A stretch of 64,000 bases of DNA from Halorubellus sp. JP-L1 (GTDB taxonomy: Archaea; Halobacteriota; Halobacteria; Halobacteriales; Natrialbaceae): the NCBI RefSeq assembly GCF_011440375.1, contig NZ_JAAOIR010000001.1, forward strand, positions 992,001-1,056,000, given 5' to 3'. The translations under genes and the position numbers were made by a program. Under the pieces are notes generated by a model. The model worked only from the letters and a program-made list of their open reading frames with translations. It was not told the origin of the DNA and made no database searches. How positions within the stretch are numbered: the stretch's first letter is position 1; the number at the start of each line of letters is the position of its first letter. Positions 1 to 64,000 of the stretch are shown here, one piece after another.

Positions 1-306
1 GGGTCGGGCCTCGCGACGGTGTTCGTCGGGCACACGACCGCGGGCGTCGTCCTCCAGGAGGACGAGCACCGCCTGCGGCGAGACGTCGTCGCGTTCCTCG
101 AGGACGTCGTCGCCGACGAGGGGTGGACGCACGACCGCCTCGACGGGAACGCCGACTCGCACCTCCGCGCGACGCTCCTCGGCGCGAGCGAGACGATCCC
201 CGTCGAGGACGGCGACCTCCAGCTCGGGACGTGGCAGTCCGTGCTGTTCGTCGAGTGCGACGGCCCGCGCAAGCGCGAGTTCGGCGTCCAGTTCGTCGGC
301 GACTGA
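1..306 (+). CDS. YjbQ/UPF0047 family protein, 5' end outside window
   Basis: The reading frame is open from base 1 and stops at 304-306, giving the last 101 residues of a protein whose family is usually about 130-140 residues long. The conserved GHTTAGVV stretch and the C-terminal core (GTWQSVLFVECDGPR) are typical of YjbQ/UPF0047. Some members of this family have been credited with a weak thiamine-phosphate-synthase activity, but the physiological role is not settled. The start codon lies upstream of the window. The family call is firm; the function is not. Confidence 0.85.
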   Translation, partial: GSGLATVFVGHTTAGVVLQEDEHRLRRDVVAFLEDVVADEGWTHDRLDGNADSHLRATLLGASETIPVEDGDLQLGTWQSVLFVECDGPRKREFGVQFVGD

Positions 307-336
307 CCGACTATCGTCGTCTCCGCTCCGACCATT

Positions 337-1053
337 CTAGCGCAGTCCGGCGTACTCGTCGAGCGCGACGTCGGCGATCAGGCCGTCGACGCCGGCGTTC
401 GCGACGACCCGGGCCACCCACGGGCTGTCGAGCGTCCACGCGAACACGTCGAGACCCGCGTCGTGTGCGCGCTCGACGAGGTCGCCCGCGATCGTCGTCC
501 GGTACTGCGGGTGGACGGCACTGCACCCGCAATCGCGCGCGACCGCGACCGGGTCCTCGCGGCGCGTCCACGACAGGTACGCGGTATCGATCTCGGGACC
601 GTCAGTGGCCTCGCTCGCGGCCGCGACCCGCTGGAGGGCGTCGGCGTGGAACGACGATACCCAGACCGCGGCCGTCGGCAGCGTGGCGTCGCGGACGGCG
701 TCGACGGTCGCCGCCGCGACCCCGGGCTCCTTGACGTCGACGTTCACGGCGAGGCCGCGGTCGCTCGCGCACTCGAGGACGGCGTCGAGCGTCGGCACGC
801 CCTCGCCGGAGTCGAGGACGTCCATCGCCGCGAGCGCGCCGGGCGAGTACTCGCTGACCGGTCCGGAGCCGTCGGTGACGCGGTCGACGGTCGCGTCGTG
901 GACGACGACGGGCGTGCCGTCCTCGGCTGCGCGAACGTCGACCTCGACGGCGTTCGCGCCGGCGTCGGCGGCGGACGCGACAGCGCCGAGTGTGTTCTCC
1001 GGGGCTTCGCGAGCGAACCCGCGGTGGGCGACCAGTTGCACGATGCCGTCCAC
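337..1053 (-). CDS. Glycerophosphodiester phosphodiesterase family protein
   Basis: The 238-residue protein opens with VAHRGFAREAPENTLGA, the HRG...PENT signature of GDPD enzymes, followed by VEVDV (metal-binding acidic residues) and VVHDATVDRVTDGSG (the catalytic HD motif). GDPDs hydrolyse glycerophosphodiesters to glycerol-3-phosphate and an alcohol. No ATG lies near the N-terminus. The GTG at 1051-1053 puts the HRG motif 9-11 residues in, as in short GDPDs, so I chose it. There is no signal peptide, which suggests a cytoplasmic enzyme. It lies 29 bases after the SdpI-type gene on the same strand and may be co-transcribed with it. The substrate is not visible from sequence. Confidence 0.85.
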   Translation of the reverse strand: MDGIVQLVAHRGFAREAPENTLGAVASAADAGANAVEVDVRAAEDGTPVVVHDATVDRVTDGSGPVSEYSPGALAAMDVLDSGEGVPTLDAVLECASDRGLAVNVDVKEPGVAAATVDAVRDATLPTAAVWVSSFHADALQRVAAASEATDGPEIDTAYLSWTRREDPVAVARDCGCSAVHPQYRTTIAGDLVERAHDAGLDVFAWTLDSPWVARVVANAGVDGLIADVALDEYAGLR

Positions 1054-1082
1054 GAACTGACCGGAGAAGTACGTTGGGTCGC

Positions 1083-1748
1083 TCAGGGCGACGTCCGCTC
1101 GCCCTCGGGGTGTCGTCGCCGGTAGAGGACGTACGAGTACGCGGACACGGCGACCGCGACGACGACCGCGCTCGCGACGACGACGAGCGTCGCGTACTCT
1201 GGGACCGCGAGCGCGGCCGCGACGGACGCGACGCCGGCGACGACGAACGCGCTCCCGGCGCGGTCGTGCGTGCGCTCCCAGACCACGTCGTCCGAGAGCG
1301 TCCACGGCGTGCGGACGCCGACCGCCCAGTTCCGCTGTACGCGGTGGAGGACGGCGCCGAGGACGACGTAGAGGCCGCCGACGCCGACCGCGACCGCCAC
1401 GTCCATCGGGACGCCGTACCCGAGGTTGAAAGCGAGCACGAGGCCGTGCACGCCGGCGAGGAAGCCGAGCGTCGCGAGGACGAGCGCGTCGTAGACGCCC
1501 GCGAACTCCTCGAAGTTCTCCTTCAGCGGGTCGACCCTCGGGAGGCCCTCGAAGAGCGCGAGGACGACGACCATGAGTGCCGGGACGAACGCGGCGGCGA
1601 ACGCCGGCGACGCGAAGTCGTCCGGCGAGCCACCGGGCCCCCAGTGGATGGCGGTCCGCTCGGGGAGGTCGGGGAGGGCGAGCACGCTCGCTACGGCCGC
1701 GACGGCGACCAGCACCAGGCCACCGACGAGTCGGAATCTCGAACGCAT
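1083..1748 (-). CDS. SdpI/DUF1648-type integral membrane protein
   Basis: This 221-residue protein has about six hydrophobic segments. The N-terminal half carries the DUF1648-like HWGPGGSPD motif after the first segment. The C-terminal half carries NWAVGVRTPWTLSDD followed by WERTH, the core of the SdpI domain. SdpI in Bacillus is an immunity and signalling protein against a cannibalism toxin. The role of haloarchaeal homologues is unknown and no toxin partner is visible here. The ATG at 1746-1748 begins with a basic MRSRFRLV, a normal membrane-protein start. The GDPD gene follows at 29 bases. Confidence 0.8.
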   Translation of the reverse strand: MRSRFRLVGGLVLVAVAAVASVLALPDLPERTAIHWGPGGSPDDFASPAFAAAFVPALMVVVLALFEGLPRVDPLKENFEEFAGVYDALVLATLGFLAGVHGLVLAFNLGYGVPMDVAVAVGVGGLYVVLGAVLHRVQRNWAVGVRTPWTLSDDVVWERTHDRAGSAFVVAGVASVAAALAVPEYATLVVVASAVVVAVAVSAYSYVLYRRRHPEGERTSP

Positions 1749-1932
1749 ACGAGCGACTCGAACGTGACGGACGATAAACCGGTCGTCGCGACTTCACGCG
1801 CTGCAGTCCGTCCTGCCGTAGTCCGGAACACGCTGGCACTCGGTCCTTCGCACCGCGTCGCGGCGCGTGAACTGCTAGCACGCTGCTGCCGGTTGGCGAG
1901 GGTTTAGGGTACCGCCGCCCGACGAATCGGGC

Positions 1933-2994
1933 ATGACCGACTCGTACGCGGACCGGCTCGTCGACGAGGACGCGCTCCGTGCGTTCCTCGACGACGAACT
2001 CGGCGCGGTCGACGCGTTCTCGGTGCGGCGACATCGAGCGGGCCACTCGAACGAGACGCTGTTCGTGACCCGCGGCGACGACGAGTACGTCCTCCGGCGA
2101 CCGCCGGCGGGCGAGACCGCGGAGAAGGCTCACGACGTCCTCCGCGAGTACGGCGTGATGGACGCGCTCCAGGACACGCCCGTGCCACTCCCGGAGACGG
2201 TGCTGGCGTGCGACAACGAGTCCGTGATCGGCGCGGAGTTCTTCCTGATGCGGAAGCTCGACGGCGACGTCGTCAGGGACGAGGAACCCGAGCGGTTCGC
2301 GAGCGCGGGGCACCGCCGTCGGCTCGGCGAGGAGCTCGTGGATTCGCTCGCGGCGATCCACGACGTCGAGCCGGCCGAGGTCGGCCTCGGCGAGTTCGGG
2401 CACCCCGAGGGGTTCGCCGAGCGGCAGGTCGAGCGCTGGAGCCAGCAGCTCATGTGGGCGTTCGACACCACCGCCGACGAGCGCGAGGTCGAGGCGCTGT
2501 ACGACGTGATGGCGTGGCTTCAGGAACACGTACCAGCCGAGCACCCGCACGCGCTCGTCCACGGCGACTACAAACTCGACAACGTCATGTTCGCGCCCGG
2601 GACGCCACCCGAGCTCGTCGGCGTGTTCGACTGGGAGATGTCGACGCTCGGCGACCCGCGAACCGACCTCGGGTGGCTGCTGTCGTTCTGGCGCGACCCG
2701 GACGACGACCCGGCCGTCGCCGAGGCGTTCCTGCCGACGTTCGTCGCCGAACCCGGCTACCCCACGCGCCAGGACCTCGTCGCCCGCTGGGAGGACGCCA
2801 CCGGCTACGCGTACGACCACGACCGCTTCTACCGCGCACTCGCCGTCTACAAACTCGCCGGTCTCGGCGAGATGTTCTACGCCCGCCATCTCCAGGGCGA
2901 CGCCGACGACCCCCTCTACCCGAGGATGCGCGACACCGTCCCCGCACTCGCCGACCGCGCCCAACGCATCATCGACGGCGACGCCCCGCTCTAA
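1933..2994 (+). CDS. Aminoglycoside-phosphotransferase-fold (ACAD10/11-like) kinase
   Basis: The 353-residue protein has the APH/choline-kinase fold: VHGDYKLDNVMF is the catalytic loop (Asp base) and VFDWEMSTLGDP the metal-binding Asp motif. The closest pattern is the phosphotransferase family related to the kinase domains of ACAD10/ACAD11, thought to phosphorylate hydroxyacyl-CoA-type substrates. That substrate assignment is inference. The GGTTTAGGG box about 27 bases before the ATG suits a leaderless transcript. A 24-bp block containing the last codons and part of the stop codon is duplicated just downstream. A more divergent relative lies at 24864-26021. Confidence 0.8.
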   Translation: MTDSYADRLVDEDALRAFLDDELGAVDAFSVRRHRAGHSNETLFVTRGDDEYVLRRPPAGETAEKAHDVLREYGVMDALQDTPVPLPETVLACDNESVIGAEFFLMRKLDGDVVRDEEPERFASAGHRRRLGEELVDSLAAIHDVEPAEVGLGEFGHPEGFAERQVERWSQQLMWAFDTTADEREVEALYDVMAWLQEHVPAEHPHALVHGDYKLDNVMFAPGTPPELVGVFDWEMSTLGDPRTDLGWLLSFWRDPDDDPAVAEAFLPTFVAEPGYPTRQDLVARWEDATGYAYDHDRFYRALAVYKLAGLGEMFYARHLQGDADDPLYPRMRDTVPALADRAQRIIDGDAPL

Positions 2995-3034
2995 TCGCTT
3001 CGACCGACCCCATCGACGGCGACGCCCCGCTCTA
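2970..3034. repeat. 24-bp direct repeat over a stop codon
   Basis: The 24 bases at 2970-2993 recur exactly at 3011-3034, a period of 41. The first copy holds the last coding codons of the upstream kinase gene and the first two bases of its TAA stop. The second lies just downstream of the stop. A small GGCG-A-CGCC inverted motif occurs in each copy. Confidence 0.9.
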
Positions 3035-3170
3035 TGCGGTTTTCGCCCGTCGACGCCCCGACAGAATCAGCCATTTCCACCTTGTATTACCGACCGAGAT
3101 GCGATGAATTCGTCATACTCATGCTCCACAACTAAGTTGCGTGGTAGCATTAGGCAAGACGAGGGGGAGA

Positions 3171-3752
3171 ATGGACGGAATCGCACTCGACGCGGGAGTG
3201 GAACCGATCCTCGCATGGGCGAGGTACTGGGACGCGTTCTGGACGCTGCCGGCGGCGGCGCGAGCGGTGGCGGTCGTGGGGGCGACCGTCGCACTCGCCG
3301 CCGTCCTCGTCGGCCTGTTCCCGGAGTACGGCGCTCGCGGAGCGGCGAAAGCGCGCCGGCACTCCGTGACGACGACGCTCGTCGGCGCGGTCGTCGTCGG
3401 CCTATTCGCCGGCTCCGTGGGCGCGCTCTGGTACGGCGCCGCGCGCAGCGACGTCGTCTCGATGCTCGCCATGCCGGTCCTGTTCGTGCTCGTCGGCGTC
3501 GCCGTCGTCTGGATCGGCATCGGACTCGTCGCGCTCGGCGAGTTCGTCGCCGCCCGCGGCGGCCGCGACGACGCCACCTGGGGGACCCTCGCGATGGCCG
3601 TCATCGTCGCCGCCGGCGCGCTCTACCCGCCGCTGGGCGCGGCCGTGCTCGCACTCGCCGCGCTCCTCGGGTTCGGCGCCGGCATCCGCACCAACCCGTT
3701 CGCGAGCCCGAACACCGACCGCGTCGTCCCACCGGACCGGAAGACGCCCTGA
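3171..3752 (+). CDS. Haloarchaeal integral membrane protein of unknown function
   Basis: The 193-residue protein has five hydrophobic segments (about residues 23-47, 60-82, 90-113, 129-145 and 147-167) and a polar tail ending DRVVPPDRKTP. I recognise no enzymatic motif. An in-frame GTG 30 bases upstream exists, but the ATG at 3171 follows a GAGGGGGAG purine run that can pair with 16S rRNA, so it is preferred. It sits alone between the kinase and photolyase genes, all on the plus strand. Function unknown. Confidence 0.7.
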   Translation: MDGIALDAGVEPILAWARYWDAFWTLPAAARAVAVVGATVALAAVLVGLFPEYGARGAAKARRHSVTTTLVGAVVVGLFAGSVGALWYGAARSDVVSMLAMPVLFVLVGVAVVWIGIGLVALGEFVAARGGRDDATWGTLAMAVIVAAGALYPPLGAAVLALAALLGFGAGIRTNPFASPNTDRVVPPDRKTP

Positions 3753-3873
3753 CACACCGCGGGATCGACGTGGCCACGAACCAGACGCATCGCCGTCCCG
3801 CAGACTGGTACCGCGAGTCACACCCAACGCGTGTGGCATCACCCTAAGGGAGGTCCGGGTCCTCTGGAGCCGT

Positions 3874-5337
3874 ATGCAACTGCACTGGCACCGGGACGAC
3901 CTCCGGTGTAGCGACAGCGTCGCGCTGTCCGCGGCCGCGACCAGCGCCGACGACCGCGGGCGAGTCCTGCCGGTGTTCGTCTTCGACGACGCCGTCCTCG
4001 AGCACGCCTCGCCGAACCGCGTCGCGTTCATGCGCGAGGCCGTCGCGGCGCTCCGCGCAGACTACCGCGCTCGCGGCAGCGACCTCGTCGTCCGCCGCGG
4101 CGACCCCCGCGACGTCCTGCCCGCGCTCGCCGACGCCGTCGGCGCCGACCGCGTCGTCTGGAACCGCGGCCACTCCGGGCTCGCCCGCGAGCGCGACGCC
4201 GCCGTCCGCGACGCGCTCGACGACGCCGACGTCGCGCACGCCGACTTCGAGGACGCGATCCTGCACGAACCCGGCTCCATCACGACGAACGACGGCACGC
4301 CCTACCAGGTGTACACGTACTTCTGGAAGAAGTGGCGCGATCGCGAGAAGGACGCCCCATACGACCCCCCCAACCCGGACGCGCTCTGGTCGCCCGACGA
4401 CGTCGACGTCGATCCGGTCGACGCTGGCGCGAGCGACGCGGATGCAATCGATCCCGGCGACGTCCCGTCGCAGGCCGACCTCGGGTTCGACGAGCCGACC
4501 GCGAATCTCCCCGCGGCCGGCACCGACGCCGCCCGCGACCGCCTTACGTCGTTCCTCGAGTCCGACGTCTACGACTACGCCGACCTACGGGACTACCCCG
4601 CCGCGGACTGCACGAGCCACCTCTCCGTCGACCTGAAGTGGGGCACCATCGGCATCCGCGAGGTCCACGACGAGGTCGTCGCCGCGCGCGACTTCGCCGA
4701 CACCGAAGCCGACTACGAGAGCGTCGAGGAGTACAGGAGCCAGCTCGCGTGGCGCGAGTTCTACGCGCACGTCCTCCACTACAACCCCGAAGTCGTCGTC
4801 GAGAACTACAAGGACTACGCGCACGAGATCGCGTGGCGCGACGACCCCGACGAGCTCGCGGCCTGGAAGCGCGGCGAGACCGGGTACCCGGTCGTCGACG
4901 CCGGCATGCGCCAGCTACGCGAGGAGGGGTTCGTCCACAATCGCGTGCGGATGATCGTCGCGTCGTTCCTCACGAAGGACCTCCAGGTCGACTGGCGCGA
5001 GGGCTACGCGCACTACCGCGAGCACCTCGTCGACCACGACACCGCGAACGACGCCGGCGGCTGGCAGTGGGCGGCGAGCACGGGCACCGACGCACAGCCG
5101 TACTTCCGGATCTTCAACCCGACGACGCAGGGCGAGGACTACGACCCCGACGCCGAGTATATCCGGACGTACGTGCCCGAGCTCCGGGACGCCGACGCGG
5201 CCGCGATCCACGACTGGCCGGAGCTCTCGCCGAGCGAGCGCCAGCGGCAAGCGCCCGGGTATCCCGCACCGATCGTCGACCACGGCGAGCGCCGCGAGTC
5301 GGCGCTCGCGATGTACGAGGCCGCCCGCGGCGACTGA
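3874..5337 (+). CDS. phr: Deoxyribodipyrimidine photolyase (class I type)
   Basis: The 487-residue protein is full length for the photolyase/cryptochrome family. It begins LHWHRDDLRCSDS, the start of the Rossmann-like antenna domain (residues 1-130). The C-terminal FAD-binding half contains YRSQLAWREFYAH, the turn GYPVVDAGMRQL, and QWAASTGTDAQPYFRIFNP, which lines the FAD and substrate pocket. It repairs UV-induced cyclobutane pyrimidine dimers using blue light, matching the Phr-type enzyme that sun-exposed haloarchaea rely on. A cryptochrome role cannot be excluded from sequence alone. A CCTAAGG box about 30 bases before the ATG suggests a leaderless transcript. Confidence 0.95.
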   Translation: MQLHWHRDDLRCSDSVALSAAATSADDRGRVLPVFVFDDAVLEHASPNRVAFMREAVAALRADYRARGSDLVVRRGDPRDVLPALADAVGADRVVWNRGHSGLARERDAAVRDALDDADVAHADFEDAILHEPGSITTNDGTPYQVYTYFWKKWRDREKDAPYDPPNPDALWSPDDVDVDPVDAGASDADAIDPGDVPSQADLGFDEPTANLPAAGTDAARDRLTSFLESDVYDYADLRDYPAADCTSHLSVDLKWGTIGIREVHDEVVAARDFADTEADYESVEEYRSQLAWREFYAHVLHYNPEVVVENYKDYAHEIAWRDDPDELAAWKRGETGYPVVDAGMRQLREEGFVHNRVRMIVASFLTKDLQVDWREGYAHYREHLVDHDTANDAGGWQWAASTGTDAQPYFRIFNPTTQGEDYDPDAEYIRTYVPELRDADAAAIHDWPELSPSERQRQAPGYPAPIVDHGERRESALAMYEAARGD

Positions 5338-5530
5338 CCGCCATCGCCGCGACGACCCTCCACCTTCGTCCGCGACAGCGTCCGGGTTCGCTCGCGGCGA
5401 GCGATCTGCGATGGACTCGCTCGTCGAAGACGTAACGACTACCCGTCAGGATGCGGCAATATTTTCGACTCTTTCCCGTAACCCAGTTTTCGGACCGAAT
5501 TCGTTATATAGAACGAGTTATAGTCAGGGA

Positions 5531-5540
5531 ATTATTAAAT
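5531..5540 (+). promoter_or_regulatory. TATA-like box of the UbiA gene in an AT-rich patch
   Basis: ATTATTAAAT lies 24-33 bases before the ATG at 5564, the spacing of a leaderless haloarchaeal promoter. The preceding 60 bases (about 5460-5540) are unusually AT-rich for this genome and hold two similar boxes (TTATATAG and GTTATAG). Confidence 0.65.
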
Positions 5541-5563
5541 AGTCAACGGCCATCATCTACGGT

Positions 5564-6451
5564 ATGTCATCTGCCCGCGAGCGTGTCCAGCAGGTTGGCC
5601 CGACCCTCGATCTCCCGACGGTCGAATCCGTCGGTCGCGCGCTCGTCCACGCCTCGGTCGTGGACGCGGCCGTCGGCGCGGCGAAGGTACTCACCGTCGT
5701 TCTCCTCCTGGAAATCCCGCTCACGCCCGCCGTCGCCGTCGGCGGACTCTCGACGTTCGCGATCTACGCCTCGAACAAGCTCGTCGACGACGAGGACGCC
5801 GTCAACGCTCCCGAACGCGCGCAGTTCGTGGCTCGCTACCGGCGAGAGCTGACCGTCGCGACCGCCGGCGCCGTCGCGCTCGCGCTCGCGCTCTCCGCGA
5901 CCGCCGGCCCGCTGGCGTTCGCGCTCACCGCGCTCCCCGGCGTCGCCGCCGTCGCGTACAGCGTCGACCTCCCGCTCGTAGAGCGCCGCCTCAAGGACGT
6001 CCTCGGCGTCAGCACGCTCCTCGTCGCCGGCTCGTGGGCGCTCCCCGTCGTCGCCCTCCCCGTCGTCTGGGTCGACGCCACGTTCACCGCCACCGCCGGC
6101 ATCACCTTCGCGTTCTACCTCGCCCAGACCGCGGTCGCGTTCGAGGTGCGGAACGTCCGCGACGTCGCCGGCGACCGCGCCGAGGGCGTCGACACCGTCC
6201 CCGTCGTCTTCGGCGTCCCCACCACGCGCCGGCTCCTCTACGCCGTCGACGTCGCCGCCATCGGGCTCTACGCCGCCGGGACCGCCGCCGGCGTCCTCCC
6301 CGTCGCCGTCGGCGCCGTCTTCGCGTTCGCGACCGTCGTCTCCATCGGCGTCACCGCGAGCGTCGACCGCGGTTACGACGACGCCCGCATCTGCCTGCTC
6401 CGGGACGCGAACTACGGGCTCGTCCTCCTCGTCGTCGCACTCGCCGGCTGA
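5564..6451 (+). CDS. UbiA-family prenyltransferase
   Basis: The 295-residue protein has eight or nine membrane segments and both Asp-rich motifs of the UbiA superfamily: SNKLVDDED near residues 70-78 and VRDVAGDRAEGVD near residues 195-208, followed by TVPVVFG. These bind the Mg-diphosphate of the prenyl donor. In haloarchaea UbiA enzymes make archaeol precursors (geranylgeranylglyceryl phosphate derivatives), menaquinone, or act in carotenoid and bacterioruberin synthesis. The substrate cannot be fixed here. The first motif has NK where ND is usual. The gene stands alone with a strong-looking AT-rich promoter. Confidence 0.85.
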   Translation: MSSARERVQQVGPTLDLPTVESVGRALVHASVVDAAVGAAKVLTVVLLLEIPLTPAVAVGGLSTFAIYASNKLVDDEDAVNAPERAQFVARYRRELTVATAGAVALALALSATAGPLAFALTALPGVAAVAYSVDLPLVERRLKDVLGVSTLLVAGSWALPVVALPVVWVDATFTATAGITFAFYLAQTAVAFEVRNVRDVAGDRAEGVDTVPVVFGVPTTRRLLYAVDVAAIGLYAAGTAAGVLPVAVGAVFAFATVVSIGVTASVDRGYDDARICLLRDANYGLVLLVVALAG

Positions 6452-6617
6452 CGCGATCGTCTGGCGCAGCGCGAGCGACGAGCGTCGCGATCGAGGGTCG
6501 GCCATGAGCGAGTGGTACTTCGCCCGTATCGCCCGCCGTTGCGGGCCACATGTTATCATACGCCGACTAAACCGTTAAGTGGCTTACGCGAGTTGGTGAG
6601 ACCGTAGGTGAGATTTC

Positions 6618-7229
6618 ATGTCTGAACACTCCAACCCCGAACTGCCGCCGCTCCCGTACGACTACGACGCGCTCGAGCCGTCGATCAGCGAACAGGTCCT
6701 CACGTGGCATCACGACACCCACCACCAGGGCTACGTGAACGGCCTCGAAGCCGCCGAGGAGACGCTCGCGGAGAACCGCTCCTCCGGCGACTACGGCTCC
6801 ACCGCTGGCGCGCTCGGGAACGTCACCCACAACGGCAGTGGACACTACCTCCACACGCTGTTCTGGGAGAACATGGACCCGAACGGTGGCGGCGAGCCCG
6901 AGGGCGAGCTCCGCGACCGCATCGAGGACGACTTCGGCTCCTACGAGGGCTGGAAGGGCGAGTTCGAGGCCGCAGCCGGCGCCGCCGGCGGCTGGGCGCT
7001 CCTCGTCTACGACCCCGTCGCCAAGCAGCTCCGCAACGTCAAGGTCGACAAGCACGACCAGGGCGCGCTCTGGGGCAGCCACCCCATCCTCGCGTGCGAC
7101 GTCTGGGAGCACTCGTACTACTACGACTACGGCCCGGACCGCGGCAGCTTCGTCGACGGATTCTTCGACGTGATCGACTGGGACAACGTCGCCGAGCAGT
7201 ACCAGAAGACGGTCGGCAAGCACGAGTAA
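6618..7229 (+). CDS. sod: Superoxide dismutase (Mn/Fe family)
   Basis: The 203-residue protein is full length for the Mn/Fe-SOD family. The metal ligands are visible in order: the first His of HHDTHHQGYVNGLE, the His of GHYLHTLFWENM, and the Asp and His of CDVWEHSYYYDYG. It converts superoxide to hydrogen peroxide and oxygen in the cytoplasm. Haloarchaeal members are generally Mn enzymes. There is no signal peptide. An AT-rich stretch with TAAACCGTTAAG lies 30-50 bases upstream and is the likely promoter. Confidence 0.97.
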   Translation: MSEHSNPELPPLPYDYDALEPSISEQVLTWHHDTHHQGYVNGLEAAEETLAENRSSGDYGSTAGALGNVTHNGSGHYLHTLFWENMDPNGGGEPEGELRDRIEDDFGSYEGWKGEFEAAAGAAGGWALLVYDPVAKQLRNVKVDKHDQGALWGSHPILACDVWEHSYYYDYGPDRGSFVDGFFDVIDWDNVAEQYQKTVGKHE

Positions 7230-7334
7230 GTCGCGTCCCACTCGCGCACGTCGAACAAACCACCGCACTTTCTTCGCGCTCGACCGCGCACCCAGACCAG
7301 TCCGTTTACACCGGCAGTCACCATAGCTGGGGGT

Positions 7335-7607
7335 ATGCCAGTCCCGAAGGACGAGTTCGACCAACTCCTGCCGTGCGACTTCTCGACGCCCGAAGAACTG
7401 CTGGAGCCGAACGAGATGTACACCGTGTACGAGATTGCGCGCCTCATGCAGGGCCTCGAGCCCGACGCCGCCATCGAGGAGGCCACCGAGGCGGTGCTGC
7501 TCGACTGGGCGATCCCGTGGGTCGTCCACCACGGCGACGACCTCGTCATCGCGGACCCGCGCAGCGACGACGAACCCGGGTACTACGGCGTGAAGACCAC
7601 CGAATGA
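7335..7607 (+). CDS. Small haloarchaeal protein of unknown function
   Basis: This 90-residue acidic protein has no membrane segment or catalytic motif I recognise. I recall similar small proteins annotated as DUF5827 in haloarchaea, but could not check. Its stop codon overlaps the start of the next gene (ATGA at 7604-7607), so the two are almost certainly translated together, and a shared function with the downstream P-loop protein is the best available clue. Confidence 0.75.
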   Translation: MPVPKDEFDQLLPCDFSTPEELLEPNEMYTVYEIARLMQGLEPDAAIEEATEAVLLDWAIPWVVHHGDDLVIADPRSDDEPGYYGVKTTE

Positions 7608-8419
7608 GGCTGCTGGTCGCTGGCGGCGACCGCGTCGACGCGGGGAAGACGACGTTCAGCACGGGCTTGCTCGCGTACGCCGACGCGGTCGGGTTCAAGC
7701 CGCGGGCGGGGAACGACTACTGGTTCGACCACGACGACTACGAGCGCGCCGTCGACGACGGTCGCCTGTACGGGAAGGACGCGAAGCGGCTCGCGGCCGC
7801 GAGCGCGAGCGACGTGGCCCCGGAGGCGATCAACCCGCTGCATCGGCTCTGGCGGCCGAGTCACGGAACGGGAAGCGGCCTCGTCGGTGCGGGTCACCGC
7901 GAGTTCGTCCTCGACCGCGTCACCGTCGACGGCGCGGACGAGTACGTCGTGCACGCCGACGCGGACGTCCCGCCCTCGGCGCGCGAGCGCCTGCCGCTCG
8001 CGGACGCAACCGTCGTCGACTCTCTGCCCGCGTTCAACGACGTCATGCGCGACCTGCACGCCGACGCCCTGTCGAGCGTCGCGGGCAGCGTCCGCGAGTG
8101 CGAGCGCGTCGTCGTCGAGTCCTACGGCGACGTCGCCGTGCCGCTCGCGGACGTCGCGTTCGACGCCGTCGCGGTCGTCGACCCGGGACGTGCCCGCGTC
8201 TACGACGGCGACCGCTACCTGAAAGCGCGGTCGGTCGTCGGCGGGACCGCTCGCGAAGGACGACTCGAGGAGACCACCGGCGACGTCCTCGAACACTGCG
8301 ACCCGCAGGCGACCGTCTCGCTGCCCGCGCTCGCGAGCGACGACCGCGCCGATCCCGAAGCCGTCGCCGACGCGTACGAGCTCGCGTACGACGCCCTCGT
8401 CTCCATCGCACTCGCCTGA
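7604..8419 (+). CDS. P-loop ATPase-like protein
   Basis: The 271-residue protein begins MRLLVAGGDRVDAGKTTFS; GGDRVDAGKTT is a Walker A loop at residues 7-17. A plausible second acidic strand is VVVESYGDVAV, near residue 167. The overall pattern resembles P-loop NTPases with a deviant Walker motif, though I cannot assign it to a named family. The ATGA overlap with the preceding small gene indicates translational coupling. No membrane segment is present. The substrate or partner is unknown. Confidence 0.75.
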   Translation: MRLLVAGGDRVDAGKTTFSTGLLAYADAVGFKPRAGNDYWFDHDDYERAVDDGRLYGKDAKRLAAASASDVAPEAINPLHRLWRPSHGTGSGLVGAGHREFVLDRVTVDGADEYVVHADADVPPSARERLPLADATVVDSLPAFNDVMRDLHADALSSVAGSVRECERVVVESYGDVAVPLADVAFDAVAVVDPGRARVYDGDRYLKARSVVGGTAREGRLEETTGDVLEHCDPQATVSLPALASDDRADPEAVADAYELAYDALVSIALA

Positions 8420-8458
8420 AACCGATCGCAACGCGGTCGACGCAACCGCAACGAGCCC

Positions 8459-9043
8459 TCAGAACCCGCCTGCCGAGCGCGCCGCCGAGAGCGCCGCCTC
8501 GACGTGCCGGTAGGGCTGGTCGGTGACCGAGGGCCCGTGGCCGGTGTGCATCGCTTCGAGGTCGTCGTCGAGGACGTCGACCATGCGCTCGATGCTGTCG
8601 ACGAGCACCGGATGATTGCCTTCCTCGAGGTCCGTTCGGCCGAACGAGCCGCCCTGAAAGACGAGGTCGCCCGCGAACAGCACTCCGGCGTCGGGACTGT
8701 GGAAGCAGAGGTGGTCGTCCTTGTGTCCGGGCGTGTGGTACGCGACGTACTCGTCGTCCCCGAGCTGCACGCGCTCCTCGTCGGCGATCGCGCGGTCGAC
8801 GCCCGGCTGGTCCGTATCGTACCCCCAGACGTCCACGTCGAACGCGTCCACGACATCGGGGAGGTTCCCGACGTGATCGCGGTGCGTGTGCGTCAACACG
8901 AGCGCGTCGATGCCGCCCGCCTCCGCGACGCGTTCCACGACGTCGAAGTTCGCGCCCGCGTCGACGAGCACGTCCCGCTCGCCGGCGACGTGGAACGCGT
9001 TGCTCGTGAACGCACGGACGCCCTGCGCGAGATTCGAGATCAT
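8459..9043 (-). CDS. Metallo-beta-lactamase-fold hydrolase
   Basis: The 194-residue protein carries the THTHRDH (HxHxDH) metal motif, HTPGHKDDHLCF with the next His ligand, and FAGDLVF with the bridging Asp. These mark a two-metal MBL-fold hydrolase of the glyoxalase-II-like group. The ATG at 9041-9043 gives MISNLAQGVRAFTSN, a usual N-terminus for the group. Likely activities are thioester or similar hydrolysis in the cytoplasm, but nothing here fixes the substrate. It precedes no obvious partner; the cupin gene lies 113 bases upstream on the same strand. Confidence 0.88.
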   Translation of the reverse strand: MISNLAQGVRAFTSNAFHVAGERDVLVDAGANFDVVERVAEAGGIDALVLTHTHRDHVGNLPDVVDAFDVDVWGYDTDQPGVDRAIADEERVQLGDDEYVAYHTPGHKDDHLCFHSPDAGVLFAGDLVFQGGSFGRTDLEEGNHPVLVDSIERMVDVLDDDLEAMHTGHGPSVTDQPYRHVEAALSAARSAGGF

Positions 9044-9156
9044 ACCCGGCCGTACGACGGGTGCGCCGTTACCCGTTGCGGTCCCGGCCAGGGCGCGCTC
9101 GGTCCCGACGCTCCCCGCGGTCGCGAGCCCATCTCCGCGCCCGCTCGCCGCTCCGC

Positions 9157-9516
9157 CTACTCGACTGCCGTCCCGACGAGCACGAGCTTCGCCGCTTCGT
9201 CGCCCCGGTTCTGGAGCTGGCGAGTCTGGTCGGCGCTCACGCGCACCGCCTCGTTCGTCGCGAGCGACACCGTCTCCCCACCGTCGTCGCCGCCGCCGTC
9301 GAAGTCGACGTCGACCACGCCCCGAACGCACACGTACACCTCCTCCTGGCCGTCGTCCGCGTGGTCGTGCTCCTTCCCGCGCGCCCCCGGCTCCAGTTCG
9401 AGGATGGTGACGCCCAGTTCGTCCGTCGCGAGCGCGTCCCGGAGGAACCACATCCCGCCGTAGTCCGGGTCCATGACCGATTCAACGTCCGACGCCGCCG
9501 CGTGCGTGTACGACAT
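9157..9516 (-). CDS. Single-domain cupin protein
   Basis: The 119-residue protein has the first cupin motif in degenerate form (GARGKEHDHADDGQEEVYV, giving two His and a Glu as metal ligands) and the second strand set toward the C-terminus (QLQNRGDEAAKLVLVG). Small cupins serve as enzymes or ligand sensors; neither can be chosen here. The start is the ATG at 9514-9516, immediately preceded by CCATAACGTACG with no long leader. It diverges from thyX, with 91 bases between the two starts. Confidence 0.82.
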   Translation of the reverse strand: MSYTHAAASDVESVMDPDYGGMWFLRDALATDELGVTILELEPGARGKEHDHADDGQEEVYVCVRGVVDVDFDGGGDDGGETVSLATNEAVRVSADQTRQLQNRGDEAAKLVLVGTAVE

Positions 9517-9607
9517 ACCATAACGTACGACGACCGCTGCCTTGAAAGTCGACGGTGACCGATGAGGGAAGGGTTTTGTCGGCGGCCCGCGACCACTCAC
9601 GCAACCG

Positions 9608-10351
9608 ATGGAAGTCCAACTACTGGAGGCGACGGACGACCCCGAGGAGGTCATCTGCAAGGGCGCGCGGAACGACTACAGCGAGCCGTTCGTCGGCGAC
9701 CAGACGTTCGCGGAGACGATGGCGACCGTCGACGGAGAGACGCTCGAGGAGAAGAAGGAGACGCTCATCGGGCACCTGCTCGACCACGGCCACTACGGGC
9801 CGTTCGAGCACGCGAACGCGGTGTTCGCCGTGAAGGGCATCAGTCGCTCGTGCATGGCGCAGATGACGCGCCACCGGCACGTGAGCTTCGACGTCCAGTC
9901 GATGCGGTACGTGAGCTTCGACGAGGTCGACCCCGACGACGTCCGCGACGGCGAGATGGTGGTGACGCCGCCGTCGGCCACCGACCCGGACTGGGTCGGT
10001 CGGAACCAGTCGACGGGACAGGTCGACGAGGAGACGGTCGCCGAACGCGAGGAACTGTTCCGCGAGTCCGTGAGTCGAAGCGTCGAAGAGTACCAGCGTC
10101 TGCTCGACCTCGGGATGCCGCCGGAGGACGCCAGGTTCGTGCTCCCGATCGGGACCGAGGTGAACATGGTGATGTCGATGAACGCGCGGATGCTGATGCA
10201 CGTCGCCGACATGCGCGCCGCCGCGGACGCGCAGTGGGAGATCCGCGAGATGACCGAGCGCGTGCTCGACCACGCGGCGGAGTGGTGCCCGATCACGTTC
10301 GCGTACTACGAGGAACACATGAAGAACCGGAAGAACCGCCTCGCGCCCTGA
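9608..10351 (+). CDS. thyX: Flavin-dependent thymidylate synthase
   Basis: The 247-residue protein contains RHRHVSFDVQS, the ThyX signature RHRx7S, at about residues 90-100, followed by MRYVSF. ThyX makes dTMP from dUMP with methylenetetrahydrofolate, using FAD and NADPH. A second conserved block, PIGTEVNMVMSMNARMLMH, resembles the C-terminal dUMP/FAD-binding helix. Length and motifs are complete. The divergent cupin gene shares the upstream region. Confidence 0.96.
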   Translation: MEVQLLEATDDPEEVICKGARNDYSEPFVGDQTFAETMATVDGETLEEKKETLIGHLLDHGHYGPFEHANAVFAVKGISRSCMAQMTRHRHVSFDVQSMRYVSFDEVDPDDVRDGEMVVTPPSATDPDWVGRNQSTGQVDEETVAEREELFRESVSRSVEEYQRLLDLGMPPEDARFVLPIGTEVNMVMSMNARMLMHVADMRAAADAQWEIREMTERVLDHAAEWCPITFAYYEEHMKNRKNRLAP

Positions 10352-10484
10352 GAACGGTTCCAGGGTCGTCAGTCGGCGATAGCTCATTCGGTCTGCGGAT
10401 CGATCCGCGAACTATCGCGGGCAGGAAATCGAGAGACTGGACGTACCGAACGCGCCCGTGGCTTCGGTGCGGTGCGAGGAGCGA

Positions 10485-10856
10485 CTATTCGTCGTCGTCG
10501 AACTCGTCTTCGTTCTCGCCGCGGACCATCGCTGCCTCCGCGCCGGCGTCGGCGTCGGCGGCGGAGGGTGCGTCGGCCGCGTGCGGACCCTCGACGAGTT
10601 CGCCGAAGTCCTCGACCTCGTCGTACTTGTCCTGGTACATCAGCGCGACCTTCCCCTTCTTCGTGAGTTCGTAGAGCCCGGAGCGGTTCGCGGGCCCGAT
10701 CTTGTCCACGAGCGCGTAGTCCGCCAGGACGGGGAGTCGGCTGTTGATGTTCTTCCGGCTCTTGCCGGTGTGTTCGGCCAGGTTCGTCGCCACGTTCCGG
10801 CCGTGTGCCTGTAGCGCCTCGAGGATCAGGAAGTCGGTTGGTCGTCGGAGTCTCAT
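10485..10856 (-). CDS. PhiH1-repressor-like winged-helix protein
   Basis: The 123-residue protein is a winged helix from residue 1 to about 80 (LRRPTDFLILEAL, then the recognition helix around GKSRKNINSRLPVLADY and the wing SGLYELTKKGKVAL), followed by an acidic low-complexity tail. It resembles the repressor of haloarchaeal phage phiH1 and its many chromosomal relatives. The ATG at 10854-10856 is preferred over a start 21 bases upstream because it begins the conserved MRLRRPTD. Upstream on its strand AAATAAAAGG is a TATA-like box. The target is unknown. Confidence 0.85.
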   Translation of the reverse strand: MRLRRPTDFLILEALQAHGRNVATNLAEHTGKSRKNINSRLPVLADYALVDKIGPANRSGLYELTKKGKVALMYQDKYDEVEDFGELVEGPHAADAPSAADADAGAEAAMVRGENEDEFDDDE

Positions 10857-11384
10857 TGGGTTGTCCCTTCCTAACACATAGAACGTCCCTCCTTTTATTT
10901 CTATCTAATGGCAATCTACCGGGCGTATCGTCCTTGCGAATTTCCATCGGTGATTTTATGGTGTTGGAGTTACAAGGTGGAAGTAGGATGCGAGGACGAC
11001 GCCCCACGCGACGCGTGGAACCGTAACCGACCTCGCACTCCTGTCAGCGACCCAAACCCGTTGCCACCTACGACGGAATCCCCACCCCGAATCGCCCGCC
11101 TCACTCCCCTCGCGAGCGGGCGACCCCCATTCCCCCTCGGTTCGACCACACCACCACTCGAACGACCAGCGCTGGCACCCAAAGCGCCCGTGACCCGTCA
11201 CCGCGTGACCCGACACCGCCGACGAACACCAGGAGCCGTCCACTTCGAACAGCCGGCGCATCCCACCAGAGTCGGACTCGAACGGATGACGACGAACCGA
11301 CGCCGGGAAGCTGTCGGCGGACACGAACGACCGACGAGACGAGGGCATAGGTTCTTTTGTACCGCCCCCCGAAAGCGAGTGTGA
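10857..11384. other. 528-base gap between divergent genes
   Basis: The right edge of the repressor promoter lies at about 10885-10905. A second AT-rich patch (GATTTTATGG near 10951) has no clear gene behind it. From about 11090 to 11330 the plus strand is C-rich with no codon-position bias that would suggest a protein. TTCTTTTGTA at about 11352-11361 is a plausible TATA box for the gene at 11385. I recognise no RNA structure. Confidence 0.6.
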
Positions 11385-12611
11385 ATGCGTCGGGTGAGTC
11401 GCCTCGTCGTCGTCGTGCTCGTGCTCTCGCTACCAGTCGCCGGACTCGTCGCGGTAGAGGACGCCCCGGATAGCGCGAGCGCGACGATCGGGAGCCAAGC
11501 GGACGTGAACGCACAGGAGTTCGACAGTACGACGTTCATCGTCACTCCGTACGCGAACGGGACCGCGACGTTCACCATCAGGTACGAACGTCGCCTGGCG
11601 AACCAGAGCGAGCGCGAGCAGTTCGAGACGTTCGCCGAGCGCTTCGAGAACGAGTCCACCGACCTCTCCGAGAACTTCCAGTCGCGCGCGACGTCACTCA
11701 CCGCCGCCGGCCGGAACGCCACGGGCCGGGACATGACCGCATCCAGCTTCACTCGCGACGCGCGCGTCGAGGAGCAGTTCAACACGCTCGGGATCGTCGA
11801 GCTATCGTTCCAGTGGTCCGCGTTCGGCGTCGTCCGCGACGACGGTAGCGTCGTCGTCGGCGACGTCTTCGACGGCGGCATCTACCTCGGCCCGAACCAG
11901 GCGCTCGTCTTCCAGCACGGGCCCGGCCTCCAGTTCCAGCGCGTCGACCCAGCGGGGTCCGCGTCCGGCGAGACGCTCCCGAGCAGCGACTCCGTCACGT
12001 GGCAGGGCGAGCAGGACTTCTCGGACGAGCGACCGCGAGCGACGTTCGTGCCCGCCGGCTCCGGAACGACCACCCCCGGTGACGGATCGACGACCGCGCC
12101 CGGCGGCGACGGCACCGACGCCGGGTCGCGGACGGACGACGCGGCCGGCGGCGACGGCCTCGGGATGCTCCCGATGGTCGTCCTGGCGCTCGTCGCCGTC
12201 CTCGTCGCCGCGTTCGCCGTCCGCGAGTACGGCGGGGACCTCGTCACGACCGACGGTTCCCGCGGGGACGACGCCGACGCGACTGCGGACGCGACCACGG
12301 AGAGCGCAGCCGGTTCGGGCGCGAGCGATCCCGACGCGTCGAACGCGGCGCCCGCGGTCGCGGACGAGGAGCTCCTCACGGACGAGGACCGCGTCGTGTC
12401 GCTGCTCGAGGAGCACGGCGGCCGGATGCGTCAGGTGAACATCGTGGATCAAACCGGGTGGTCGAAGTCGAAGGTCAGCATGCTGCTCTCGGACATGGAG
12501 GACGACGACGTCATCTCGAAGCTCCGCGTCGGCCGCGAGAACATCGTGAGTCTCGACGGCCACGAGCCAGACGTCGCCGGATCGCCGTTCGACGACGACG
12601 GCGACACGTGA
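11385..12611 (+). CDS. Membrane-anchored HTH protein with extracellular domain
   Basis: The 408-residue protein has a signal peptide or anchor (about residues 6-24), an extracellular beta-rich domain (about 40-215, sometimes annotated DUF7345), and a Thr/Gly/Asp-rich linker. A transmembrane helix spans about 261-282 (PMVVLALVAVLVAAFAV). A cytoplasmic winged helix occupies about 332-395 (RVVSLLEEHGGRM, then TGWSKSKVSMLLSDME). The architecture is that of a one-component surface sensor that binds DNA at its C-terminus. Whether it acts at the membrane or after cleavage is unknown. The ATG is preceded by a TATA-like box about 28 bases away, so it is probably leaderless. Confidence 0.88.
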   Translation: MRRVSRLVVVVLVLSLPVAGLVAVEDAPDSASATIGSQADVNAQEFDSTTFIVTPYANGTATFTIRYERRLANQSEREQFETFAERFENESTDLSENFQSRATSLTAAGRNATGRDMTASSFTRDARVEEQFNTLGIVELSFQWSAFGVVRDDGSVVVGDVFDGGIYLGPNQALVFQHGPGLQFQRVDPAGSASGETLPSSDSVTWQGEQDFSDERPRATFVPAGSGTTTPGDGSTTAPGGDGTDAGSRTDDAAGGDGLGMLPMVVLALVAVLVAAFAVREYGGDLVTTDGSRGDDADATADATTESAAGSGASDPDASNAAPAVADEELLTDEDRVVSLLEEHGGRMRQVNIVDQTGWSKSKVSMLLSDMEDDDVISKLRVGRENIVSLDGHEPDVAGSPFDDDGDT

Positions 12612-12641
12612 AACCCACACACGGCTCCACGGAAACGGAAC

Positions 12642-12655
12642 GGTTTTACGTAACC
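12642..12655 (+). promoter_or_regulatory. Probable original promoter of the tRNA-Glu gene
   Basis: GGTTTTACGTAACC lies about 25-38 bases before the G that begins the truncated tRNA copy at 12680, the usual archaeal TATA spacing. The integrated element now separates it from the intact tRNA. A close look-alike occurs at 15284-15298. Confidence 0.55.
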
Positions 12656-12679
12656 ACTCGCTATCTAAGCGTGCACACC

Positions 12680-12723
12680 GCTCCGTTGGTGTAGTCCGGC
12701 CAATCATCTTGCCCTCTCACGGC
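12680..12723 (+). repeat. Truncated 5' half of tRNA-Glu; left attachment repeat
   Basis: These 44 bases are identical to 15360-15403, the first 44 bases of the intact tRNA-Glu. They cover the acceptor 5' strand, the D arm, the anticodon loop and three bases of the 3' anticodon stem. Identity stops at 12724 (G, where the tRNA has A). It cannot form a tRNA because the T arm and the 3' acceptor strand are missing. Confidence 0.93.
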
Positions 12724-12882
12724 GCTGCCGATTTCGCCTGAGTGGGAAGGGCCAAAATCGCCAGCGGGCATCGCGTTGTTTTCCTCGTCGCCAAGACACG
12801 CTGGCGAGTAGATTGCGTTGAATGCGTAATCGCAAGACTGCGCCGGGGTGTCTAACCAGTAAGAGCAACTACAGGTTAGACA

Positions 12883-14013
12883 ATGGCGAACGACCCAAAC
12901 ATCGACGAAGTTCAGGGGATTCCCCTGATGACGAAAGACACCGCAGGCCGACTCTCCGAGAAGCAACGAGTGGACTATGGGGAGGAAATTCGTTCCCTGT
13001 TGAAGTGGCTGCTATCGGCCGGAAAAGATCCTGAGCGACTCAAGGGATACGCTCAGAGCACCATCTACACGAGCACGAACCACATCGACGTGTGGGCGCG
13101 GTGGGTGTGGGATGAGGAAGGATACACCTCGACCTTCACCCACGACCACGCGGACGACTACTTATTCCATCTCGGAACCCAAACAGACTACTCTGACTAC
13201 TATCTCGCCTCGATATTCAAGACGCTCAAGCGGTACTTCAAGTGGCAAGTTCACGAGCGAAACGGGACGGAGTGGGACCCACAGTACAGCTTCAACGATC
13301 CGTCCAGTACGAAACCGCAGGAGTATCTCTCCATCGAGGAGCGAGAGAGACTGCGAGATGCAGCTCTGGATTACCGTGGAGTCCCTCATTACAAGAGTCT
13401 GACTCCGGAGGAGCGGAGCCGGTGGAAGGCTCACCTCGCAGTCCGGTTCGAGAAGTCGAAGTCCGAGATCACCCCCGCTGACTTCGAGCGTGCGAATGGT
13501 TGGAAGTTCACGAGCCTCATCTGGGTGAGTCTCGACGTTGGGTTACGTCCGGTAGAAGTCGAGCGAGCGAAGACGAGTTGGTTCCGTGTTGAAGATACGG
13601 AGAATCCGAAAGTCGTTATTCCGGCTGACGATTCTACGAAGAACACGGAGCATTGGGACGTTCCCCTAACCCGGAAAACGGGCGAAGCGGTGAAACGATG
13701 GATCGCGGAGCGCGATGCCTACCCGAAGTACGACGACACCGATACGATGTGGCTCACGCGGGAGTCGAATCCCTACGCCTCGTCATCGTTACGCTATCTA
13801 CTAATTCAGCTCTGCGAGGAAGCACGCATTGAGGTCGAAGACCGCCGAATGTCTTGGTACGCGATTCGTCATTCAGTCGGAACTCACCTGGCTCAGACGA
13901 AGGACTTGAAGCACGCTCAACGAGTTCTACGACACAAACGGACAGAGACTACAATGAAGTACAATCACCCGGATGAGAATCAGATTCGGGATGGACAAGA
14001 TAAAATCGGATAG
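12883..14013 (+). CDS. Tyrosine recombinase (integrase) of the element
   Basis: The 376-residue protein has an N-terminal SAM-like core-binding domain (about residues 30-125) and a catalytic domain (about 145-365). Catalytic candidates are Arg222 (GLRPVEVE), Lys253, Arg329, His351 (LRHKR) and nucleophile Tyr360 (TMKYNH). The position three before Arg329, usually His in the HxxR box, is Tyr326 (WYAIRH). It should recombine the tRNA-Glu site with a matching site on the excised circle. It is the first gene inside the left repeat, as is common for tRNA-targeted elements. The start ATG at 12883 follows an in-register ACAGGTTAGACA leader. Confidence 0.93.
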   Translation: MANDPNIDEVQGIPLMTKDTAGRLSEKQRVDYGEEIRSLLKWLLSAGKDPERLKGYAQSTIYTSTNHIDVWARWVWDEEGYTSTFTHDHADDYLFHLGTQTDYSDYYLASIFKTLKRYFKWQVHERNGTEWDPQYSFNDPSSTKPQEYLSIEERERLRDAALDYRGVPHYKSLTPEERSRWKAHLAVRFEKSKSEITPADFERANGWKFTSLIWVSLDVGLRPVEVERAKTSWFRVEDTENPKVVIPADDSTKNTEHWDVPLTRKTGEAVKRWIAERDAYPKYDDTDTMWLTRESNPYASSSLRYLLIQLCEEARIEVEDRRMSWYAIRHSVGTHLAQTKDLKHAQRVLRHKRTETTMKYNHPDENQIRDGQDKIG

Positions 14014-14049
14014 CGTTATTCCGGCAAACGGCGAGGAAATTTGGAGTAT

Positions 14050-14583
14050 TTATTTCGCACTGACTAAGTCGAGTATATACAGAGGAATCCAGATCATCAC
14101 TACGGAGGAGCCAAGGATAGTCAACAAACCTGCGACGTGGAACCAGAGTAGAAAGGAGATTCCGAGGAACGGGTCAGAAATAAAGAGAGCGATGAGGCTA
14201 CCGACTGCACTCGCCATCCCGAGAGTCCAAATAATGAACGCCATAATCGCCGTCCCAAACGAGATATTAAGCGAATCGAGCCACTGGAAGATGGAGATTC
14301 GGACATTCTGCAGTCTACGGTTTGGACGGCGACGCCCCTGACCATTCCACTTATAGAAAAATCGTTTTTCTTTTCCAATAGATTCTTCCTTTTTAGATAG
14401 GTCAGAAAGTTGGTTAGCAACCGTCCCCACCTTACTGGCCCGACAGTCATCAGAAATCGCCTCGAAGATCGTTTCCGGTTCATGTTCCATGTCAGGGTGA
14501 TTATAGAGGTGTTTGATAATCTCCCGTTTGGTGTCTTGATTTCCTCCGTCGTACTTTTCCAAGAGCTGTTCCTTGGTGTTCAT
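14050..14583 (-). CDS. Winged-helix protein with membrane-embedded C-terminus
   Basis: The 177-residue protein combines a predicted winged helix (about residues 18-80, with the KVGTVANQLSDLSKKE region as a possible recognition helix) with a basic linker (RRRPNRR, about 84-90) and two or three membrane helices (about 109-135 and 140-172). I do not recognise the family. It could be a membrane-tethered repressor of the element or a regulator that senses the membrane. It is convergent with the integrase and divergent from the next small gene, with paired inverted motifs in the shared 5' region. Codon use is AT-rich like the rest of the element. Confidence 0.75.
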   Translation of the reverse strand: MNTKEQLLEKYDGGNQDTKREIIKHLYNHPDMEHEPETIFEAISDDCRASKVGTVANQLSDLSKKEESIGKEKRFFYKWNGQGRRRPNRRLQNVRISIFQWLDSLNISFGTAIMAFIIWTLGMASAVGSLIALFISDPFLGISFLLWFHVAGLLTILGSSVVMIWIPLYILDLVSAK

Positions 14584-14614
14584 TCTAAACCCCCCAAGGG
14601 CGACGGGTCGTGAT

Positions 14615-14658
14615 GGTTGTCATGACCTTGTTGAGCACCCATGATGACTGTCACAACC
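14615..14658. promoter_or_regulatory. Inverted motifs between divergent element genes; candidate operators
   Basis: GGTTGT (14615-14620) and ACAACC (14653-14658) form an inverted pair. Inside are two self-complementary cores, GTCATGAC (14619-14626) and TGACTGTCA (14645-14653). They lie 32-75 bases upstream of the winged-helix gene and before a TTTATAC box (about 14686-14692) of the next gene. That suits an operator bound by the element's own winged-helix protein; binding itself is inference. Confidence 0.45.
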
Positions 14659-14758
14659 CATCTCGTTGCTGAACTATCTTTAGAGTTTATACTATTGCCA
14701 GTTGAAGTGGAAACTGGATAATGATCCAAATGAAAGACCGAACAATGACCGAATAATT

Positions 14759-15100
14759 ATGCCAGGCATTCAACACGGTTATGAGCGCGGTGTCTCGGTA
14801 ATAGTCGAAACTCTGATCGTAGCAATCCTCATAGGAGAAGTGGTGCCAGTACTCGTCGAAGCTGGCTTACTCCCGAAGAATCTATTTTCGGGCTTGGTGG
14901 TGTTCTCCATCCTTGGTATAGTATTAACAATCGACAAGTCGAGATACTGGTCGTTTGGCTACTTAGCAGGGTTTTGTATCGGGATCTTCATAGCATTACC
15001 ACTCTTTCTTCAGACACGGTTTATTGGTGGACTCGACTTACTCCTCTACGGAGGCGCTGCAGTGAGTGCAATTGCACTACGGGTGAAAATCCACAGTTGA
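14759..15100 (+). CDS. Small polytopic membrane protein of the element
   Basis: From the ATG at 14759 this is a 113-residue protein with four hydrophobic segments (about residues 12-34, 42-58, 65-85 and 89-107) and few charged residues. I recognise no family. An in-frame TTG 57 bases upstream would add a polar N-terminus; I prefer the ATG. A very short frame (ATG at 14721, stop at 14754-14756) ends just before it and might be a leader peptide, or chance. It is the last gene before the right attachment repeat. Confidence 0.6.
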   Translation: MPGIQHGYERGVSVIVETLIVAILIGEVVPVLVEAGLLPKNLFSGLVVFSILGIVLTIDKSRYWSFGYLAGFCIGIFIALPLFLQTRFIGGLDLLLYGGAAVSAIALRVKIHS

Positions 15101-15359
15101 TAGATTTGTCTATATAACAGGGTTTGTTGGCCGTTTCCAATCTGGCTCCATCGAGGAGATCGAATCAGTCAGATTGCCGAGACGGAGGCAAGACCGAGGC
15201 CGGATCTAAGAATAGAGCTTCCGTCGAGTCGTCTCCCGAGGGCATTCCGGCGAATGGCAACTGCCCGCGAACCCAAAAAGTGAGGTTTTTATGTTACCGG
15301 TACATCCAGTCGAGTGAAGCCGCTTCCCACCGGGGAATACCGGCCTGACGACGAGGCAA
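15101..15359 (+). other. Right end of the element, non-coding
   Basis: No convincing gene lies here. The stretch begins with an AT-rich run (TCTATATAAC near 15111-15120) and ends at the intact tRNA. It contains the promoter-like GGTTTTTATGTTACC at 15284-15298 and a small CCGGGGAATACCGG hairpin near 15331-15344, which could be part of a longer tRNA leader. Confidence 0.6.
15284..15298 (+). promoter_or_regulatory. Element-borne substitute promoter for tRNA-Glu
   Basis: GGTTTTTATGTTACC closely resembles GGTTTTACGTAACC at 12642-12655, the presumed original promoter. It lies about 62-76 bases before the tRNA, farther than the original 25-38, so a longer 5' leader would need RNase P processing. 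Its activity is inferred from similarity and position. Confidence 0.5.
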
Positions 15360-15434
15360 GCTCCGTTGGTGTAGTCCGGCCAATCATCTTGCCCTCTCAC
15401 GGCAAGGACCAGGGTTCGAATCCCTGACGGAGCA
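15360..15434 (+). tRNA. tRNA-Glu (anticodon CTC)
   Basis: The cloverleaf is complete. The acceptor stem is GCTCCGT (15360-15366) with ACGGAGC (15427-15433) and discriminator A at 15434. The anticodon stem is TTGCC/GGCAA (15389-15393, 15401-15405) around loop CTCTCAC with anticodon CTC at 15396-15398. The T stem is CAGGG/CCCTG around TTCGAAT. No intron is seen. CCA is not encoded. A T-run follows directly and is a likely terminator. This gene is the attachment site of the neighbouring element. Confidence 0.97.
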
Positions 15435-15605
15435 CTTTTTGCAACCCAAACCGCGAGCGATAGCGACCGGTTTGCTGGAACGAAGCGCGGACGGAGAGGA
15501 TGCGAAGCGGGGAGCGCAGAGCTGTCGCGGGTCGTCCGTTCGTCGTCCTGTGTGTCGTGGGTGCCCGGTAGACATTTCAGCTGGAGGCGAGTGGTGGGCT
15601 GCTAG

Positions 15606-16886
15606 ATGAGTGCCACGTCCGATGCGTTGACGGAGCCGCGGGTGCTCGCGCACGCGAAGCGCCGGCTGTTCCCCGAGGTGGAGGGACGCGAGGGGTACGC
15701 GGTGACGGACACGCAGTTCGCGACCGAGGAGTGGATGGCTGGCGAGCGCGTGGACGAGGGGGTTCGGGAGGTGCTGGCCCCGTTCAATCACGTTCGCGTC
15801 GGATCGGGGTACCCGGACGTCGTGGGCGTCGGGTCCCTGGACGACGACCTGCTGGGGGTGACTCGGCACGGAGAGGAGCCGCCGCTGGTGGTGGTGGAGG
15901 CGAAGGGGTTCTCGGCGAGCGGGCGCGTTGACGTCGGTCGCGGTGTCGTGCAGGCGCACGATCGACTCGGAGAGGCGAACGTGGCGTTCGTCGCGGCGCC
16001 GTCGGTGGCGGTGTCCGAGTCGGCGCGGTCGCTCGCGCGAGAGCTGAACGTGGGCGTGCTCGGCGTAGACGCGGACGGCGGCGTGGTGACATTGGAGCAT
16101 CCGCGCGTGGTCGGGACGCGGACGACGACGGAGACGACCGCGATCCGGTTCCAGGCGAGCGCCCAGGGGGTCGCGGAGCGGTCGTTCGGCCTGAATCACC
16201 CGAAGAACTACCTCGGGTACGCGCTCGCGGTCGCGCACGACCGGTCGACGGCGGACGTCGTCGGCGAGCGGGTCGTGGGCGCGGCCGAGGATGCGGCTCG
16301 CGGAGCGGCGTTCCTCGGGCTCGTCGACGACGCGCCGGCTGGGCGGTCGGTGACGCCGCTGGGCCGGGAGGTGGTGCGGTTCGCGCTAGACGAGTACGGG
16401 TCGGTCGACGCGGCACTGGACGCGTTCGCGGACTGGAAGGGCTCTCAGCGGCGGTTCTGCGAGCTCGCGCCGCGCTGGGGGCTGCTCGCGCGACGCGTGC
16501 TCTGGGCGTATCCGGCGACGCAGTTGCTGGTCGAGGAGCTCCAGTCGATGCACGACGACGGCATCGCGTCGCCGTCGCTCGTCGACGTCGTCGAGTACCT
16601 GCACGCGCTCCATCCGTCGTTCGCGATCGAGCTGTTCGTACGCGGAACCGAGGGCGCTCGCGAGCGCGTGCTCGACCGCGACGGCGACCTCAAGGTGGCC
16701 TCGCTCGCCGACGGTTCCGTGTATCACTCGCCGACGGTGTTCCAGCTGAAGGCGATGCTGTACCACGCCGGGTTCCTGACGGAGCGCGGCGCGGAACCGT
16801 CGAACCTCGATCCGACGGCGGACGTCTGGCGACTCCGGAACCCGGTAGGGGACCGTCGTGATCCGGCCGGGTCGTTCGTCGAGTGA
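15606..16886 (+). CDS. Uncharacterised protein with a PD-(D/E)XK nuclease-like core
   Basis: The 426-residue protein has no named family that I recognise. Its first third shows a restriction-nuclease-like pattern: GSGYPDVVGVG (Asp71), then after about 26 residues PLVVVEAKGF (Glu98, Ala99, Lys100), which fits PD-(D/E)XK catalytic residues. The rest is alpha-helical with a possible winged-helix section near residues 230-275 (AAFLGLVDDAPAGRSVTPLG) and no membrane segment. It starts 172 bases beyond the tRNA-Glu, outside the integrated element. A host-defence or DNA-repair role is conceivable, but there is no partner gene to support either. Confidence 0.65.
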   Translation: MSATSDALTEPRVLAHAKRRLFPEVEGREGYAVTDTQFATEEWMAGERVDEGVREVLAPFNHVRVGSGYPDVVGVGSLDDDLLGVTRHGEEPPLVVVEAKGFSASGRVDVGRGVVQAHDRLGEANVAFVAAPSVAVSESARSLARELNVGVLGVDADGGVVTLEHPRVVGTRTTTETTAIRFQASAQGVAERSFGLNHPKNYLGYALAVAHDRSTADVVGERVVGAAEDAARGAAFLGLVDDAPAGRSVTPLGREVVRFALDEYGSVDAALDAFADWKGSQRRFCELAPRWGLLARRVLWAYPATQLLVEELQSMHDDGIASPSLVDVVEYLHALHPSFAIELFVRGTEGARERVLDRDGDLKVASLADGSVYHSPTVFQLKAMLYHAGFLTERGAEPSNLDPTADVWRLRNPVGDRRDPAGSFVE

Positions 16887-16930
16887 GAACGCGAGTTCAC
16901 CCGAAGAGGCTGTAGACGGTACGATCGTGT

Positions 16931-17122
16931 ATGGAGGAGGCGTTCGTCGACCTGTACCGTCCGTCGTGCGAATCGGCCTGAGAGGGCCGACCGCCCGATC
17001 TCCCAGAACCGGATTCCGCGTGGGCGCGCCCGGAGTGCGGCGACGAGCGGTCGCTCGCGGCGTTCGCGAAGACGAAGAGCGACATCGAAGTCGTCGAGGG
17101 GTTCCACGCCGAGGAGACCTGA
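16931..17122 (+). pseudogene. Possible small gene broken by an in-frame TGA
   Basis: From ATG at 16931 the frame reads 16 codons (MEEAFVDLYRPSCESA), then TGA at 16979-16981, then continues open for 46 codons ending GFHAEET before TGA at 17120-17122. The second part (RPECGDERSLAAFAKTKSDI) has protein-like composition and strong third-position GC. The whole would be about 63 codons. Either this is a decayed small protein or only the downstream part is real. The remaining 170 bases up to 17292 show no gene. Confidence 0.35.
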
Positions 17123-17292
17123 CCGGCCGGGAACCGTCGCGGACTCGGTCCAGAGTCGGTCATTCCCGTTCGCTATGACCGCACGCGCGGCTTCTCGCCA
17201 TCGATCGCTCCATTCGGGGTTCGTCGCAAAAACCCGCAGTTACCGCGAGTACGACCCGCCTAGTTACGTTCTGAGGGCGCTTACGTCGACCA

Positions 17293-18195
17293 ATGACACG
17301 GGACGTGTTCGTCGTCGACGGGATTCGGGAGCAGGGCGCTGCCGTCGTCGACCACCTGCTCTCGGGCGCCGTCGGCGACGTCGCCGTCACCGCGTCGACG
17401 CCACATCCCTACAACGCTCGTCGGAGCGTCGCGAGCCTCCGCGACCGCGGCGTCGACGTCGTCAGGGGCGACCTCGACGATCCGGCGTCGTACCGCACGC
17501 ACCTCGCGGACGCCGACGCGGCGTTCCTCGTCACCGCGACCGGCGACGGCGGCGCCGACACGGAAGCGGTCCGCGGCCGCGGGTTCGTCGACGCGGCCAT
17601 GGACGCGGGCGTCGACCACCTCGTGTACGGGTCCGCGATGGGCACGGACCGCCCCGGAGCCGACGGCATACAGGCGCTCTCCGGGAAGCGCCGCGTCGAA
17701 GCGTACCTCCGCGAGGTCGACCTCTCGTACACCGTGGTCCGACCCGGCCTGCTCGTGCAGCGGTTCGAACGCCAGCGCGACGCCATCGCGGACGGCACCG
17801 TCGCCTGGCCGGTCGAACCCGACACGCGCCTCGCGGTCGTCGACGCCGACGACGTCGGGAGCGTCGTCACCAGCGCGATGGCCGACCCCGGGCGGTTCGA
17901 CGGCGTCCACGTGGACGTCGCCGGCGACGTCCTCACGCTCGCGGAGATCGCCGACGGGTTCGCCGAGGTCCGCGGCCACCACGTCACCGCCGAGCACGTC
18001 ACCGACCGACGGGAGCGCGAGCGCTTCGGCGACCTCACCGCCGAACGCTACGCGTGGTTCGACGCCAACGGCGGCCACCGACTCGACCCCGCGCCGCTCG
18101 CCGACCTCGACCTCCACCCGCGCTCGCTGTACGACGCCCTCCAGCGCACCGGCTGGGCGCCCGACACCGACGAAGAAGAAGCCCTCCCCAACTAA
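17293..18195 (+). CDS. NmrA-like NAD(P)-binding protein
   Basis: The 300-residue protein has the extended-SDR/NmrA layout: an N-terminal Rossmann start (VFVVDGIREQGAAVVDHLL), an RGDLDDPASY motif typical of NmrA proteins, YGSAMG, and VVRPGLLVQRF. The usual GATGxxG loop is altered to DGIREQG, so cofactor binding may be weak or regulatory, as in NmrA itself. Possible roles are redox sensing or reduction of an unknown substrate. It ends 27 bases from the convergent pccA gene. Confidence 0.82.
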   Translation: MTRDVFVVDGIREQGAAVVDHLLSGAVGDVAVTASTPHPYNARRSVASLRDRGVDVVRGDLDDPASYRTHLADADAAFLVTATGDGGADTEAVRGRGFVDAAMDAGVDHLVYGSAMGTDRPGADGIQALSGKRRVEAYLREVDLSYTVVRPGLLVQRFERQRDAIADGTVAWPVEPDTRLAVVDADDVGSVVTSAMADPGRFDGVHVDVAGDVLTLAEIADGFAEVRGHHVTAEHVTDRRERERFGDLTAERYAWFDANGGHRLDPAPLADLDLHPRSLYDALQRTGWAPDTDEEEALPN

Positions 18196-18222
18196 GTCCC
18201 GACCGCGATTCGCGGCCCGTCG

Positions 18223-20046
18223 CTACTCCAGCCGAACGAGCAAGTCGCCCATGTCGACGCTCTCGCCTTCTTCGACCGCGATCTCGCTGACGGTGCCGCC
18301 GGCGTCGGCGACGACGTCGTTCTCCATCTTCATCGCTTCGAGCACGAGCAGGACGTCGCCGGCGGCGACCTCGTCGCCGACCTCGACCTCGACGTCGAGG
18401 ATGGTGCCCTGCATCTCCGCGGTGACGGCGCCGTCGCCGGCGACCGCGCCACCGCCGGCGTCGTCACCGCCGCTCGGCCCGGCCTGCTCGGGCCGGTCGT
18501 CGCCGCCGCTCCCGGTCGGGATCGCCATCCCGCCGCGTTCCTCGAGCTCCACCTCGAAGCGCTTCCCGTTCACCTCGACCGTGAACTCGCGCTCCACGAC
18601 GTCCTCGTCGTCGGCCTGCACCGTCTCCGTCCCCCACTGCTCCTGGGCCTTCGCGATGCGCTCGCGGTCGATCTGCTCGTCGAGGTACTTCGTCGTGTGC
18701 GTTCCAGCGACGAACTCCTCGTCGGTCAACATCAGCCGGTGGAACGGGATGATGGTGACGACGCCCTCGAGGTCGTACTCGCGGAGTGCGCGCAGCGACC
18801 GCTCGATGCACTCCTCGCGATCGCTGCCCCAGACGACGAGCTTCGCGATCATCGAGTCGTAGTCCGTGACGAGTTTGTCGCCCTGTCGGAGTGCGTCGTC
18901 CATCCGCACGCCGATGCCGCCCGGCGGGTCGTACGTCACGAGTTTGCCGCCGGTCGCCGGCTGGAACTCCTTCGCGGCGTTCTCCGCGTTGATGCGGAAC
19001 TCCATCGCGTGCCCGTCGAGTTCGACGTCGTCCTGGGAGAACGCGAGCTCCTGGCCGTCCGCGACCTTGATCTGCCACTTCACGATGTCGATGCCCGTCA
19101 GCTCCTCGGTGACGGTGTGCTCGACCTGGATGCGCGTGTTCACCTCGAGGAAGTAGAAGTTCGTCTCCGGCCCGAGGAGTTCGCCGGCCTTGCGCTCAGT
19201 ATCTTCCTCGACGAGGAACTCCACGGTCCCGGCGTTCACGTAGTCCGACGCCGCGACGCCGCGTCGCGCCGCCTCGCCGATCTCCTCGCGGAGCTCCTGG
19301 GAGAGCGCGGGACTCGGGCCCTCCTCGATGACCTTCTGGTGACGGCGCTGGAGCGAGCAGTCGCGCTCGCCGAGGTGCCGGACGTTCCCGTGCTCGTCCG
19401 CGACGATCTGGACCTCGACGTGCCGCGGGTTCTCTAGGTAGCGCTCGAGGTACACGGAGTCGTTGTCGAAGTACGCCTCGCCTTCGCGCTTCGCCGATTC
19501 GAGCTGGTCGGCGGCCTCGTCCTCGCTCCGGACGATCTTCATGCCGCGTCCGCCACCGCCGCCCTCGGCCTTGATCGCGACCGGGTAGCCGTACTCGTCG
19601 CCGAACTCTGTGACCTCCTCGACCTCGGTCACGGGGTCGGTCGTCCCGGGGACGATGGGGACGTCCGCCGCGTCCATCGTCTTCCGGGCCTTCGTCTTCT
19701 CGCCGAGTTCCTCCATCGAGTCGCCGCGCGGTCCGATCCACGTGATGCCGTCTGTCTCCTCGACCTTCCGCGCGAACCGCGCGTTCTCTGCCAGGAACCC
19801 GTAGCCGGGGTGGATGGCGTCCGCGTCCGCCTTCTGTGCGGCCTCGATGACGGCGTCGTGGTCGAGGTAGGAGTCGGCGGCTCGCGCCGGGCCGACCTTG
19901 TACGCTTCGTCGGCGTACCGGACGTGCCCGCCGTTCTTGTCCGCTTCGCTGTAGACGGCGACCGTCGAGATATTCAACTCCTCGCACGCTCGCATCACGC
20001 GAACTGCGATCTCCCCTCGATTCGCGACGAGAACCTTCCTGAACAT
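18223..20046 (-). CDS. pccA: Acyl-CoA (propionyl/acetyl) carboxylase biotin carboxylase-BCCP subunit
   Basis: The 607-residue protein joins a biotin carboxylase (about residues 1-450: [30 protein letters not shown]-grasp loop, [12 protein letters not shown]) to a C-terminal biotinyl domain. The biotin-accepting lysine is about Lys573 in EAMKMEN. It carboxylates biotin with ATP and bicarbonate for transfer to propionyl- or acetyl-CoA. The ATG at 20044-20046 is chosen because [12 protein letters not shown] begins the domain as in all homologues. The carboxyltransferase partner and small subunit lie 7.7-9.5 kb downstream at 27709-29574 rather than adjacent. Confidence 0.95.
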
Positions 20047-20151
20047 TTCTTGCGCGAATCGACACAGAGTAGCCACCTTACTCTTACGCTAAAAGTCGGT
20101 CAACCAAAGTTCGACAGGCGGTTGACTCGTCCGTCGCGCGTCCGTGGTCGT

Positions 20152-20808
20152 TCACCCGACGAGCGCGTGCATGACGCGGGATTCGGCCTCCTGGAGGAGC
20201 GTGGACGCGGTGCTCTCGGCGACGCCGAGGCGGTCGGCGATGTCCGCGAGCGATCCCTCTCGCGGTCGCTCGTAGTACCCCGCGTCGACCGCGGCGCGCA
20301 CGGCCTCGAGCTGGCGGTCGGTGACGTCGCTCGTGACGCGTGGATGCCGGCGGTCGTACTCGCCGACCTCGAGCACCGTCGTCTCCACGGCGTCGGGGAG
20401 GCCGTCGACGACTGCGCGCAGGTTCTCGCCGTCGCCGAGGAGCGTGATGTCGAAGCTCCCGTCGTCCTGGTACCGGACGGGTGGGACGACGAGGATGTCG
20501 AGCGCGGCGAACGCCTCGCGCCACGCCGCGTCCGCCTCGCGGGACTCCTGGCAGACGTACACGTAGAACGAGTCCCCATCGATCGGCGTCAGCTCGAACC
20601 ACCGGATGGAGTCGACGGACGCGACCTGCTCGCGGTACGGGTCGCGGTCGGCGACGACGTAGAAGAGCTCGTACTCGACGTCGCGGTCCGGGAGGACGTT
20701 CCACGTCAGGAGCTCCTCGTAGGCGACGACGTCCTCGTCCGCGATGAACTCGACCATCGGATGCATCAGGTCGCGCGGCAATCGGAGGCGGACGTCGAGG
20801 TACTTCAT
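20152..20808 (-). CDS. Bacterio-opsin-activator-type HTH regulator (first of three)
   Basis: The 218-residue protein has an N-terminal ligand-type domain beginning MKYLDVRLRLPRDLMHPM and the C-terminal Bat-type HTH (HTH_10, about residues 160-215: LTDRQ-like VTDRQLEAVRAAVDAGYYE, then LADIADRLGVAESTASTLLQ). It is one of three paralogues in 16 kb, each divergent from an enzyme gene. Here the neighbour is a predicted isoprenylcysteine-methyltransferase-like gene 85 bases away, the likely target. Signal unknown. Confidence 0.9.
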   Translation of the reverse strand: MKYLDVRLRLPRDLMHPMVEFIADEDVVAYEELLTWNVLPDRDVEYELFYVVADRDPYREQVASVDSIRWFELTPIDGDSFYVYVCQESREADAAWREAFAALDILVVPPVRYQDDGSFDITLLGDGENLRAVVDGLPDAVETTVLEVGEYDRRHPRVTSDVTDRQLEAVRAAVDAGYYERPREGSLADIADRLGVAESTASTLLQEAESRVMHALVG

Positions 20809-20893
20809 CGGTCGACGGTCGTCTCCCCACCCACTTCAATCACCTAGCGACTACCGCAGCGGTCTGACCGGTCGGGACGGCGAAAGGCCGGGC

Positions 20894-21523
20894 ATGGTCG
20901 ACGTCGCACTCGTCGCGTTCGGGGTCGGGGTCGTCGCCGGGATCACGAACCTCGCCGGGTTCGCCTGGAGCGTCCTCGTCCCCGAGCGCCGGTACTGGCC
21001 GCCGGGCGAGCGGGACTGGCGGTACTACCTCCAGTGGACGGTCGCGCAGACGCTGACGGTCTGCATCGCCGTCACGACATACCTCGACTGGAACTCGCTG
21101 GGGCTCGCTCGCCCGCTGTCCCTGTACGTCGGGCTGGCCGTCTTCGTTCCGTCGTACGCTGCGGCGATGGCCGCCGGGCTGGACCTGGGGATGGACGAGA
21201 CGAAGGGGCTCTCCGGGGAGCTCCGCACGGACGGCTGGTACCGGTTCTCGCGGAACCCCCAGTACGTCTGTTACATGGTCGCGACCGCCGGGTTCGTCCT
21301 CGTCGCGAACTCCGCGCTCGTCCTCGGTCTCTGTGCCGTCCAGTTCGCGATCTGGGTCGCGCTCCCCTTCCCCGAGGAACCGTGGCTCCGGGAGCAGTAC
21401 GGCGACGCCTACGCGCGCTACGCCGATCGAGTCCCGCGGTTCGTCGGCGTCCACACGCTCCGCGAACTCGCCGCCCTCGGCCGCGGCGAGCACCGCGACG
21501 AAGCCGCCGGCAGCGAGCGCTGA
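20894..21523 (+). CDS. Isoprenylcysteine carboxylmethyltransferase-like membrane protein
   Basis: The 209-residue protein has five or six membrane segments and the C-terminal signature RFSRNPQYVCYMVATAG...EEPWLREQYGDAYARYADRVPRF (split here), the SAM- and substrate-binding region of the ICMT/PEMT family. These methyltransferases modify prenylated cysteine or phospholipid head groups in eukaryotes and bacteria. In haloarchaea the substrate is unknown. The ATG at 20894 is preferred because it begins the first membrane segment. It is divergent from a Bat-type regulator. Confidence 0.82.
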   Translation: MVDVALVAFGVGVVAGITNLAGFAWSVLVPERRYWPPGERDWRYYLQWTVAQTLTVCIAVTTYLDWNSLGLARPLSLYVGLAVFVPSYAAAMAAGLDLGMDETKGLSGELRTDGWYRFSRNPQYVCYMVATAGFVLVANSALVLGLCAVQFAIWVALPFPEEPWLREQYGDAYARYADRVPRFVGVHTLRELAALGRGEHRDEAAGSER

Positions 21524-21646
21524 CGCGACGACCCGAGCCGGCCGACTGCAATCGATTCGACTCGCGTTCCTCGTTCTCGCGAGGAACTCGAGGGCGGCCG
21601 GTTGGCGCCCGAACGGTTTTTCCGGTCGTCCGCGAACGCGACATCG

Positions 21647-22486
21647 ATGGCGGACCTCGACCCCCGCGAGTACTACACCGAGAACGCCGAACGCGAGTTC
21701 GATCGCCTCACCGAGACGCTCCCGAAGCGCCTCGAATGGGAGCACACCGTCGCCGCGCTCGAGGACGCCCTCCCCGACGGTGGGCGCGTGCTCGACGCCG
21801 GCGGCGGCCCGGGCCGGTACAGCATCTGGCTCGCAGACCGCGGCCACGACGTCGTGCACTGCGACCTCACGCCCGAACTCGTCGCGCTCGCTCGCGAGAA
21901 GACCGCCGACGCCGGCGTCGCGGACCGAGTCGACAGTCAGGTCGGCGACGTCCGCGACCTCCCTTACGAGGCGGACGCGTTCGACGCGGTCTGTTGTCTC
22001 GGCGGCGTCCTCAGTCACGTCCTCGACGAACGCGAGCGAGAGCGGGCAGTTGCGGAACTGCACAGGGTCGCACGGCCGGGCGCACCCGTCGCGGTGTCGG
22101 TCATCGGCCGCGTCGGCGGAGTCCGGAGGGCGCTCAAGTCCCTCGGCGAAGCCGACGACCCCCACCCGGGCCGGAGCGAGGTCCTGGAGCACTACGCGCG
22201 GACCGGCGACTTCACCGAGGGCGTCCTCGAGCGCTTCGACCTCGGCGATGGCTGGGCCGAGAACCACGCGTTCCGCGTCGCCGAACTGGAATCGCTCCTC
22301 GAGGCCGGCGGCCTCGACCCGGAGCGCGTCGTCGCGCTCGAGGGACCGACCGCTGCGCTCCACGAGGAACTGGCGGACCCGCTGGAACACGTCGCCGACG
22401 CCGCCCGGGCCGTCGCCGCCGAGTTCCGCGACGACCGGGCGCTCGCCGACGTCAGCGAGCACTTTCTCGTACTCACACGAGCGTAG
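21647..22486 (+). CDS. Class I SAM-dependent methyltransferase
   Basis: The 279-residue protein has motif I as LDAGGGPGRYSIWLA, the acidic post-I strand VHCDLTPE, and VGDVRDLPY plus FDAVCCLGGVLSH as motifs II-III. No feature fixes the substrate; a small-molecule or quinone methyltransferase is possible. The ATG at 21647 is preferred over an ATG-like start 45 bases upstream because it begins MADLDPREYYTENAERE, a natural N-terminus. The HTH gene downstream is convergent. Confidence 0.85.
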   Translation: MADLDPREYYTENAEREFDRLTETLPKRLEWEHTVAALEDALPDGGRVLDAGGGPGRYSIWLADRGHDVVHCDLTPELVALAREKTADAGVADRVDSQVGDVRDLPYEADAFDAVCCLGGVLSHVLDERERERAVAELHRVARPGAPVAVSVIGRVGGVRRALKSLGEADDPHPGRSEVLEHYARTGDFTEGVLERFDLGDGWAENHAFRVAELESLLEAGGLDPERVVALEGPTAALHEELADPLEHVADAARAVAAEFRDDRALADVSEHFLVLTRA

Positions 22487-22552
22487 TGACGGTCAGGGGT
22501 CCGAGTTTCTGTCGAGACCGATCGAGCCCCGCGTCGATGATTCGACCACGGG

Positions 22553-22600
22553 CCGAGCGCCGCGTTCACTGACCGACTACCGACCGAGCGCCGCGTCCAC
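22553..22600. repeat. 17-bp near-perfect direct repeat around a stop codon
   Basis: CCGAGCGCCGCGTTCAC (22553-22569) and CCGAGCGCCGCGTCCAC (22584-22600) differ at one base, period 31. The second copy codes the C-terminus of the HTH gene on the minus strand; the first lies beyond its stop (22577-22579). Confidence 0.75.
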
Positions 22601-23236
22601 GAGTGCGCGTTCGGCGTTCCGGAGGAGCGTGGACGCGGCGCTCTCGGAGACGTCGAGTTCGTCGGCGACCGCGGCGAGGTCGCCCTCGCGCGGGACGTCG
22701 TAGTACCCGACGTCGCGCGCGACAGCGATGGCCTGGAACTGGCGGCGCGTGAGGCGGCCGGCGAGCGCGCCGCCGAGGCGGCCGTGCTCGCTGACGCGGT
22801 CGACGGTCGCGTCGACGGCCTCAGGGAGCCCGTCGAGGACGCCCGAGAGTGCGTCGTCCTCACCGAGGACCGTCACCTGGACGGTGTCGGTCGCGGTGTA
22901 GACGATCGGTGGAACGACGACGAGCCCGGGCGCGTCGAACGTCGACATGAGGGCGCTGTCGGCGTCGCGGAACGGTAGCTCCGCGTAGACGTAGAACGCG
23001 TCCGCGCCCTCGACCGGCGTGACGTCGGCCGTCCGCGCGACGTCCGTCGCCTCTCCGAGCTCCCGGATGACGTCCAGGTCGCCCGAGACCAGCGACAGGA
23101 AGTACACTGCGTCCTCGTCCGGTCGCACCTGCCAGGACAGGACCTCCTCGCGGTCCACGACGTCGTCGTCCACCCAGTCCGGGACGGGTAGCTGCATCGA
23201 CTCCGGGAGCGTGAGCGTGATGTCCGCGGATTGCAC
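22577..23236 (-). CDS. Bacterio-opsin-activator-type HTH regulator (second of three)
   Basis: The 219-residue protein has the same build as the gene at 20152: N-terminal MQSADITLTLPESMQLP and C-terminal HTH (LTRRQFQAIAVARDVGYYD, then LAAVADELDVSESAASTLL). The GTG at 23234-23236 is chosen over a GTG 21 bases upstream because it aligns with the paralogues' N-termini. It also lies about 28 bases from a TTTTATT box, suiting a leaderless transcript. An inverted pair CCCCGA/TCGGGG (23248-23253, 23278-23283) flanks that box. It is divergent from the P450 gene, 82 bases away. Confidence 0.88.
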   Translation of the reverse strand: MQSADITLTLPESMQLPVPDWVDDDVVDREEVLSWQVRPDEDAVYFLSLVSGDLDVIRELGEATDVARTADVTPVEGADAFYVYAELPFRDADSALMSTFDAPGLVVVPPIVYTATDTVQVTVLGEDDALSGVLDGLPEAVDATVDRVSEHGRLGGALAGRLTRRQFQAIAVARDVGYYDVPREGDLAAVADELDVSESAASTLLRNAERALVDAALGR

Positions 23237-23318
23237 GCGTCGACGTACCCCGACCACGAATAAAAGCGTTCAGTGCTTCGGGGCAATCGACACCGCTCGT
23301 CCCTGCGTCAGTTCGACC

Positions 23319-24851
23319 ATGAGCGACGCGAGGAACGCGACCGTCGACGGCTCGAGCGAGGAAGACGACCGACCGGCGTCCGGGAGCGACCGCGGACGCG
23401 CCGACACCGTCTCGAACGCGCGCCGGCCGCCCCACGTCGACGGACTCCCGGTCGTCGGCTGCACGCTCGGGGTCGTCCGCGACGCCCTCGACTTCGGCGA
23501 ACGACTCTTCGAACGCGGCGACGTCGTCTCCTACGACGCGTTCGGTCGACGGTTCGTCGGGATAGCGGACCCCGACGCCATCGAGTCGATCCTCGTCTCC
23601 CGGAACGACGCGTTCCGGAAGGGCGAGTTCGAGACCGAGTTCGGGGCCATCATCGCCGCCGACGGGCTCGCGTTCACCGAGGGCGAGCAGTGGCGCCGCC
23701 AGCGGAACGCCCTCCAGGGGTCGTTCACGCCCGCGACGGTCCAGGGGTTCGCGGACGACATCGTCGACCGCGCGAGCGCGATGGCGGCCGACTGGACGGC
23801 GACCCCGGGCGACGTCGCGCTCCGCGACCAGAACGCCCGGTTCGCGCTCGACGTGCTCGCTCGCACCTTGCTCGACGTCGACCTCGACGACGAGCGCGGC
23901 GACGTCGTCTCGACCGCCGCCGACGCCATCTCGGACTACGCGTCGCCCGCGAGCCTCGCCGTCCCGGACTGGATTCCGCTTCCCGCAGAGCACCGCTACC
24001 GCCGCGCGATGGCGGACCTCGACGCGCTCGTCGACGACCTCGTCGCGGAACGGCGCGCCGACGCGAACGCGAGCGGTGACTTCGGCGACGACCTCCTCGG
24101 CACGATGCTCGCGGCCGTCGCCGACGGCGGTGACGGAGACGGCGTCGACGCCGACGACGCGGGCGTCCGCGAGGACGAGCTGCGCGACCAGCTCGTCACG
24201 TTCCTGTTCGCCGGCCACGAGACGACCGCGACCGCGCTCACGTACGCGGTCTGGCTCGTCGCCGGCCACCCGCGCGTCCGCGAGCGCCTCGACGCCGAGC
24301 TCGACGCCGTCCTGGACGGCGGGGACCCGTCGTTCGCCGACGTCCCGCAGCTCTCGTACGCGGAGGCCGTCGTCGAGGAGGCACTCCGGCTCTACCCGCC
24401 GGTGACCACGATCTACCGCGAGGCGAAGTCGCCGACGACCGTCGACGGGTACCGCGTCCACCCGGGTGAGGTCCTCCAGCTGTCGACGTACCACGTCCAC
24501 CGCGACGACCGCTGGTGGGACGCCCCCGCCGAGTTCCGTCCCGAGCGCTGGCTGGACGACGCTGACGCGACCGTGGGCGGTCTCGACCCTGACGCGACCG
24601 TCGCCGGTCTCGACGCGGACGTGGACGCGGCCGCGTTCGGCCGCGAGGACCGCCCGGAGTACGCGTTCTTCCCGTTCGGCGGCGGCCCCCGGCACTGCAT
24701 TGGGATGCGGTTCGCGCGCCTCGAACTCCGCCTCGCGCTCGCGACGCTCGCGAACCGCCTCGAGTTCGAGCAGGTCGGCGGCTTCGACCCGACGGTCAAG
24801 ATCGCTCTCGACCCCGGCGACGTCCGCATCCGCGCCCGCGAACGGCGCTGA
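23319..24851 (+). CDS. Cytochrome P450
   Basis: The 510-residue protein has the I-helix oxygen-activation motif FLFAGHETTATAL, the K-helix ExxR (EEALRLYPP), the PERF-like FRPERW, and the heme-binding loop FPFGGGPRHCIGMRF with the Cys ligand near residue 460. About 35 disordered residues precede PPHVDGLPVVGC. It should be a soluble monooxygenase needing an external ferredoxin partner; none is adjacent. The HTH regulator next door is the obvious candidate controller. Substrate unknown. A short Asp/Gly-rich insert lies near residues 270-285 and another (ATVGGLDPDATVAGLDAD) before the heme loop. Confidence 0.93.
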   Translation: MSDARNATVDGSSEEDDRPASGSDRGRADTVSNARRPPHVDGLPVVGCTLGVVRDALDFGERLFERGDVVSYDAFGRRFVGIADPDAIESILVSRNDAFRKGEFETEFGAIIAADGLAFTEGEQWRRQRNALQGSFTPATVQGFADDIVDRASAMAADWTATPGDVALRDQNARFALDVLARTLLDVDLDDERGDVVSTAADAISDYASPASLAVPDWIPLPAEHRYRRAMADLDALVDDLVAERRADANASGDFGDDLLGTMLAAVADGGDGDGVDADDAGVREDELRDQLVTFLFAGHETTATALTYAVWLVAGHPRVRERLDAELDAVLDGGDPSFADVPQLSYAEAVVEEALRLYPPVTTIYREAKSPTTVDGYRVHPGEVLQLSTYHVHRDDRWWDAPAEFRPERWLDDADATVGGLDPDATVAGLDADVDAAAFGREDRPEYAFFPFGGGPRHCIGMRFARLELRLALATLANRLEFEQVGGFDPTVKIALDPGDVRIRARERR

Positions 24852-24863
24852 CCCGACGGAGAG

Positions 24864-26021
24864 TCATATCTCGAGGTCGCCGTCGACGACGAGTTCCGCG
24901 ACGGCGGCGAGGTGCTCGACGTGCGGCGGGTGGTCAGAGGGCGCGTCGGCGAGCACGGCGTGCCGGTGGAGGTCCGCCCAGACCGTCGCCAGGTTGAACG
25001 CCGCGAGCGCGACGTAGAACCGGAGGTCCGCGACGTTGCGGCCACTCGCGGCCTCGTATCGCTCGACGAGGTCACGTCGCGAGGGACTCCCGGGGTCGGA
25101 CGTGTACGGCGCGAACCCCCTGTCGTTCACCCGTCGGAGGTGCTCGATGGCGTCCTCGTATTCGCCGTAGCGCGCGACGACGTCGTCGAGGGACGGCGTC
25201 GGGTCCCCGGCGTCGCGCCACCGCAGGAGGAGGTAGCCGAGTTCGGTCAGGGGGTCGCCGAGGAGTGCAGTCTCCCAGTCGAGGACGCCCGCGACCGCGG
25301 GCTCGTCGTCGTCCGCGAACAGGACGTTCCCCGGCCGGAAGTCGCCGTGGACGAGCGTCCGGTCGACGTCGTCCGCGGGCGGGGCGTGCTCGCGGAGCCA
25401 GCCGCGGACGCGGTCGAGCGCCGGCACGTCGAGCTCGGTCGCGTTCGTCGCGGCGTCGAGTCGCGCCCGCGACCGCTCGACCTGCTCGGCGGGCGTGACC
25501 GGCTCGAGCGTTCCCTCGAAGGCGTCGACGTCGACGGCGTGGACGTCGGCGAGCGCGTCCACGAGCACCGCCCCGAACCGCTCGCGAGCGGCGGGGGTCC
25601 GCCAGCGCTCGGGGAGGTCCGATCCGAGGGGAACCACGTCGCCGTCCAGGCGCGTCATCGCGAAGAACGGCTCGTCGAGCACGGACGCGTCAGCACAGAA
25701 CAGCACGGGTTCGGGCGTCGGCACTGGCGCGTCCGCGAGCGCCTCCATCACCGCGTACTCCGTGCGGACGTCGTTCATGTAGCTCGCGTTCCGGAGCTTC
25801 CGCGGCGCTCGCACCACGTACGCGTCGTCGACCGCGTCGGCCGCGTCGGCCGCGTCGTCCGTCACGTCGTCGTCCGCGTCGTCGGCCGGGCGCGTCGACA
25901 CTGACAACAGGAGGTTCAGGCCGTCCGCGAGCACGTCGATGCTCGCGACGTCGACGTCGAGCTCGCGTTCGATGGCGGCTTCGAGTGCCGCGGCGTCGAC
26001 GTCGGGGCGTTCGTCGATCAT
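24864..26021 (-). CDS. Aminoglycoside-phosphotransferase-fold (ACAD10/11-like) kinase
   Basis: The 385-residue protein shows VHGDFRPGNVLF (catalytic loop) and VLDWETALLGDP (metal Asp), the APH/choline-kinase signature also seen in the gene at 1933. A low-complexity Asp/Ala insert follows residue 50. The ATG at 26021 is chosen over a GTG 36 bases upstream. A CTTTTTGAAC box lies about 25 bases before the ATG, suiting a leaderless transcript, and the extra residues would lie inside that box. Likely phosphorylates a small hydroxylated substrate; unknown which. Confidence 0.82.
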   Translation of the reverse strand: MIDERPDVDAAALEAAIERELDVDVASIDVLADGLNLLLSVSTRPADDADDDVTDDAADAADAVDDAYVVRAPRKLRNASYMNDVRTEYAVMEALADAPVPTPEPVLFCADASVLDEPFFAMTRLDGDVVPLGSDLPERWRTPAARERFGAVLVDALADVHAVDVDAFEGTLEPVTPAEQVERSRARLDAATNATELDVPALDRVRGWLREHAPPADDVDRTLVHGDFRPGNVLFADDDEPAVAGVLDWETALLGDPLTELGYLLLRWRDAGDPTPSLDDVVARYGEYEDAIEHLRRVNDRGFAPYTSDPGSPSRRDLVERYEAASGRNVADLRFYVALAAFNLATVWADLHRHAVLADAPSDHPPHVEHLAAVAELVVDGDLEI

Positions 26022-26121
26022 GCGCCGACCGAGGAGAGACGGTTCAAAAAGGCTCACGACGGTGTGGCACGCGAGCGCACGCCGCTATCGCAGCGGATCT
26101 GTACCGTCGCCGACCCCCGAG

Positions 26122-26319
26122 CTAGCGGAGCGCGTCGCGACGCCGGAGGTAGCGTCGCTCGCCGAGAACTGCGCTCGCGGCACCGGCGACGCCGACGACT
26201 GCGACGACGTGCTCGGAGTCGAGCAGCGGAACGACGCCGCCCGCCTCGAGTGCGAGGACGACGACGAGCGCGAGCAGGCCGCCCGCGAACCAGAGGACCG
26301 CAGTCCGCTTCGGGTTCAT
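26122..26319 (-). CDS. Small two-helix membrane protein
   Basis: From the ATG at 26317-26319 this is 65 residues: MNPKRTAVLWFAGG begins the first membrane helix (residues 7-25), a second helix follows (about 34-50), and the C-terminus is basic (GERRYLRRRDALR). No family recognised. It is divergent from the PQQ-like lipoprotein gene. Could be a small membrane-stress or accessory protein; nothing more can be said. Confidence 0.6.
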   Translation of the reverse strand: MNPKRTAVLWFAGGLLALVVVLALEAGGVVPLLDSEHVVAVVGVAGAASAVLGERRYLRRRDALR

Positions 26320-26409
26320 ACTCGAACTATACCCGCGACTCAGAAGTACCTTTCCGCCGTCCCAGTCGACGATAGGATTGAAGGCGATGGCTGTAATATC
26401 GCCCACAGG

Positions 26410-27672
26410 ATGTCCGACACGGATCTGACACGTCGGAGGTTGCTGTGTGCGGGTGCATCTCTCGGTGGACTCGGAACGGCGGGCTGCTTACGACTGACGA
26501 GCGATTCGACGGATGCAACGCGTGATGAGGAAGAGCCGACGACGAACTCGACGCGTGATGAAGGGGCCCCATCGGCGAGCGACGACACGCAGACGGTCGA
26601 GACAACCGAGGAATCGACCCAGCAACAGGTGGTCGAACTGTCGCTGAGCCAGCAGTGGAAGCCGGCACTCGGGGGCGACGTCGCGAAATCGACGGCCGAG
26701 TCGTTCTTCCTGATCGAGTCGGACGAGGACGGCTGTCGAGTCGACAGGGTCGACACGAACGGCAAGTCACTGTTTACCGTAACGGCAGGTGGGCTCAATT
26801 ACATGGAGCAGGAGCAACTGGCAATCGGTGACTCGCAGTTATACTTCGGCGGCTATGACGAAGCCGAAGGAGAGAGTTCCGTCTCGACGGGGAGACTGTA
26901 CTGTTGCTCGACGACCGATCCAGGCGAGACGCCAAAGTGGGAAATGACGGTAGACGGAGAGGTGATTTTCGTGGACGCCGCTCCCAACCTCTGTGTGGTG
27001 GGAACGAACTCGTACGACGTGCACTACGAGGGCGAGAACCAAGGGCGAGTCTACGGCGTCGACCCCACGGACGGGACGGTGATGTGGCAGAACGAAACGT
27101 TCGATGCTGCATTCATCGAGGGAGTGGAGCGCGTAGACGAAGGCGTCGTCGTGGGAACGTCCAACCGAGTCATCTTGTTGGACCCTGATACCGGGGACGA
27201 GATGGCCGAACTCAGCGAAAGTGGTGTCTTCGGCGGCGGCATGACACTCTCGGATGGAGTACTCTACACGTCTGACCGCTCGGACCGTGCGATTTCGGTC
27301 GAGTCGGGCGAGACGCTGTGGGAGACCACCGAGCTTCCCGAGACTGTCGATCGAACCGATTGCCTCGTCGCCCGGGACCACGACCAGGTGGTCTTCGGAA
27401 CACGCACGGGCCGGGTCGTGAGCCTCGACAGCGAGACCGGTGCGCTCCGCTGGAAGCAGACGATGCCAGCGAAGGTCACCACGCCACCGAAACGGTGGCG
27501 GGGCTTCGCAGTCGTCGTCGACGACTCGAAGGCGGTTCGCGCGTTCGATCTGAACAACGAAGGCGCTGCGGTCGAATCAGCGTCAACGAAGCCCACTCCC
27601 TTCTGCTTCGTCGGAGACACTGCCTTCTTCGGTGGACTCGACAACACCGGGTACACCGTCGGCGTCGAGTGA
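26410..27672 (+). CDS. Tat-exported lipoprotein with PQQ-like beta-propeller
   Basis: The 420-residue protein starts with a twin-arginine signal and lipobox (RRRLLCAGASLGG ... GTAGC), so it is exported folded and lipid-anchored. A Thr/Asp/Glu-rich linker (about residues 30-75) follows, then repeated PQQ-like propeller blades such as GRVYGVDPTDGTVMWQNE and GRVVSLDSETGALRWKQT. PQQ binding is not proven; many such haloarchaeal propellers are binding or scaffold proteins. It is acidic and Asn/Gln richer than its neighbours, and its codon use is more AT-tolerant, so recent transfer is possible. Confidence 0.88.
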   Translation: MSDTDLTRRRLLCAGASLGGLGTAGCLRLTSDSTDATRDEEEPTTNSTRDEGAPSASDDTQTVETTEESTQQQVVELSLSQQWKPALGGDVAKSTAESFFLIESDEDGCRVDRVDTNGKSLFTVTAGGLNYMEQEQLAIGDSQLYFGGYDEAEGESSVSTGRLYCCSTTDPGETPKWEMTVDGEVIFVDAAPNLCVVGTNSYDVHYEGENQGRVYGVDPTDGTVMWQNETFDAAFIEGVERVDEGVVVGTSNRVILLDPDTGDEMAELSESGVFGGGMTLSDGVLYTSDRSDRAISVESGETLWETTELPETVDRTDCLVARDHDQVVFGTRTGRVVSLDSETGALRWKQTMPAKVTTPPKRWRGFAVVVDDSKAVRAFDLNNEGAAVESASTKPTPFCFVGDTAFFGGLDNTGYTVGVE

Positions 27673-27708
27673 GTGACGACGGACAGGAACAGATAGAGAA
27701 CCGCCGCC

Positions 27709-28029
27709 TCAGAACCGGTCGGTGCGCGCGCTCGCCGTCCACGGGTCCCGCGGCGCGCGGTCGGGGACGCGCGCTTCGCGGCCCTGGAGGCCGCGGACGC
27801 GGCCGGCGAACGTCCAGCGCTCGCCCGCCCAGGACGTCGCCTCGCCCTCCGCAGCCGCCGCCCGTTCGAGGTCCGAGAGGTGCGCACCGACGGCCGCCGC
27901 GATCGCCGCCGCCTCCGCGTCGTCCGCGTCCGCCGGGATCGACAGCGCCGACAGCAGCGACGCCACGTCCGTCGACGCATCCCCGGACTCGTCGGCCGCA
28001 GCCGCGGATCCTGGCTTGTCCTCGGTCAT
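27709..28029 (-). CDS. pccX: Small haloarchaeal acyl-CoA carboxylase subunit PccX-like
   Basis: The 106-residue protein lies directly after pccB (stop and start adjacent at 28029/28030). It begins MTEDKPGS with an acidic Ala-rich segment and then [16 protein letters not shown], which resembles the small third subunit of the haloarchaeal propionyl-CoA carboxylase, present with pccB in other haloarchaea. Its role is probably structural. Apart from its position, the identification rests on the conserved RWTFAGR core. The tail ASARTDRF is variable. Confidence 0.7.
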
Positions 28030-29574
28030 CTACAGGGGGATGTTGCCGTGCTTCTTGTCCGGCTGGCTCTCCCGCTTGGTCTTCAGCATCTCCAGGTCGT
28101 CGATGAGGCGCGCACGCGTCTCCACCGGCTCGATGACGTCGTCGAGGAACCCCTTGTCCGTCGCCGTGTAGGGGTTCGCGAACTCCTCGCGGTACTCCTC
28201 GATGAGCTCGTCCCGGAGCTCGTCGGGGTTCTCCGCCTCCGCGAGCTCCTCCCGGTAGAGGATGTTCACCGCGCCCTGCGGCCCCATCACGGCGATCTCG
28301 GCCGTCGGCCACGCGTAGTTCACGTCCGCGCCGAGGTTCTTCGACGCCATCACGCAGTACGCGCCACCGTACGCCTTCCGCGTGATGACCGTCAAGAGCG
28401 GGACGGTCGCCTCGCTGAACGCGTACAGGAGCTTCGCGCCGTGCCGGATGATCCCGCGGTGCTCCTGCTCGGTCCCCGGCATGTACCCGGGGACGTCCAC
28501 GAGCGTCACGATCGGGATGTTGAACGAGTCACAGAACCGCACGAACCGCGATCCCTTCATGGACGCGTCCACCGTCAGCGTGCCGGCGTTCACGCGCGGC
28601 TGGTTCGCGACGATCCCCACCGAGTGCCCGTCGAGGCGACCGAACCCGACGACGATGTTCTTCGCGAAGTTCTCCGCGACCTCCATGAACGACCCCTCGT
28701 CGACCGTCGACGAGATGACGTCCGTCACGTCGTAGGGCTTCTGGGGGCTCTCCGGGACGATGTCGTTGAGTTCCGTCGGGCGACGTTCCGGGTCGTCCCA
28801 CGGCTCGACGCGCGGCGGGTCCTCGACGTTGTTCTGCGGGAGATAGGAGAGGAGGCGCTTGATGCGGTCGAGCGCGTCCTCCTCGTCGTCGCAGTGGAAC
28901 TGCGCGACGCCCGTCTTCGACGTGTGCGTCCCCGCACCACCGAGTTCCTCCTGCGTGACCTCCTCGCCGGTGACCGTCTTGATCACGCCGGGGCCAGTGA
29001 TGTACATGTGGCTGGTCTCGTCGACCATGAAGATGAAGTCCGTAATCGACGGCGAGTACACCGCCCCGCCGGCGCACGGCCCCATGATCGCGGAGATCTG
29101 CGGGACGACGCCGCTGGCCTGCTGGTTCCGGTGGAAGATGTCCGTGAACCCCGCGAGTGACTTCACGCCCTCCTGGATGCGGGCGCCCGCGGAGTCGTTG
29201 AGGCCGACGATGGGCGCACCGACCTCCATCGCCATGTCCATCACCTTCGTCACCTTCTCCGCGAACACCTCGCCGAGGCTCCCGCCGAACACCGTGAAGT
29301 CGTGCGCGAACACGAACACCTTCCGGCCGTCGACGTCGCCGTAGCCCGTCACGACGCCGTCGCCGAGGATCTGCTTTTCCTCCATCCCGAAGTTGTGGGC
29401 GTTGTGCGTGCGGAGTTGGTCGAACTCGTGGAACGTCCCGTCGTCGAGGAAGTACTCGATGCGCTCGCGAGCCGTCATCTTCCCCTTCTCGTGCTGGGAC
29501 TCGATGCGGTCCTCGCCACCGCCGAGCAGCGCCTCCTCGCGCATTTCCTCGAGTTCCTCGATGCGGTCCTCCAT
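28030..29574 (-). CDS. pccB: Propionyl/acetyl-CoA carboxylase carboxyltransferase subunit
   Basis: The 514-residue protein has the two crotonase-like halves of the acyl-CoA carboxyltransferase: MTARERIEYFLDDGTF, GLNDSAGARIQEG and MGPCAGGAVYSPS in the N-half, then VDVPGYMPGTEQEHRGIIRHGAKLLY and RKAYGGAYCVM in the C-half. It transfers the carboxyl group from biotin on PccA to propionyl-CoA (or acetyl-CoA). The ATG at 29572-29574 is chosen over a GTG 15 bases upstream. It is directly followed by pccX and separated by 7.7 kb from pccA. Full length for the family. Confidence 0.95.
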   Translation of the reverse strand: MEDRIEELEEMREEALLGGGEDRIESQHEKGKMTARERIEYFLDDGTFHEFDQLRTHNAHNFGMEEKQILGDGVVTGYGDVDGRKVFVFAHDFTVFGGSLGEVFAEKVTKVMDMAMEVGAPIVGLNDSAGARIQEGVKSLAGFTDIFHRNQQASGVVPQISAIMGPCAGGAVYSPSITDFIFMVDETSHMYITGPGVIKTVTGEEVTQEELGGAGTHTSKTGVAQFHCDDEEDALDRIKRLLSYLPQNNVEDPPRVEPWDDPERRPTELNDIVPESPQKPYDVTDVISSTVDEGSFMEVAENFAKNIVVGFGRLDGHSVGIVANQPRVNAGTLTVDASMKGSRFVRFCDSFNIPIVTLVDVPGYMPGTEQEHRGIIRHGAKLLYAFSEATVPLLTVITRKAYGGAYCVMASKNLGADVNYAWPTAEIAVMGPQGAVNILYREELAEAENPDELRDELIEEYREEFANPYTATDKGFLDDVIEPVETRARLIDDLEMLKTKRESQPDKKHGNIPL

Positions 29575-29719
29575 CGTCACGGCGACCACCTAGTCATTGG
29601 AGGAATCGACGCCCACCGGCGACTAAAGGTTTCCCGTTAATCACACCGAAACGGGTACGACGATCGTCGACGTCGAACGACTACGAGTCAGGGTTCGACT
29701 GCCGCGCTCGAACCGTCGG

Positions 29720-31132
29720 TCAGTGCTCGGCGGGTCCGCTCGGCCGTCGGCGGGCGACGCCGGCGACGAGGGCTGCGGCGACGACGACGGCAGCGACGGC
29801 GACCTGCCACGTCGGCGCGTCGACGCCCGCCGCGTCGAGGAGCCCGACGCCGAGCGTGAACAGGAGGAACGGCGGGAGCGCGACGCCGATGAGTACGCGC
29901 CAGGCGTCCCCGAGCCCCGTCGTGTACCGCGTTCCGGTAGCGAACTCCTCGACGGCGTCCGCGCCGACGACCCACGCCGCGAACACGACGAACGCGAGCA
30001 GGCCCGTCGTGAGGACGACGTCGACGACGGGACCGGCGAGTGCACTGAAAAGCGACGGCGAGAACGCACTCGCGGCTCCGGTGACGAGCACGACCGCCGC
30101 CACGCCGGTTGTCGCGCGCTTCCGGTCGAGGTCGCGTTCGTCGACGAGGTACGCGACGACGATCTCGAGCATGCTGATCGAGGAGGAGAGCGCGGCGAGC
30201 GCGACGACCGCGAAGAACCCGACGGCCAGCAGCGTGCCGTAGGGGAGGGTCGCGAACGCGGTGGCGACGCCGACGAACAGCGCGCCGGGGCCGCTCGTCG
30301 CGACGTCCACGCCGGGCGTCGAGAACAGGAGCGGGAACACGACGAGGCCGGCGAGCACGCCGAGACCGGTGTTCAGGACGGCGACCATGGTTGCGTCGGC
30401 GGGGAGCGAGCGGTCCTCGCCGACGTAGCTCGCGTACGTGATCATCGTGCCCGCGCCGACGGAGAGCGTGAACAGCGCCTGTCCGGCGGCGGCGAGGGCG
30501 ACGTCGACGGCGTTCTCCTGGATGGTCGCGAGGTCGAACGCGAGGTAGAACGCGTAGGCGTCGCCGGCGCCGGCGAGGCCGCTCGCCCACGCTGCCATCC
30601 CGACGAGGACGATCGCGATGACGGGCATCATGACGGTCGTGGCGCGCTCGATGCCGTCGCGGACGCCGCCGTAGACGACGCCCGCGGTCGCCGCGAGGAA
30701 CGCGACGTGGAACGCGGCGGCCTCGGGGCCGTACGCGATCGAGTCGAAGTACGCGCCGGGGGCGTCGAAGTACGCGCCGGTCGGTGACGCGACGAGGTAC
30801 CGGAGGATCCATCCGCCGACGACGCTGTAGAACGAGAGGAGGACGACGCCGGCGACGACGCTCAGGAGGCCGACGTGCCCCCAGTTCCGCGACCCGGAGA
30901 GCTCTCGAAGCGCGCCGACGGGGCTCTTGCGCGACCGACGCCCGAGGACGAACTCCGCGAGGAGTCCGGGGACGCCGACCGCGAGGACGATACCGAGGTA
31001 GACGACGAGGAACGCGCTCCCGCCGTTCTCCGCTGTCATCCACGGGAACCGCCAGAGGTTCCCGAGGCCGACCGCACTCCCCACGGCGGCGAGAACGAAT
31101 CCGATGCGACCCGTCCAGGATTCACGTGCCAT
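29720..31132 (-). CDS. Na+-dependent NSS-family (SNF) transporter
   Basis: The 470-residue protein has about 11-12 membrane helices of the LeuT fold. TM1 has AVGSAVGLGNLWRFPW, the unwound Na+/substrate site including the extracellular-gate Arg. Further NSS features are GGWILRYL, the TM6-region GQALFTLSVGAGTMITYASY and the TM8-region LAALSSSISMLEI. It imports a small solute (amino acid-like) with Na+. The ATG at 31130-31132 begins MARESWTGRIG, a normal start. A second NSS gene lies directly upstream on the same strand. Substrate unknown. Confidence 0.9.
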   Translation of the reverse strand: MARESWTGRIGFVLAAVGSAVGLGNLWRFPWMTAENGGSAFLVVYLGIVLAVGVPGLLAEFVLGRRSRKSPVGALRELSGSRNWGHVGLLSVVAGVVLLSFYSVVGGWILRYLVASPTGAYFDAPGAYFDSIAYGPEAAAFHVAFLAATAGVVYGGVRDGIERATTVMMPVIAIVLVGMAAWASGLAGAGDAYAFYLAFDLATIQENAVDVALAAAGQALFTLSVGAGTMITYASYVGEDRSLPADATMVAVLNTGLGVLAGLVVFPLLFSTPGVDVATSGPGALFVGVATAFATLPYGTLLAVGFFAVVALAALSSSISMLEIVVAYLVDERDLDRKRATTGVAAVVLVTGAASAFSPSLFSALAGPVVDVVLTTGLLAFVVFAAWVVGADAVEEFATGTRYTTGLGDAWRVLIGVALPPFLLFTLGVGLLDAAGVDAPTWQVAVAAVVVAAALVAGVARRRPSGPAEH

Positions 31133-31266
31133 TGGTACCCAACGGCGCGCCCCCACCAAAGTACGTTACGGACCGGCGATTCGTCAGCGTTCGATTATCA
31201 CGGTTCTTGCGGCCAGTATTGACGGTTCCCGGACGAACGAATACGCCTCCTCGAACGAACGGTGAA

Positions 31267-31365
31267 GAATCGTCGACGAACCGATTCGAGCGTCGGTCCG
31301 GAATCGTCGACGAACCGATTCGAGCGTCGGTCCGGAATCGTCGACGAACCGGTTCGAGCGTCGCC
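31267..31365. repeat. Three tandem 34-bp repeats with hairpin potential
   Basis: Units start at 31267, 31301 and 31335. Copies 1 and 2 are identical over 34 bases; copy 3 is shorter (to about 31365) with changes near its end. Each contains GAATCG...CGATTC (the third CGGTTC), a six-base inverted repeat with a nine-base loop. The array ends just before the stop codon of the transporter at 31366, in the gap between two transporter genes, so it may act in termination. Confidence 0.9.
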
Positions 31366-32805
31366 TCAGACGCCGTGGCCGGCGACGCGCCGGGCACCGC
31401 CGACGAGGACGACCGCGATGGCGACGGCGAGGGCGACGACGACCGGCATCGACGACAGGACCGCCGGGTCGAGGACGCCGGCGGTCACGAGGATGGTCTT
31501 GACGCCGAGGACGAGCGTGACGGTGAGCGCGAGCACGACGACGGTACGGAGCGCCCACAGCCACGCGAGCCCGAGCGTCTCGCTCCCGCCGGAGCCGCGC
31601 GCGAGTTCGCGAGTCGAACGCGCGCCCTGCGTCCAGCCGACGACGACGGCGACGCCGAGACCGACGAGCGGGAGGAAGAGGTTGTACGCGAGAACGTTGT
31701 ACCAGTCGAGCGCGCCGACGCCGTTGAACGAGAATCCCCAGGCGGTCGGGGCACCGAGCAGGAAGATCCCGGCGCCGAGGACGGTGGCGACCGGCTTGCG
31801 GTCGCGACTGGTGTTCTCGACGACGTACGCAACGACGACCTCGAGGAGCGAGATCGCAGAGGAGAGCGCGGCGAGCAGGAGGACGAGGAAGAACAACAGC
31901 CCGAGGACGCCGCCGGCGGGGAGGGTCGCGAACGCGGCCGCCATCGACTCGAAAACCGCGCCGGTGCCCGCGGTGTCGAACCCGATGCCCTCCGCGGCGA
32001 GGACGGGGAAGACGACGAGGCCAGCGAGCACGCCGACGACCGTGTTCAGGACGACGATAATGGCGCCGTCCGCGGGCAGCGAGTCGTCGTCGCCGAGGTA
32101 GCTCGCGTACGTCACCATCGCACCCATCCCGAGGCTGAGCGTGAAGAACGCCTGCCCGACGGCGTTCGGGAGGACGTCCGGGAGGTTCGCCGCGAGCGTC
32201 CCGAGGTCGGGATCGAGGTAGTACGCGTACCCGTCGGCGACGCCCGGGAGCGTGCTCGCCCACGCGGCGAGCGCGACGAGGATGACGACGATGCTCGGCA
32301 CCATCACCTTCGTTCCGAGCTCGATGCCGTCCTCGACGCCGAGCGCGACGATGCCGACGACGAGCGCCATGAACACGAAGTGCAGCGCGAGCGCGCCCGG
32401 ACCGACCGCGATCGAGTCGAAGTACGCCGACGGGTCCCCGAAGTACGCGCCCGTGAGACTCCCTCCGGCGTACCGGAGCACCCACCCGCCGACGACGCTG
32501 TAGAACGAGAGGATCCAGAACGCGACGAAGACGCCGGCGCCGCCGACGACGCCCCACGAGCCACCGGCGTACTCGCGGAACGCGTCCACGGGATTCTTCT
32601 CGGTGTTGCGGCCGACGACGAACTCCGCGAGCAGCGCGGGGAACCCGATCAGGAAGACGGCGGCGAGGTAGACGACGAGGAACGCGGCCCCGCCGTTGTT
32701 CGCGGCCTGGAACGGGAACTGCCAGATGTTCCCGAGGCCGACTGCGCTCCCGACCGCGGCGAGGATGAACCCGACGCGGCTACTCCACGTTTCTCTCTCC
32801 GCCAT
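31366..32805 (-). CDS. Na+-dependent NSS-family (SNF) transporter
   Basis: The 479-residue protein is a paralogue of the gene at 29720, with the same helix order and motifs such as GQAFFTLSLGMGAMVTYASY and LAALSSAISLLEV. TM1 reads AVGSAVGLGNIWQFPF: the Arg that in LeuT forms the extracellular gate with a TM10 Asp is Gln here, so gating or specificity may differ from its neighbour. A TATA-like CGTTTAGGG lies about 25-30 bases upstream of the ATG at 32803-32805. The C-terminus is separated from the next gene by the 34-bp repeat array. Confidence 0.9.
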   Translation of the reverse strand: MAERETWSSRVGFILAAVGSAVGLGNIWQFPFQAANNGGAAFLVVYLAAVFLIGFPALLAEFVVGRNTEKNPVDAFREYAGGSWGVVGGAGVFVAFWILSFYSVVGGWVLRYAGGSLTGAYFGDPSAYFDSIAVGPGALALHFVFMALVVGIVALGVEDGIELGTKVMVPSIVVILVALAAWASTLPGVADGYAYYLDPDLGTLAANLPDVLPNAVGQAFFTLSLGMGAMVTYASYLGDDDSLPADGAIIVVLNTVVGVLAGLVVFPVLAAEGIGFDTAGTGAVFESMAAAFATLPAGGVLGLLFFLVLLLAALSSAISLLEVVVAYVVENTSRDRKPVATVLGAGIFLLGAPTAWGFSFNGVGALDWYNVLAYNLFLPLVGLGVAVVVGWTQGARSTRELARGSGGSETLGLAWLWALRTVVVLALTVTLVLGVKTILVTAGVLDPAVLSSMPVVVALAVAIAVVLVGGARRVAGHGV

Positions 32806-33063
32806 CTCTCTTCGCTCGCCGCGGCTGAGCCCTAAACGTGGCGGTTGTTTCTTCCGACACTTGGAGCGAAGATACCAGAACGATCGAGGACCACAACCGA
32901 GTTCGGACTGGACGGCCGAGAACGACCATCGAGTTTGAACGGGGCACTCGAGACCTCGAACGCGCTCGAACGAACCGTTCCGGACGTCAGCACATGATCG
33001 ACTGGAGCGGTCCTCGGGTCCCCAGCCAGAAGCATCATACGAACCGAGTCCATTCTACGACCA

Positions 33064-34794
33064 ATGATAGACGGCTTGCTGCCGTTCGTCTACACCGCGT
33101 CGGCGGTGCTGACGGGCGGACTCGCCGTTCTCACCTGGCGGAATCAGCACAGCGACGGGTCGCGAGCGCTCACCGGAATCCTCGCCGGGATCACGTTCTG
33201 GCTGGTCGCCATCGTCGCGGCCGAGACGACGACGGCGCTCGCTCCGAGACTCCAGTGGGCGGCCATCACGTTCCTCGGGACCGGGCTCACCGTCGCCTTC
33301 CTGTTCCTGTTCGCGCTCCGGTACGCCGGGTACGTGGACGTCCTCGCGGGGCGACGCGCGCTCGTCCTCGCCGTCCATCCCGTCGCGATCGCGCTCCTCG
33401 CACTCACGAGCCAGGGCTCGGGCGTCGAACTGTTCGGCGTCGGCGGGCACGAACTCCTCTACGAGTACGTCGACATGGCCGCGTACGACGACGGCAGCAT
33501 CGAGTGGGCGTGGGGGTTCTGGGTTCACGTCGCGTACGCGTACGTCCTCGTCGCCGCGAGCTCCGTCCTCATCCTCAAGACGACGCTCACGTCGAACGAC
33601 ACGTACCGCTGGCAGAGCGTGACCGTCGGGATCGCCATCCTCGTCCCGTGGCTCGCGGACGTCGTCGAGTTCCTCCTCTTCGAGAACGTCAACGGCCTGC
33701 TCGCGCTCGGATTCGGCGTTTCCGGTATCCTCCTCGCGCTCTCCGTCCATCGCTTCGAACTGTCGAACGTCACGCCCGTCGCACGCCCCGTCGTGATGGA
33801 GGCCGTCGCCGACGGCGTCCTCGTCGTCGGCGCCCACGGCCGCATCGTCGACCTGAACAGTCGCGCACGCGACCTCCTCGACCTCGACGAGGACGCGCTC
33901 GGTGCGGACGCATTCACGGTTCTCCCTGGCGCATTCGACGCGTTCGAGGACCCCGAGACGGCACCCACGCGAGAGCGCGTCACGTACGACTCGCGGACGC
34001 TCGAGGTGGAGACGACGCCGTTCGGCGACGACGACGAGACCGGGCGCGTGTTCGTCGTCCGCGACGTCACCGAACAGCACGCGTACCGGACGGAGCTCGA
34101 GCGGAAGACCGAGCGCCTCGACCGGTTCGCGAGCGTCGTCAGCCACGACCTCCGGAACCCGCTCTCGGTCGCGAAGGGGTACGCCGACATCGCCGAAGAG
34201 ACCGGGGACCCGGACGCGTTCGCGGAAGTGCACGCGGCCCACGACCGCATGGAGTCGCTCATCGAGGACGTCCTCCTGATGGCGCGCGAAGGCGAGACGT
34301 CGACCGACCCGGAACCCGTCGCGCTCGCGGACCTCGCCGAGCGCGCGTGGGCGACCGTCGACACCGCGAACGCGACGCTCGACGCGTCGGCCGCCGACGG
34401 CGCCATCCTACACGCGGACCCGGACCGGACCGTCCAGCTGTTCGAGAACCTCTTCCGGAATTCGGTCGAGCACGGGGGGCCGGACGTCGCCGTATCCGTC
34501 GGCGTCCTCGACGACGCGGGGTTCTACGTCGCCGACGACGGCACCGGCATCGACCCGGACGTCCGCGACGACCTCTTCGAGACGGGCGTCACGGGCGGCG
34601 ACGGCACGGGCCTCGGGCTCGCCATCGTCGACCGCATCGCCGACGCCCACGGCTGGACGGTGACCGCGACCGACGGCACCGACGGCGGCGCGCGATTCGA
34701 GTTCCGCGGCGTCGACACCGACCCGAACACTCCCGACGCCGGCCCAGGCGCTCCCGACGCCGACCGGACCGCGGACGACGCAGTGTCGACGTGA
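33064..34794 (+). CDS. Membrane histidine kinase with PAS domain
   Basis: The 576-residue protein has seven N-terminal membrane segments (about residues 5-235, the haloarchaeal 7TM sensor region). A PAS-like domain follows (about 245-340, ADGVLVVGAHGRIVDLNSRA). Then come the H-box FASVVSHDLRNPL with the phosphorylated His, and the ATPase domain with N-box FRNSVEHGG, G1 DDGTGID and G2 GTGLGLAIV. No receiver domain or partner response regulator is nearby. It is an orphan sensor kinase; the stimulus cannot be read from sequence. The 258-base gap upstream holds no gene. Confidence 0.92.
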   Translation: MIDGLLPFVYTASAVLTGGLAVLTWRNQHSDGSRALTGILAGITFWLVAIVAAETTTALAPRLQWAAITFLGTGLTVAFLFLFALRYAGYVDVLAGRRALVLAVHPVAIALLALTSQGSGVELFGVGGHELLYEYVDMAAYDDGSIEWAWGFWVHVAYAYVLVAASSVLILKTTLTSNDTYRWQSVTVGIAILVPWLADVVEFLLFENVNGLLALGFGVSGILLALSVHRFELSNVTPVARPVVMEAVADGVLVVGAHGRIVDLNSRARDLLDLDEDALGADAFTVLPGAFDAFEDPETAPTRERVTYDSRTLEVETTPFGDDDETGRVFVVRDVTEQHAYRTELERKTERLDRFASVVSHDLRNPLSVAKGYADIAEETGDPDAFAEVHAAHDRMESLIEDVLLMAREGETSTDPEPVALADLAERAWATVDTANATLDASAADGAILHADPDRTVQLFENLFRNSVEHGGPDVAVSVGVLDDAGFYVADDGTGIDPDVRDDLFETGVTGGDGTGLGLAIVDRIADAHGWTVTATDGTDGGARFEFRGVDTDPNTPDAGPGAPDADRTADDAVST

Positions 34795-34831
34795 GCGCGC
34801 TCGCCAGTTCCTCGGGACCGCCAGTGCCCGC

Positions 34832-35536
34832 TCAGGCTTCGCCGTAGACGGGGACGGCCGCGCCACTCGTCACGGACGCCGCGTCCGACGCCAGGAAACA
34901 GATGACGTCCGCGACGTCCGCGGGATCCACCCAATCGTCGCTCGCCTCCATCATCTCGCGGTTCATCGGCGTGTCGAGCACGCTCGGCATGACGGCGTTC
35001 GCGCGCACGTCGCCGAGTTCCTCCTCGGCGATCGTCTCCGTGAGCGTCCTGACGCCCGCCTTCGACGCCCGATACGGGCCGTCGCCCTCGCCGCCCTCCA
35101 GGGACGACCGCGACGAGATCGAGACGATCGCGCCCTCGGTCTCGCGGAGGTGGGGGACGGCGTGCTTGCTCGCGAGGAACATCGACTTGAGATTGACGTC
35201 GAACAGGAACTCGAACTCGTCGACGTCCGTGTCCGCGACGTCGTCGCCACCGCGCCACGTCCCCGCGACGTTACAGAGCACGTCGACGCGCCCGTGGTCC
35301 GCGACGACCGACTCGAAGCAGTCCGCGACGGCGTCCTCCTCGGTCAGGTCCGCCTGGTAGAACGCCGTTGCGTCGTCCGGGTCCAAGAGGGCGTCCTCGT
35401 GACTCGGCTCGCGCACGTCCACGGCCGCGACGGTCGCGCCCGCGTCCCGGAACGCGTCCACGACCGCACTCCCGAGCGCGCCCGACGCACCGGTCACGAC
35501 CGCGACCTGCTCGCTGAAGTCGAACTCGACTGGCAT
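34832..35536 (-). CDS. Short-chain dehydrogenase/reductase
   Basis: The 234-residue classical SDR has TGASGALGSAV (cofactor loop), NVAGTW (NNAG-like), the catalytic Ser of VSISSRSS and YRASK (YxxxK). Asp near residue 41 after AAVDVREP suggests NAD preference. The family reduces or oxidises alcohols, sugars and acyl groups; no substrate clue here. Convergent with the histidine kinase. The ATG at 35534-35536 starts MPVEFDFSEQVAVVTG, normal for the family. Confidence 0.9.
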   Translation of the reverse strand: MPVEFDFSEQVAVVTGASGALGSAVVDAFRDAGATVAAVDVREPSHEDALLDPDDATAFYQADLTEEDAVADCFESVVADHGRVDVLCNVAGTWRGGDDVADTDVDEFEFLFDVNLKSMFLASKHAVPHLRETEGAIVSISSRSSLEGGEGDGPYRASKAGVRTLTETIAEEELGDVRANAVMPSVLDTPMNREMMEASDDWVDPADVADVICFLASDAASVTSGAAVPVYGEA

Positions 35537-35615
35537 ACCTTACAGGACGGTCCGATTCGTGAAATGCCTCGGGGTCGTCGACCGCGCCGGGGTCGAACCG
35601 TCCACGCAACATCGT

Positions 35616-36263
35616 TCAGGGCGCGTCGAGCGCGTTCGCGACGAGCGTCGACTCCGCCCTGCGCAGGAGGTCCGACGCCGTCGATACCGCGCAGTCCATC
35701 TCCGCGGCCACCGCCTCGACGCCGTCGTCCCGCGGCACCTCGTAGTAGCCGACGCGCCACGCCGCCTGCAACGCCTCGCGCTGGCGGTCCGTCAACCCGC
35801 GCTCGTCCCAGCCGGCGTACTCGCCGACGCGCGTCACGTCCACGTCCATCGCCGCGGGGAGGGACTCGACGACCGCCTGGAGGTCCGCGGCGCGCCCGAC
35901 GACCGTGAGCTCCATCGTCATGTCCGGGTGGAAGACGACGGGGCCGGCGACGACGACGGTGTCCTGCTCGAACGCCCCGAGCAGGTCGCGCTCGGCGTCG
36001 TCGTTCCGCGCTCGAACGTAGAGGAAGAACGCGTCCGGGCCGTCCGGCGTCACGTCGTACTCGAGGACGTCACCGCGCTCCGCGAGCGTCCCCTCGTACG
36101 CCTCGCGGTCGCCATCGACGTAGAACAGGAGCGTGCGGACGTCGCCGTCGGTCTTCCCCTCCACGAGCACCTCGCGGTCCACCGCGGGCGACTCGCAGAC
36201 GAACCGATGCATCGGATTGATCGTGTCCGCGGTGTGCCGGATGCGCACGTGCAGGGACTTCAC
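35616..36263 (-). CDS. Bacterio-opsin-activator-type HTH regulator (third of three)
   Basis: The 215-residue protein matches the two others: N-terminal VKSLHVRIRHTADTINPM and C-terminal HTH (LTDRQREALQAAWRVGYYE, then VEAVAAEMDCAVSTASDLL). The GTG at 36261-36263 is chosen because it aligns with the paralogues' start and lies about 29 bases after a TTTAAGTA box. It is divergent from a methyltransferase gene, 86 bases away, which is the probable target. Signal unknown. Confidence 0.88.
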   Translation of the reverse strand: MKSLHVRIRHTADTINPMHRFVCESPAVDREVLVEGKTDGDVRTLLFYVDGDREAYEGTLAERGDVLEYDVTPDGPDAFFLYVRARNDDAERDLLGAFEQDTVVVAGPVVFHPDMTMELTVVGRAADLQAVVESLPAAMDVDVTRVGEYAGWDERGLTDRQREALQAAWRVGYYEVPRDDGVEAVAAEMDCAVSTASDLLRRAESTLVANALDAP

Positions 36264-36349
36264 GAACCGACGACACGCCACCGAACGTACTTAAACTGAC
36301 GATAGGGTTCGCGGCAACGAACACCCGCGTCGGTACCGACCACTCGAAC

Positions 36350-37183
36350 ATGGAGTGCACCGACGAGTCGCCGACCGTCGACGCACGCGACGACCCGACG
36401 CTCGCGAACCAGGACGACCTCCGGGCCGCGCTCGCGGCCGCCGGACTCGACCTCGGCGATGGCGCCGCCGCCGCGGACGGCCCAGATACCGCCGCAGACG
36501 GTCCAGATACCGCCGCGGACGACCGCCACCGCGGCCAGGAGCTGTACGACTGGTGGAGTCGACACCCGCGCGTCTACGCGGCCCTGATCGACCTCGCCGA
36601 ACCGCTGTTCGACGTCGCCTTCGACGCGCTCGACGCGAGCCCCGGCGAGGTCGTCTGCGACCTCGGCTGCGGGCACGGCCGGAACTTCCAGCGGCTCGCG
36701 ACCGCCGTCGCGTGCGAACGCCCCGACGCGGATACATCGAGTGGCGCCGTCGTCGGCGTGGACTACAGCGAGGGCATGGTCGCTCGCGCCCGCGACCGCG
36801 TACGCGACCACGGCTGGGAGCACGTCCACGTCGCCCGCGCCGACGCCACCGAGACCGTCGGCCCCGACGACGCGTACGACGCCGTCTTCACGACGTTCGC
36901 GCTCCACACGATGCACGACCCCGAGGCCGTCCTGGAGAACGTCCACGACGCGCTCGCCCCCGGCGGCCGCTTCGTCGCGCTCGACGGCGGCGGCCTCCGC
37001 GCTCCCGGCACCCGCTGGCTCAACCCCCTCTTCGAGCGCGTCCTCGCACTGACCGTCAGCCACCACGTCGGCGCCGACACGCTCGCCGCCACCCGCAGCG
37101 TCTTCGACGACGTCACCGTCGTCGACACGTTCGACGCCGGCAGCGGCTACGTCCTCCACGCGAGAAAAGAATCCGACGCCTGA
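36350..37183 (+). CDS. Class I SAM-dependent methyltransferase (UbiE-like)
   Basis: The 277-residue protein has an extended acidic N-terminus containing the direct peptide repeat DGPDTAA-DGPDTAA (about residues 43-57). The methyltransferase domain follows: VVCDLGCGHGRNF (motif I), GVDYSEGMV, and FTTFALHTMHDPEAVLENVHDALAPGGRF (split motif II-III region). Substrate unknown. It is divergent from a Bat-type regulator and convergent with the large surface-protein gene. Confidence 0.85.
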   Translation: MECTDESPTVDARDDPTLANQDDLRAALAAAGLDLGDGAAAADGPDTAADGPDTAADDRHRGQELYDWWSRHPRVYAALIDLAEPLFDVAFDALDASPGEVVCDLGCGHGRNFQRLATAVACERPDADTSSGAVVGVDYSEGMVARARDRVRDHGWEHVHVARADATETVGPDDAYDAVFTTFALHTMHDPEAVLENVHDALAPGGRFVALDGGGLRAPGTRWLNPLFERVLALTVSHHVGADTLAATRSVFDDVTVVDTFDAGSGYVLHARKESDA

Positions 37184-37209
37184 GCGAACGCCCCGCGAGT
37201 CCGACCGAC

Positions 37210-41148
<3,939 letters not shown>

Positions 41149-41530
41149 CTCGTCTCTATCCTCCGACGGAAAGTCCCTTTGTTATGAGAGGTCAATCCCG
41201 AAGTAACGCCGCCGGTTCCGAATCAATGAATACCGTTACTACCGCCTGAAAGGCCTCGAAACGGCAATTCTGCGCCGAGCGTAGACGCCGTCACGCACCG
41301 GAGAAACGGCGTGTTACTCCCCCACACGATCGGGGCTTGCAGCGACGACGCGTTCGCGCCAGTCGAGATCGCCCGCGACCACGAACACCGCGCTCGAGGC
41401 CGCGTCGACTCCGCCCGCATGCACCGACGCGACGCTCGAGGCCGTATCGTTTCCGATCGCGTTCACGGACCAAAGCTCGAGGCCGCGTCGAATCCGGTCG
41501 CAACGGGTGCGCTCGGGTCCGGTCGTCGCT
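41149..41530. other. 382-base gap with spaced short repeats
   Basis: No gene recognised. GCTCGAGGCCG occurs at 41392, 41433 and 41475, about 41 bases apart, each followed by partly similar sequence. The left end is the promoter side of the giant secreted-protein gene. The right end is the 3' end of a broken dehydrogenase gene. Confidence 0.6.
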
Positions 41531-41767
41531 TCAAAAGGTCGTGCAGACGGGGATGCCGACGGTGTCGTACTCGCCGAGGTTCTCGACGACGCCGGGGACG
41601 TCCTCCAGGGCGACGGTGTCGCCGACGATGCGGCCCGGTTCGAGCTTGCCGGTGTCCATCATGCGGAAGATCTCCTCGTACTCGACCTGCGGGCAGCCGT
41701 AGGACCCGTAGAACTCGCGTTCGCCCGTCACCATCGCGTCCACGGGCAGGCTCACTTTCGACGAGTC
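41531..41767 (-). pseudogene. C-terminal fragment of a zinc-type alcohol dehydrogenase
   Basis: The last 78 residues (SSKVSLPVDAMVTGEREFYG, then EIFRMMDTGKLEP and VGIPVCTTF) look like the C-terminus of a medium-chain zinc-binding dehydrogenase, in which the large N-terminal catalytic and cofactor parts are absent. Upstream, the frame changes to unrelated sequence and another small gene begins. It cannot be a working enzyme. The break falls near 41767. Confidence 0.7.
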
Positions 41768-41795
41768 CGCGGCCCGCTCGCCGAGAGGGTCGACG

Positions 41796-41990
41796 CTACG
41801 GATCGACGCCGGGCAGCCACTCGGGGTGGAAGACGAGCGCGTAGAGGACGAGCACGTCCAGCAGGACGAACGCGATCGTGGGCGACTGACCGTCCGGGGA
41901 GAACGCGACCAGCGACGCACCGAACGCGGTCAGGAAGGCGAACACCGCGACGAGGACGCGACGCGTTCGAGACCACTCGCTGGGATGCAT
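41796..41990 (-). CDS. Small membrane protein
   Basis: The ATG at 41988-41990 gives 64 residues with two hydrophobic segments (about 11-28 and 35-50), ending FHPEWLPGVDP. No family recognised. It lies between the truncated dehydrogenase and the divergent priS gene; with only 97 bases between the two starts they share a promoter region. Length and composition suit a real small protein, but conservation is not shown. Confidence 0.5.
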   Translation of the reverse strand: MHPSEWSRTRRVLVAVFAFLTAFGASLVAFSPDGQSPTIAFVLLDVLVLYALVFHPEWLPGVDP

Positions 41991-42087
41991 GGTGGGCGCG
42001 ACGACCGTGTCGGTCAAGAGCGCTTCGAAGTCCGCACCCGTCGGCGAACGGTGGGTTCTTGTCGGTACCACCTGTACGGTCTCTGAG

Positions 42088-43263
42088 ATGGAAGAGCGCA
42101 CGCGAGCGTACCTCCGGGGTCGCTTCGGCGACCACTACGGCCGCGCGTCGGTGTCGCCGCCGCCGGCCCCGAACGAGCGCGAGTGGGGGCACATCCCGTG
42201 GACGTCGGGGTCGGGGACGACGATGGTCCGCCATCGGTCGTGGCTCGACGTCGGCGACCTCGAGGGGTTCCTCGAACGCGAGCGCCCCCGGCACGTCTAC
42301 TTCTCCGCCGGGACGTACGACGACCCCGGCGCGAGCTCGATGAGCCGGAAGGGCTGGCGGGGAGCGGACCTCGTGTTCGACCTCGACGCCGACCACCTCC
42401 CCGGCGTCGACCCCGACGAGACCACGTACGGCGAGATGCTCGCCGCGTGCAAGGGCGAACTGCTCGATCTCCTCTCGATACTGGAGACCGACTTCGGGTT
42501 CGAGGACCTCACCGTCGTGTTCTCGGGCGGCCGCGGCTACCACGTGCACGTCCGCGACGACGGCCTGCGCACGCTCGACCGCGGCGACCGTCGCGAGATC
42601 GTCGAGTACGTCCTCGCCGAAGACCTCGACCTGGACGCGCTCCTGGAGCGCGAACTCGTTGCGGGCATGGGCCTGGAGAACCCGACGGAGAAGCGCACGC
42701 TGTCGACGACCGGCGGGTGGGGGAAGCGCGTGCACGACAACCTCCTCGCGCTCGTCGACGACGTCCGCGCGCTCGACGAAGACGACGCGATGGAGCGACT
42801 CCAGTCCTACGACGGCATCGGCGAGGGCTCGGCGTCGAAGCTCGTGGACGTCTTCGAGCGGAACGACGACCAGATCCGTCACGGGAACGTCGAGGTCCAC
42901 GGGCGATTCCTCACGCTCGCCCGCCAGGTCGCCGCGGAGACGTTCCGCGAGGAGTCCGCGCCGATCGACGAACCAGTGACGACGGACATCAATCGCTTGA
43001 TCCGGCTCCCCGGGAGCCTCCACGGCGGCACCGGCCTGTCGGTCGAGCGCATCGAGCGCGACGAGGTCGCGGACTTCGACCCGCTCGTCGACGCCGTCCC
43101 GGAGACGTTCACGGGCGAGACGATCAACGTCGACGTGCACGACCCAGGTACCGTCGAGTTACTCGGCGATACATTTAGGTTGGAGGCGGGCGCACAGTCC
43201 GTACCGGAATACGTGGGCATCTTCGCGATGGCTCGCGGACGCGCCGAGAAAGCTCGAGAATGA
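42088..43263 (+). CDS. priS: DNA primase small (catalytic) subunit
   Basis: The 391-residue protein is an archaeal-eukaryotic primase catalytic subunit. Evidence is DLVFDLDADHLPG with the catalytic DxD, the SGGRGYHVHV motif, and the PVTTDINRLIRLPGSLHGGTG block (split) that binds nucleotide. It makes RNA/DNA primers together with the large subunit PriL, which is not in the window. The ATG at 42088 begins MEERTRAYLRGRF, the usual N-terminus. Its last four bases overlap the start of the GINS gene (ATGA at 43260-43263), so the two are translationally coupled. Confidence 0.96.
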   Translation: MEERTRAYLRGRFGDHYGRASVSPPPAPNEREWGHIPWTSGSGTTMVRHRSWLDVGDLEGFLERERPRHVYFSAGTYDDPGASSMSRKGWRGADLVFDLDADHLPGVDPDETTYGEMLAACKGELLDLLSILETDFGFEDLTVVFSGGRGYHVHVRDDGLRTLDRGDRREIVEYVLAEDLDLDALLERELVAGMGLENPTEKRTLSTTGGWGKRVHDNLLALVDDVRALDEDDAMERLQSYDGIGEGSASKLVDVFERNDDQIRHGNVEVHGRFLTLARQVAAETFREESAPIDEPVTTDINRLIRLPGSLHGGTGLSVERIERDEVADFDPLVDAVPETFTGETINVDVHDPGTVELLGDTFRLEAGAQSVPEYVGIFAMARGRAEKARE

Positions 43264-44297
43264 ACATCGACGAACTCCGCTCCGCGCAGAGCAAGGAACG
43301 ACAGAAGTCCGACCTCCAGCAGCTGCGGGAGTCGTTCTACGGCGACGTCGCAGAGTACGTCGAGGAGCTGGAGGCCGAACGCGAGCGTGCCGCGGACGCG
43401 GCCGAGGACCCGTTCGGGTCGCCGGAGGTCCAGCAACTCACGAACGACATCGAGACGGCGAAGGACACGGCAGAGGCGATCTACGAGCGCCGGCTCGGGA
43501 AGATCGTCAAGAAGGCGAGTCTCGTGTCCGCGGAGATGGCGAACCCGAACGACGTGAACGGATTGACCGCCGAAGAGCAAGCGCTGTTCTCGGACCTCGT
43601 GGCGCGCATCGAGGAGAACAAGGCGCACATGCTTGACGTCATCGCGGGCGACGCGACGCCGGGCGCGCCGGCTGACGCGGGCGACGTTGGCGCGCCGGAC
43701 GCGACGTCGGCGGCCGCGTCCGCGGACGCGGACCTGCACCCGGAAGCGGGCCTGGACGCGGATCCGGCCGCGGACGCGAGTTCGGATGCGGGCGCCGACG
43801 AGGATCCGAACGCGGGCGAGTCGGCGACCGACGACGACCTGCGGCGGTCGGAGGCGGCGGCGGTCGCGGGCGTGGACGACCCCGACGAGGACACGACCGA
43901 GGACACGACCGAGGGCGCGGACGAGTCGGCGACCGACGGCGTGTCGGCGGCCGACCTCATGGGCGGCGATACCGACGCGGACGCGGCCGACACAGCCACC
44001 GGCCGCGAGGGCGACGACGCGGCGACGGACGCGACCAGCGAGGGCGCGGTCGACGACGACGCCGGGGACGCGGCGGCCGATGCCGCAGGCGAAGCCGGGG
44101 CGTCGACGAGCGCGGGCGATGCGGCCGATGCGAGCGATGCGGGCGAGCGGGCGACGCTCCGGGTCACGGAGGACGTCGGCGAGATCTTCGGCGTCGACGA
44201 ACGCGAGTACCGACTGAGCGCCGAGGACGTCGTCACGCTCCCCGAGGAGAATGCGGACGTCCTCGTCGCGCAGGACGCGGCCGAACGGCTCGACTGA
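43260..44297 (+). CDS. gins: GINS complex subunit (archaeal Gins51 type)
   Basis: The 345-residue protein has an N-terminal helical A-domain (about residues 1-130: MNIDELRSAQSKERQ, YERRLGKIVKKASL). A roughly 160-residue Asp/Ala/Glu-rich low-complexity linker follows (about 130-290), then a short B-domain (about 290-345: TEDVGEIFGVDEREYRL ... LPEENADVLV). GINS links the MCM helicase with primase and polymerase at the fork; coupling with priS fits. The linker is far longer than in most archaeal Gins51 proteins I know of and is probably flexible. Confidence 0.9.
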   Translation: MNIDELRSAQSKERQKSDLQQLRESFYGDVAEYVEELEAERERAADAAEDPFGSPEVQQLTNDIETAKDTAEAIYERRLGKIVKKASLVSAEMANPNDVNGLTAEEQALFSDLVARIEENKAHMLDVIAGDATPGAPADAGDVGAPDATSAAASADADLHPEAGLDADPAADASSDAGADEDPNAGESATDDDLRRSEAAAVAGVDDPDEDTTEDTTEGADESATDGVSAADLMGGDTDADAADTATGREGDDAATDATSEGAVDDDAGDAAADAAGEAGASTSAGDAADASDAGERATLRVTEDVGEIFGVDEREYRLSAEDVVTLPEENADVLVAQDAAERLD

Positions 44298-44447
44298 CGC
44301 GAGACGGACGAGCGGGACGAGCCGACCCGATTCCGCGGACGCTCGCGATCGGTTCCTGCCGTTTCGACGCCAGTTCTCGGCAGTTTCTGCTGGTTTCGAC
44401 GGGTCGAGAGCGAAATCCACTTTTGCGCGCGCCGCTCGGGGACGGGT

Positions 44448-44912
44448 ATGCTCGAACCAGGCGTGGACGCACCAGACTTCGAACTCCAGAACCAGGACGG
44501 CGACCCCATCGCGCTCTCTTCCTACGAGGGCCAGCGCGTCGTCGTGTACTTCTACCCACGCGCGAACACCGAAGGCTGCACGACTGAGGCCTGTAGCTTC
44601 CGGGATCGGTGGGACGAGTACGGCGAGCGCGACGTCGCCGTCCTCGGGATCAGCGACGACCCCGTCGACGACCTCGCGGACTTCGCCGGCGAGTACGACC
44701 TCCCGTTCGAACTCCTCTCGGACCCCGAGGGCGAAGTGAGCGTGCTCTACGACTCCTACGGCGAGAAGGAGATGTTCGGGAAGACGTTCGACGGCGTCTT
44801 CCGGAACACGTACGTCGTCGGCCCGGACGGCCGCGTCGAACTCGCGTACGAGGGCGTCGACCCCGAGGCGCACGCGGACGAGATCCTCGCTGACCTCGAC
44901 GAGCTCGAATAG
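44448..44912 (+). CDS. bcp: Thioredoxin-dependent peroxiredoxin (Bcp type)
   Basis: The 154-residue protein has FYPRANTEGCTTEACSFRD, with the peroxidatic Cys in the first Cys position and a possible resolving Cys five residues later, as in Bcp/PrxQ enzymes. VVYFYPRA and TFDGVFRNTYVVGPDG complete the fold. It reduces hydrogen peroxide and organic peroxides. In-frame, the C-terminus ends LDELE. A 17-bp block including the stop codon is repeated once immediately downstream. Confidence 0.93.
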   Translation: MLEPGVDAPDFELQNQDGDPIALSSYEGQRVVVYFYPRANTEGCTTEACSFRDRWDEYGERDVAVLGISDDPVDDLADFAGEYDLPFELLSDPEGEVSVLYDSYGEKEMFGKTFDGVFRNTYVVGPDGRVELAYEGVDPEAHADEILADLDELE

Positions 44913-44938
44913 CGGAACCGTCTCGAATAGCGGAACCG
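44904..44938. repeat. 17-bp tandem duplication containing the bcp stop codon
   Basis: CTCGAATAGCGGAACCG occurs at 44904-44920 and again at 44922-44938, a period of 18 bases. The TAG in the first copy is the bcp stop. The second copy preserves the same codons and a second TAG in frame. Confidence 0.92.
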
Positions 44939-44966
44939 ATAGGAGGCGGGCGCACGTCGTCCCACT

Positions 44967-45572
44967 ATGAACGCCGCCATCCTGCTGTTCGACGGGTTCG
45001 ACGAACTGGACGCGGTCGGGCCGTTCGAGGTGTTCCAGAACGCCGCGAACGCGGGCGCGAGCCTCTCGACGACGCTCTGCACGCTCGAACCCGCCGAGCG
45101 CGTGACCGCGAGCCACGGCCTCCGCGTCGAGGTGGACGCGACGCTCGACGACGTCGACCCCGACCTACTCCTCGTGCCGGGTGGCGGCTGGACCGACCCG
45201 GACAGTCCGGGGGTGCGTCGCGAGCACGAGCGCGGCGCGATCCCCGACGCCATCGCCGCCGCTCACGAGCGTGGCGCGAGCGTCGCGAGCGTCTGTACCG
45301 GTGCGATGCTCCTCGCGGCCGCGGGCGTCCTCGACGGCCGACCGGCGGCCACGCACCACGACGCCGAGCGCGACCTCCGCGAGACGCGCGCGCTCGTCCA
45401 GCACGCGCGCGTCGTCGACGACGGCGACGTCCTCACGTGCGGCGGCGTCACCGCCGGCCTCGACCTCGCCGTCCACCTCGTCGACCGCGAGTTCGATAGC
45501 GACGTCGCCGACAAGGTGACGCGAGAGATGGAGTACGAACCGAGCAGCGACGTCCACTTCGGGCACGATTGA
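44967..45572 (+). CDS. DJ-1/PfpI family protein
   Basis: The 201-residue protein has the DJ-1/PfpI fold: ILLFDGFDELDAVGPFEVF at the start, LLVPGGGWTD, and the nucleophile elbow VASVCTGAMLLAAAG with the conserved Cys. The later HDAERD and GGVTAGLDLAVHLV are typical of the amidotransferase-like AraC-N-terminal-type branch. Roles include protein or small-molecule deglycation, chaperone or hydratase activity; none can be chosen. The ATG at 44967 begins the fold directly. Confidence 0.88.
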   Translation: MNAAILLFDGFDELDAVGPFEVFQNAANAGASLSTTLCTLEPAERVTASHGLRVEVDATLDDVDPDLLLVPGGGWTDPDSPGVRREHERGAIPDAIAAAHERGASVASVCTGAMLLAAAGVLDGRPAATHHDAERDLRETRALVQHARVVDDGDVLTCGGVTAGLDLAVHLVDREFDSDVADKVTREMEYEPSSDVHFGHD

Positions 45573-45684
45573 AATCGCACTGGCAGGCACGATGTCGGGA
45601 CGGGAGAATCCGCGAGCGCCGGCACGGTCCAGTTGCGGGAGTTCGAGAAGCGAGCAGGCCGCAGAGAGTGCTGTCCACGACGCT

Positions 45685-45831
45685 CGGCTCGGAGAACGCG
45701 TAGACATCGAGAATCAAGGCGTTTGGGAGGACGAGCGCACGCCGACACCCGTACGCTGCTTCGCGGTTCGGCGTCACTCGATGGGACTGACGGTCCGTGA
45801 AGTCGCGGCCGTCCTGGACTGGTTTGGTGTC
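45685..45831 (+). pseudogene. N-terminal remnant of an insertion-sequence transposase
   Basis: The in-frame stretch RVDIENQGVWEDERTP, then FAVRRHSMGLTVREVAAVLDWFGV resembles the start of haloarchaeal transposases in which a helix-turn-helix (xGLSLRxTxxxLxxFGV) precedes the DDE domain. No DDE domain follows; the frame degenerates into basic junk after 45831. The rest of the 484-base gap (45573-46056) holds no gene. Likely an old insertion sequence reduced by deletion. Confidence 0.5.
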
Positions 45832-46056
45832 GCCGCCGTCATCGGGCGGTCTGGAACTGGAAAGAGACATCGGCCGACACATAGAGCGACCCGACGACGT
45901 TCACGAGAACGGAGTTCTTGTGCAGGCAACTAGAAGTCACCAACGTCTGGTGACGGCGGCGCCGTCGCGGGTCACGGTCGACGAGAAACGTATCGAGGCG
46001 ACTCGGAAACGGGACGTACGACGCCCTTCGACGCGCAGAATCGGTACTTATAGTAG

Positions 46057-46710
46057 ATGGCCGACAGAATCCGCGAGATGATGGGCGTCCTCGAAGACAA
46101 ACGTAATGCTCGGTTCTTCTACAAGTACCTCTCGAACGTCTACGACCAGATCAACCGGATCAACTGGACCGAAGACATGCGGTCGGAAGCGCTGGGATGG
46201 CTGGAGTTCGGCGACGACGACGCGGTCCTCGACGTCGGCTGTGGGACCGGCTTCGGCACTGCTGGACTGGTAGAACACGCCGAGACCGTTCACGCGCTCG
46301 ATCAGAGCGTTCACCAGATGGAGAAGGCCTTCGAGAAGTTCGGCAAGCAGGGGGAGGTCACGTTCCACGTGGGCGACGCCGAACGCCTCCCCTTCGCGAA
46401 CGACACCTTCGATATCGTCTGGTCGTCCGGATCGATCGAGTACTGGCCGAACCCGGTTCAGGGGCTCGAAGAGATGCGCCGTGTCGCCAAACCGGGCGGC
46501 CAGGTACTCGTCGTCGGTCCCGACCGCCCGTCCAATCCGCTCCTCCGACGCGCCGCCGACGCGATCATGCTGTTCTACGACGAGGACGAGGCCGACCGCA
46601 TGTTCAGGGAGGCTGGATTCGAGGAGTTCCACCACTCCATCCAGCGAGCGACGCCGCTGAGCCCGAGAGCGATCACGACCGTCGCACGCGTGCCCGACGA
46701 AGAGCACTGA
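46057..46710 (+). CDS. VTE3-like quinone methyltransferase
   Basis: The 217-residue protein shares with plant VTE3 (MPBQ/MSBQ methyltransferase) the sequence blocks FFYKYLSNVYDQ, NWTEDMRSEAL, DVGCGTGFG, LDQSVHQMEKA, GDAERLPF and SGSIEYWPNP. It is a SAM-dependent class I enzyme likely to methylate a quinone ring, perhaps in methylmenaquinone synthesis known in some haloarchaea. The plant family has been suggested to have archaeal roots. Substrate here is inference. Both flanks are transposase remnants. Confidence 0.8.
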   Translation: MADRIREMMGVLEDKRNARFFYKYLSNVYDQINRINWTEDMRSEALGWLEFGDDDAVLDVGCGTGFGTAGLVEHAETVHALDQSVHQMEKAFEKFGKQGEVTFHVGDAERLPFANDTFDIVWSSGSIEYWPNPVQGLEEMRRVAKPGGQVLVVGPDRPSNPLLRRAADAIMLFYDEDEADRMFREAGFEEFHHSIQRATPLSPRAITTVARVPDEEH

Positions 46711-46879
46711 ACCGCCCGCTTGCGCCGGTACATCGAACCCGGGACGAAGCACGGTCGACGAGAACGCGCCTCGGCGTTCCCGCCATGCGTGTCGACGTTC
46801 CTCGACAGAACGAACCGTCGATCGATCACGCCCCGAGTTCTGACGTCCAGGCCCACGTTCGAACGGCTGGAGTTGTGGG

Positions 46880-47203
46880 TTAGAGACTCTGTTCGGCGTT
46901 TCTAACTGCAGCTCTGTGGGCGAGTTTTTGGAACAGTCCGTCCCAGATTTGTGCTCGACAGATCCTACCCAAACGACGGTGGAGCCCGAAAGACGCCACT
47001 TCGGAATTCGACCGGACGTGGTACGTCGTGTCGTAACTCCGATCGTCGTGTCCTGCGTCGAGCGGGTTGAACTCGCGGTACTCGATCACCGGCCTCCCGT
47101 CGATTTCTCGAAGTTCTCGCCGGAGATCGTCCCAGGCGTCTCCGTTGTCAGCGACGACTGTACTCGGACTCTCCCTATTTCTCGTGAGTACTTGCCAGCC
47201 GAT
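46880..47203 (-). pseudogene. C-terminal remnant of an IS5-type transposase
   Basis: The open frame of 107 residues contains TVVADNGDAWDDLRREL, EYREFNPLDAGHDDRSYD, TTYHVRSNSEVASFGLHRRL and the ending ICRAQIWDGLFQKLAHRAAVRNAEQSL (split). These are the DDE-domain C-terminus of IS5/IS4-like transposases (catalytic Asp in ADxGxDW replaced by ADNGDAW; the Glu in RSNSE). The N-terminal part is gone. The adjacent 46711-46879 and 47204-47308 hold no gene. Confidence 0.7.
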
Positions 47204-47308
47204 CTACGTGTCGTTCGGTTGTTTCGTCAAACAAAGGTGATCGAGAATGAACGGCCGACGTGGCGGATCGTTGTGGGAGGAGTCGGCACGCGGCGACTCG
47301 ACCCGGTC

Positions 47309-49576
47309 CTACTGGAACGTCCGGCTGGGCTCGGCCTCGGGCTCGGGTTCCTCGCGTCCGAAGCGTTCCTCGATCTCGTCGTAGCGTTCCTTGACCTCCT
47401 CCGTGACGCTCGCCTTCACCTCGTCGAGCGCGTGCTCGAAGTGCTCGCGGGTGATGCGGACGTTCCCGACGGACTCGTTCATCTCCTCGGGGTCGACGGA
47501 GTTCACGAACTCGCGGGTCGCGGCCATGCTCGCTTCGCGCGTCACGGCCTCGACGTCCGCGCCGACGTAGCCGTCGGTCTGCTCGGCGAGCCACGCCAGG
47601 TCGACGTCGTCCGCGAGCGGCTTGTTCCGCGTGTGCACCTCGAAGATCTTCTCGCGTGCCTCCGCGTCCGGCACCGGGACGTGGACGTGGCGGTCCAGGC
47701 GGCCGGGCCGCAGGAGCGCGTTGTCGATGAGGTCCGGGCGGTTCGTCGTCGCGATCACGACGACGTCCTCCAGGGCCTCCAGGCCGTCGAGCTCCGTGAG
47801 GAGCTGGGAAACGACGCGCTCGCCGACGCCGCTGTCACCGGTGCGCGAGCCGCGTTCCGTCGCGATCGAGTCGATCTCGTCGAAGAAGACGACGGTCGGT
47901 GCGTTCGCCCGCGCCTTCTCGAACACCTCGCGGACGCCCTTCTCGGACTCCCCGACGTACTTGTTGAGGAGCTCGGGGCCCTTGATCGAGATGAAGTTCG
48001 AGTTCGCCTCGTTCGCGACCGCCTTCGCGAGCAGGGTCTTCCCCGTGCCCGGCGGGCCGTACATGAGGACGCCCTTCGCGGCCTGCAGGTCCATCGACTC
48101 GAACACCTCGGGGTAGTCGAGCGGCCACTGGATCGTCTCCCGGAGGCGCTCCTTCGTGCCGGCGAGGCCGCCGACGTCCTCCCACGTGACGTCCGGCACC
48201 TCGACGAACACCTCCCGCATCGCACTCGGCTGGATGCCCTTCAGAGCGTCCTTGAAGTCCGATTCGGTGACCTTCAGCGCCTCCAGGACCTCCGCATCGA
48301 TCTCCTCCTGCTCGAGGTCGAGCTCGGGGCGGATGCGGCGGAGCGCGTTCATCGCCGCCTCGCGACCCAGGCTCTCGAGGTCCGCGCCGACGAACCCGTG
48401 CGTGTTCTCGGCGTACTCGTCGAGGTCCACGCTGTCGCTCATCGGCATCCCGCGCGTGTGGACCTGCAGGATCTCCATGCGGCCGTCCTTGTCCGGGACG
48501 CCGATCTCGATCTCGCGGTCGAACCGGCCGCCGCGGCGCAGCGCCGGGTCGATCGCGTCCACGCGGTTCGTGGCAGCGATGACCGTCACCTGACCGCGTT
48601 CCTCGAGCCCGTCCATGAGCGAGAGGAGCTGGGCGACGACGCGGCGCTCCACGTCACCGCTCGCTTCGCCGCGACTGGACGCGATCGAGTCGAGCTCGTC
48701 GATGAAGATGATCGCGGGCGCGTTCTCCTCCGCGTCCTCGAACACCTCGCGGAGCTGCTCCTCGCTCTCGCCGTAGTACTTCGACATGATCTCCGGGCCG
48801 CTGATGGTCTGGAAGTGGGCGTCGATCTCGTTCGCGACGGCCTTCGCCATCAGCGTCTTCCCCGTGCCCGGCGGACCGTGCAAGAGGACGCCCTTCGGCG
48901 GCTCGATGCCGAGTTGCTTGAACAGCTCGGGGTGGCGCATCGGGAGTTCGATCATCTCCCGGACCTGGTCGAGTTCGTCGTCGAGCCCACCGATGTCCTC
49001 GTACGTCACGTTTGGCACGCCCTCGGCGCTGGCGCCACCGCCCTGTGCGCCCTGGATCTGCTCGGCGGGCTTCTCGCTGATCTGGACGTCCGTCGAGTCC
49101 GTGATGACCACGGTGCCCTCCGGGTCCGTGTTCGCGACCTTCAGGGGGACGGACTGCCCGCTGCCCGCCATCGGACCGAACGAGAGCGAGAACGGGATGG
49201 TCTGCCCGCTGGTGACGGCCTGCCCGCTGAGCTTGTCGCGCACGAGCGGGCCAATGTTCCCGCGGATGCGGAGGTTCTGGGGGAGCGCCACGGTGACGCT
49301 CTTTGCCGGCTTCACGTCGGCCTTCTCGACCTCGACGCGGTCGTCGATGCCGACGTCGGCCTCCTGGCGGAGTCGACCGTCGATGCGGACGACGCCCCGT
49401 CCCTGGTCCTCGGGATACCCGGGCCAGACGCGCGCCACGGCCTTGCCGTCGCTCTTGCCGGTGATGATGATGTAGTCGCCGTTCTCCAGGTCGAGCTCCT
49501 GCATGGACGACCGGTCGATGGCCGCGAGCCCGCGCCCGGCGTCCTTCTGCTTTAAGGGTTTGACCGTGAGTTTCAT
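47309..49576 (-). CDS. cdc48: CDC48/VCP-type AAA ATPase
   Basis: The 755-residue protein has the CDC48 N-domain (about residues 1-180, double-psi barrel [20 protein letters not shown]) and two AAA modules. D1 has Walker [10 protein letters not shown] (234-241) and FIDELDS; D2 has YGPPGTGKT and FFDEIDS. It unfolds or extracts ubiquitin-like- or SAMP-tagged and aggregated proteins with ATP. Downstream C-terminal residues end in a Glu-rich tail. Its start overlaps the stop of the small Hsp20-like gene by four bases (49573-49576), so translation is coupled. Confidence 0.96.
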
Positions 49577-49812
49577 GCGTTGGCCTCCATCTCGATGGTT
49601 AGCACGCCATTTCTGATAAAGGCGCGCGTCGGCGTCGACGGGACGGCGAGTTCGACCTGTTCGTCCTCGGGCCCGACCACGATGACGGTGTCCTCGAGGA
49701 CGTCGACGCTCCCGTCGGTGAGGTCGAGGTCGGCAGCGACGACGACCGCGTCGTCGTAGTCGTACCGCCGAGCGAATCTCGCGTCGTTCTCCGTGAACTG
49801 CTGAATATTCAT
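49573..49812 (-). CDS. Small Hsp20/alpha-crystallin-like protein upstream of cdc48
   Basis: The 79-residue protein begins [20 protein letters not shown] and has beta-rich [19 protein letters not shown] and [16 protein letters not shown]; the terminal GVLTIEM recalls the GVLTI motif of small heat-shock proteins. I recall such proteins next to haloarchaeal cdc48 being annotated DUF7127, not checked. Its stop overlaps the cdc48 start by four bases. It has the only promoter of the pair, so it would set cdc48 expression. Role: possible substrate adaptor or co-chaperone, inferred. Confidence 0.82.
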
Positions 49813-49813
49813 C

Positions 49814-49845
49814 CTAACTACTAGTTAGTCACTATAGTATATAAA
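49814..49845 (-). promoter_or_regulatory. TATA box and palindrome before the small gene-cdc48 operon
   Basis: TATATAAA at 49838-49845 (read TTTATATA on the minus strand) is about 30 bases before the ATG at 49812. CTAACT-ACT-AGTTAG (49814-49828) is a perfect six-base inverted repeat with three-base spacer between that TATA box and the start codon, where transcription should begin. It suits a repressor operator. Confidence 0.7.
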
Positions 49846-50017
49846 TCTTTCTCCTACTAATCGCACGAGGGCGAATGGGTAGAGAGAGAAGAGTTGATTC
49901 GCAGTTCACACGACTTTTCCCGGCCGTCAGTGCCTCGACAGCGGCCCACCGAAATGCCGACGCCCGAACCCCGTCGGGGAACCGGGGTTTATGCCCGCTC
50001 CCGGAGAACCAACACGC

Positions 50018-50806
50018 ATGCAGACCGTCTCCCACCAGGGCCGCGAGACAGCATACGAGGTCTTCGACCGCGGCGGCGACGGCGCTCCCGTCTGCCTGGT
50101 CCACGGCAGCGGCGGCACCCGCCGCGTCTGGAAGTCCCAGGCCCGCATCGCCGACGACCGCCCCGTCGTCGCCGTCGACCTCGCCGGACACGGCGACAGC
50201 CCCGACGTCGACGCGTCCCCCGGCTACGAGACGCTCTCGGCGTACGCCGACGACGTCGTCGCCGTCGCGAACGCGACCGACGCACGCGTCCTCTGCGGGA
50301 ACTCCCTGGGCGGCGCGGTCGTCCTCCACTGCCTGCTCGAACGCACCGACGAACTCGCCGTCGACGGCGCCGTATACGCCGGCACGGGCGCGAAACTCGC
50401 CGTCCTCAGCGACCTCCGTGACTGGTTCGCGAACGACTTCGAGCGCGCCGTCGACTGGCTGCACCAACCAGGTCGACTCTTCGAGGACCCCGACGAGCGC
50501 CTCGTCGAGGTCTCCCGGGACGCGATGACCGACACCGGACAGGCGGTCGTCGAACGCGACTTCCTCACCGCGCACACGTTCGACGTCCGCGACCAGCTCG
50601 GCGACATCGAGACGCCCGGCCGCGCCATCGTCGGCGAACACGACGCGCTCACGCCCCCGCGGTACCACGACTACCTCGCGAGCGAACTCCCAGACTGCGA
50701 CGTCGCGGTCGTCGAAGAAGCCGCACACCTCGCGATGCTCGAACGCCCCCGTGGGTTCAACGCCGCACTCGCGGACTTCTGCGATCGCGTCGACGAGAAC
50801 GAGTAA
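50018..50806 (+). CDS. Alpha/beta hydrolase
   Basis: The 262-residue protein has VCLVHGSGGTRRVW (oxyanion HG), VAVDLAGHGDS, and nucleophile elbow GNSLGGAV with the catalytic Ser. Catalytic Asp is likely in VGEHDALTPP and His in EAAHLAMLE. Reaction and substrate are unknown. The ATG at 50018 is favoured over one 27 bases upstream because a GGTTTATGC box lies about 28 bases before it, giving a leaderless start. It is convergent with panB. Confidence 0.9.
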   Translation: MQTVSHQGRETAYEVFDRGGDGAPVCLVHGSGGTRRVWKSQARIADDRPVVAVDLAGHGDSPDVDASPGYETLSAYADDVVAVANATDARVLCGNSLGGAVVLHCLLERTDELAVDGAVYAGTGAKLAVLSDLRDWFANDFERAVDWLHQPGRLFEDPDERLVEVSRDAMTDTGQAVVERDFLTAHTFDVRDQLGDIETPGRAIVGEHDALTPPRYHDYLASELPDCDVAVVEEAAHLAMLERPRGFNAALADFCDRVDENE

Positions 50807-50830
50807 GTCCAGCGACCGGCAGGTTCGCGC

Positions 50831-51643
50831 TCAGTACAGGTCGTCCAGTTCCTCGACGCCCTCGCTGTGCTCCGCCGCCGGGAACTCCCCGGACTCCACG
50901 GCGTCCGCGTACGCCTCGATGGCGTCCGCCATCGCCTCGCGGACGTCCCCGAACTCCTCCACGAACGACGGCGTCCAGTCGCTGAGACCCACGGCGTCGT
51001 CCACCACCAGCACCTGCCCGTCGCAGTGCGGGCCCGCACCGATCCCGATCGTCGGAATCTCGATCGCCTCGGTGATCCGCGACGCCAGCGACGCCGGCAC
51101 GCGCTCCAGCACGAGCGAGAACGCGCCCGCGTCCTCGTGCGCTCGGGCGAGCTCGACCATCCGGTCCGCCGCTTCCTCGCTCGTCCCCTGGAGCGCGTAC
51201 CCCTGCTGGTTCACGGACTGCGGCGTCAACCCGAGGTGCGCCATCACGGGGATGCCGAGCCGACTCAGTTGCTCGGTGAGGTCGACCGTGTGCTCGCCTG
51301 ACTCCAACTTCACGGCGTGCGCGCCCGACTCCTTCAGCATCCGCCCGGCGTTCTCGATGCTCTCCGACTCGTCCGCGCCGTAGGAGAGGAACGGCATGTC
51401 CGCGACGACGAGCGCGTCCTCCGCACCGCGCGCGACCGCGGCCGTGTGGTCCGCCATCTGGTCCACGGTCACGGGGAGCGTCGTCTCGTGCCCGTGCTGG
51501 GTGTTCCCGACGCTATCACCGACGAGGATCACGTCCACGCCCTGCTCGTCGACGAGGGTCGCCGTCACGGCGTCGTACGCCGTCAGCATCGTGATCGGCT
51601 CTTCCCCTGCCTTCTGGAGGACGTCCCGGACGGTCGTTCGCAT
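50831..51643 (-). CDS. panB: 3-methyl-2-oxobutanoate hydroxymethyltransferase
   Basis: The 270-residue protein has the PanB core: MLTAYDAVTATL, VGDSVGNTQHGHETTLPVT (split), VKLESGEHTVDL and PTIGIGAGPHCDGQVLVVDD (split). These are the Mg and ketopantoate binding features. It makes ketopantoate for coenzyme A synthesis. Start: MRTTVRDVLQKAGEEP at 51641-51643. No other pantothenate gene is next to it. Full length for the family. Confidence 0.94.
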   Translation of the reverse strand: MRTTVRDVLQKAGEEPITMLTAYDAVTATLVDEQGVDVILVGDSVGNTQHGHETTLPVTVDQMADHTAAVARGAEDALVVADMPFLSYGADESESIENAGRMLKESGAHAVKLESGEHTVDLTEQLSRLGIPVMAHLGLTPQSVNQQGYALQGTSEEAADRMVELARAHEDAGAFSLVLERVPASLASRITEAIEIPTIGIGAGPHCDGQVLVVDDAVGLSDWTPSFVEEFGDVREAMADAIEAYADAVESGEFPAAEHSEGVEELDDLY

Positions 51644-51722
51644 ACGAGCGCGTAGTTCGTGCGTCACTATACCGCTACTGGAATCGGCACACGAACGCAC
51701 CGGACTAAATGGCTCGCCTCGG

Positions 51723-51809
51723 CGGTCAGTCGCTCGACTCGTCCCGCTCCGTGGACCGTGGACGGTCAGTCGCTCGACTCGCCCCGCCCCGTGGACCGTC
51801 GACGGTCGA
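51723..51809. repeat. 40-bp tandem repeat covering a stop codon
   Basis: Units 51723-51762 and 51763-51802 agree at 37 of 40 bases, with the start of a third at 51803. The stop codon of the surface-protein gene (minus strand, 51766-51768) lies in the second unit. ACCGTCGACGGT near 51796-51807 is a perfect 12-base palindrome. Confidence 0.9.
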
Positions 51810-53361
51810 GTCCGGCGGCGACGACGATCGCGCTGACGAGCGCGAGTTCGACCGTCGCGACGAGCGCCGCCCACACCGGGAACGCGCCCCCGCTACCGCC
51901 GTCGTCGCGCTGCTCTGCTGGGGGGTCGCCGCGAGCCTCGGCGCCGAGTGCAGCACTCACCGACAGCCGCCCCGCGGGAACGCCGTCGACCGCGACGTCG
52001 CCCTCGACCGCCTCGAACGGCACGACGACGCGTGTGCGCTCGCCGGGCGCGAGCACGACCGTCCGTCGGGCGACGACGGCGCCGTCGACCGTCACCGCAA
52101 CCGCGCGCCTGACGACGCGATCCGTCGGGTTCGAGACCTCCGCGGACACTGCCGTCTCGCGTCCGGCCTGCACCCAGTCCGCGCGAACCGTCGCCGCCGA
52201 CACCGACACCGGGCCGGACTCCGCGCTCGTCGCTCGGTCGGCTGCCTCGACCGATACCGTCCCCGCACGGTGTGAGTTCACCGCGACCGCGTGCGGTCCG
52301 AGGTCCGAGAGCGACAGCCGGAACCGGACCGTCGTGCGTTCGCCCGCCGCCAGCGACACCTCGTGCGTCCGCCGGACCGTGCCGTCGACGACGAGCGTCG
52401 CCGCGAACTCGCCGGCGCCGTCGCCGCGGTTCGCGACGGTCGCCGACACGAGGAGCGTCTCGCTCGGCCGGACCGCAGACATCGACGTCCGCGCGTTCCG
52501 CACGTAGAACACCGCCTGCGGAGCGTCGGTCGTCGTGACCGGCACCCCGACCGTGTCCGGTACCGTCACCCCCTCCCAGGCGTCCGAGTCCTCCTCACCG
52601 CCCGAGGAGTCCGCCGACGCCGTCGTACTCGCCGCAGTCGTCCGCGGTTCGGTCGACGGCGGCCGCGTCGTCGACTCCGTCGGCTCAGCGGTCGTGGGCG
52701 GAGCGGCCGTCTCCGTCGGCTCAGCGGTCGTGGGCGGAGCGGCCGTCTCCGTCGGCTCAGCGGTCGTCGGAGCGGTCGTCTCCGTCGGCTCAGCGGTCGT
52801 CGGAGCGGTCGTCTCCGTCGGCTCAGCGGTCGTCGGAGCGGTCGTTTCCGTCCGTTCCGCGGTCGTCGGTACCATCGTCTCCGTCGGCTCCGGGACCGTC
52901 GTTCTCTCGTCTTCGCACTCGTCGTCGCCCCACCAGCTGTCGTCACCGCACTCGTCATCGTCTTCGTCGTTCTCGTCGTCGTCGCCCCACCAGCCATCGT
53001 TCTCGTCCTCGTCGTTCTCGTTCTCGTCTTCGTCGTTTTCGTCCTCGTCTTCGTCGTTTTCGTCGTTCTCGTCGTCGTCGCCCCACCAGCCATCGTTCTC
53101 GTCGTCCTCGTCGTCCTCGTCTTCCTCGTCGTCGCAGTCCTCGTCGTCGTCGCCCCACCAGCCGTCGCCCTCGTCGTCTTCGTCGTCTTCGTCGTCTTCG
53201 TCGCAGTCCGGTGACGGCGCTGCGTCGCCGGTGGCGTCCGTCACTGGCGCGGGCGAGCCGTCGGCCACGGCACCCGCGCCGACGGCGACTGTCGCGACGG
53301 CGAGCACCGCGACCGTCGCGAGCACGACGGCGGCGACACGCGTCGAATCGTCGCTGGTCAT
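51766..53361 (-). CDS. Cell-surface protein with Trp-Trp-Gly acidic repeats, TTAEPTE stalk, membrane anchor
   Basis: The 531-residue protein has a signal peptide (about residues 8-33). An extremely acidic Asp/Glu/Asn region (about 50-152) carries four WWGDD motifs at 68, 92, 124 and 143 and four Cys (53, 76, 138, 149). A TTAEPTETTAP-type Thr/Pro stalk follows (about 154-245), probably O-glycosylated. Two CARDB-like beta domains (about 285-375 and 378-470) and a C-terminal membrane helix (about 493-516) complete it. I know no family for the Trp-acidic part; metal or Ca binding is only a guess. It is probably displayed at the surface. A tandem 40-bp repeat covers its stop. Confidence 0.8.
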   Translation of the reverse strand: MTSDDSTRVAAVVLATVAVLAVATVAVGAGAVADGSPAPVTDATGDAAPSPDCDEDDEDDEDDEGDGWWGDDDEDCDDEEDEDDEDDENDGWWGDDDENDENDEDEDENDEDENENDEDENDGWWGDDDENDEDDDECGDDSWWGDDECEDERTTVPEPTETMVPTTAERTETTAPTTAEPTETTAPTTAEPTETTAPTTAEPTETAAPPTTAEPTETAAPPTTAEPTESTTRPPSTEPRTTAASTTASADSSGGEEDSDAWEGVTVPDTVGVPVTTTDAPQAVFYVRNARTSMSAVRPSETLLVSATVANRGDGAGEFAATLVVDGTVRRTHEVSLAAGERTTVRFRLSLSDLGPHAVAVNSHRAGTVSVEAADRATSAESGPVSVSAATVRADWVQAGRETAVSAEVSNPTDRVVRRAVAVTVDGAVVARRTVVLAPGERTRVVVPFEAVEGDVAVDGVPAGRLSVSAALGAEARGDPPAEQRDDGGSGGAFPVWAALVATVELALVSAIVVAAGLDRRRSTGRGESSD

Positions 53362-53519
53362 GGCCGTTCCACGACCAGTACCGAGTTTGTTATGCGGAGG
53401 TGACGGGCGATAACCGATTCATACCGTCTCGCGGACGACGTGCTGGCGAACGCCCACGCACGCGCCGGGGTCGCCCGTAGACGACACGCTTAACCGCGTC
53501 TCGGAACGACGTTACGGCG

Positions 53520-55172
53520 ATGAGCGAAGCGTCGGACCCGACCGAGACCGAAGCGTTCCGGGCGGTCTGCGAGACCCTCGTCGACCGCATCCTCGCCGGC
53601 GAACTGGAACGCGACGACGTCGAGTCCGCGAAACTACGGGCGTGCTCGGAGCACTCCGCGCCGAAGGTCCCGAAGAACTCCGAGATACTCGACCACGCAC
53701 CCCAGGAGCGCCGCGAGGAACTCGAGGGCGTCCTGATGCGCAAGCCCGTGCGGACCGCCAGCGGCGTGTCGCCGGTCGCGATCATGACGAGCCCGCACAT
53801 GTGCCCGCACGGAAAGTGTCTCTACTGTCCGGGCGGGCCCGCGAGCGAGTTCTCGTCGTCGCAGTCCTACACCGGCCACGAACCCGCCGCAGCGCGCGGC
53901 GAACAGAACGACTACGACCCCTACGGCCAGGTGACGCTGCGGCTGAACCAGCTGCGGGAGATCGGGCATCCCGTCGACAAGGTCGAGCTGATACTCATGG
54001 GTGGGACGATGACCGCGCGGAGTCACGACTACCAGGAGTGGTTCGTCAAGCGCGCGCTCGAAGCGATGAACGACTTCGACGCCGACAGCGAACCGAACCC
54101 CGCCGAGGGCGAGAGCTTCGCGGAGACCGACCCCGATTTCTCGTACCTCGAGGACGTGATCGCCGCGAACGAGACCGGAGACGTGCGCTGCATCGGGACG
54201 ACGTTCGAGACGAAACCCGACTGGTGCGACCCCGAGCAGATCGACCGCATGCTCGACCTCGGCGGGACGAAGGTCGAGGTGGGCGTGCAGACGACGTTCG
54301 AGCGCATCAACCGCGAGATGCACCGCGGCCATGGCGTCCAGGCGAGCATCGACGCGAACCGACGGCTCCGCGACGCCGGGTTCAAGGTCGGCTTCCACAT
54401 GATGCCCGGCCAGCCCGGGATGAGCCAGGAGATGTGCCTGGAGGACTTCCGGCGGATCTTCGAGCGCGAGCAGTGGAAGCCGGACTACCTCAAGATCTAC
54501 CCGACGCTCGTCGTGCGTGGCACGCGCATCTACGACCAGTGGCGGCGCGGCGACTACGACCCGCTCGGGAACGAGGACGCCGCTGAGTTGGTCGCCGAGA
54601 TAATGTCCCAGATTCCGCGGTACACCAGACTCCAGCGCGTGCAGCGGGACATCCCCGCGGACTTCATCGACGCGGGCGTCTGGAAGTCGAACCTCCGCCA
54701 GCTCGCGTGGGACGTGATGGACGAGCACGGGTGGACCTGCGAGTGCATCCGCTGCCGCGAAGTCGGGATGAACGACGAGGACCCGGAGACCGTCGAGCTC
54801 GACACCATCGAGTACCAGGCCGCGGGCGGCACGGAGCAGTTCATCAGCTTCGAGGACTTCGAGCAGGACCTCCTCGTGGGGTTCTGTCGCCTCCGGTACC
54901 CGAACGACCCCGTGCGGCGCGAGCTCCAGAACGCCGCGATCGTCCGCGAACTCCACGTGTACGGGAACCAGGTCGGCGTCGGCGACGACGGCGAGGACGC
55001 GGACGTCCAGCACCGCGGGTACGGCCGGCGACTCCTCGCCGAAGCCGAGGACCGGGCGCGAGACGCCGGGTTCGACAAGCTATCGGTCATCTCCGGCATC
55101 GGCGTCCGCGAGTACTACCGGGAGAAGCTCGGCTACCACCAGGACGGCCCGTACGTCTCCAAGTACCTGTAG
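53520..55172 (+). CDS. elp3: Elp3-type tRNA uridine-34 radical SAM/acetyltransferase
   Basis: The 550-residue protein has the Elp3 layout. MCPHGKCLYCPGG provides the three Cys of the [4Fe-4S] cluster (CX4CX2C). VELILMGGTMTARSHDYQEW and FEIKIYPTLVVRGT-like KIYPTLVVRGT belong to the radical SAM part. The C-terminal GNAT domain (about residues 400-550, GYGRRLLAEAEDRARDAGF) binds acetyl-CoA. It modifies wobble uridine of tRNA to cm5U-type derivatives. Archaeal Elp3 can act alone. Complete length and motifs. Confidence 0.95.
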   Translation: MSEASDPTETEAFRAVCETLVDRILAGELERDDVESAKLRACSEHSAPKVPKNSEILDHAPQERREELEGVLMRKPVRTASGVSPVAIMTSPHMCPHGKCLYCPGGPASEFSSSQSYTGHEPAAARGEQNDYDPYGQVTLRLNQLREIGHPVDKVELILMGGTMTARSHDYQEWFVKRALEAMNDFDADSEPNPAEGESFAETDPDFSYLEDVIAANETGDVRCIGTTFETKPDWCDPEQIDRMLDLGGTKVEVGVQTTFERINREMHRGHGVQASIDANRRLRDAGFKVGFHMMPGQPGMSQEMCLEDFRRIFEREQWKPDYLKIYPTLVVRGTRIYDQWRRGDYDPLGNEDAAELVAEIMSQIPRYTRLQRVQRDIPADFIDAGVWKSNLRQLAWDVMDEHGWTCECIRCREVGMNDEDPETVELDTIEYQAAGGTEQFISFEDFEQDLLVGFCRLRYPNDPVRRELQNAAIVRELHVYGNQVGVGDDGEDADVQHRGYGRRLLAEAEDRARDAGFDKLSVISGIGVREYYREKLGYHQDGPYVSKYL

Positions 55173-55337
55173 AACCAACGCTCTGGGCCCCGGAGCTACC
55201 CGGAGCGCCACGGTTGACGTCCAATCGAGGCGGTCGGTTACGATGGCGCCACGACGCAGGCGTCACTCATCGATGGCGTTGTGAGGAAGTGAATCAACAC
55301 GCTGCTTATCTCTCCAACTCTGTTTTAGGGTAGTAAC

Positions 55338-55562
55338 GTGTCTGACCCTGGCCTGAACGACGGCGACCGCGAGCGCATCGCTGAGTTCCTCTCGAAACCA
55401 GCGTACGAGCGCGACGTCGACGATCTGGTTCCGGCAGACGACCCGGACGAGGCCGAGGACGCGAGCGACGGGGATAGCGACGACGGCGGGCCGGCGCGGG
55501 ACCTGAACGCACCGGACGGGCGACTATCGGAATCGGGCGCCGACGGGACCGGAGACGAGTAG
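55338..55562 (+). CDS. Small acidic protein of unknown function
   Basis: A GTG start at 55338 gives a 74-residue protein with an N-terminal helical part (RERIAEFLSKPAYERDVDDL) and a very acidic disordered tail. The GCTTATCTC box at about 55302-55310 is roughly 30 bases upstream, suiting a leaderless start. I recognise no family. It lies between elp3 and rqcH. Composition is coding-like but evidence is thin. Confidence 0.5.
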   Translation: MSDPGLNDGDRERIAEFLSKPAYERDVDDLVPADDPDEAEDASDGDSDDGGPARDLNAPDGRLSESGADGTGDE

Positions 55563-55706
55563 GGCACTCGCGTCACGGACTCGCCGTGGTGAGTCGGGCG
55601 CGACTCGCAATAGCGACTCGATCGCGCTAACCGGGACCGAGACGCTGCGGCGGTCGCCGGCCCCGACAACGGAACGTCTTTCCGCGAGCCACCGGTACGC
55701 GCCGGT

Positions 55707-57905
55707 ATGGACGCGAAACGCGAGCTCTCCAGCGTCGACCTCGCCGCGCTCGTCTCCGAGTTCGGAGCGTACGAGGGCGCGAAGGTCGACAAGGCCTACC
55801 TCTACGGCGACGATCTGCTGCGACTGAAGATGCGGGACTTCGACCGTGGCCGGGTCGAACTCATCATCGAGGTCGGTGACGTCAAGCGCGCGCACGCCGC
55901 GGACCCCGAGCACGTCCCCGACGCACCGGGGCGGCCGCCGAACTTCGCGATGATGCTCCGCAACAGGCTGTCCGGTGCGGACTTCGCGGGCGTCGAGCAG
56001 TTCGAGTTCGACCGCATCCTCGAGTTCCGGTTCGAGCGCGAGGACCAGGATACGATCATCGTCGCCGAGCTGTTCGGGCAGGGGAATATCGCGGTCTGCG
56101 ACGAGACGTACGAGGTCGTCGACTCCCTGAGCACCGTCCGCCTCAAATCGCGGACGGTCGCGCCGGGGTCGACCTACGAGTTCCCGGAGTCGCGCATCAA
56201 TCCGCTCGCGATCGAGTTCGAGCCGTTCGTCGCGAAGATGAACGACTCGACGACGGACGTCGTCCGCACGCTCGCGACCCAGCTCAACCTCGGCGGGCTG
56301 TGGGCGGAGGAGATCTGTAGTCGCGCGGGCGTCGAGAAGACGATGGACGTCGCGGACGCGACCGAGGACGACTACCGGCTCGTGTACGACGCGCTCGACC
56401 GGCTCCGCGAGGACGTCGCGGACGCGACCGTCGACCCGCGGCTCTACCGGACCGACCCGGACGCGGACGGTGACGGCGCGGGCGGCGCGGGCGGCGCGGA
56501 CGGGAAGGGTCGAGTGGTCGACGTGACGCCGTTCCCGCTCGAGGAGCGCGACGAGTACGTCGCGGAGGCGTTCGACACGTTCACCGACGCGGTCGACCAG
56601 TACTTCTACGAGTTCGACCGCAGCCAGGACGACGAGGGGAGCGACGGGGAACCGGGCGGGGACGACGCGCCGGACTTCGAGAGCGAGATCGCGAAGTACG
56701 AGCGGATCATCGAACAGCAGGAGGGCGCGATCGAGGGGTTCGAGGAAGATGCCGAGGCGTACCGCGAGCAGGCCGAGTCGCTGTACGCGAACTACGGCCT
56801 CGTCGACGACGTCCTCGGGACCGTCCGATCGGCGCGCGAGGACGACGTGCCGTGGGACGCGATCGCGGAGCGGTTCGAGGAGGGCGCCGAGCAGGGCATC
56901 GCGGCCGCGGAGGCGGTCGTGGGTGTCGACGGGAGCGAGGGGACGGTGACGCTCCGACTCGACGACCACGACGTGACCGTGCAGGTCCGCGAGGGCGTCG
57001 AGCACAACGCGGACCGGCTCTACCAGGAGGCAAAGCGCGTCGAGGAGAAGAAGGAGGGCGCGCTCGCGGCGATCGAGGACACGCGAGAGGACCTCGAGGA
57101 CGTCGAGGAACGCAAGCGCGAGTACGAGCGCCGACAGGAGGAAGGCGGCGAGGACGGTGACGGCGACGGTGCCGACGACGGCGACGGCGAGGACGCGGAC
57201 GGCGAGGGCGACCACGACTGGCTGTCGGACCCGTCGATTCCGGTCCGCCAGCAAGAACAGTGGTACGAGCGATTCCGGTGGTTCCACACGACGGACGGCT
57301 ACCTCGTCATCGGCGGTCGGAACGCCGACCAGAACGAGGAACTCGTGAAGAAGTACCTCGAGGCCGGCGACAAGGTGTTCCACTCGCAGGCCCACGGCGG
57401 CCCCGTCACGATACTGAAGGCGACGGACCCGAGCGAGAAGGCGAGGGACGTCGACTTCTCCGAGGCGACCCTGGAGCAGGCGGCGCAGTTCGCGGTGACG
57501 TACTCGTCGGTCTGGAAGAACGGCGTGTACGCGGGCGACGTCTACATGGTCGACGGCGACCAGGTGTCGAAGACGCCCGAGTCCGGCGAGTACCTGGAGA
57601 AGGGCGGGTTCGCGGTCCGGGGCGACCGAACGTACTTCCGGGACACCCCCGTCGGCTGTGCGGTCGGCATCCAGTGCGAGCCGTCGACGCGCGTCGTCGG
57701 CGGGCCGCCGGCGGCGACCGCGGAACGCACGGAGACGATGATCGAGGTCGAACCCGGGAAGTTCGCGCAGGGCGACGCCGCGAAGCGCATCTACCGCGAG
57801 TTCCGCGAGCGGTTCGCGGACACGTCGTTCGTGCGGAAGGTCGCGAGCCCTGACCGAATCCAGCACTTCATGCCGCCCGGCGGCAGCCGCATCAAGGAGG
57901 ACTGA
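55707..57905 (+). CDS. rqcH: RqcH/NEMF-type ribosome quality-control factor
   Basis: The 732-residue protein starts MDAKRELSSVDLAALVSE and has the NFACT-N domain (about residues 1-200), a helical middle with two long Asp/Gly-rich inserts (about 250-275 and 470-505), a coiled coil (about 320-460), and the C-terminal NFACT-R/DUF814 domain (WYERFRWFHTTDGYLVIGGR, then HGGPVTILK). It binds split 60S/50S subunits with stuck peptidyl-tRNA and in bacteria adds Ala tails; this is presumed in archaea. The pelota gene lies one gene downstream. Confidence 0.92.
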   Translation: MDAKRELSSVDLAALVSEFGAYEGAKVDKAYLYGDDLLRLKMRDFDRGRVELIIEVGDVKRAHAADPEHVPDAPGRPPNFAMMLRNRLSGADFAGVEQFEFDRILEFRFEREDQDTIIVAELFGQGNIAVCDETYEVVDSLSTVRLKSRTVAPGSTYEFPESRINPLAIEFEPFVAKMNDSTTDVVRTLATQLNLGGLWAEEICSRAGVEKTMDVADATEDDYRLVYDALDRLREDVADATVDPRLYRTDPDADGDGAGGAGGADGKGRVVDVTPFPLEERDEYVAEAFDTFTDAVDQYFYEFDRSQDDEGSDGEPGGDDAPDFESEIAKYERIIEQQEGAIEGFEEDAEAYREQAESLYANYGLVDDVLGTVRSAREDDVPWDAIAERFEEGAEQGIAAAEAVVGVDGSEGTVTLRLDDHDVTVQVREGVEHNADRLYQEAKRVEEKKEGALAAIEDTREDLEDVEERKREYERRQEEGGEDGDGDGADDGDGEDADGEGDHDWLSDPSIPVRQQEQWYERFRWFHTTDGYLVIGGRNADQNEELVKKYLEAGDKVFHSQAHGGPVTILKATDPSEKARDVDFSEATLEQAAQFAVTYSSVWKNGVYAGDVYMVDGDQVSKTPESGEYLEKGGFAVRGDRTYFRDTPVGCAVGIQCEPSTRVVGGPPAATAERTETMIEVEPGKFAQGDAAKRIYREFRERFADTSFVRKVASPDRIQHFMPPGGSRIKED

Positions 57906-58047
57906 CGGGAACCGAAGCGGGACGACGGTGGACGTGCGACGGCCGCGGTGAGTTCGTCCTCGCGCTGGTAGCGCTCGCTAGCATCGCCGCGGCAACCACT
58001 TTTTTGTGTGATACCTTTGAGTTGTTCGACACGATGAGGGGTGTTCG

Positions 58048-58647
58048 ATGTCGCTGACGAACGCACGCAGACCAGCGAATACGCGCGAGCGGTACCGCTT
58101 GATGGCCGACGCGGCGTCCCGACCGTTCGCGGTCGGTGCCGTCGCCGTTCCACTCGTCCTCCCCGTCCTCGGGTATCTCTCGAGCGACGTCCGAATCATG
58201 TTCACCGTCCATCTCTTCCTCGGGGCATTCTGGTTCGGTACTGCGGTGCTCGGGGCAGTCGTGCTCGGTCCCGTCATGGGCGGACTCTCCGAGGGAGCGA
58301 ACGTCGAATTCGCCGAAGGGTTCGTCCCGAAGATGAATCTGCTCATGGAACCGGTCTCGGTCGGCGCGGTCGGTTCCGGGATCGGGCTCGCCAGCATGAT
58401 GGGGCTCTTGACGTCTCCGACACCGTCACTGTGGGGGGCGCTCGCCATCGCAGTCGCGCTCCTCGTGCTCGGGTTCGGTCCGCTCCACAAGTTCACGGCC
58501 GGGATGTTCGACGAGATCGCCGCCGACGAGACCGACCACGAGCGACTTGCCTCGCTGAACGAGAAGTACGGCATGTTGAGTCTGGTCGAACTCGTCCTCA
58601 TGGTCACCATCGTCGCACTGATGTCTGGCATTCGATGGGGATTCTAG
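58048..58647 (+). CDS. Integral membrane protein of unknown function
   Basis: The 199-residue protein has four or five hydrophobic segments (about residues 29-45, 52-73, 99-120, 128-145 and 176-192). The loop between segments 2 and 3 is acidic (SEGANVEFAEGFVPKMN). I recognise no family. ATG at 58048 is used; an internal ATG at 58102 is also possible. The TTTTTTGTGTG box at about 57999-58009 may drive it. It lies between rqcH and pelA, and whether it takes part in translation quality control is not indicated. Confidence 0.65.
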   Translation: MSLTNARRPANTRERYRLMADAASRPFAVGAVAVPLVLPVLGYLSSDVRIMFTVHLFLGAFWFGTAVLGAVVLGPVMGGLSEGANVEFAEGFVPKMNLLMEPVSVGAVGSGIGLASMMGLLTSPTPSLWGALAIAVALLVLGFGPLHKFTAGMFDEIAADETDHERLASLNEKYGMLSLVELVLMVTIVALMSGIRWGF

Positions 58648-58776
58648 CGCACAAATTGGTCCTGGAGTAGTCTCCGTCGGACTGCTTCGGGACTCCCAGT
58701 CCGCTCGGGCGCGAGTCGGGCGGCGTCGGCGCGACCGATAGCAGGACACTTACACCGTCCGGGGCAAGCCACGTGC

Positions 58777-59844
58777 ATGCAGATCAAGGACCGGTACCGC
58801 GTCGAGGGCGGCCGGGAGCGCATCACGCTCGTCCCGGAGAGCCTCGACGACCTCTGGCACCTCCAGTACGTCCTCGAGCCCGGGGACCTCGTCGCGGGCG
58901 ACACGACGCGGCGCATCCAGCGCGACGACGAGGAACTCCGGGACAAGGGCGGTGAGCGCGAGCACATGTTCGTGACGCTCGACGTCGAGGAGGTCGAGTT
59001 CCACAAGTTCGCGAACCGGCTCCGGGTCTCGGGCGTCATCGAGGACGCGTCGCGCGAGGACCAACTCGGGTTCCATCATACGCTGAACGTCGAGGACCAC
59101 GACGAGATCGAGGTCGAGAAGGTCTGGAAGCCCGACCAGGAGGCGCGCCTGGAGGAGGCCGAGGAAGCCGCGGAGAACCCGGACGTTGCGATCGCGACCG
59201 TCGAGGAGGGCGAGGCGTACATCCACACGGTCGCGCAGTACGGGACCGACGAGAACGGCCGGTTCACGGGGACGACGGGGAAGGGCGAGTACGCGCGCGG
59301 CCGGAACGAACTGTTCGAGGAACTCGGCGCGGCGCTCTCGCGGATGGACGTCGACGCGATCGTGCTCGCGGGCCCCGGGTTCACGAAGCAGGACGCGCGC
59401 AAGTACATCGCGGACGAGTACCCCGAGGTCGCCGACCTGATAACGATGGTGGACACCTCGGGCGTTGGCGACCGCGGCGTCCACGAGGTCCTCAAGCGCG
59501 GTGCGGTCGAGGACGTCCAGCAGCAGACGCGCATCGCGAGCGAAGCGGAGTACATCGACGAACTCACGAAGCGAATCGCGCAGGGCCACGAGGCCGCGTA
59601 CGGTCCGGAGGCGGTCGCGGAGGCCGCGGAGTACGGCGCGGTCGAGCGGCTGCTCGTCCTCGACGACAAGCTCCGCGTGGAACGCGGCCCCGACGGCGAC
59701 TGGGCGATCGACGTCGACGACGTGGTGACGAGCGTCGAACGCCAGGGCGGCGACGTCACCGTGTTCTCCTCGGAGTTCCCGCCCGGCCAGCAGCTCCGGA
59801 ACCTCGGCGGCATCGCGGCGCTGCTGCGCTACCGACTCGAGTGA
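58777..59844 (+). CDS. pelA: Pelota (mRNA surveillance and ribosome rescue) protein
   Basis: The 355-residue protein has the archaeal Pelota layout: N-terminal [21 protein letters not shown] Sm-like domain (split), central eRF1-2-like domain with [14 protein letters not shown] and [15 protein letters not shown], and C-terminal eRF1-3-like domain ([11 protein letters not shown], then [18 protein letters not shown]). It recognises ribosomes stalled without a stop codon and, with aEF1A/ABCE1, splits them. The stop TGA at 59842-59844 lies inside a 21-bp tandem repeat. Confidence 0.96.
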
Positions 59845-59890
59845 GAGCGCTACCGACTCGAGTGAGAGCGCTACCGACTCGAGTGAGAGC
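59828..59890. repeat. Three tandem 21-bp repeats over the pelA stop codon
   Basis: GCTACCGACTCGAGTGAGAGC recurs at 59828, 59849 and 59870 without mismatch. The first unit encodes the last codons and TGA stop of pelA; each following unit keeps codons for the same residues and TGA. Each holds the self-complementary ACTCGAGT. Confidence 0.95.
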
Positions 59891-60383
59891 GCTGCCGGCA
59901 GGATCGATCGGGACGCGACCGGCCTATCTCTTTTGGCGTGACGAACAACTACCAGGAGTCCGTCGTTCGGGACGCGGTCGGACGAACAGGGTCGACAGAC
60001 AGACCGGATCCGTGCCACGGCGTCACCACTGGCCACTCCCCATGCCGTCGCACAGCGCGGCAGCGGTGCTATAGCGACACGCCGCCACCCGCTCCCATCG
60101 ACCACGCCCTCCCCACCCCCACCTCAAGGCTGTCACCACCCACTCAAGGCTGTCACCATCCGTTGCCAACCCCGTATCGTCTGCCACTCCAGGGGGAGCA
60201 TCCGCCTCCCGACTTCGCAGATCCCACATTTAGCGCCCGGGCGCCAGGACCCGAACGAGTTCCGTCGCTGCGGCATCTCGCACCCCTCTCTCCTGACCAG
60301 TAGACGCGTTGTGGAGTACCGAATCGGCCGACGTCGCACACACCGCGAGTGATCCGTGCGAGCGTTCTCGCGCCGCGAGCGAC
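59845..60383. other. 539-base gap with C-rich tract and a 20-bp repeat
   Basis: After the 21-bp repeats no gene is convincing. Between about 60070 and 60300 the plus strand is C-rich and G-poor. CTCAAGGCTGTCACCA starts at 60123 and recurs at 60143. No tRNA or clear RNA was recognised. Confidence 0.55.
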
Positions 60384-61157
60384 TCAGGCGGTCTCGGGCG
60401 GCGTCAGCGAATTCAACGCGAGTTCGTGCAGGACGGTCGCGAAGTTCGTGCGCGCCGTCCAGAACGCCGTCTCCGTCGAGAGTTCGGGGATGTCCGCGCG
60501 TTCGCCGAGCACGCTGATTAGGACGACGTTCCCGTCGGCGAGCACTGCGCGACCGGTGCGTTCGTAGTCGATGGTGGCGTCCGCCGGCCCGGTCGCGACC
60601 ACGTCCTCGTCGGCCGCGAACAGCGCTCGGACGTCCGGGTTCACGCTGACGACGCGGACCGCGACGCCCTCGGCTGCCGCTTCGCGGAGCGCCGCCTCGA
60701 TGGCCGGCGCGACGAGGTCCGGCGACCGCGCCGCAAACACGACGCGTTCCTCGGCCTCCCTGATCAGTTCCGCCGTGCGATCGGCGACGTGGTCGTGCCC
60801 CGAGAGCGTCCAGATGGCCTCCTGTTGCTCGTTGTCGCCGCCGCGCTCGTTCCGGACGCTCTCGACGTACCCGAACGCGCGATCGGACTCCGTCTCGAAG
60901 CGCTCCCGGAGCGTGTTCCGGGCCTCCTCGACACTCACCGGCCGGTACTGCATCGGACTCGACTGCTGGACCTCCACCAGGCCGCGGTCCTCGAGGCTCT
61001 CCGTGACGCTATACACTTGCGACCGCGGAACGTCCGCGACTCGCGACGTCTCCCGTGCGGTTCCCGATCCGAGCTTCTGGAGGGCGATGAACACCTTCGC
61101 CTCGTACGTCGTGAGTCCGAGTCGCTCCAGCGAGGCGACGGCGTCGCCGTCCTCCAT
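60384..61157 (-). CDS. TrmB-family transcription regulator
   Basis: The 257-residue protein has an N-terminal winged helix (LERLGLTTYEAKVFIALQKL, with recognition helix around ADVPRSQVYSVTESLED) and the TrmB C-terminal effector domain. TrmB regulators in archaea often bind sugars or other small ligands. It directly follows the RND exporter gene on the same strand (stop at 61158, start at 61157), so it is likely co-transcribed with and may control that exporter. The ligand cannot be read from sequence. Confidence 0.9.
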   Translation of the reverse strand: MEDGDAVASLERLGLTTYEAKVFIALQKLGSGTARETSRVADVPRSQVYSVTESLEDRGLVEVQQSSPMQYRPVSVEEARNTLRERFETESDRAFGYVESVRNERGGDNEQQEAIWTLSGHDHVADRTAELIREAEERVVFAARSPDLVAPAIEAALREAAAEGVAVRVVSVNPDVRALFAADEDVVATGPADATIDYERTGRAVLADGNVVLISVLGERADIPELSTETAFWTARTNFATVLHELALNSLTPPETA

Positions 61158-64000
61158 TCAATCGTCACCCCCCGCGGGCGCCTCCGCACGCGTCGACGGC
61201 ACCGCGAAGTCCGCCTCCGGACCGAAGTACTTCACCCACACGACGAGGAGGCTCGGGAGCACGAGCACGCTCGCGAGGAACGCGTACACGATCGTCATCC
61301 CCGTGATGACCCCGAACTGCTGGAGCGCCGGGAAGATCGCGAACGCGAGCGTCCCGAACCCGCCGACGGTCGTCGCCGCCGACCCCAGGAGCGCGCCGCC
61401 GGTGCCGGTGATGGTGCGGTCCATCGCTTCCCAGACGTTCCCCGTCCGCTCGAGTTCGAGGTTGAAGCGCTCACTGACGTGAATGGAGTACGCCACGCCG
61501 AGCCCCACAGTGAGGCTCGTGATCATCCCCGTCAGGACGTTGAACGGCATCCCGATGGCGTACATCGTCCCGAGGATCCACGAGACGCTGAGTGCGACCG
61601 GGAGAAGCGTGAACGCGCCCAGGGTCGCCGACCCCTCCTGGATCCGGTACGCGATCATGAGGAACGCGAACACCGCGACGAGCGTGATGACGAGGCTCTG
61701 GATGACGGTGTCGAGCAGTTCCTGCTGGACGATCTCGTTCACGACCGGACTGCCGGTCGCGGTCGCGCGAGCACCGTCGCCGTTCATCGTCGCCGCCACG
61801 GCCTGCAGTTGCGTCGTGACCTCGCCGGTGTCCGCGCCGCCCTCGATGGGAACGACGAGCTGCATCGCCTCGTACCGGTAGCCGTCGTCGGTCTCGACGC
61901 GATGGACGTACTGACTGGCCTCGTCCTCGTTCACGCGGAACAGCGCGGAGAGGACGCCGGTGACGTTCTCGTCGGGGACGCCGTCGCCGTCGGTGTCCGC
62001 CGCATGGAACGTCTCGTTGAACGACTCGTTCCGGGCGGCGGTGTCGCGCATCACGGACAGCGGCGTCCGCGTCGCGACGTCGCCGCTGGACCCGCGGAAC
62101 GCGGTCGTCATCCCGTCGAGGCCCGTCTCGGTCTCGTTCAGTCGCGTCATGACCGCAGGCGAGTCCAGTGACCGACTGTCGTTCGCCTGCACGAGCACCT
62201 GGGCTTGCGAGTCCTCGCGCTGGAAGTTCTCGTTGACGTAGTCGAGGTTCTGCTTCGCGGAGTACTCGCCGGGCTTGAACGGCTCCGGGAGCTGGTAGAG
62301 CCACTCGGCGGGTTCGTCCGCGATGAAGCTCTCCTGGGAGAACTCCGTGCTGACCTGGGTCGCGCCGACGCCGCCCGCGATGGAGACGACGAGCGCGATC
62401 GCGATGACGACCGTGGGCGCCTTCCGCGCCGCGACCGCGCCCGCGGACAGCACGGTCGAGAACCGGCCGCCGCCCGTCCCGAACGCGCGCTTCCGGCGGT
62501 CCAGCCCGATGCGGTTCTCGAGGAACTCGTCGGCCTCGATCTTCAGCGCCGGCACGAGTGCGCCGAACACCGCGAGCGCGGCGAGGATACCGACCGAGGA
62601 GACGACCCCGAAGTCCTGGATCGGCGGGAGCGGGCTGGTGAGGTTCGAGAGGAACCCGATGACGGTCGTCGCCGTCACCCACGTGAGCGCGAGACCGACG
62701 CCGCCGAGCGCCACGCCCATCGATCCGCGGACGTCGTCGACGGTGTCGTCGTCGGTGCGGGCCTCCCGATGCCGCATGAATATGTGTATCGCGTAGTCGA
62801 TCGACAGCCCGATCAAGAGGACCGGGACCGCGATCATGATCTGGTTGAACGAGATCCCCTGGAGGCCCATGAACCCGAACGTCCACAGGAGGACGGCGAC
62901 GATGCCGAACAGTCCGAGGACGATGTCGAGCAGGTCGCGGTACGCGACCAGGAGCGTCAGGACGACGAACAACAGCGCCATCGGCGCGACGATGTTCACG
63001 GAGTCGGTCAGGGACTGACTGATCTCCTGGGAGATGACCCCGAACCCGAAGACGACGTACTCCTCGCCGTCGCCAGCGCCCGTGCTATCGGACTGGGCGA
63101 CGTCCTGCATCTCGAGCTGGACGGCGGTCACGCTCTCGCCGACGGTCTGACTGTTCGAGACCTGGCTGTCCGAGCCGGTCTCGAGGGTGGCGACGAGCAT
63201 CCGCGCCTCGGCTCGCGTCGACCCCGGCTCGAAGTCCTGGGGCATCAACCCGAGCGCTTGCCCGGCGAACGCCCCGTCGCCGTTCGAGAGCACGGTCTCC
63301 GTCACGTTCTCGACCTGGCTCTCGTTCATCGACTCGACGTGCTCGAGTTGCGCGTCTAGCGACGGCGTGCCCGACGACTGGAGCTCGCTCTGGCGTTCCT
63401 GGAACGCCTCGAAGTCCTCCTGGAGCGCCTCGCCCTCGGCCTCGAGTTCCTCCGCGCGCTCCTCCAGGGCCGCGGACTCGTCCTCGATGACGCCCTGCGT
63501 GCCGAGGCGATAGCTCGCCTCGACGTCGGCCTGGATCGCGCGAATGTCGCCGGCGGTGGCGTTGAACGCCCGCCACTCCGCGTCGCCGAGGTCGACGCTC
63601 GTGTTCGCGTTCAGCTCCTCGAACTGCTCGCGTGCGCTCGCGTTCGGGTTCGACGCTATCGCGGAGAGCGCCTCTCCGACCTTCGGTGCGGTCTCGTTCA
63701 GTGCCGCGGCCCGGTCCTCGAGCGCGGCAGCCTCGTCCTCGATGACGCCCTCGGTGCCCTGCCGGTACGCTTCCTCGGCCTCCTCGCGCGAGGTCGCCGA
63801 CCGGAGCTGTTCGGCTGCGTCCTCGAACGTGGCGTAGTCCTCCTCGTCGAGGTCGACGCTACTGTTCGCGTTCACCTGCTCGAACTGCGTCCGAACGTCA
63901 GCCGAGGAGTCCTCCCGGAGGGTATCCAGCGCTCCCCTGAGGAGGCCGGCGGTCTCGTTCAGCGCGACCTTGCGCTCCTGGATGGCCTCGGTCTCGTTCG
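61158..64000 (-). CDS. RND-superfamily (MMPL/HAE3-type) exporter, 5' end outside window
   Basis: The frame is open from 64000 to stop at 61158, giving at least 946 residues. Features include about ten membrane helices, GLSIDYAIHIFMRHRE (typical TM4 region) and GLGVAYSIHVSERF, plus two large extracytoplasmic domains. The first domain has 87-residue tandem repeats (VNANSSVDLDEEDY/LNANTSVDLGDAEW and partly a third copy at the window edge). These are predicted to form a long alpha-helical stalk. It probably moves lipids or hydrophobic compounds. Residues before the window edge are missing. TrmB gene follows. Confidence 0.88.
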   Translation of the reverse strand, partial: NETEAIQERKVALNETAGLLRGALDTLREDSSADVRTQFEQVNANSSVDLDEEDYATFEDAAEQLRSATSREEAEEAYRQGTEGVIEDEAAALEDRAAALNETAPKVGEALSAIASNPNASAREQFEELNANTSVDLGDAEWRAFNATAGDIRAIQADVEASYRLGTQGVIEDESAALEERAEELEAEGEALQEDFEAFQERQSELQSSGTPSLDAQLEHVESMNESQVENVTETVLSNGDGAFAGQALGLMPQDFEPGSTRAEARMLVATLETGSDSQVSNSQTVGESVTAVQLEMQDVAQSDSTGAGDGEEYVVFGFGVISQEISQSLTDSVNIVAPMALLFVVLTLLVAYRDLLDIVLGLFGIVAVLLWTFGFMGLQGISFNQIMIAVPVLLIGLSIDYAIHIFMRHREARTDDDTVDDVRGSMGVALGGVGLALTWVTATTVIGFLSNLTSPLPPIQDFGVVSSVGILAALAVFGALVPALKIEADEFLENRIGLDRRKRAFGTGGGRFSTVLSAGAVAARKAPTVVIAIALVVSIAGGVGATQVSTEFSQESFIADEPAEWLYQLPEPFKPGEYSAKQNLDYVNENFQREDSQAQVLVQANDSRSLDSPAVMTRLNETETGLDGMTTAFRGSSGDVATRTPLSVMRDTAARNESFNETFHAADTDGDGVPDENVTGVLSALFRVNEDEASQYVHRVETDDGYRYEAMQLVVPIEGGADTGEVTTQLQAVAATMNGDGARATATGSPVVNEIVQQELLDTVIQSLVITLVAVFAFLMIAYRIQEGSATLGAFTLLPVALSVSWILGTMYAIGMPFNVLTGMITSLTVGLGVAYSIHVSERFNLELERTGNVWEAMDRTITGTGGALLGSAATTVGGFGTLAFAIFPALQQFGVITGMTIVYAFLASVLVLPSLLVVWVKYFGPEADFAVPSTRAEAPAGGDD

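Follow-up and report, generated by a model that had tools for sequence, protein, structure and literature searches.

Integrases of the pTN3/TKV4 type, found in Thermococcales, use as attB the 5' half of a tRNA-Leu gene, with 41 bp shared (Cossu 2017 PMC5495485; PMC8371274). In pTN3 the rebuilt tRNA has been parted from the promoter it had before, and its expression is attributed to the integrase promoter (PMC5495485; PMC8371274); a 2021 review called the pTN3 group unique in archaea for its use of a tRNA 5' half (PMC8371274). The HSTV-2-like family of haloarchaeal integrases was named in the same review (Badel et al. 2021, PMC8371274). Here we describe, from a 64,000-nt window of the Halorubellus sp. 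JP-L1 genome, a 5'-half element of the HSTV-2-like family whose integration probably swaps promoters between the host tRNA and the integrase gene (int).

The element and its borders

A direct repeat of 44 nt, identical at all 44 positions, bounds an element of 2,680 bp. The repeat corresponds to positions 1 to 44 of tRNA-Glu(CTC) and starts exactly at tRNA position 1, the preceding base being C at the left copy and A at the right copy. At its other end it takes in the first 3 nt of the anticodon stem's 3' strand, the anticodon arm (TTGCC-CTCTCAC-GGCAA) occupying tRNA positions 30 to 46. An exact 44-nt match to half a tRNA, present at each end of an insert with an integrase gene, vastly exceeds what chance would give. 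The whole tRNA-Glu(CTC), at the right-hand end, is the sole tRNA called by ARAGORN in the window and the only CTC tRNA-Glu of the genome, where the other tRNA-Glu is TTC. A sequence-only reading of this stretch had proposed a 44-base repeat holding the 5' half of this tRNA, an integrative element, and a whole tRNA at its right end. The repeat proved exact, the insert between its copies does carry an integrase gene, and the ARAGORN call lies downstream of element DNA.

The crossover is expected in the anticodon loop (12714-12720). Since the anticodon arm is the part common to the 3'-type blocks of relatives and the 5'-type block of the window, a single crossover site in the loop would fit both. 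The stranded left half is identical to the right one over all 44 nt, which suggests that the insertion is recent. Directly 3' of the stranded half is an imperfect 15-bp inverted repeat, GCTGCCGATTTCGCC / GCTGGCGATTTTGGC (12724-12768).

An empty site is available in another genome of the same genus (G001), where an uninterrupted tRNA-Glu(CTC) lies behind the same left gene (68.6% amino acid identity); this gene adjoins tRNA-Glu(CTC) in many related loci. Using a promoter weight matrix (PWM) built from the tRNAs of the Halorubellus genome itself, the left promoter scored 12.7 at -47 and that of the empty site 15.2 at -49, nearly the same distance from the tRNA. Given this uninterrupted site with the same left gene and promoter distance, the comparison indicates a native origin for the promoter and 5' half on the left, and an element origin for the right 5' half and the DNA upstream of it, back to 12724 and including the right-end promoter. 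This agrees with the earlier proposal that the original promoter had been stranded beyond the element; no uninterrupted relative already had the right-end promoter arrangement, the empty relatives keeping the native promoter.

Table 1. Features of the element and its flanks, in window coordinates (last row: coordinates within L240)
Feature	Position	Strand	Basis or remark
Native tRNA-Glu(CTC) promoter (BRE/TATA, GGTTTTACGTAACC at 12642-12655), now upstream of int	12633..12655	+	tRNA-promoter PWM
attL: stranded 5' half of tRNA-Glu(CTC), positions 1-44	12680..12723	+	exact repeat with 15360-15403
Arm-like repeat (putative integrase arm site), inverted relative to relatives	12750..12775	-	19.2 bits
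Second arm-like repeat (putative), inverted relative to relatives	12822..12847	-	26.3 bits
Tyrosine integrase, HSTV-2-like family, 376 aa, intact	12883..14013	+	PF00589, E 4.6e-15
Cargo ORF, 177 aa, hydrophobic C-terminal half	14050..14583	-	
Cargo ORF, 132 aa, hydrophobic	14702..15100	+	
Predicted element far-end promoter, TATA TTTTTATG at 15286-15293, now upstream of tRNA	15276..15298	+	far-end motif and tRNA-promoter PWM
attR: element-derived 5' half, tRNA positions 1-44	15360..15403	+	exact repeat with 12680-12723
Rebuilt tRNA-Glu(CTC): element 5' half and native 3' half	15360..15435	+	ARAGORN
Copies of the 81-nt repeat in L240 (G236:C3:174800-194700)	542-622 and 10756-10836 (int-oriented)		

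The integrase, arm-like repeats and cargo

The integrase has a single Pfam match, PF00589, with no Phage_int_SAM domain. It shares 41.3% identity with HSTV-2 gp75 across 99% of its own length. With membership set at 30% identity or more to the named member, covering 60% of the protein or more, it belongs to the HSTV-2-like family. In a 40-row alignment the residues R222, K253, Y326xxR329, H351 and Y360 are conserved, Y326 standing throughout the family in place of the usual H of HxxR. The catalytic residues of an active tyrosine integrase are therefore conserved, and the protein may be expressed and competent for excision. All 49 phage records matching the integrase are haloviruses by name, and the plasmid matches covering at least 80% of it are all haloarchaeal, two bacterial matches being weak and partial; these phage and plasmid matches conform to the definition of the family, which confines it to Halobacteria and their elements.

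At 13 of 108 family positions that are nearly invariant the window integrase has another residue; the outgroup HSTV-2 departs at equally many, and altered specificity and early decay cannot be told apart as the cause. Many relatives (G056, G064, G057, G016, G109, G014 and others) have a second integrase of the same family, convergent and directly after int, compared with the single one of the window. The integrase scan gave one relative among the genome contigs and none among the viral contigs; the tRNA-Glu 5'-half pattern was likewise absent from the viral contigs, and neither scan found an excised circle or free form of the element. The free genome of the virus HSTV-2 has the order tRNA-like 3' fragment, arm site, int ORF.

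Ordinary elements of the family have two or three direct arm-like repeats, CGCCGTCTTGCGATT, between the tRNA and int, on the int strand. With a matrix made from 32 arm repeats of relatives (window background below 0.1 matches per kb at 12 bits), we found two strong repeats in the same interval of the window, on the opposite strand. Their function as arm sites is putative. One candidate explanation of their orientation, that the whole attP had been turned round with respect to int, was rejected, the repeats being between the core and int and not on the far side. Inverted repeats are not required for a 5'-type site, because among the other such loci, described below, G236 has arm-like repeats in the ordinary orientation and G333 only a single weak inverted site at the same distance.

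The 132-aa cargo ORF probably encodes a membrane protein and has relatives (51-57%) on three haloarchaeal plasmids, of Halomarina, Natronosalvus and Halosegnis. For the 177-aa cargo ORF there was no match in Pfam, NCBIfam, PHROGs, PADLOC or plasmids.

Ordinary and 5'-type relatives

The window was compared with related integrase loci, 73 distinct ones after merging two duplicated loci, which are nearest relatives and not a random sample. Nearly all are of the ordinary, 3'-half kind. A whole tRNA is directly upstream of int in 61 of them, and a 3' half, tandem or displaced, in five; two (L034/L035) are 3'-block loci in which int sits at the tRNA-distal end, and one has no tRNA. In ordinary relatives the displaced copies start at about position 8-35 and extend through the tRNA 3' end. 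The remaining four loci are 5'-type: the window, G333 and G408, all at tRNA-Glu(CTC), and G236, at tRNA-Arg. In one relative, L168 (G248:C1), the element lies between two apparently whole tRNA-Gly(CCC) genes (int-oriented 480-550 and 16171-16241), its att block spanning almost the entire tRNA.

When 392 genomes were searched by pattern for a tRNA-Glu(CTC) 5' half not continuing into the tRNA, only the window and G333 were returned. Matches in G280, G308, G257 and G193 were rejected as halves; they are whole tRNAs with a GGCGA variant. In G333 the half (positions 1-44) adjoins int and the whole tRNA is 59.7 kb away. G408, which was reached via the G333 integrase, had been missed by the pattern because its block comprises positions 1-42; its whole tRNA is 10.9 kb away. 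G333 and G408 each have a left promoter that matches those found in congeneric genomes without an insert at this site. G236 is different in that an exact 81-nt repeat consists of 46 nt of upstream DNA, promoter included, and the first 35 nt of tRNA-Arg(TCG).

These loci bear on the question of whether the arrangement in the window might have come from the decay or rearrangement of a 3'-type insertion, such as a pair of ordinary elements or a tRNA duplication whose left 3' half was lost. Tandem (G079) and whole-copy (L168) tRNA duplications do exist in relatives, and the window integrase is divergent at otherwise near-invariant sites. However, the break falls at the anticodon-arm boundary in the window and G333, at position 44 in both, and at 42 in G408, and left of int there is no remnant of a 3' half, nor room for one before the arm-like repeats. 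We regard such a rearrangement as very improbable, and treat the arrangement as the product of one 5'-half integration.

One clade containing all four 5'-type integrases was rejected (AU p 0.0036), and the G236 integrase groups with ordinary integrases. Judged from this phylogeny, the switch to a 5'-type site was consequently made at least twice, G236 being independent. A first tree joined the window and G333, with a long-branch warning; with G408 added the support was 64/86, and these sequences neither show nor exclude a single origin for the three elements at tRNA-Glu.

The box at the right end

Upstream of the rebuilt tRNA, at the right end of the element, is the sequence GGTTTTTATGTTACC (15284-15298). 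We compared it with a motif derived from 25 ordinary elements at their far ends, a TATA box GGGGTTTTATATA, which in 23 of the 25 occurs 107-127 nt before the crossover centre. There, at the end away from int, the box has no tRNA to serve. The best match to this motif before the crossover was at -114 in the window, -127 in G333 and -125 in G408; if best matches were uniformly placed, each element would fall within the band of -107 to -127 about 11% of the time. Shuffled sequences scored as high or higher in 9 of 200 cases for the window, 18 of 200 for G333 and 87 of 200 for G408. With motif scores this modest the argument draws mainly on position. For HSTV-2 itself the far-end box is less clear by motif, and in L240 (G236) the family's far-end TATA is still there, about 90 nt further out. 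In many ordinary elements (L145, L148, L149, L150, L151, L153, L155) the far-end TATA box is preceded, at about 10 nt, by the palindrome TTGCC-N5/6-GGCAA or one half of it; the palindrome matches the anticodon-stem arms of tRNA-Glu, and is possibly an integrase-binding operator.

The far-end boxes face the crossover; in the circular form they face int. From this orientation and the fixed position in ordinary elements, the right-end box is most readily interpreted as the box that this family carries upstream of attP, and it would drive int in the circle.

The sequence-only reading took this box for a substitute tRNA promoter kept by selection. The likeness to the native box on which that was based is real, with a resemblance of 8.5 equalled in only 2 of 150 shuffles, but the idea that the box was kept specifically for the tRNA is not supported by the comparison with relatives. 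A dedicated promoter, acquired or kept by selection after the native one was cut off, would make sense in that the tRNA must be transcribed, and the G236 block, which includes the native promoter, makes selection for promoters in 5'-type elements plausible. Against this, ordinary relatives have this box too, equally spaced from the crossover, in places where no tRNA depends on it, and their boxes are equally like the native one (L164 9.5, L111 8.0, L163 7.5). The right-end box, at -84, is also about 40 nt further from the tRNA than the tRNA promoters of this genome, which range from -40 to -62. A dedicated tRNA promoter is accordingly an unlikely explanation, and we prefer the resident attP box. 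With the tRNA-promoter PWM the right-end box scores 6.0 (p=2e-4 per position), compared with 12.7 for the native box, a weakness that counts against our own reading. BRE/TATA-like boxes are present at -84 to -95 from the tRNA in the window, G333 and G408; in G408, and possibly in G333, a second weak A/T box nearer the tRNA could also serve.

A model of promoter exchange

In the model that we favour, the HSTV-2-like integrase would recombine in the anticodon loop of tRNA-Glu(CTC). Most family members bring the 3' half of a tRNA in attP, so that the tRNA keeps its own promoter; the window element brings the 5' half, and the tRNA is rebuilt at the integrase-distal end. The attP TATA lies about 115 nt upstream of the crossover and faces int across it; in the circle it would serve as the integrase promoter. 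Upon integration the 5' half of the element was joined to the native 3' half, as can be seen in the sequence itself. Because that 5' half brings the attP-upstream box along, the tRNA would receive the promoter of the element and int that of the tRNA. The predicted start of the tRNA transcript is at about 15313-15318, leaving a leader of some 40-45 nt for RNase P to remove. The anatomy of the locus, the empty site, the position of the box relative to the crossover, the rarity of the arrangement and the at least two independent 5'-type switches are all shown by the sequences; the promoter activity, integrase expression, excision competence and regulatory meaning are suppositions of the model.

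Perhaps the rebuilt tRNA is instead transcribed poorly or not at all, the box being incidental and the cell using tRNA-Glu(TTC) for GAG. That tRNA is present and could read GAG by wobble, and the box scores below the native promoter. Yet the whole tRNA is intact, with a 5' half identical to the native copy over 44 nt, and the arrangement recurs with intact tRNAs in G333 and G408, which makes a silent or poorly transcribed gene rather improbable compared with one expressed through promoter exchange.

The 5'-type loci appear to meet the promoter problem in two ways, with the attP box or, in G236, with a duplicated native promoter. This leads us to a wider proposal, which we advance tentatively as a possibility: the att side may have flipped repeatedly within one integrase family, each flip being a reciprocal exchange in which the host tRNA promoter would drive int while the element is integrated and the int promoter of the element would drive the tRNA, the loss of the native promoter being solved by the attP promoter (window, G333, G408) or by a copied host promoter (G236). 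If this is true, host translation and the control of element excision would be coupled. The use of a tRNA 5' half, rare but arising more than once inside a haloarchaeal integrase family that otherwise uses 3' halves, provides a natural comparison of the ways in which an element can maintain expression of a host tRNA whose promoter it has cut off. The promoter-exchange model is testable in culturable and genetically tractable hosts.

Comparison with known systems

SNJ2-type integrases are also haloarchaeal tyrosine integrases that use tRNA genes, but their att is 14 nt at the tRNA 3' end (PMC8371274), whereas that of the window is the 44-nt 5'-half block. With ordinary HSTV-2-like islands the window element has in common the integrase family, the crossover in the anticodon arm, int beside the tRNA, arm-like repeats and a far-end TATA at about -115. 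In those islands the 3' half is duplicated and the tRNA remains on its own promoter; here it is the 5' half, the native promoter is on the far side, and the arm-like repeats are inverted.

With pTN3 the window element shares a tRNA 5' half in both attP and attB, and the separation of a tRNA from its promoter by a 5'-half att is already known from that system. pTN3, however, is suicidal, having attP inside int and splitting the gene on integration, and it belongs to another integrase family and host. The element described here differs from it in its intact integrase gene, which lies beside attL with att outside it, in its HSTV-2-like family, in being nested among integrases that normally use 3' halves, and in its conserved far-end box.
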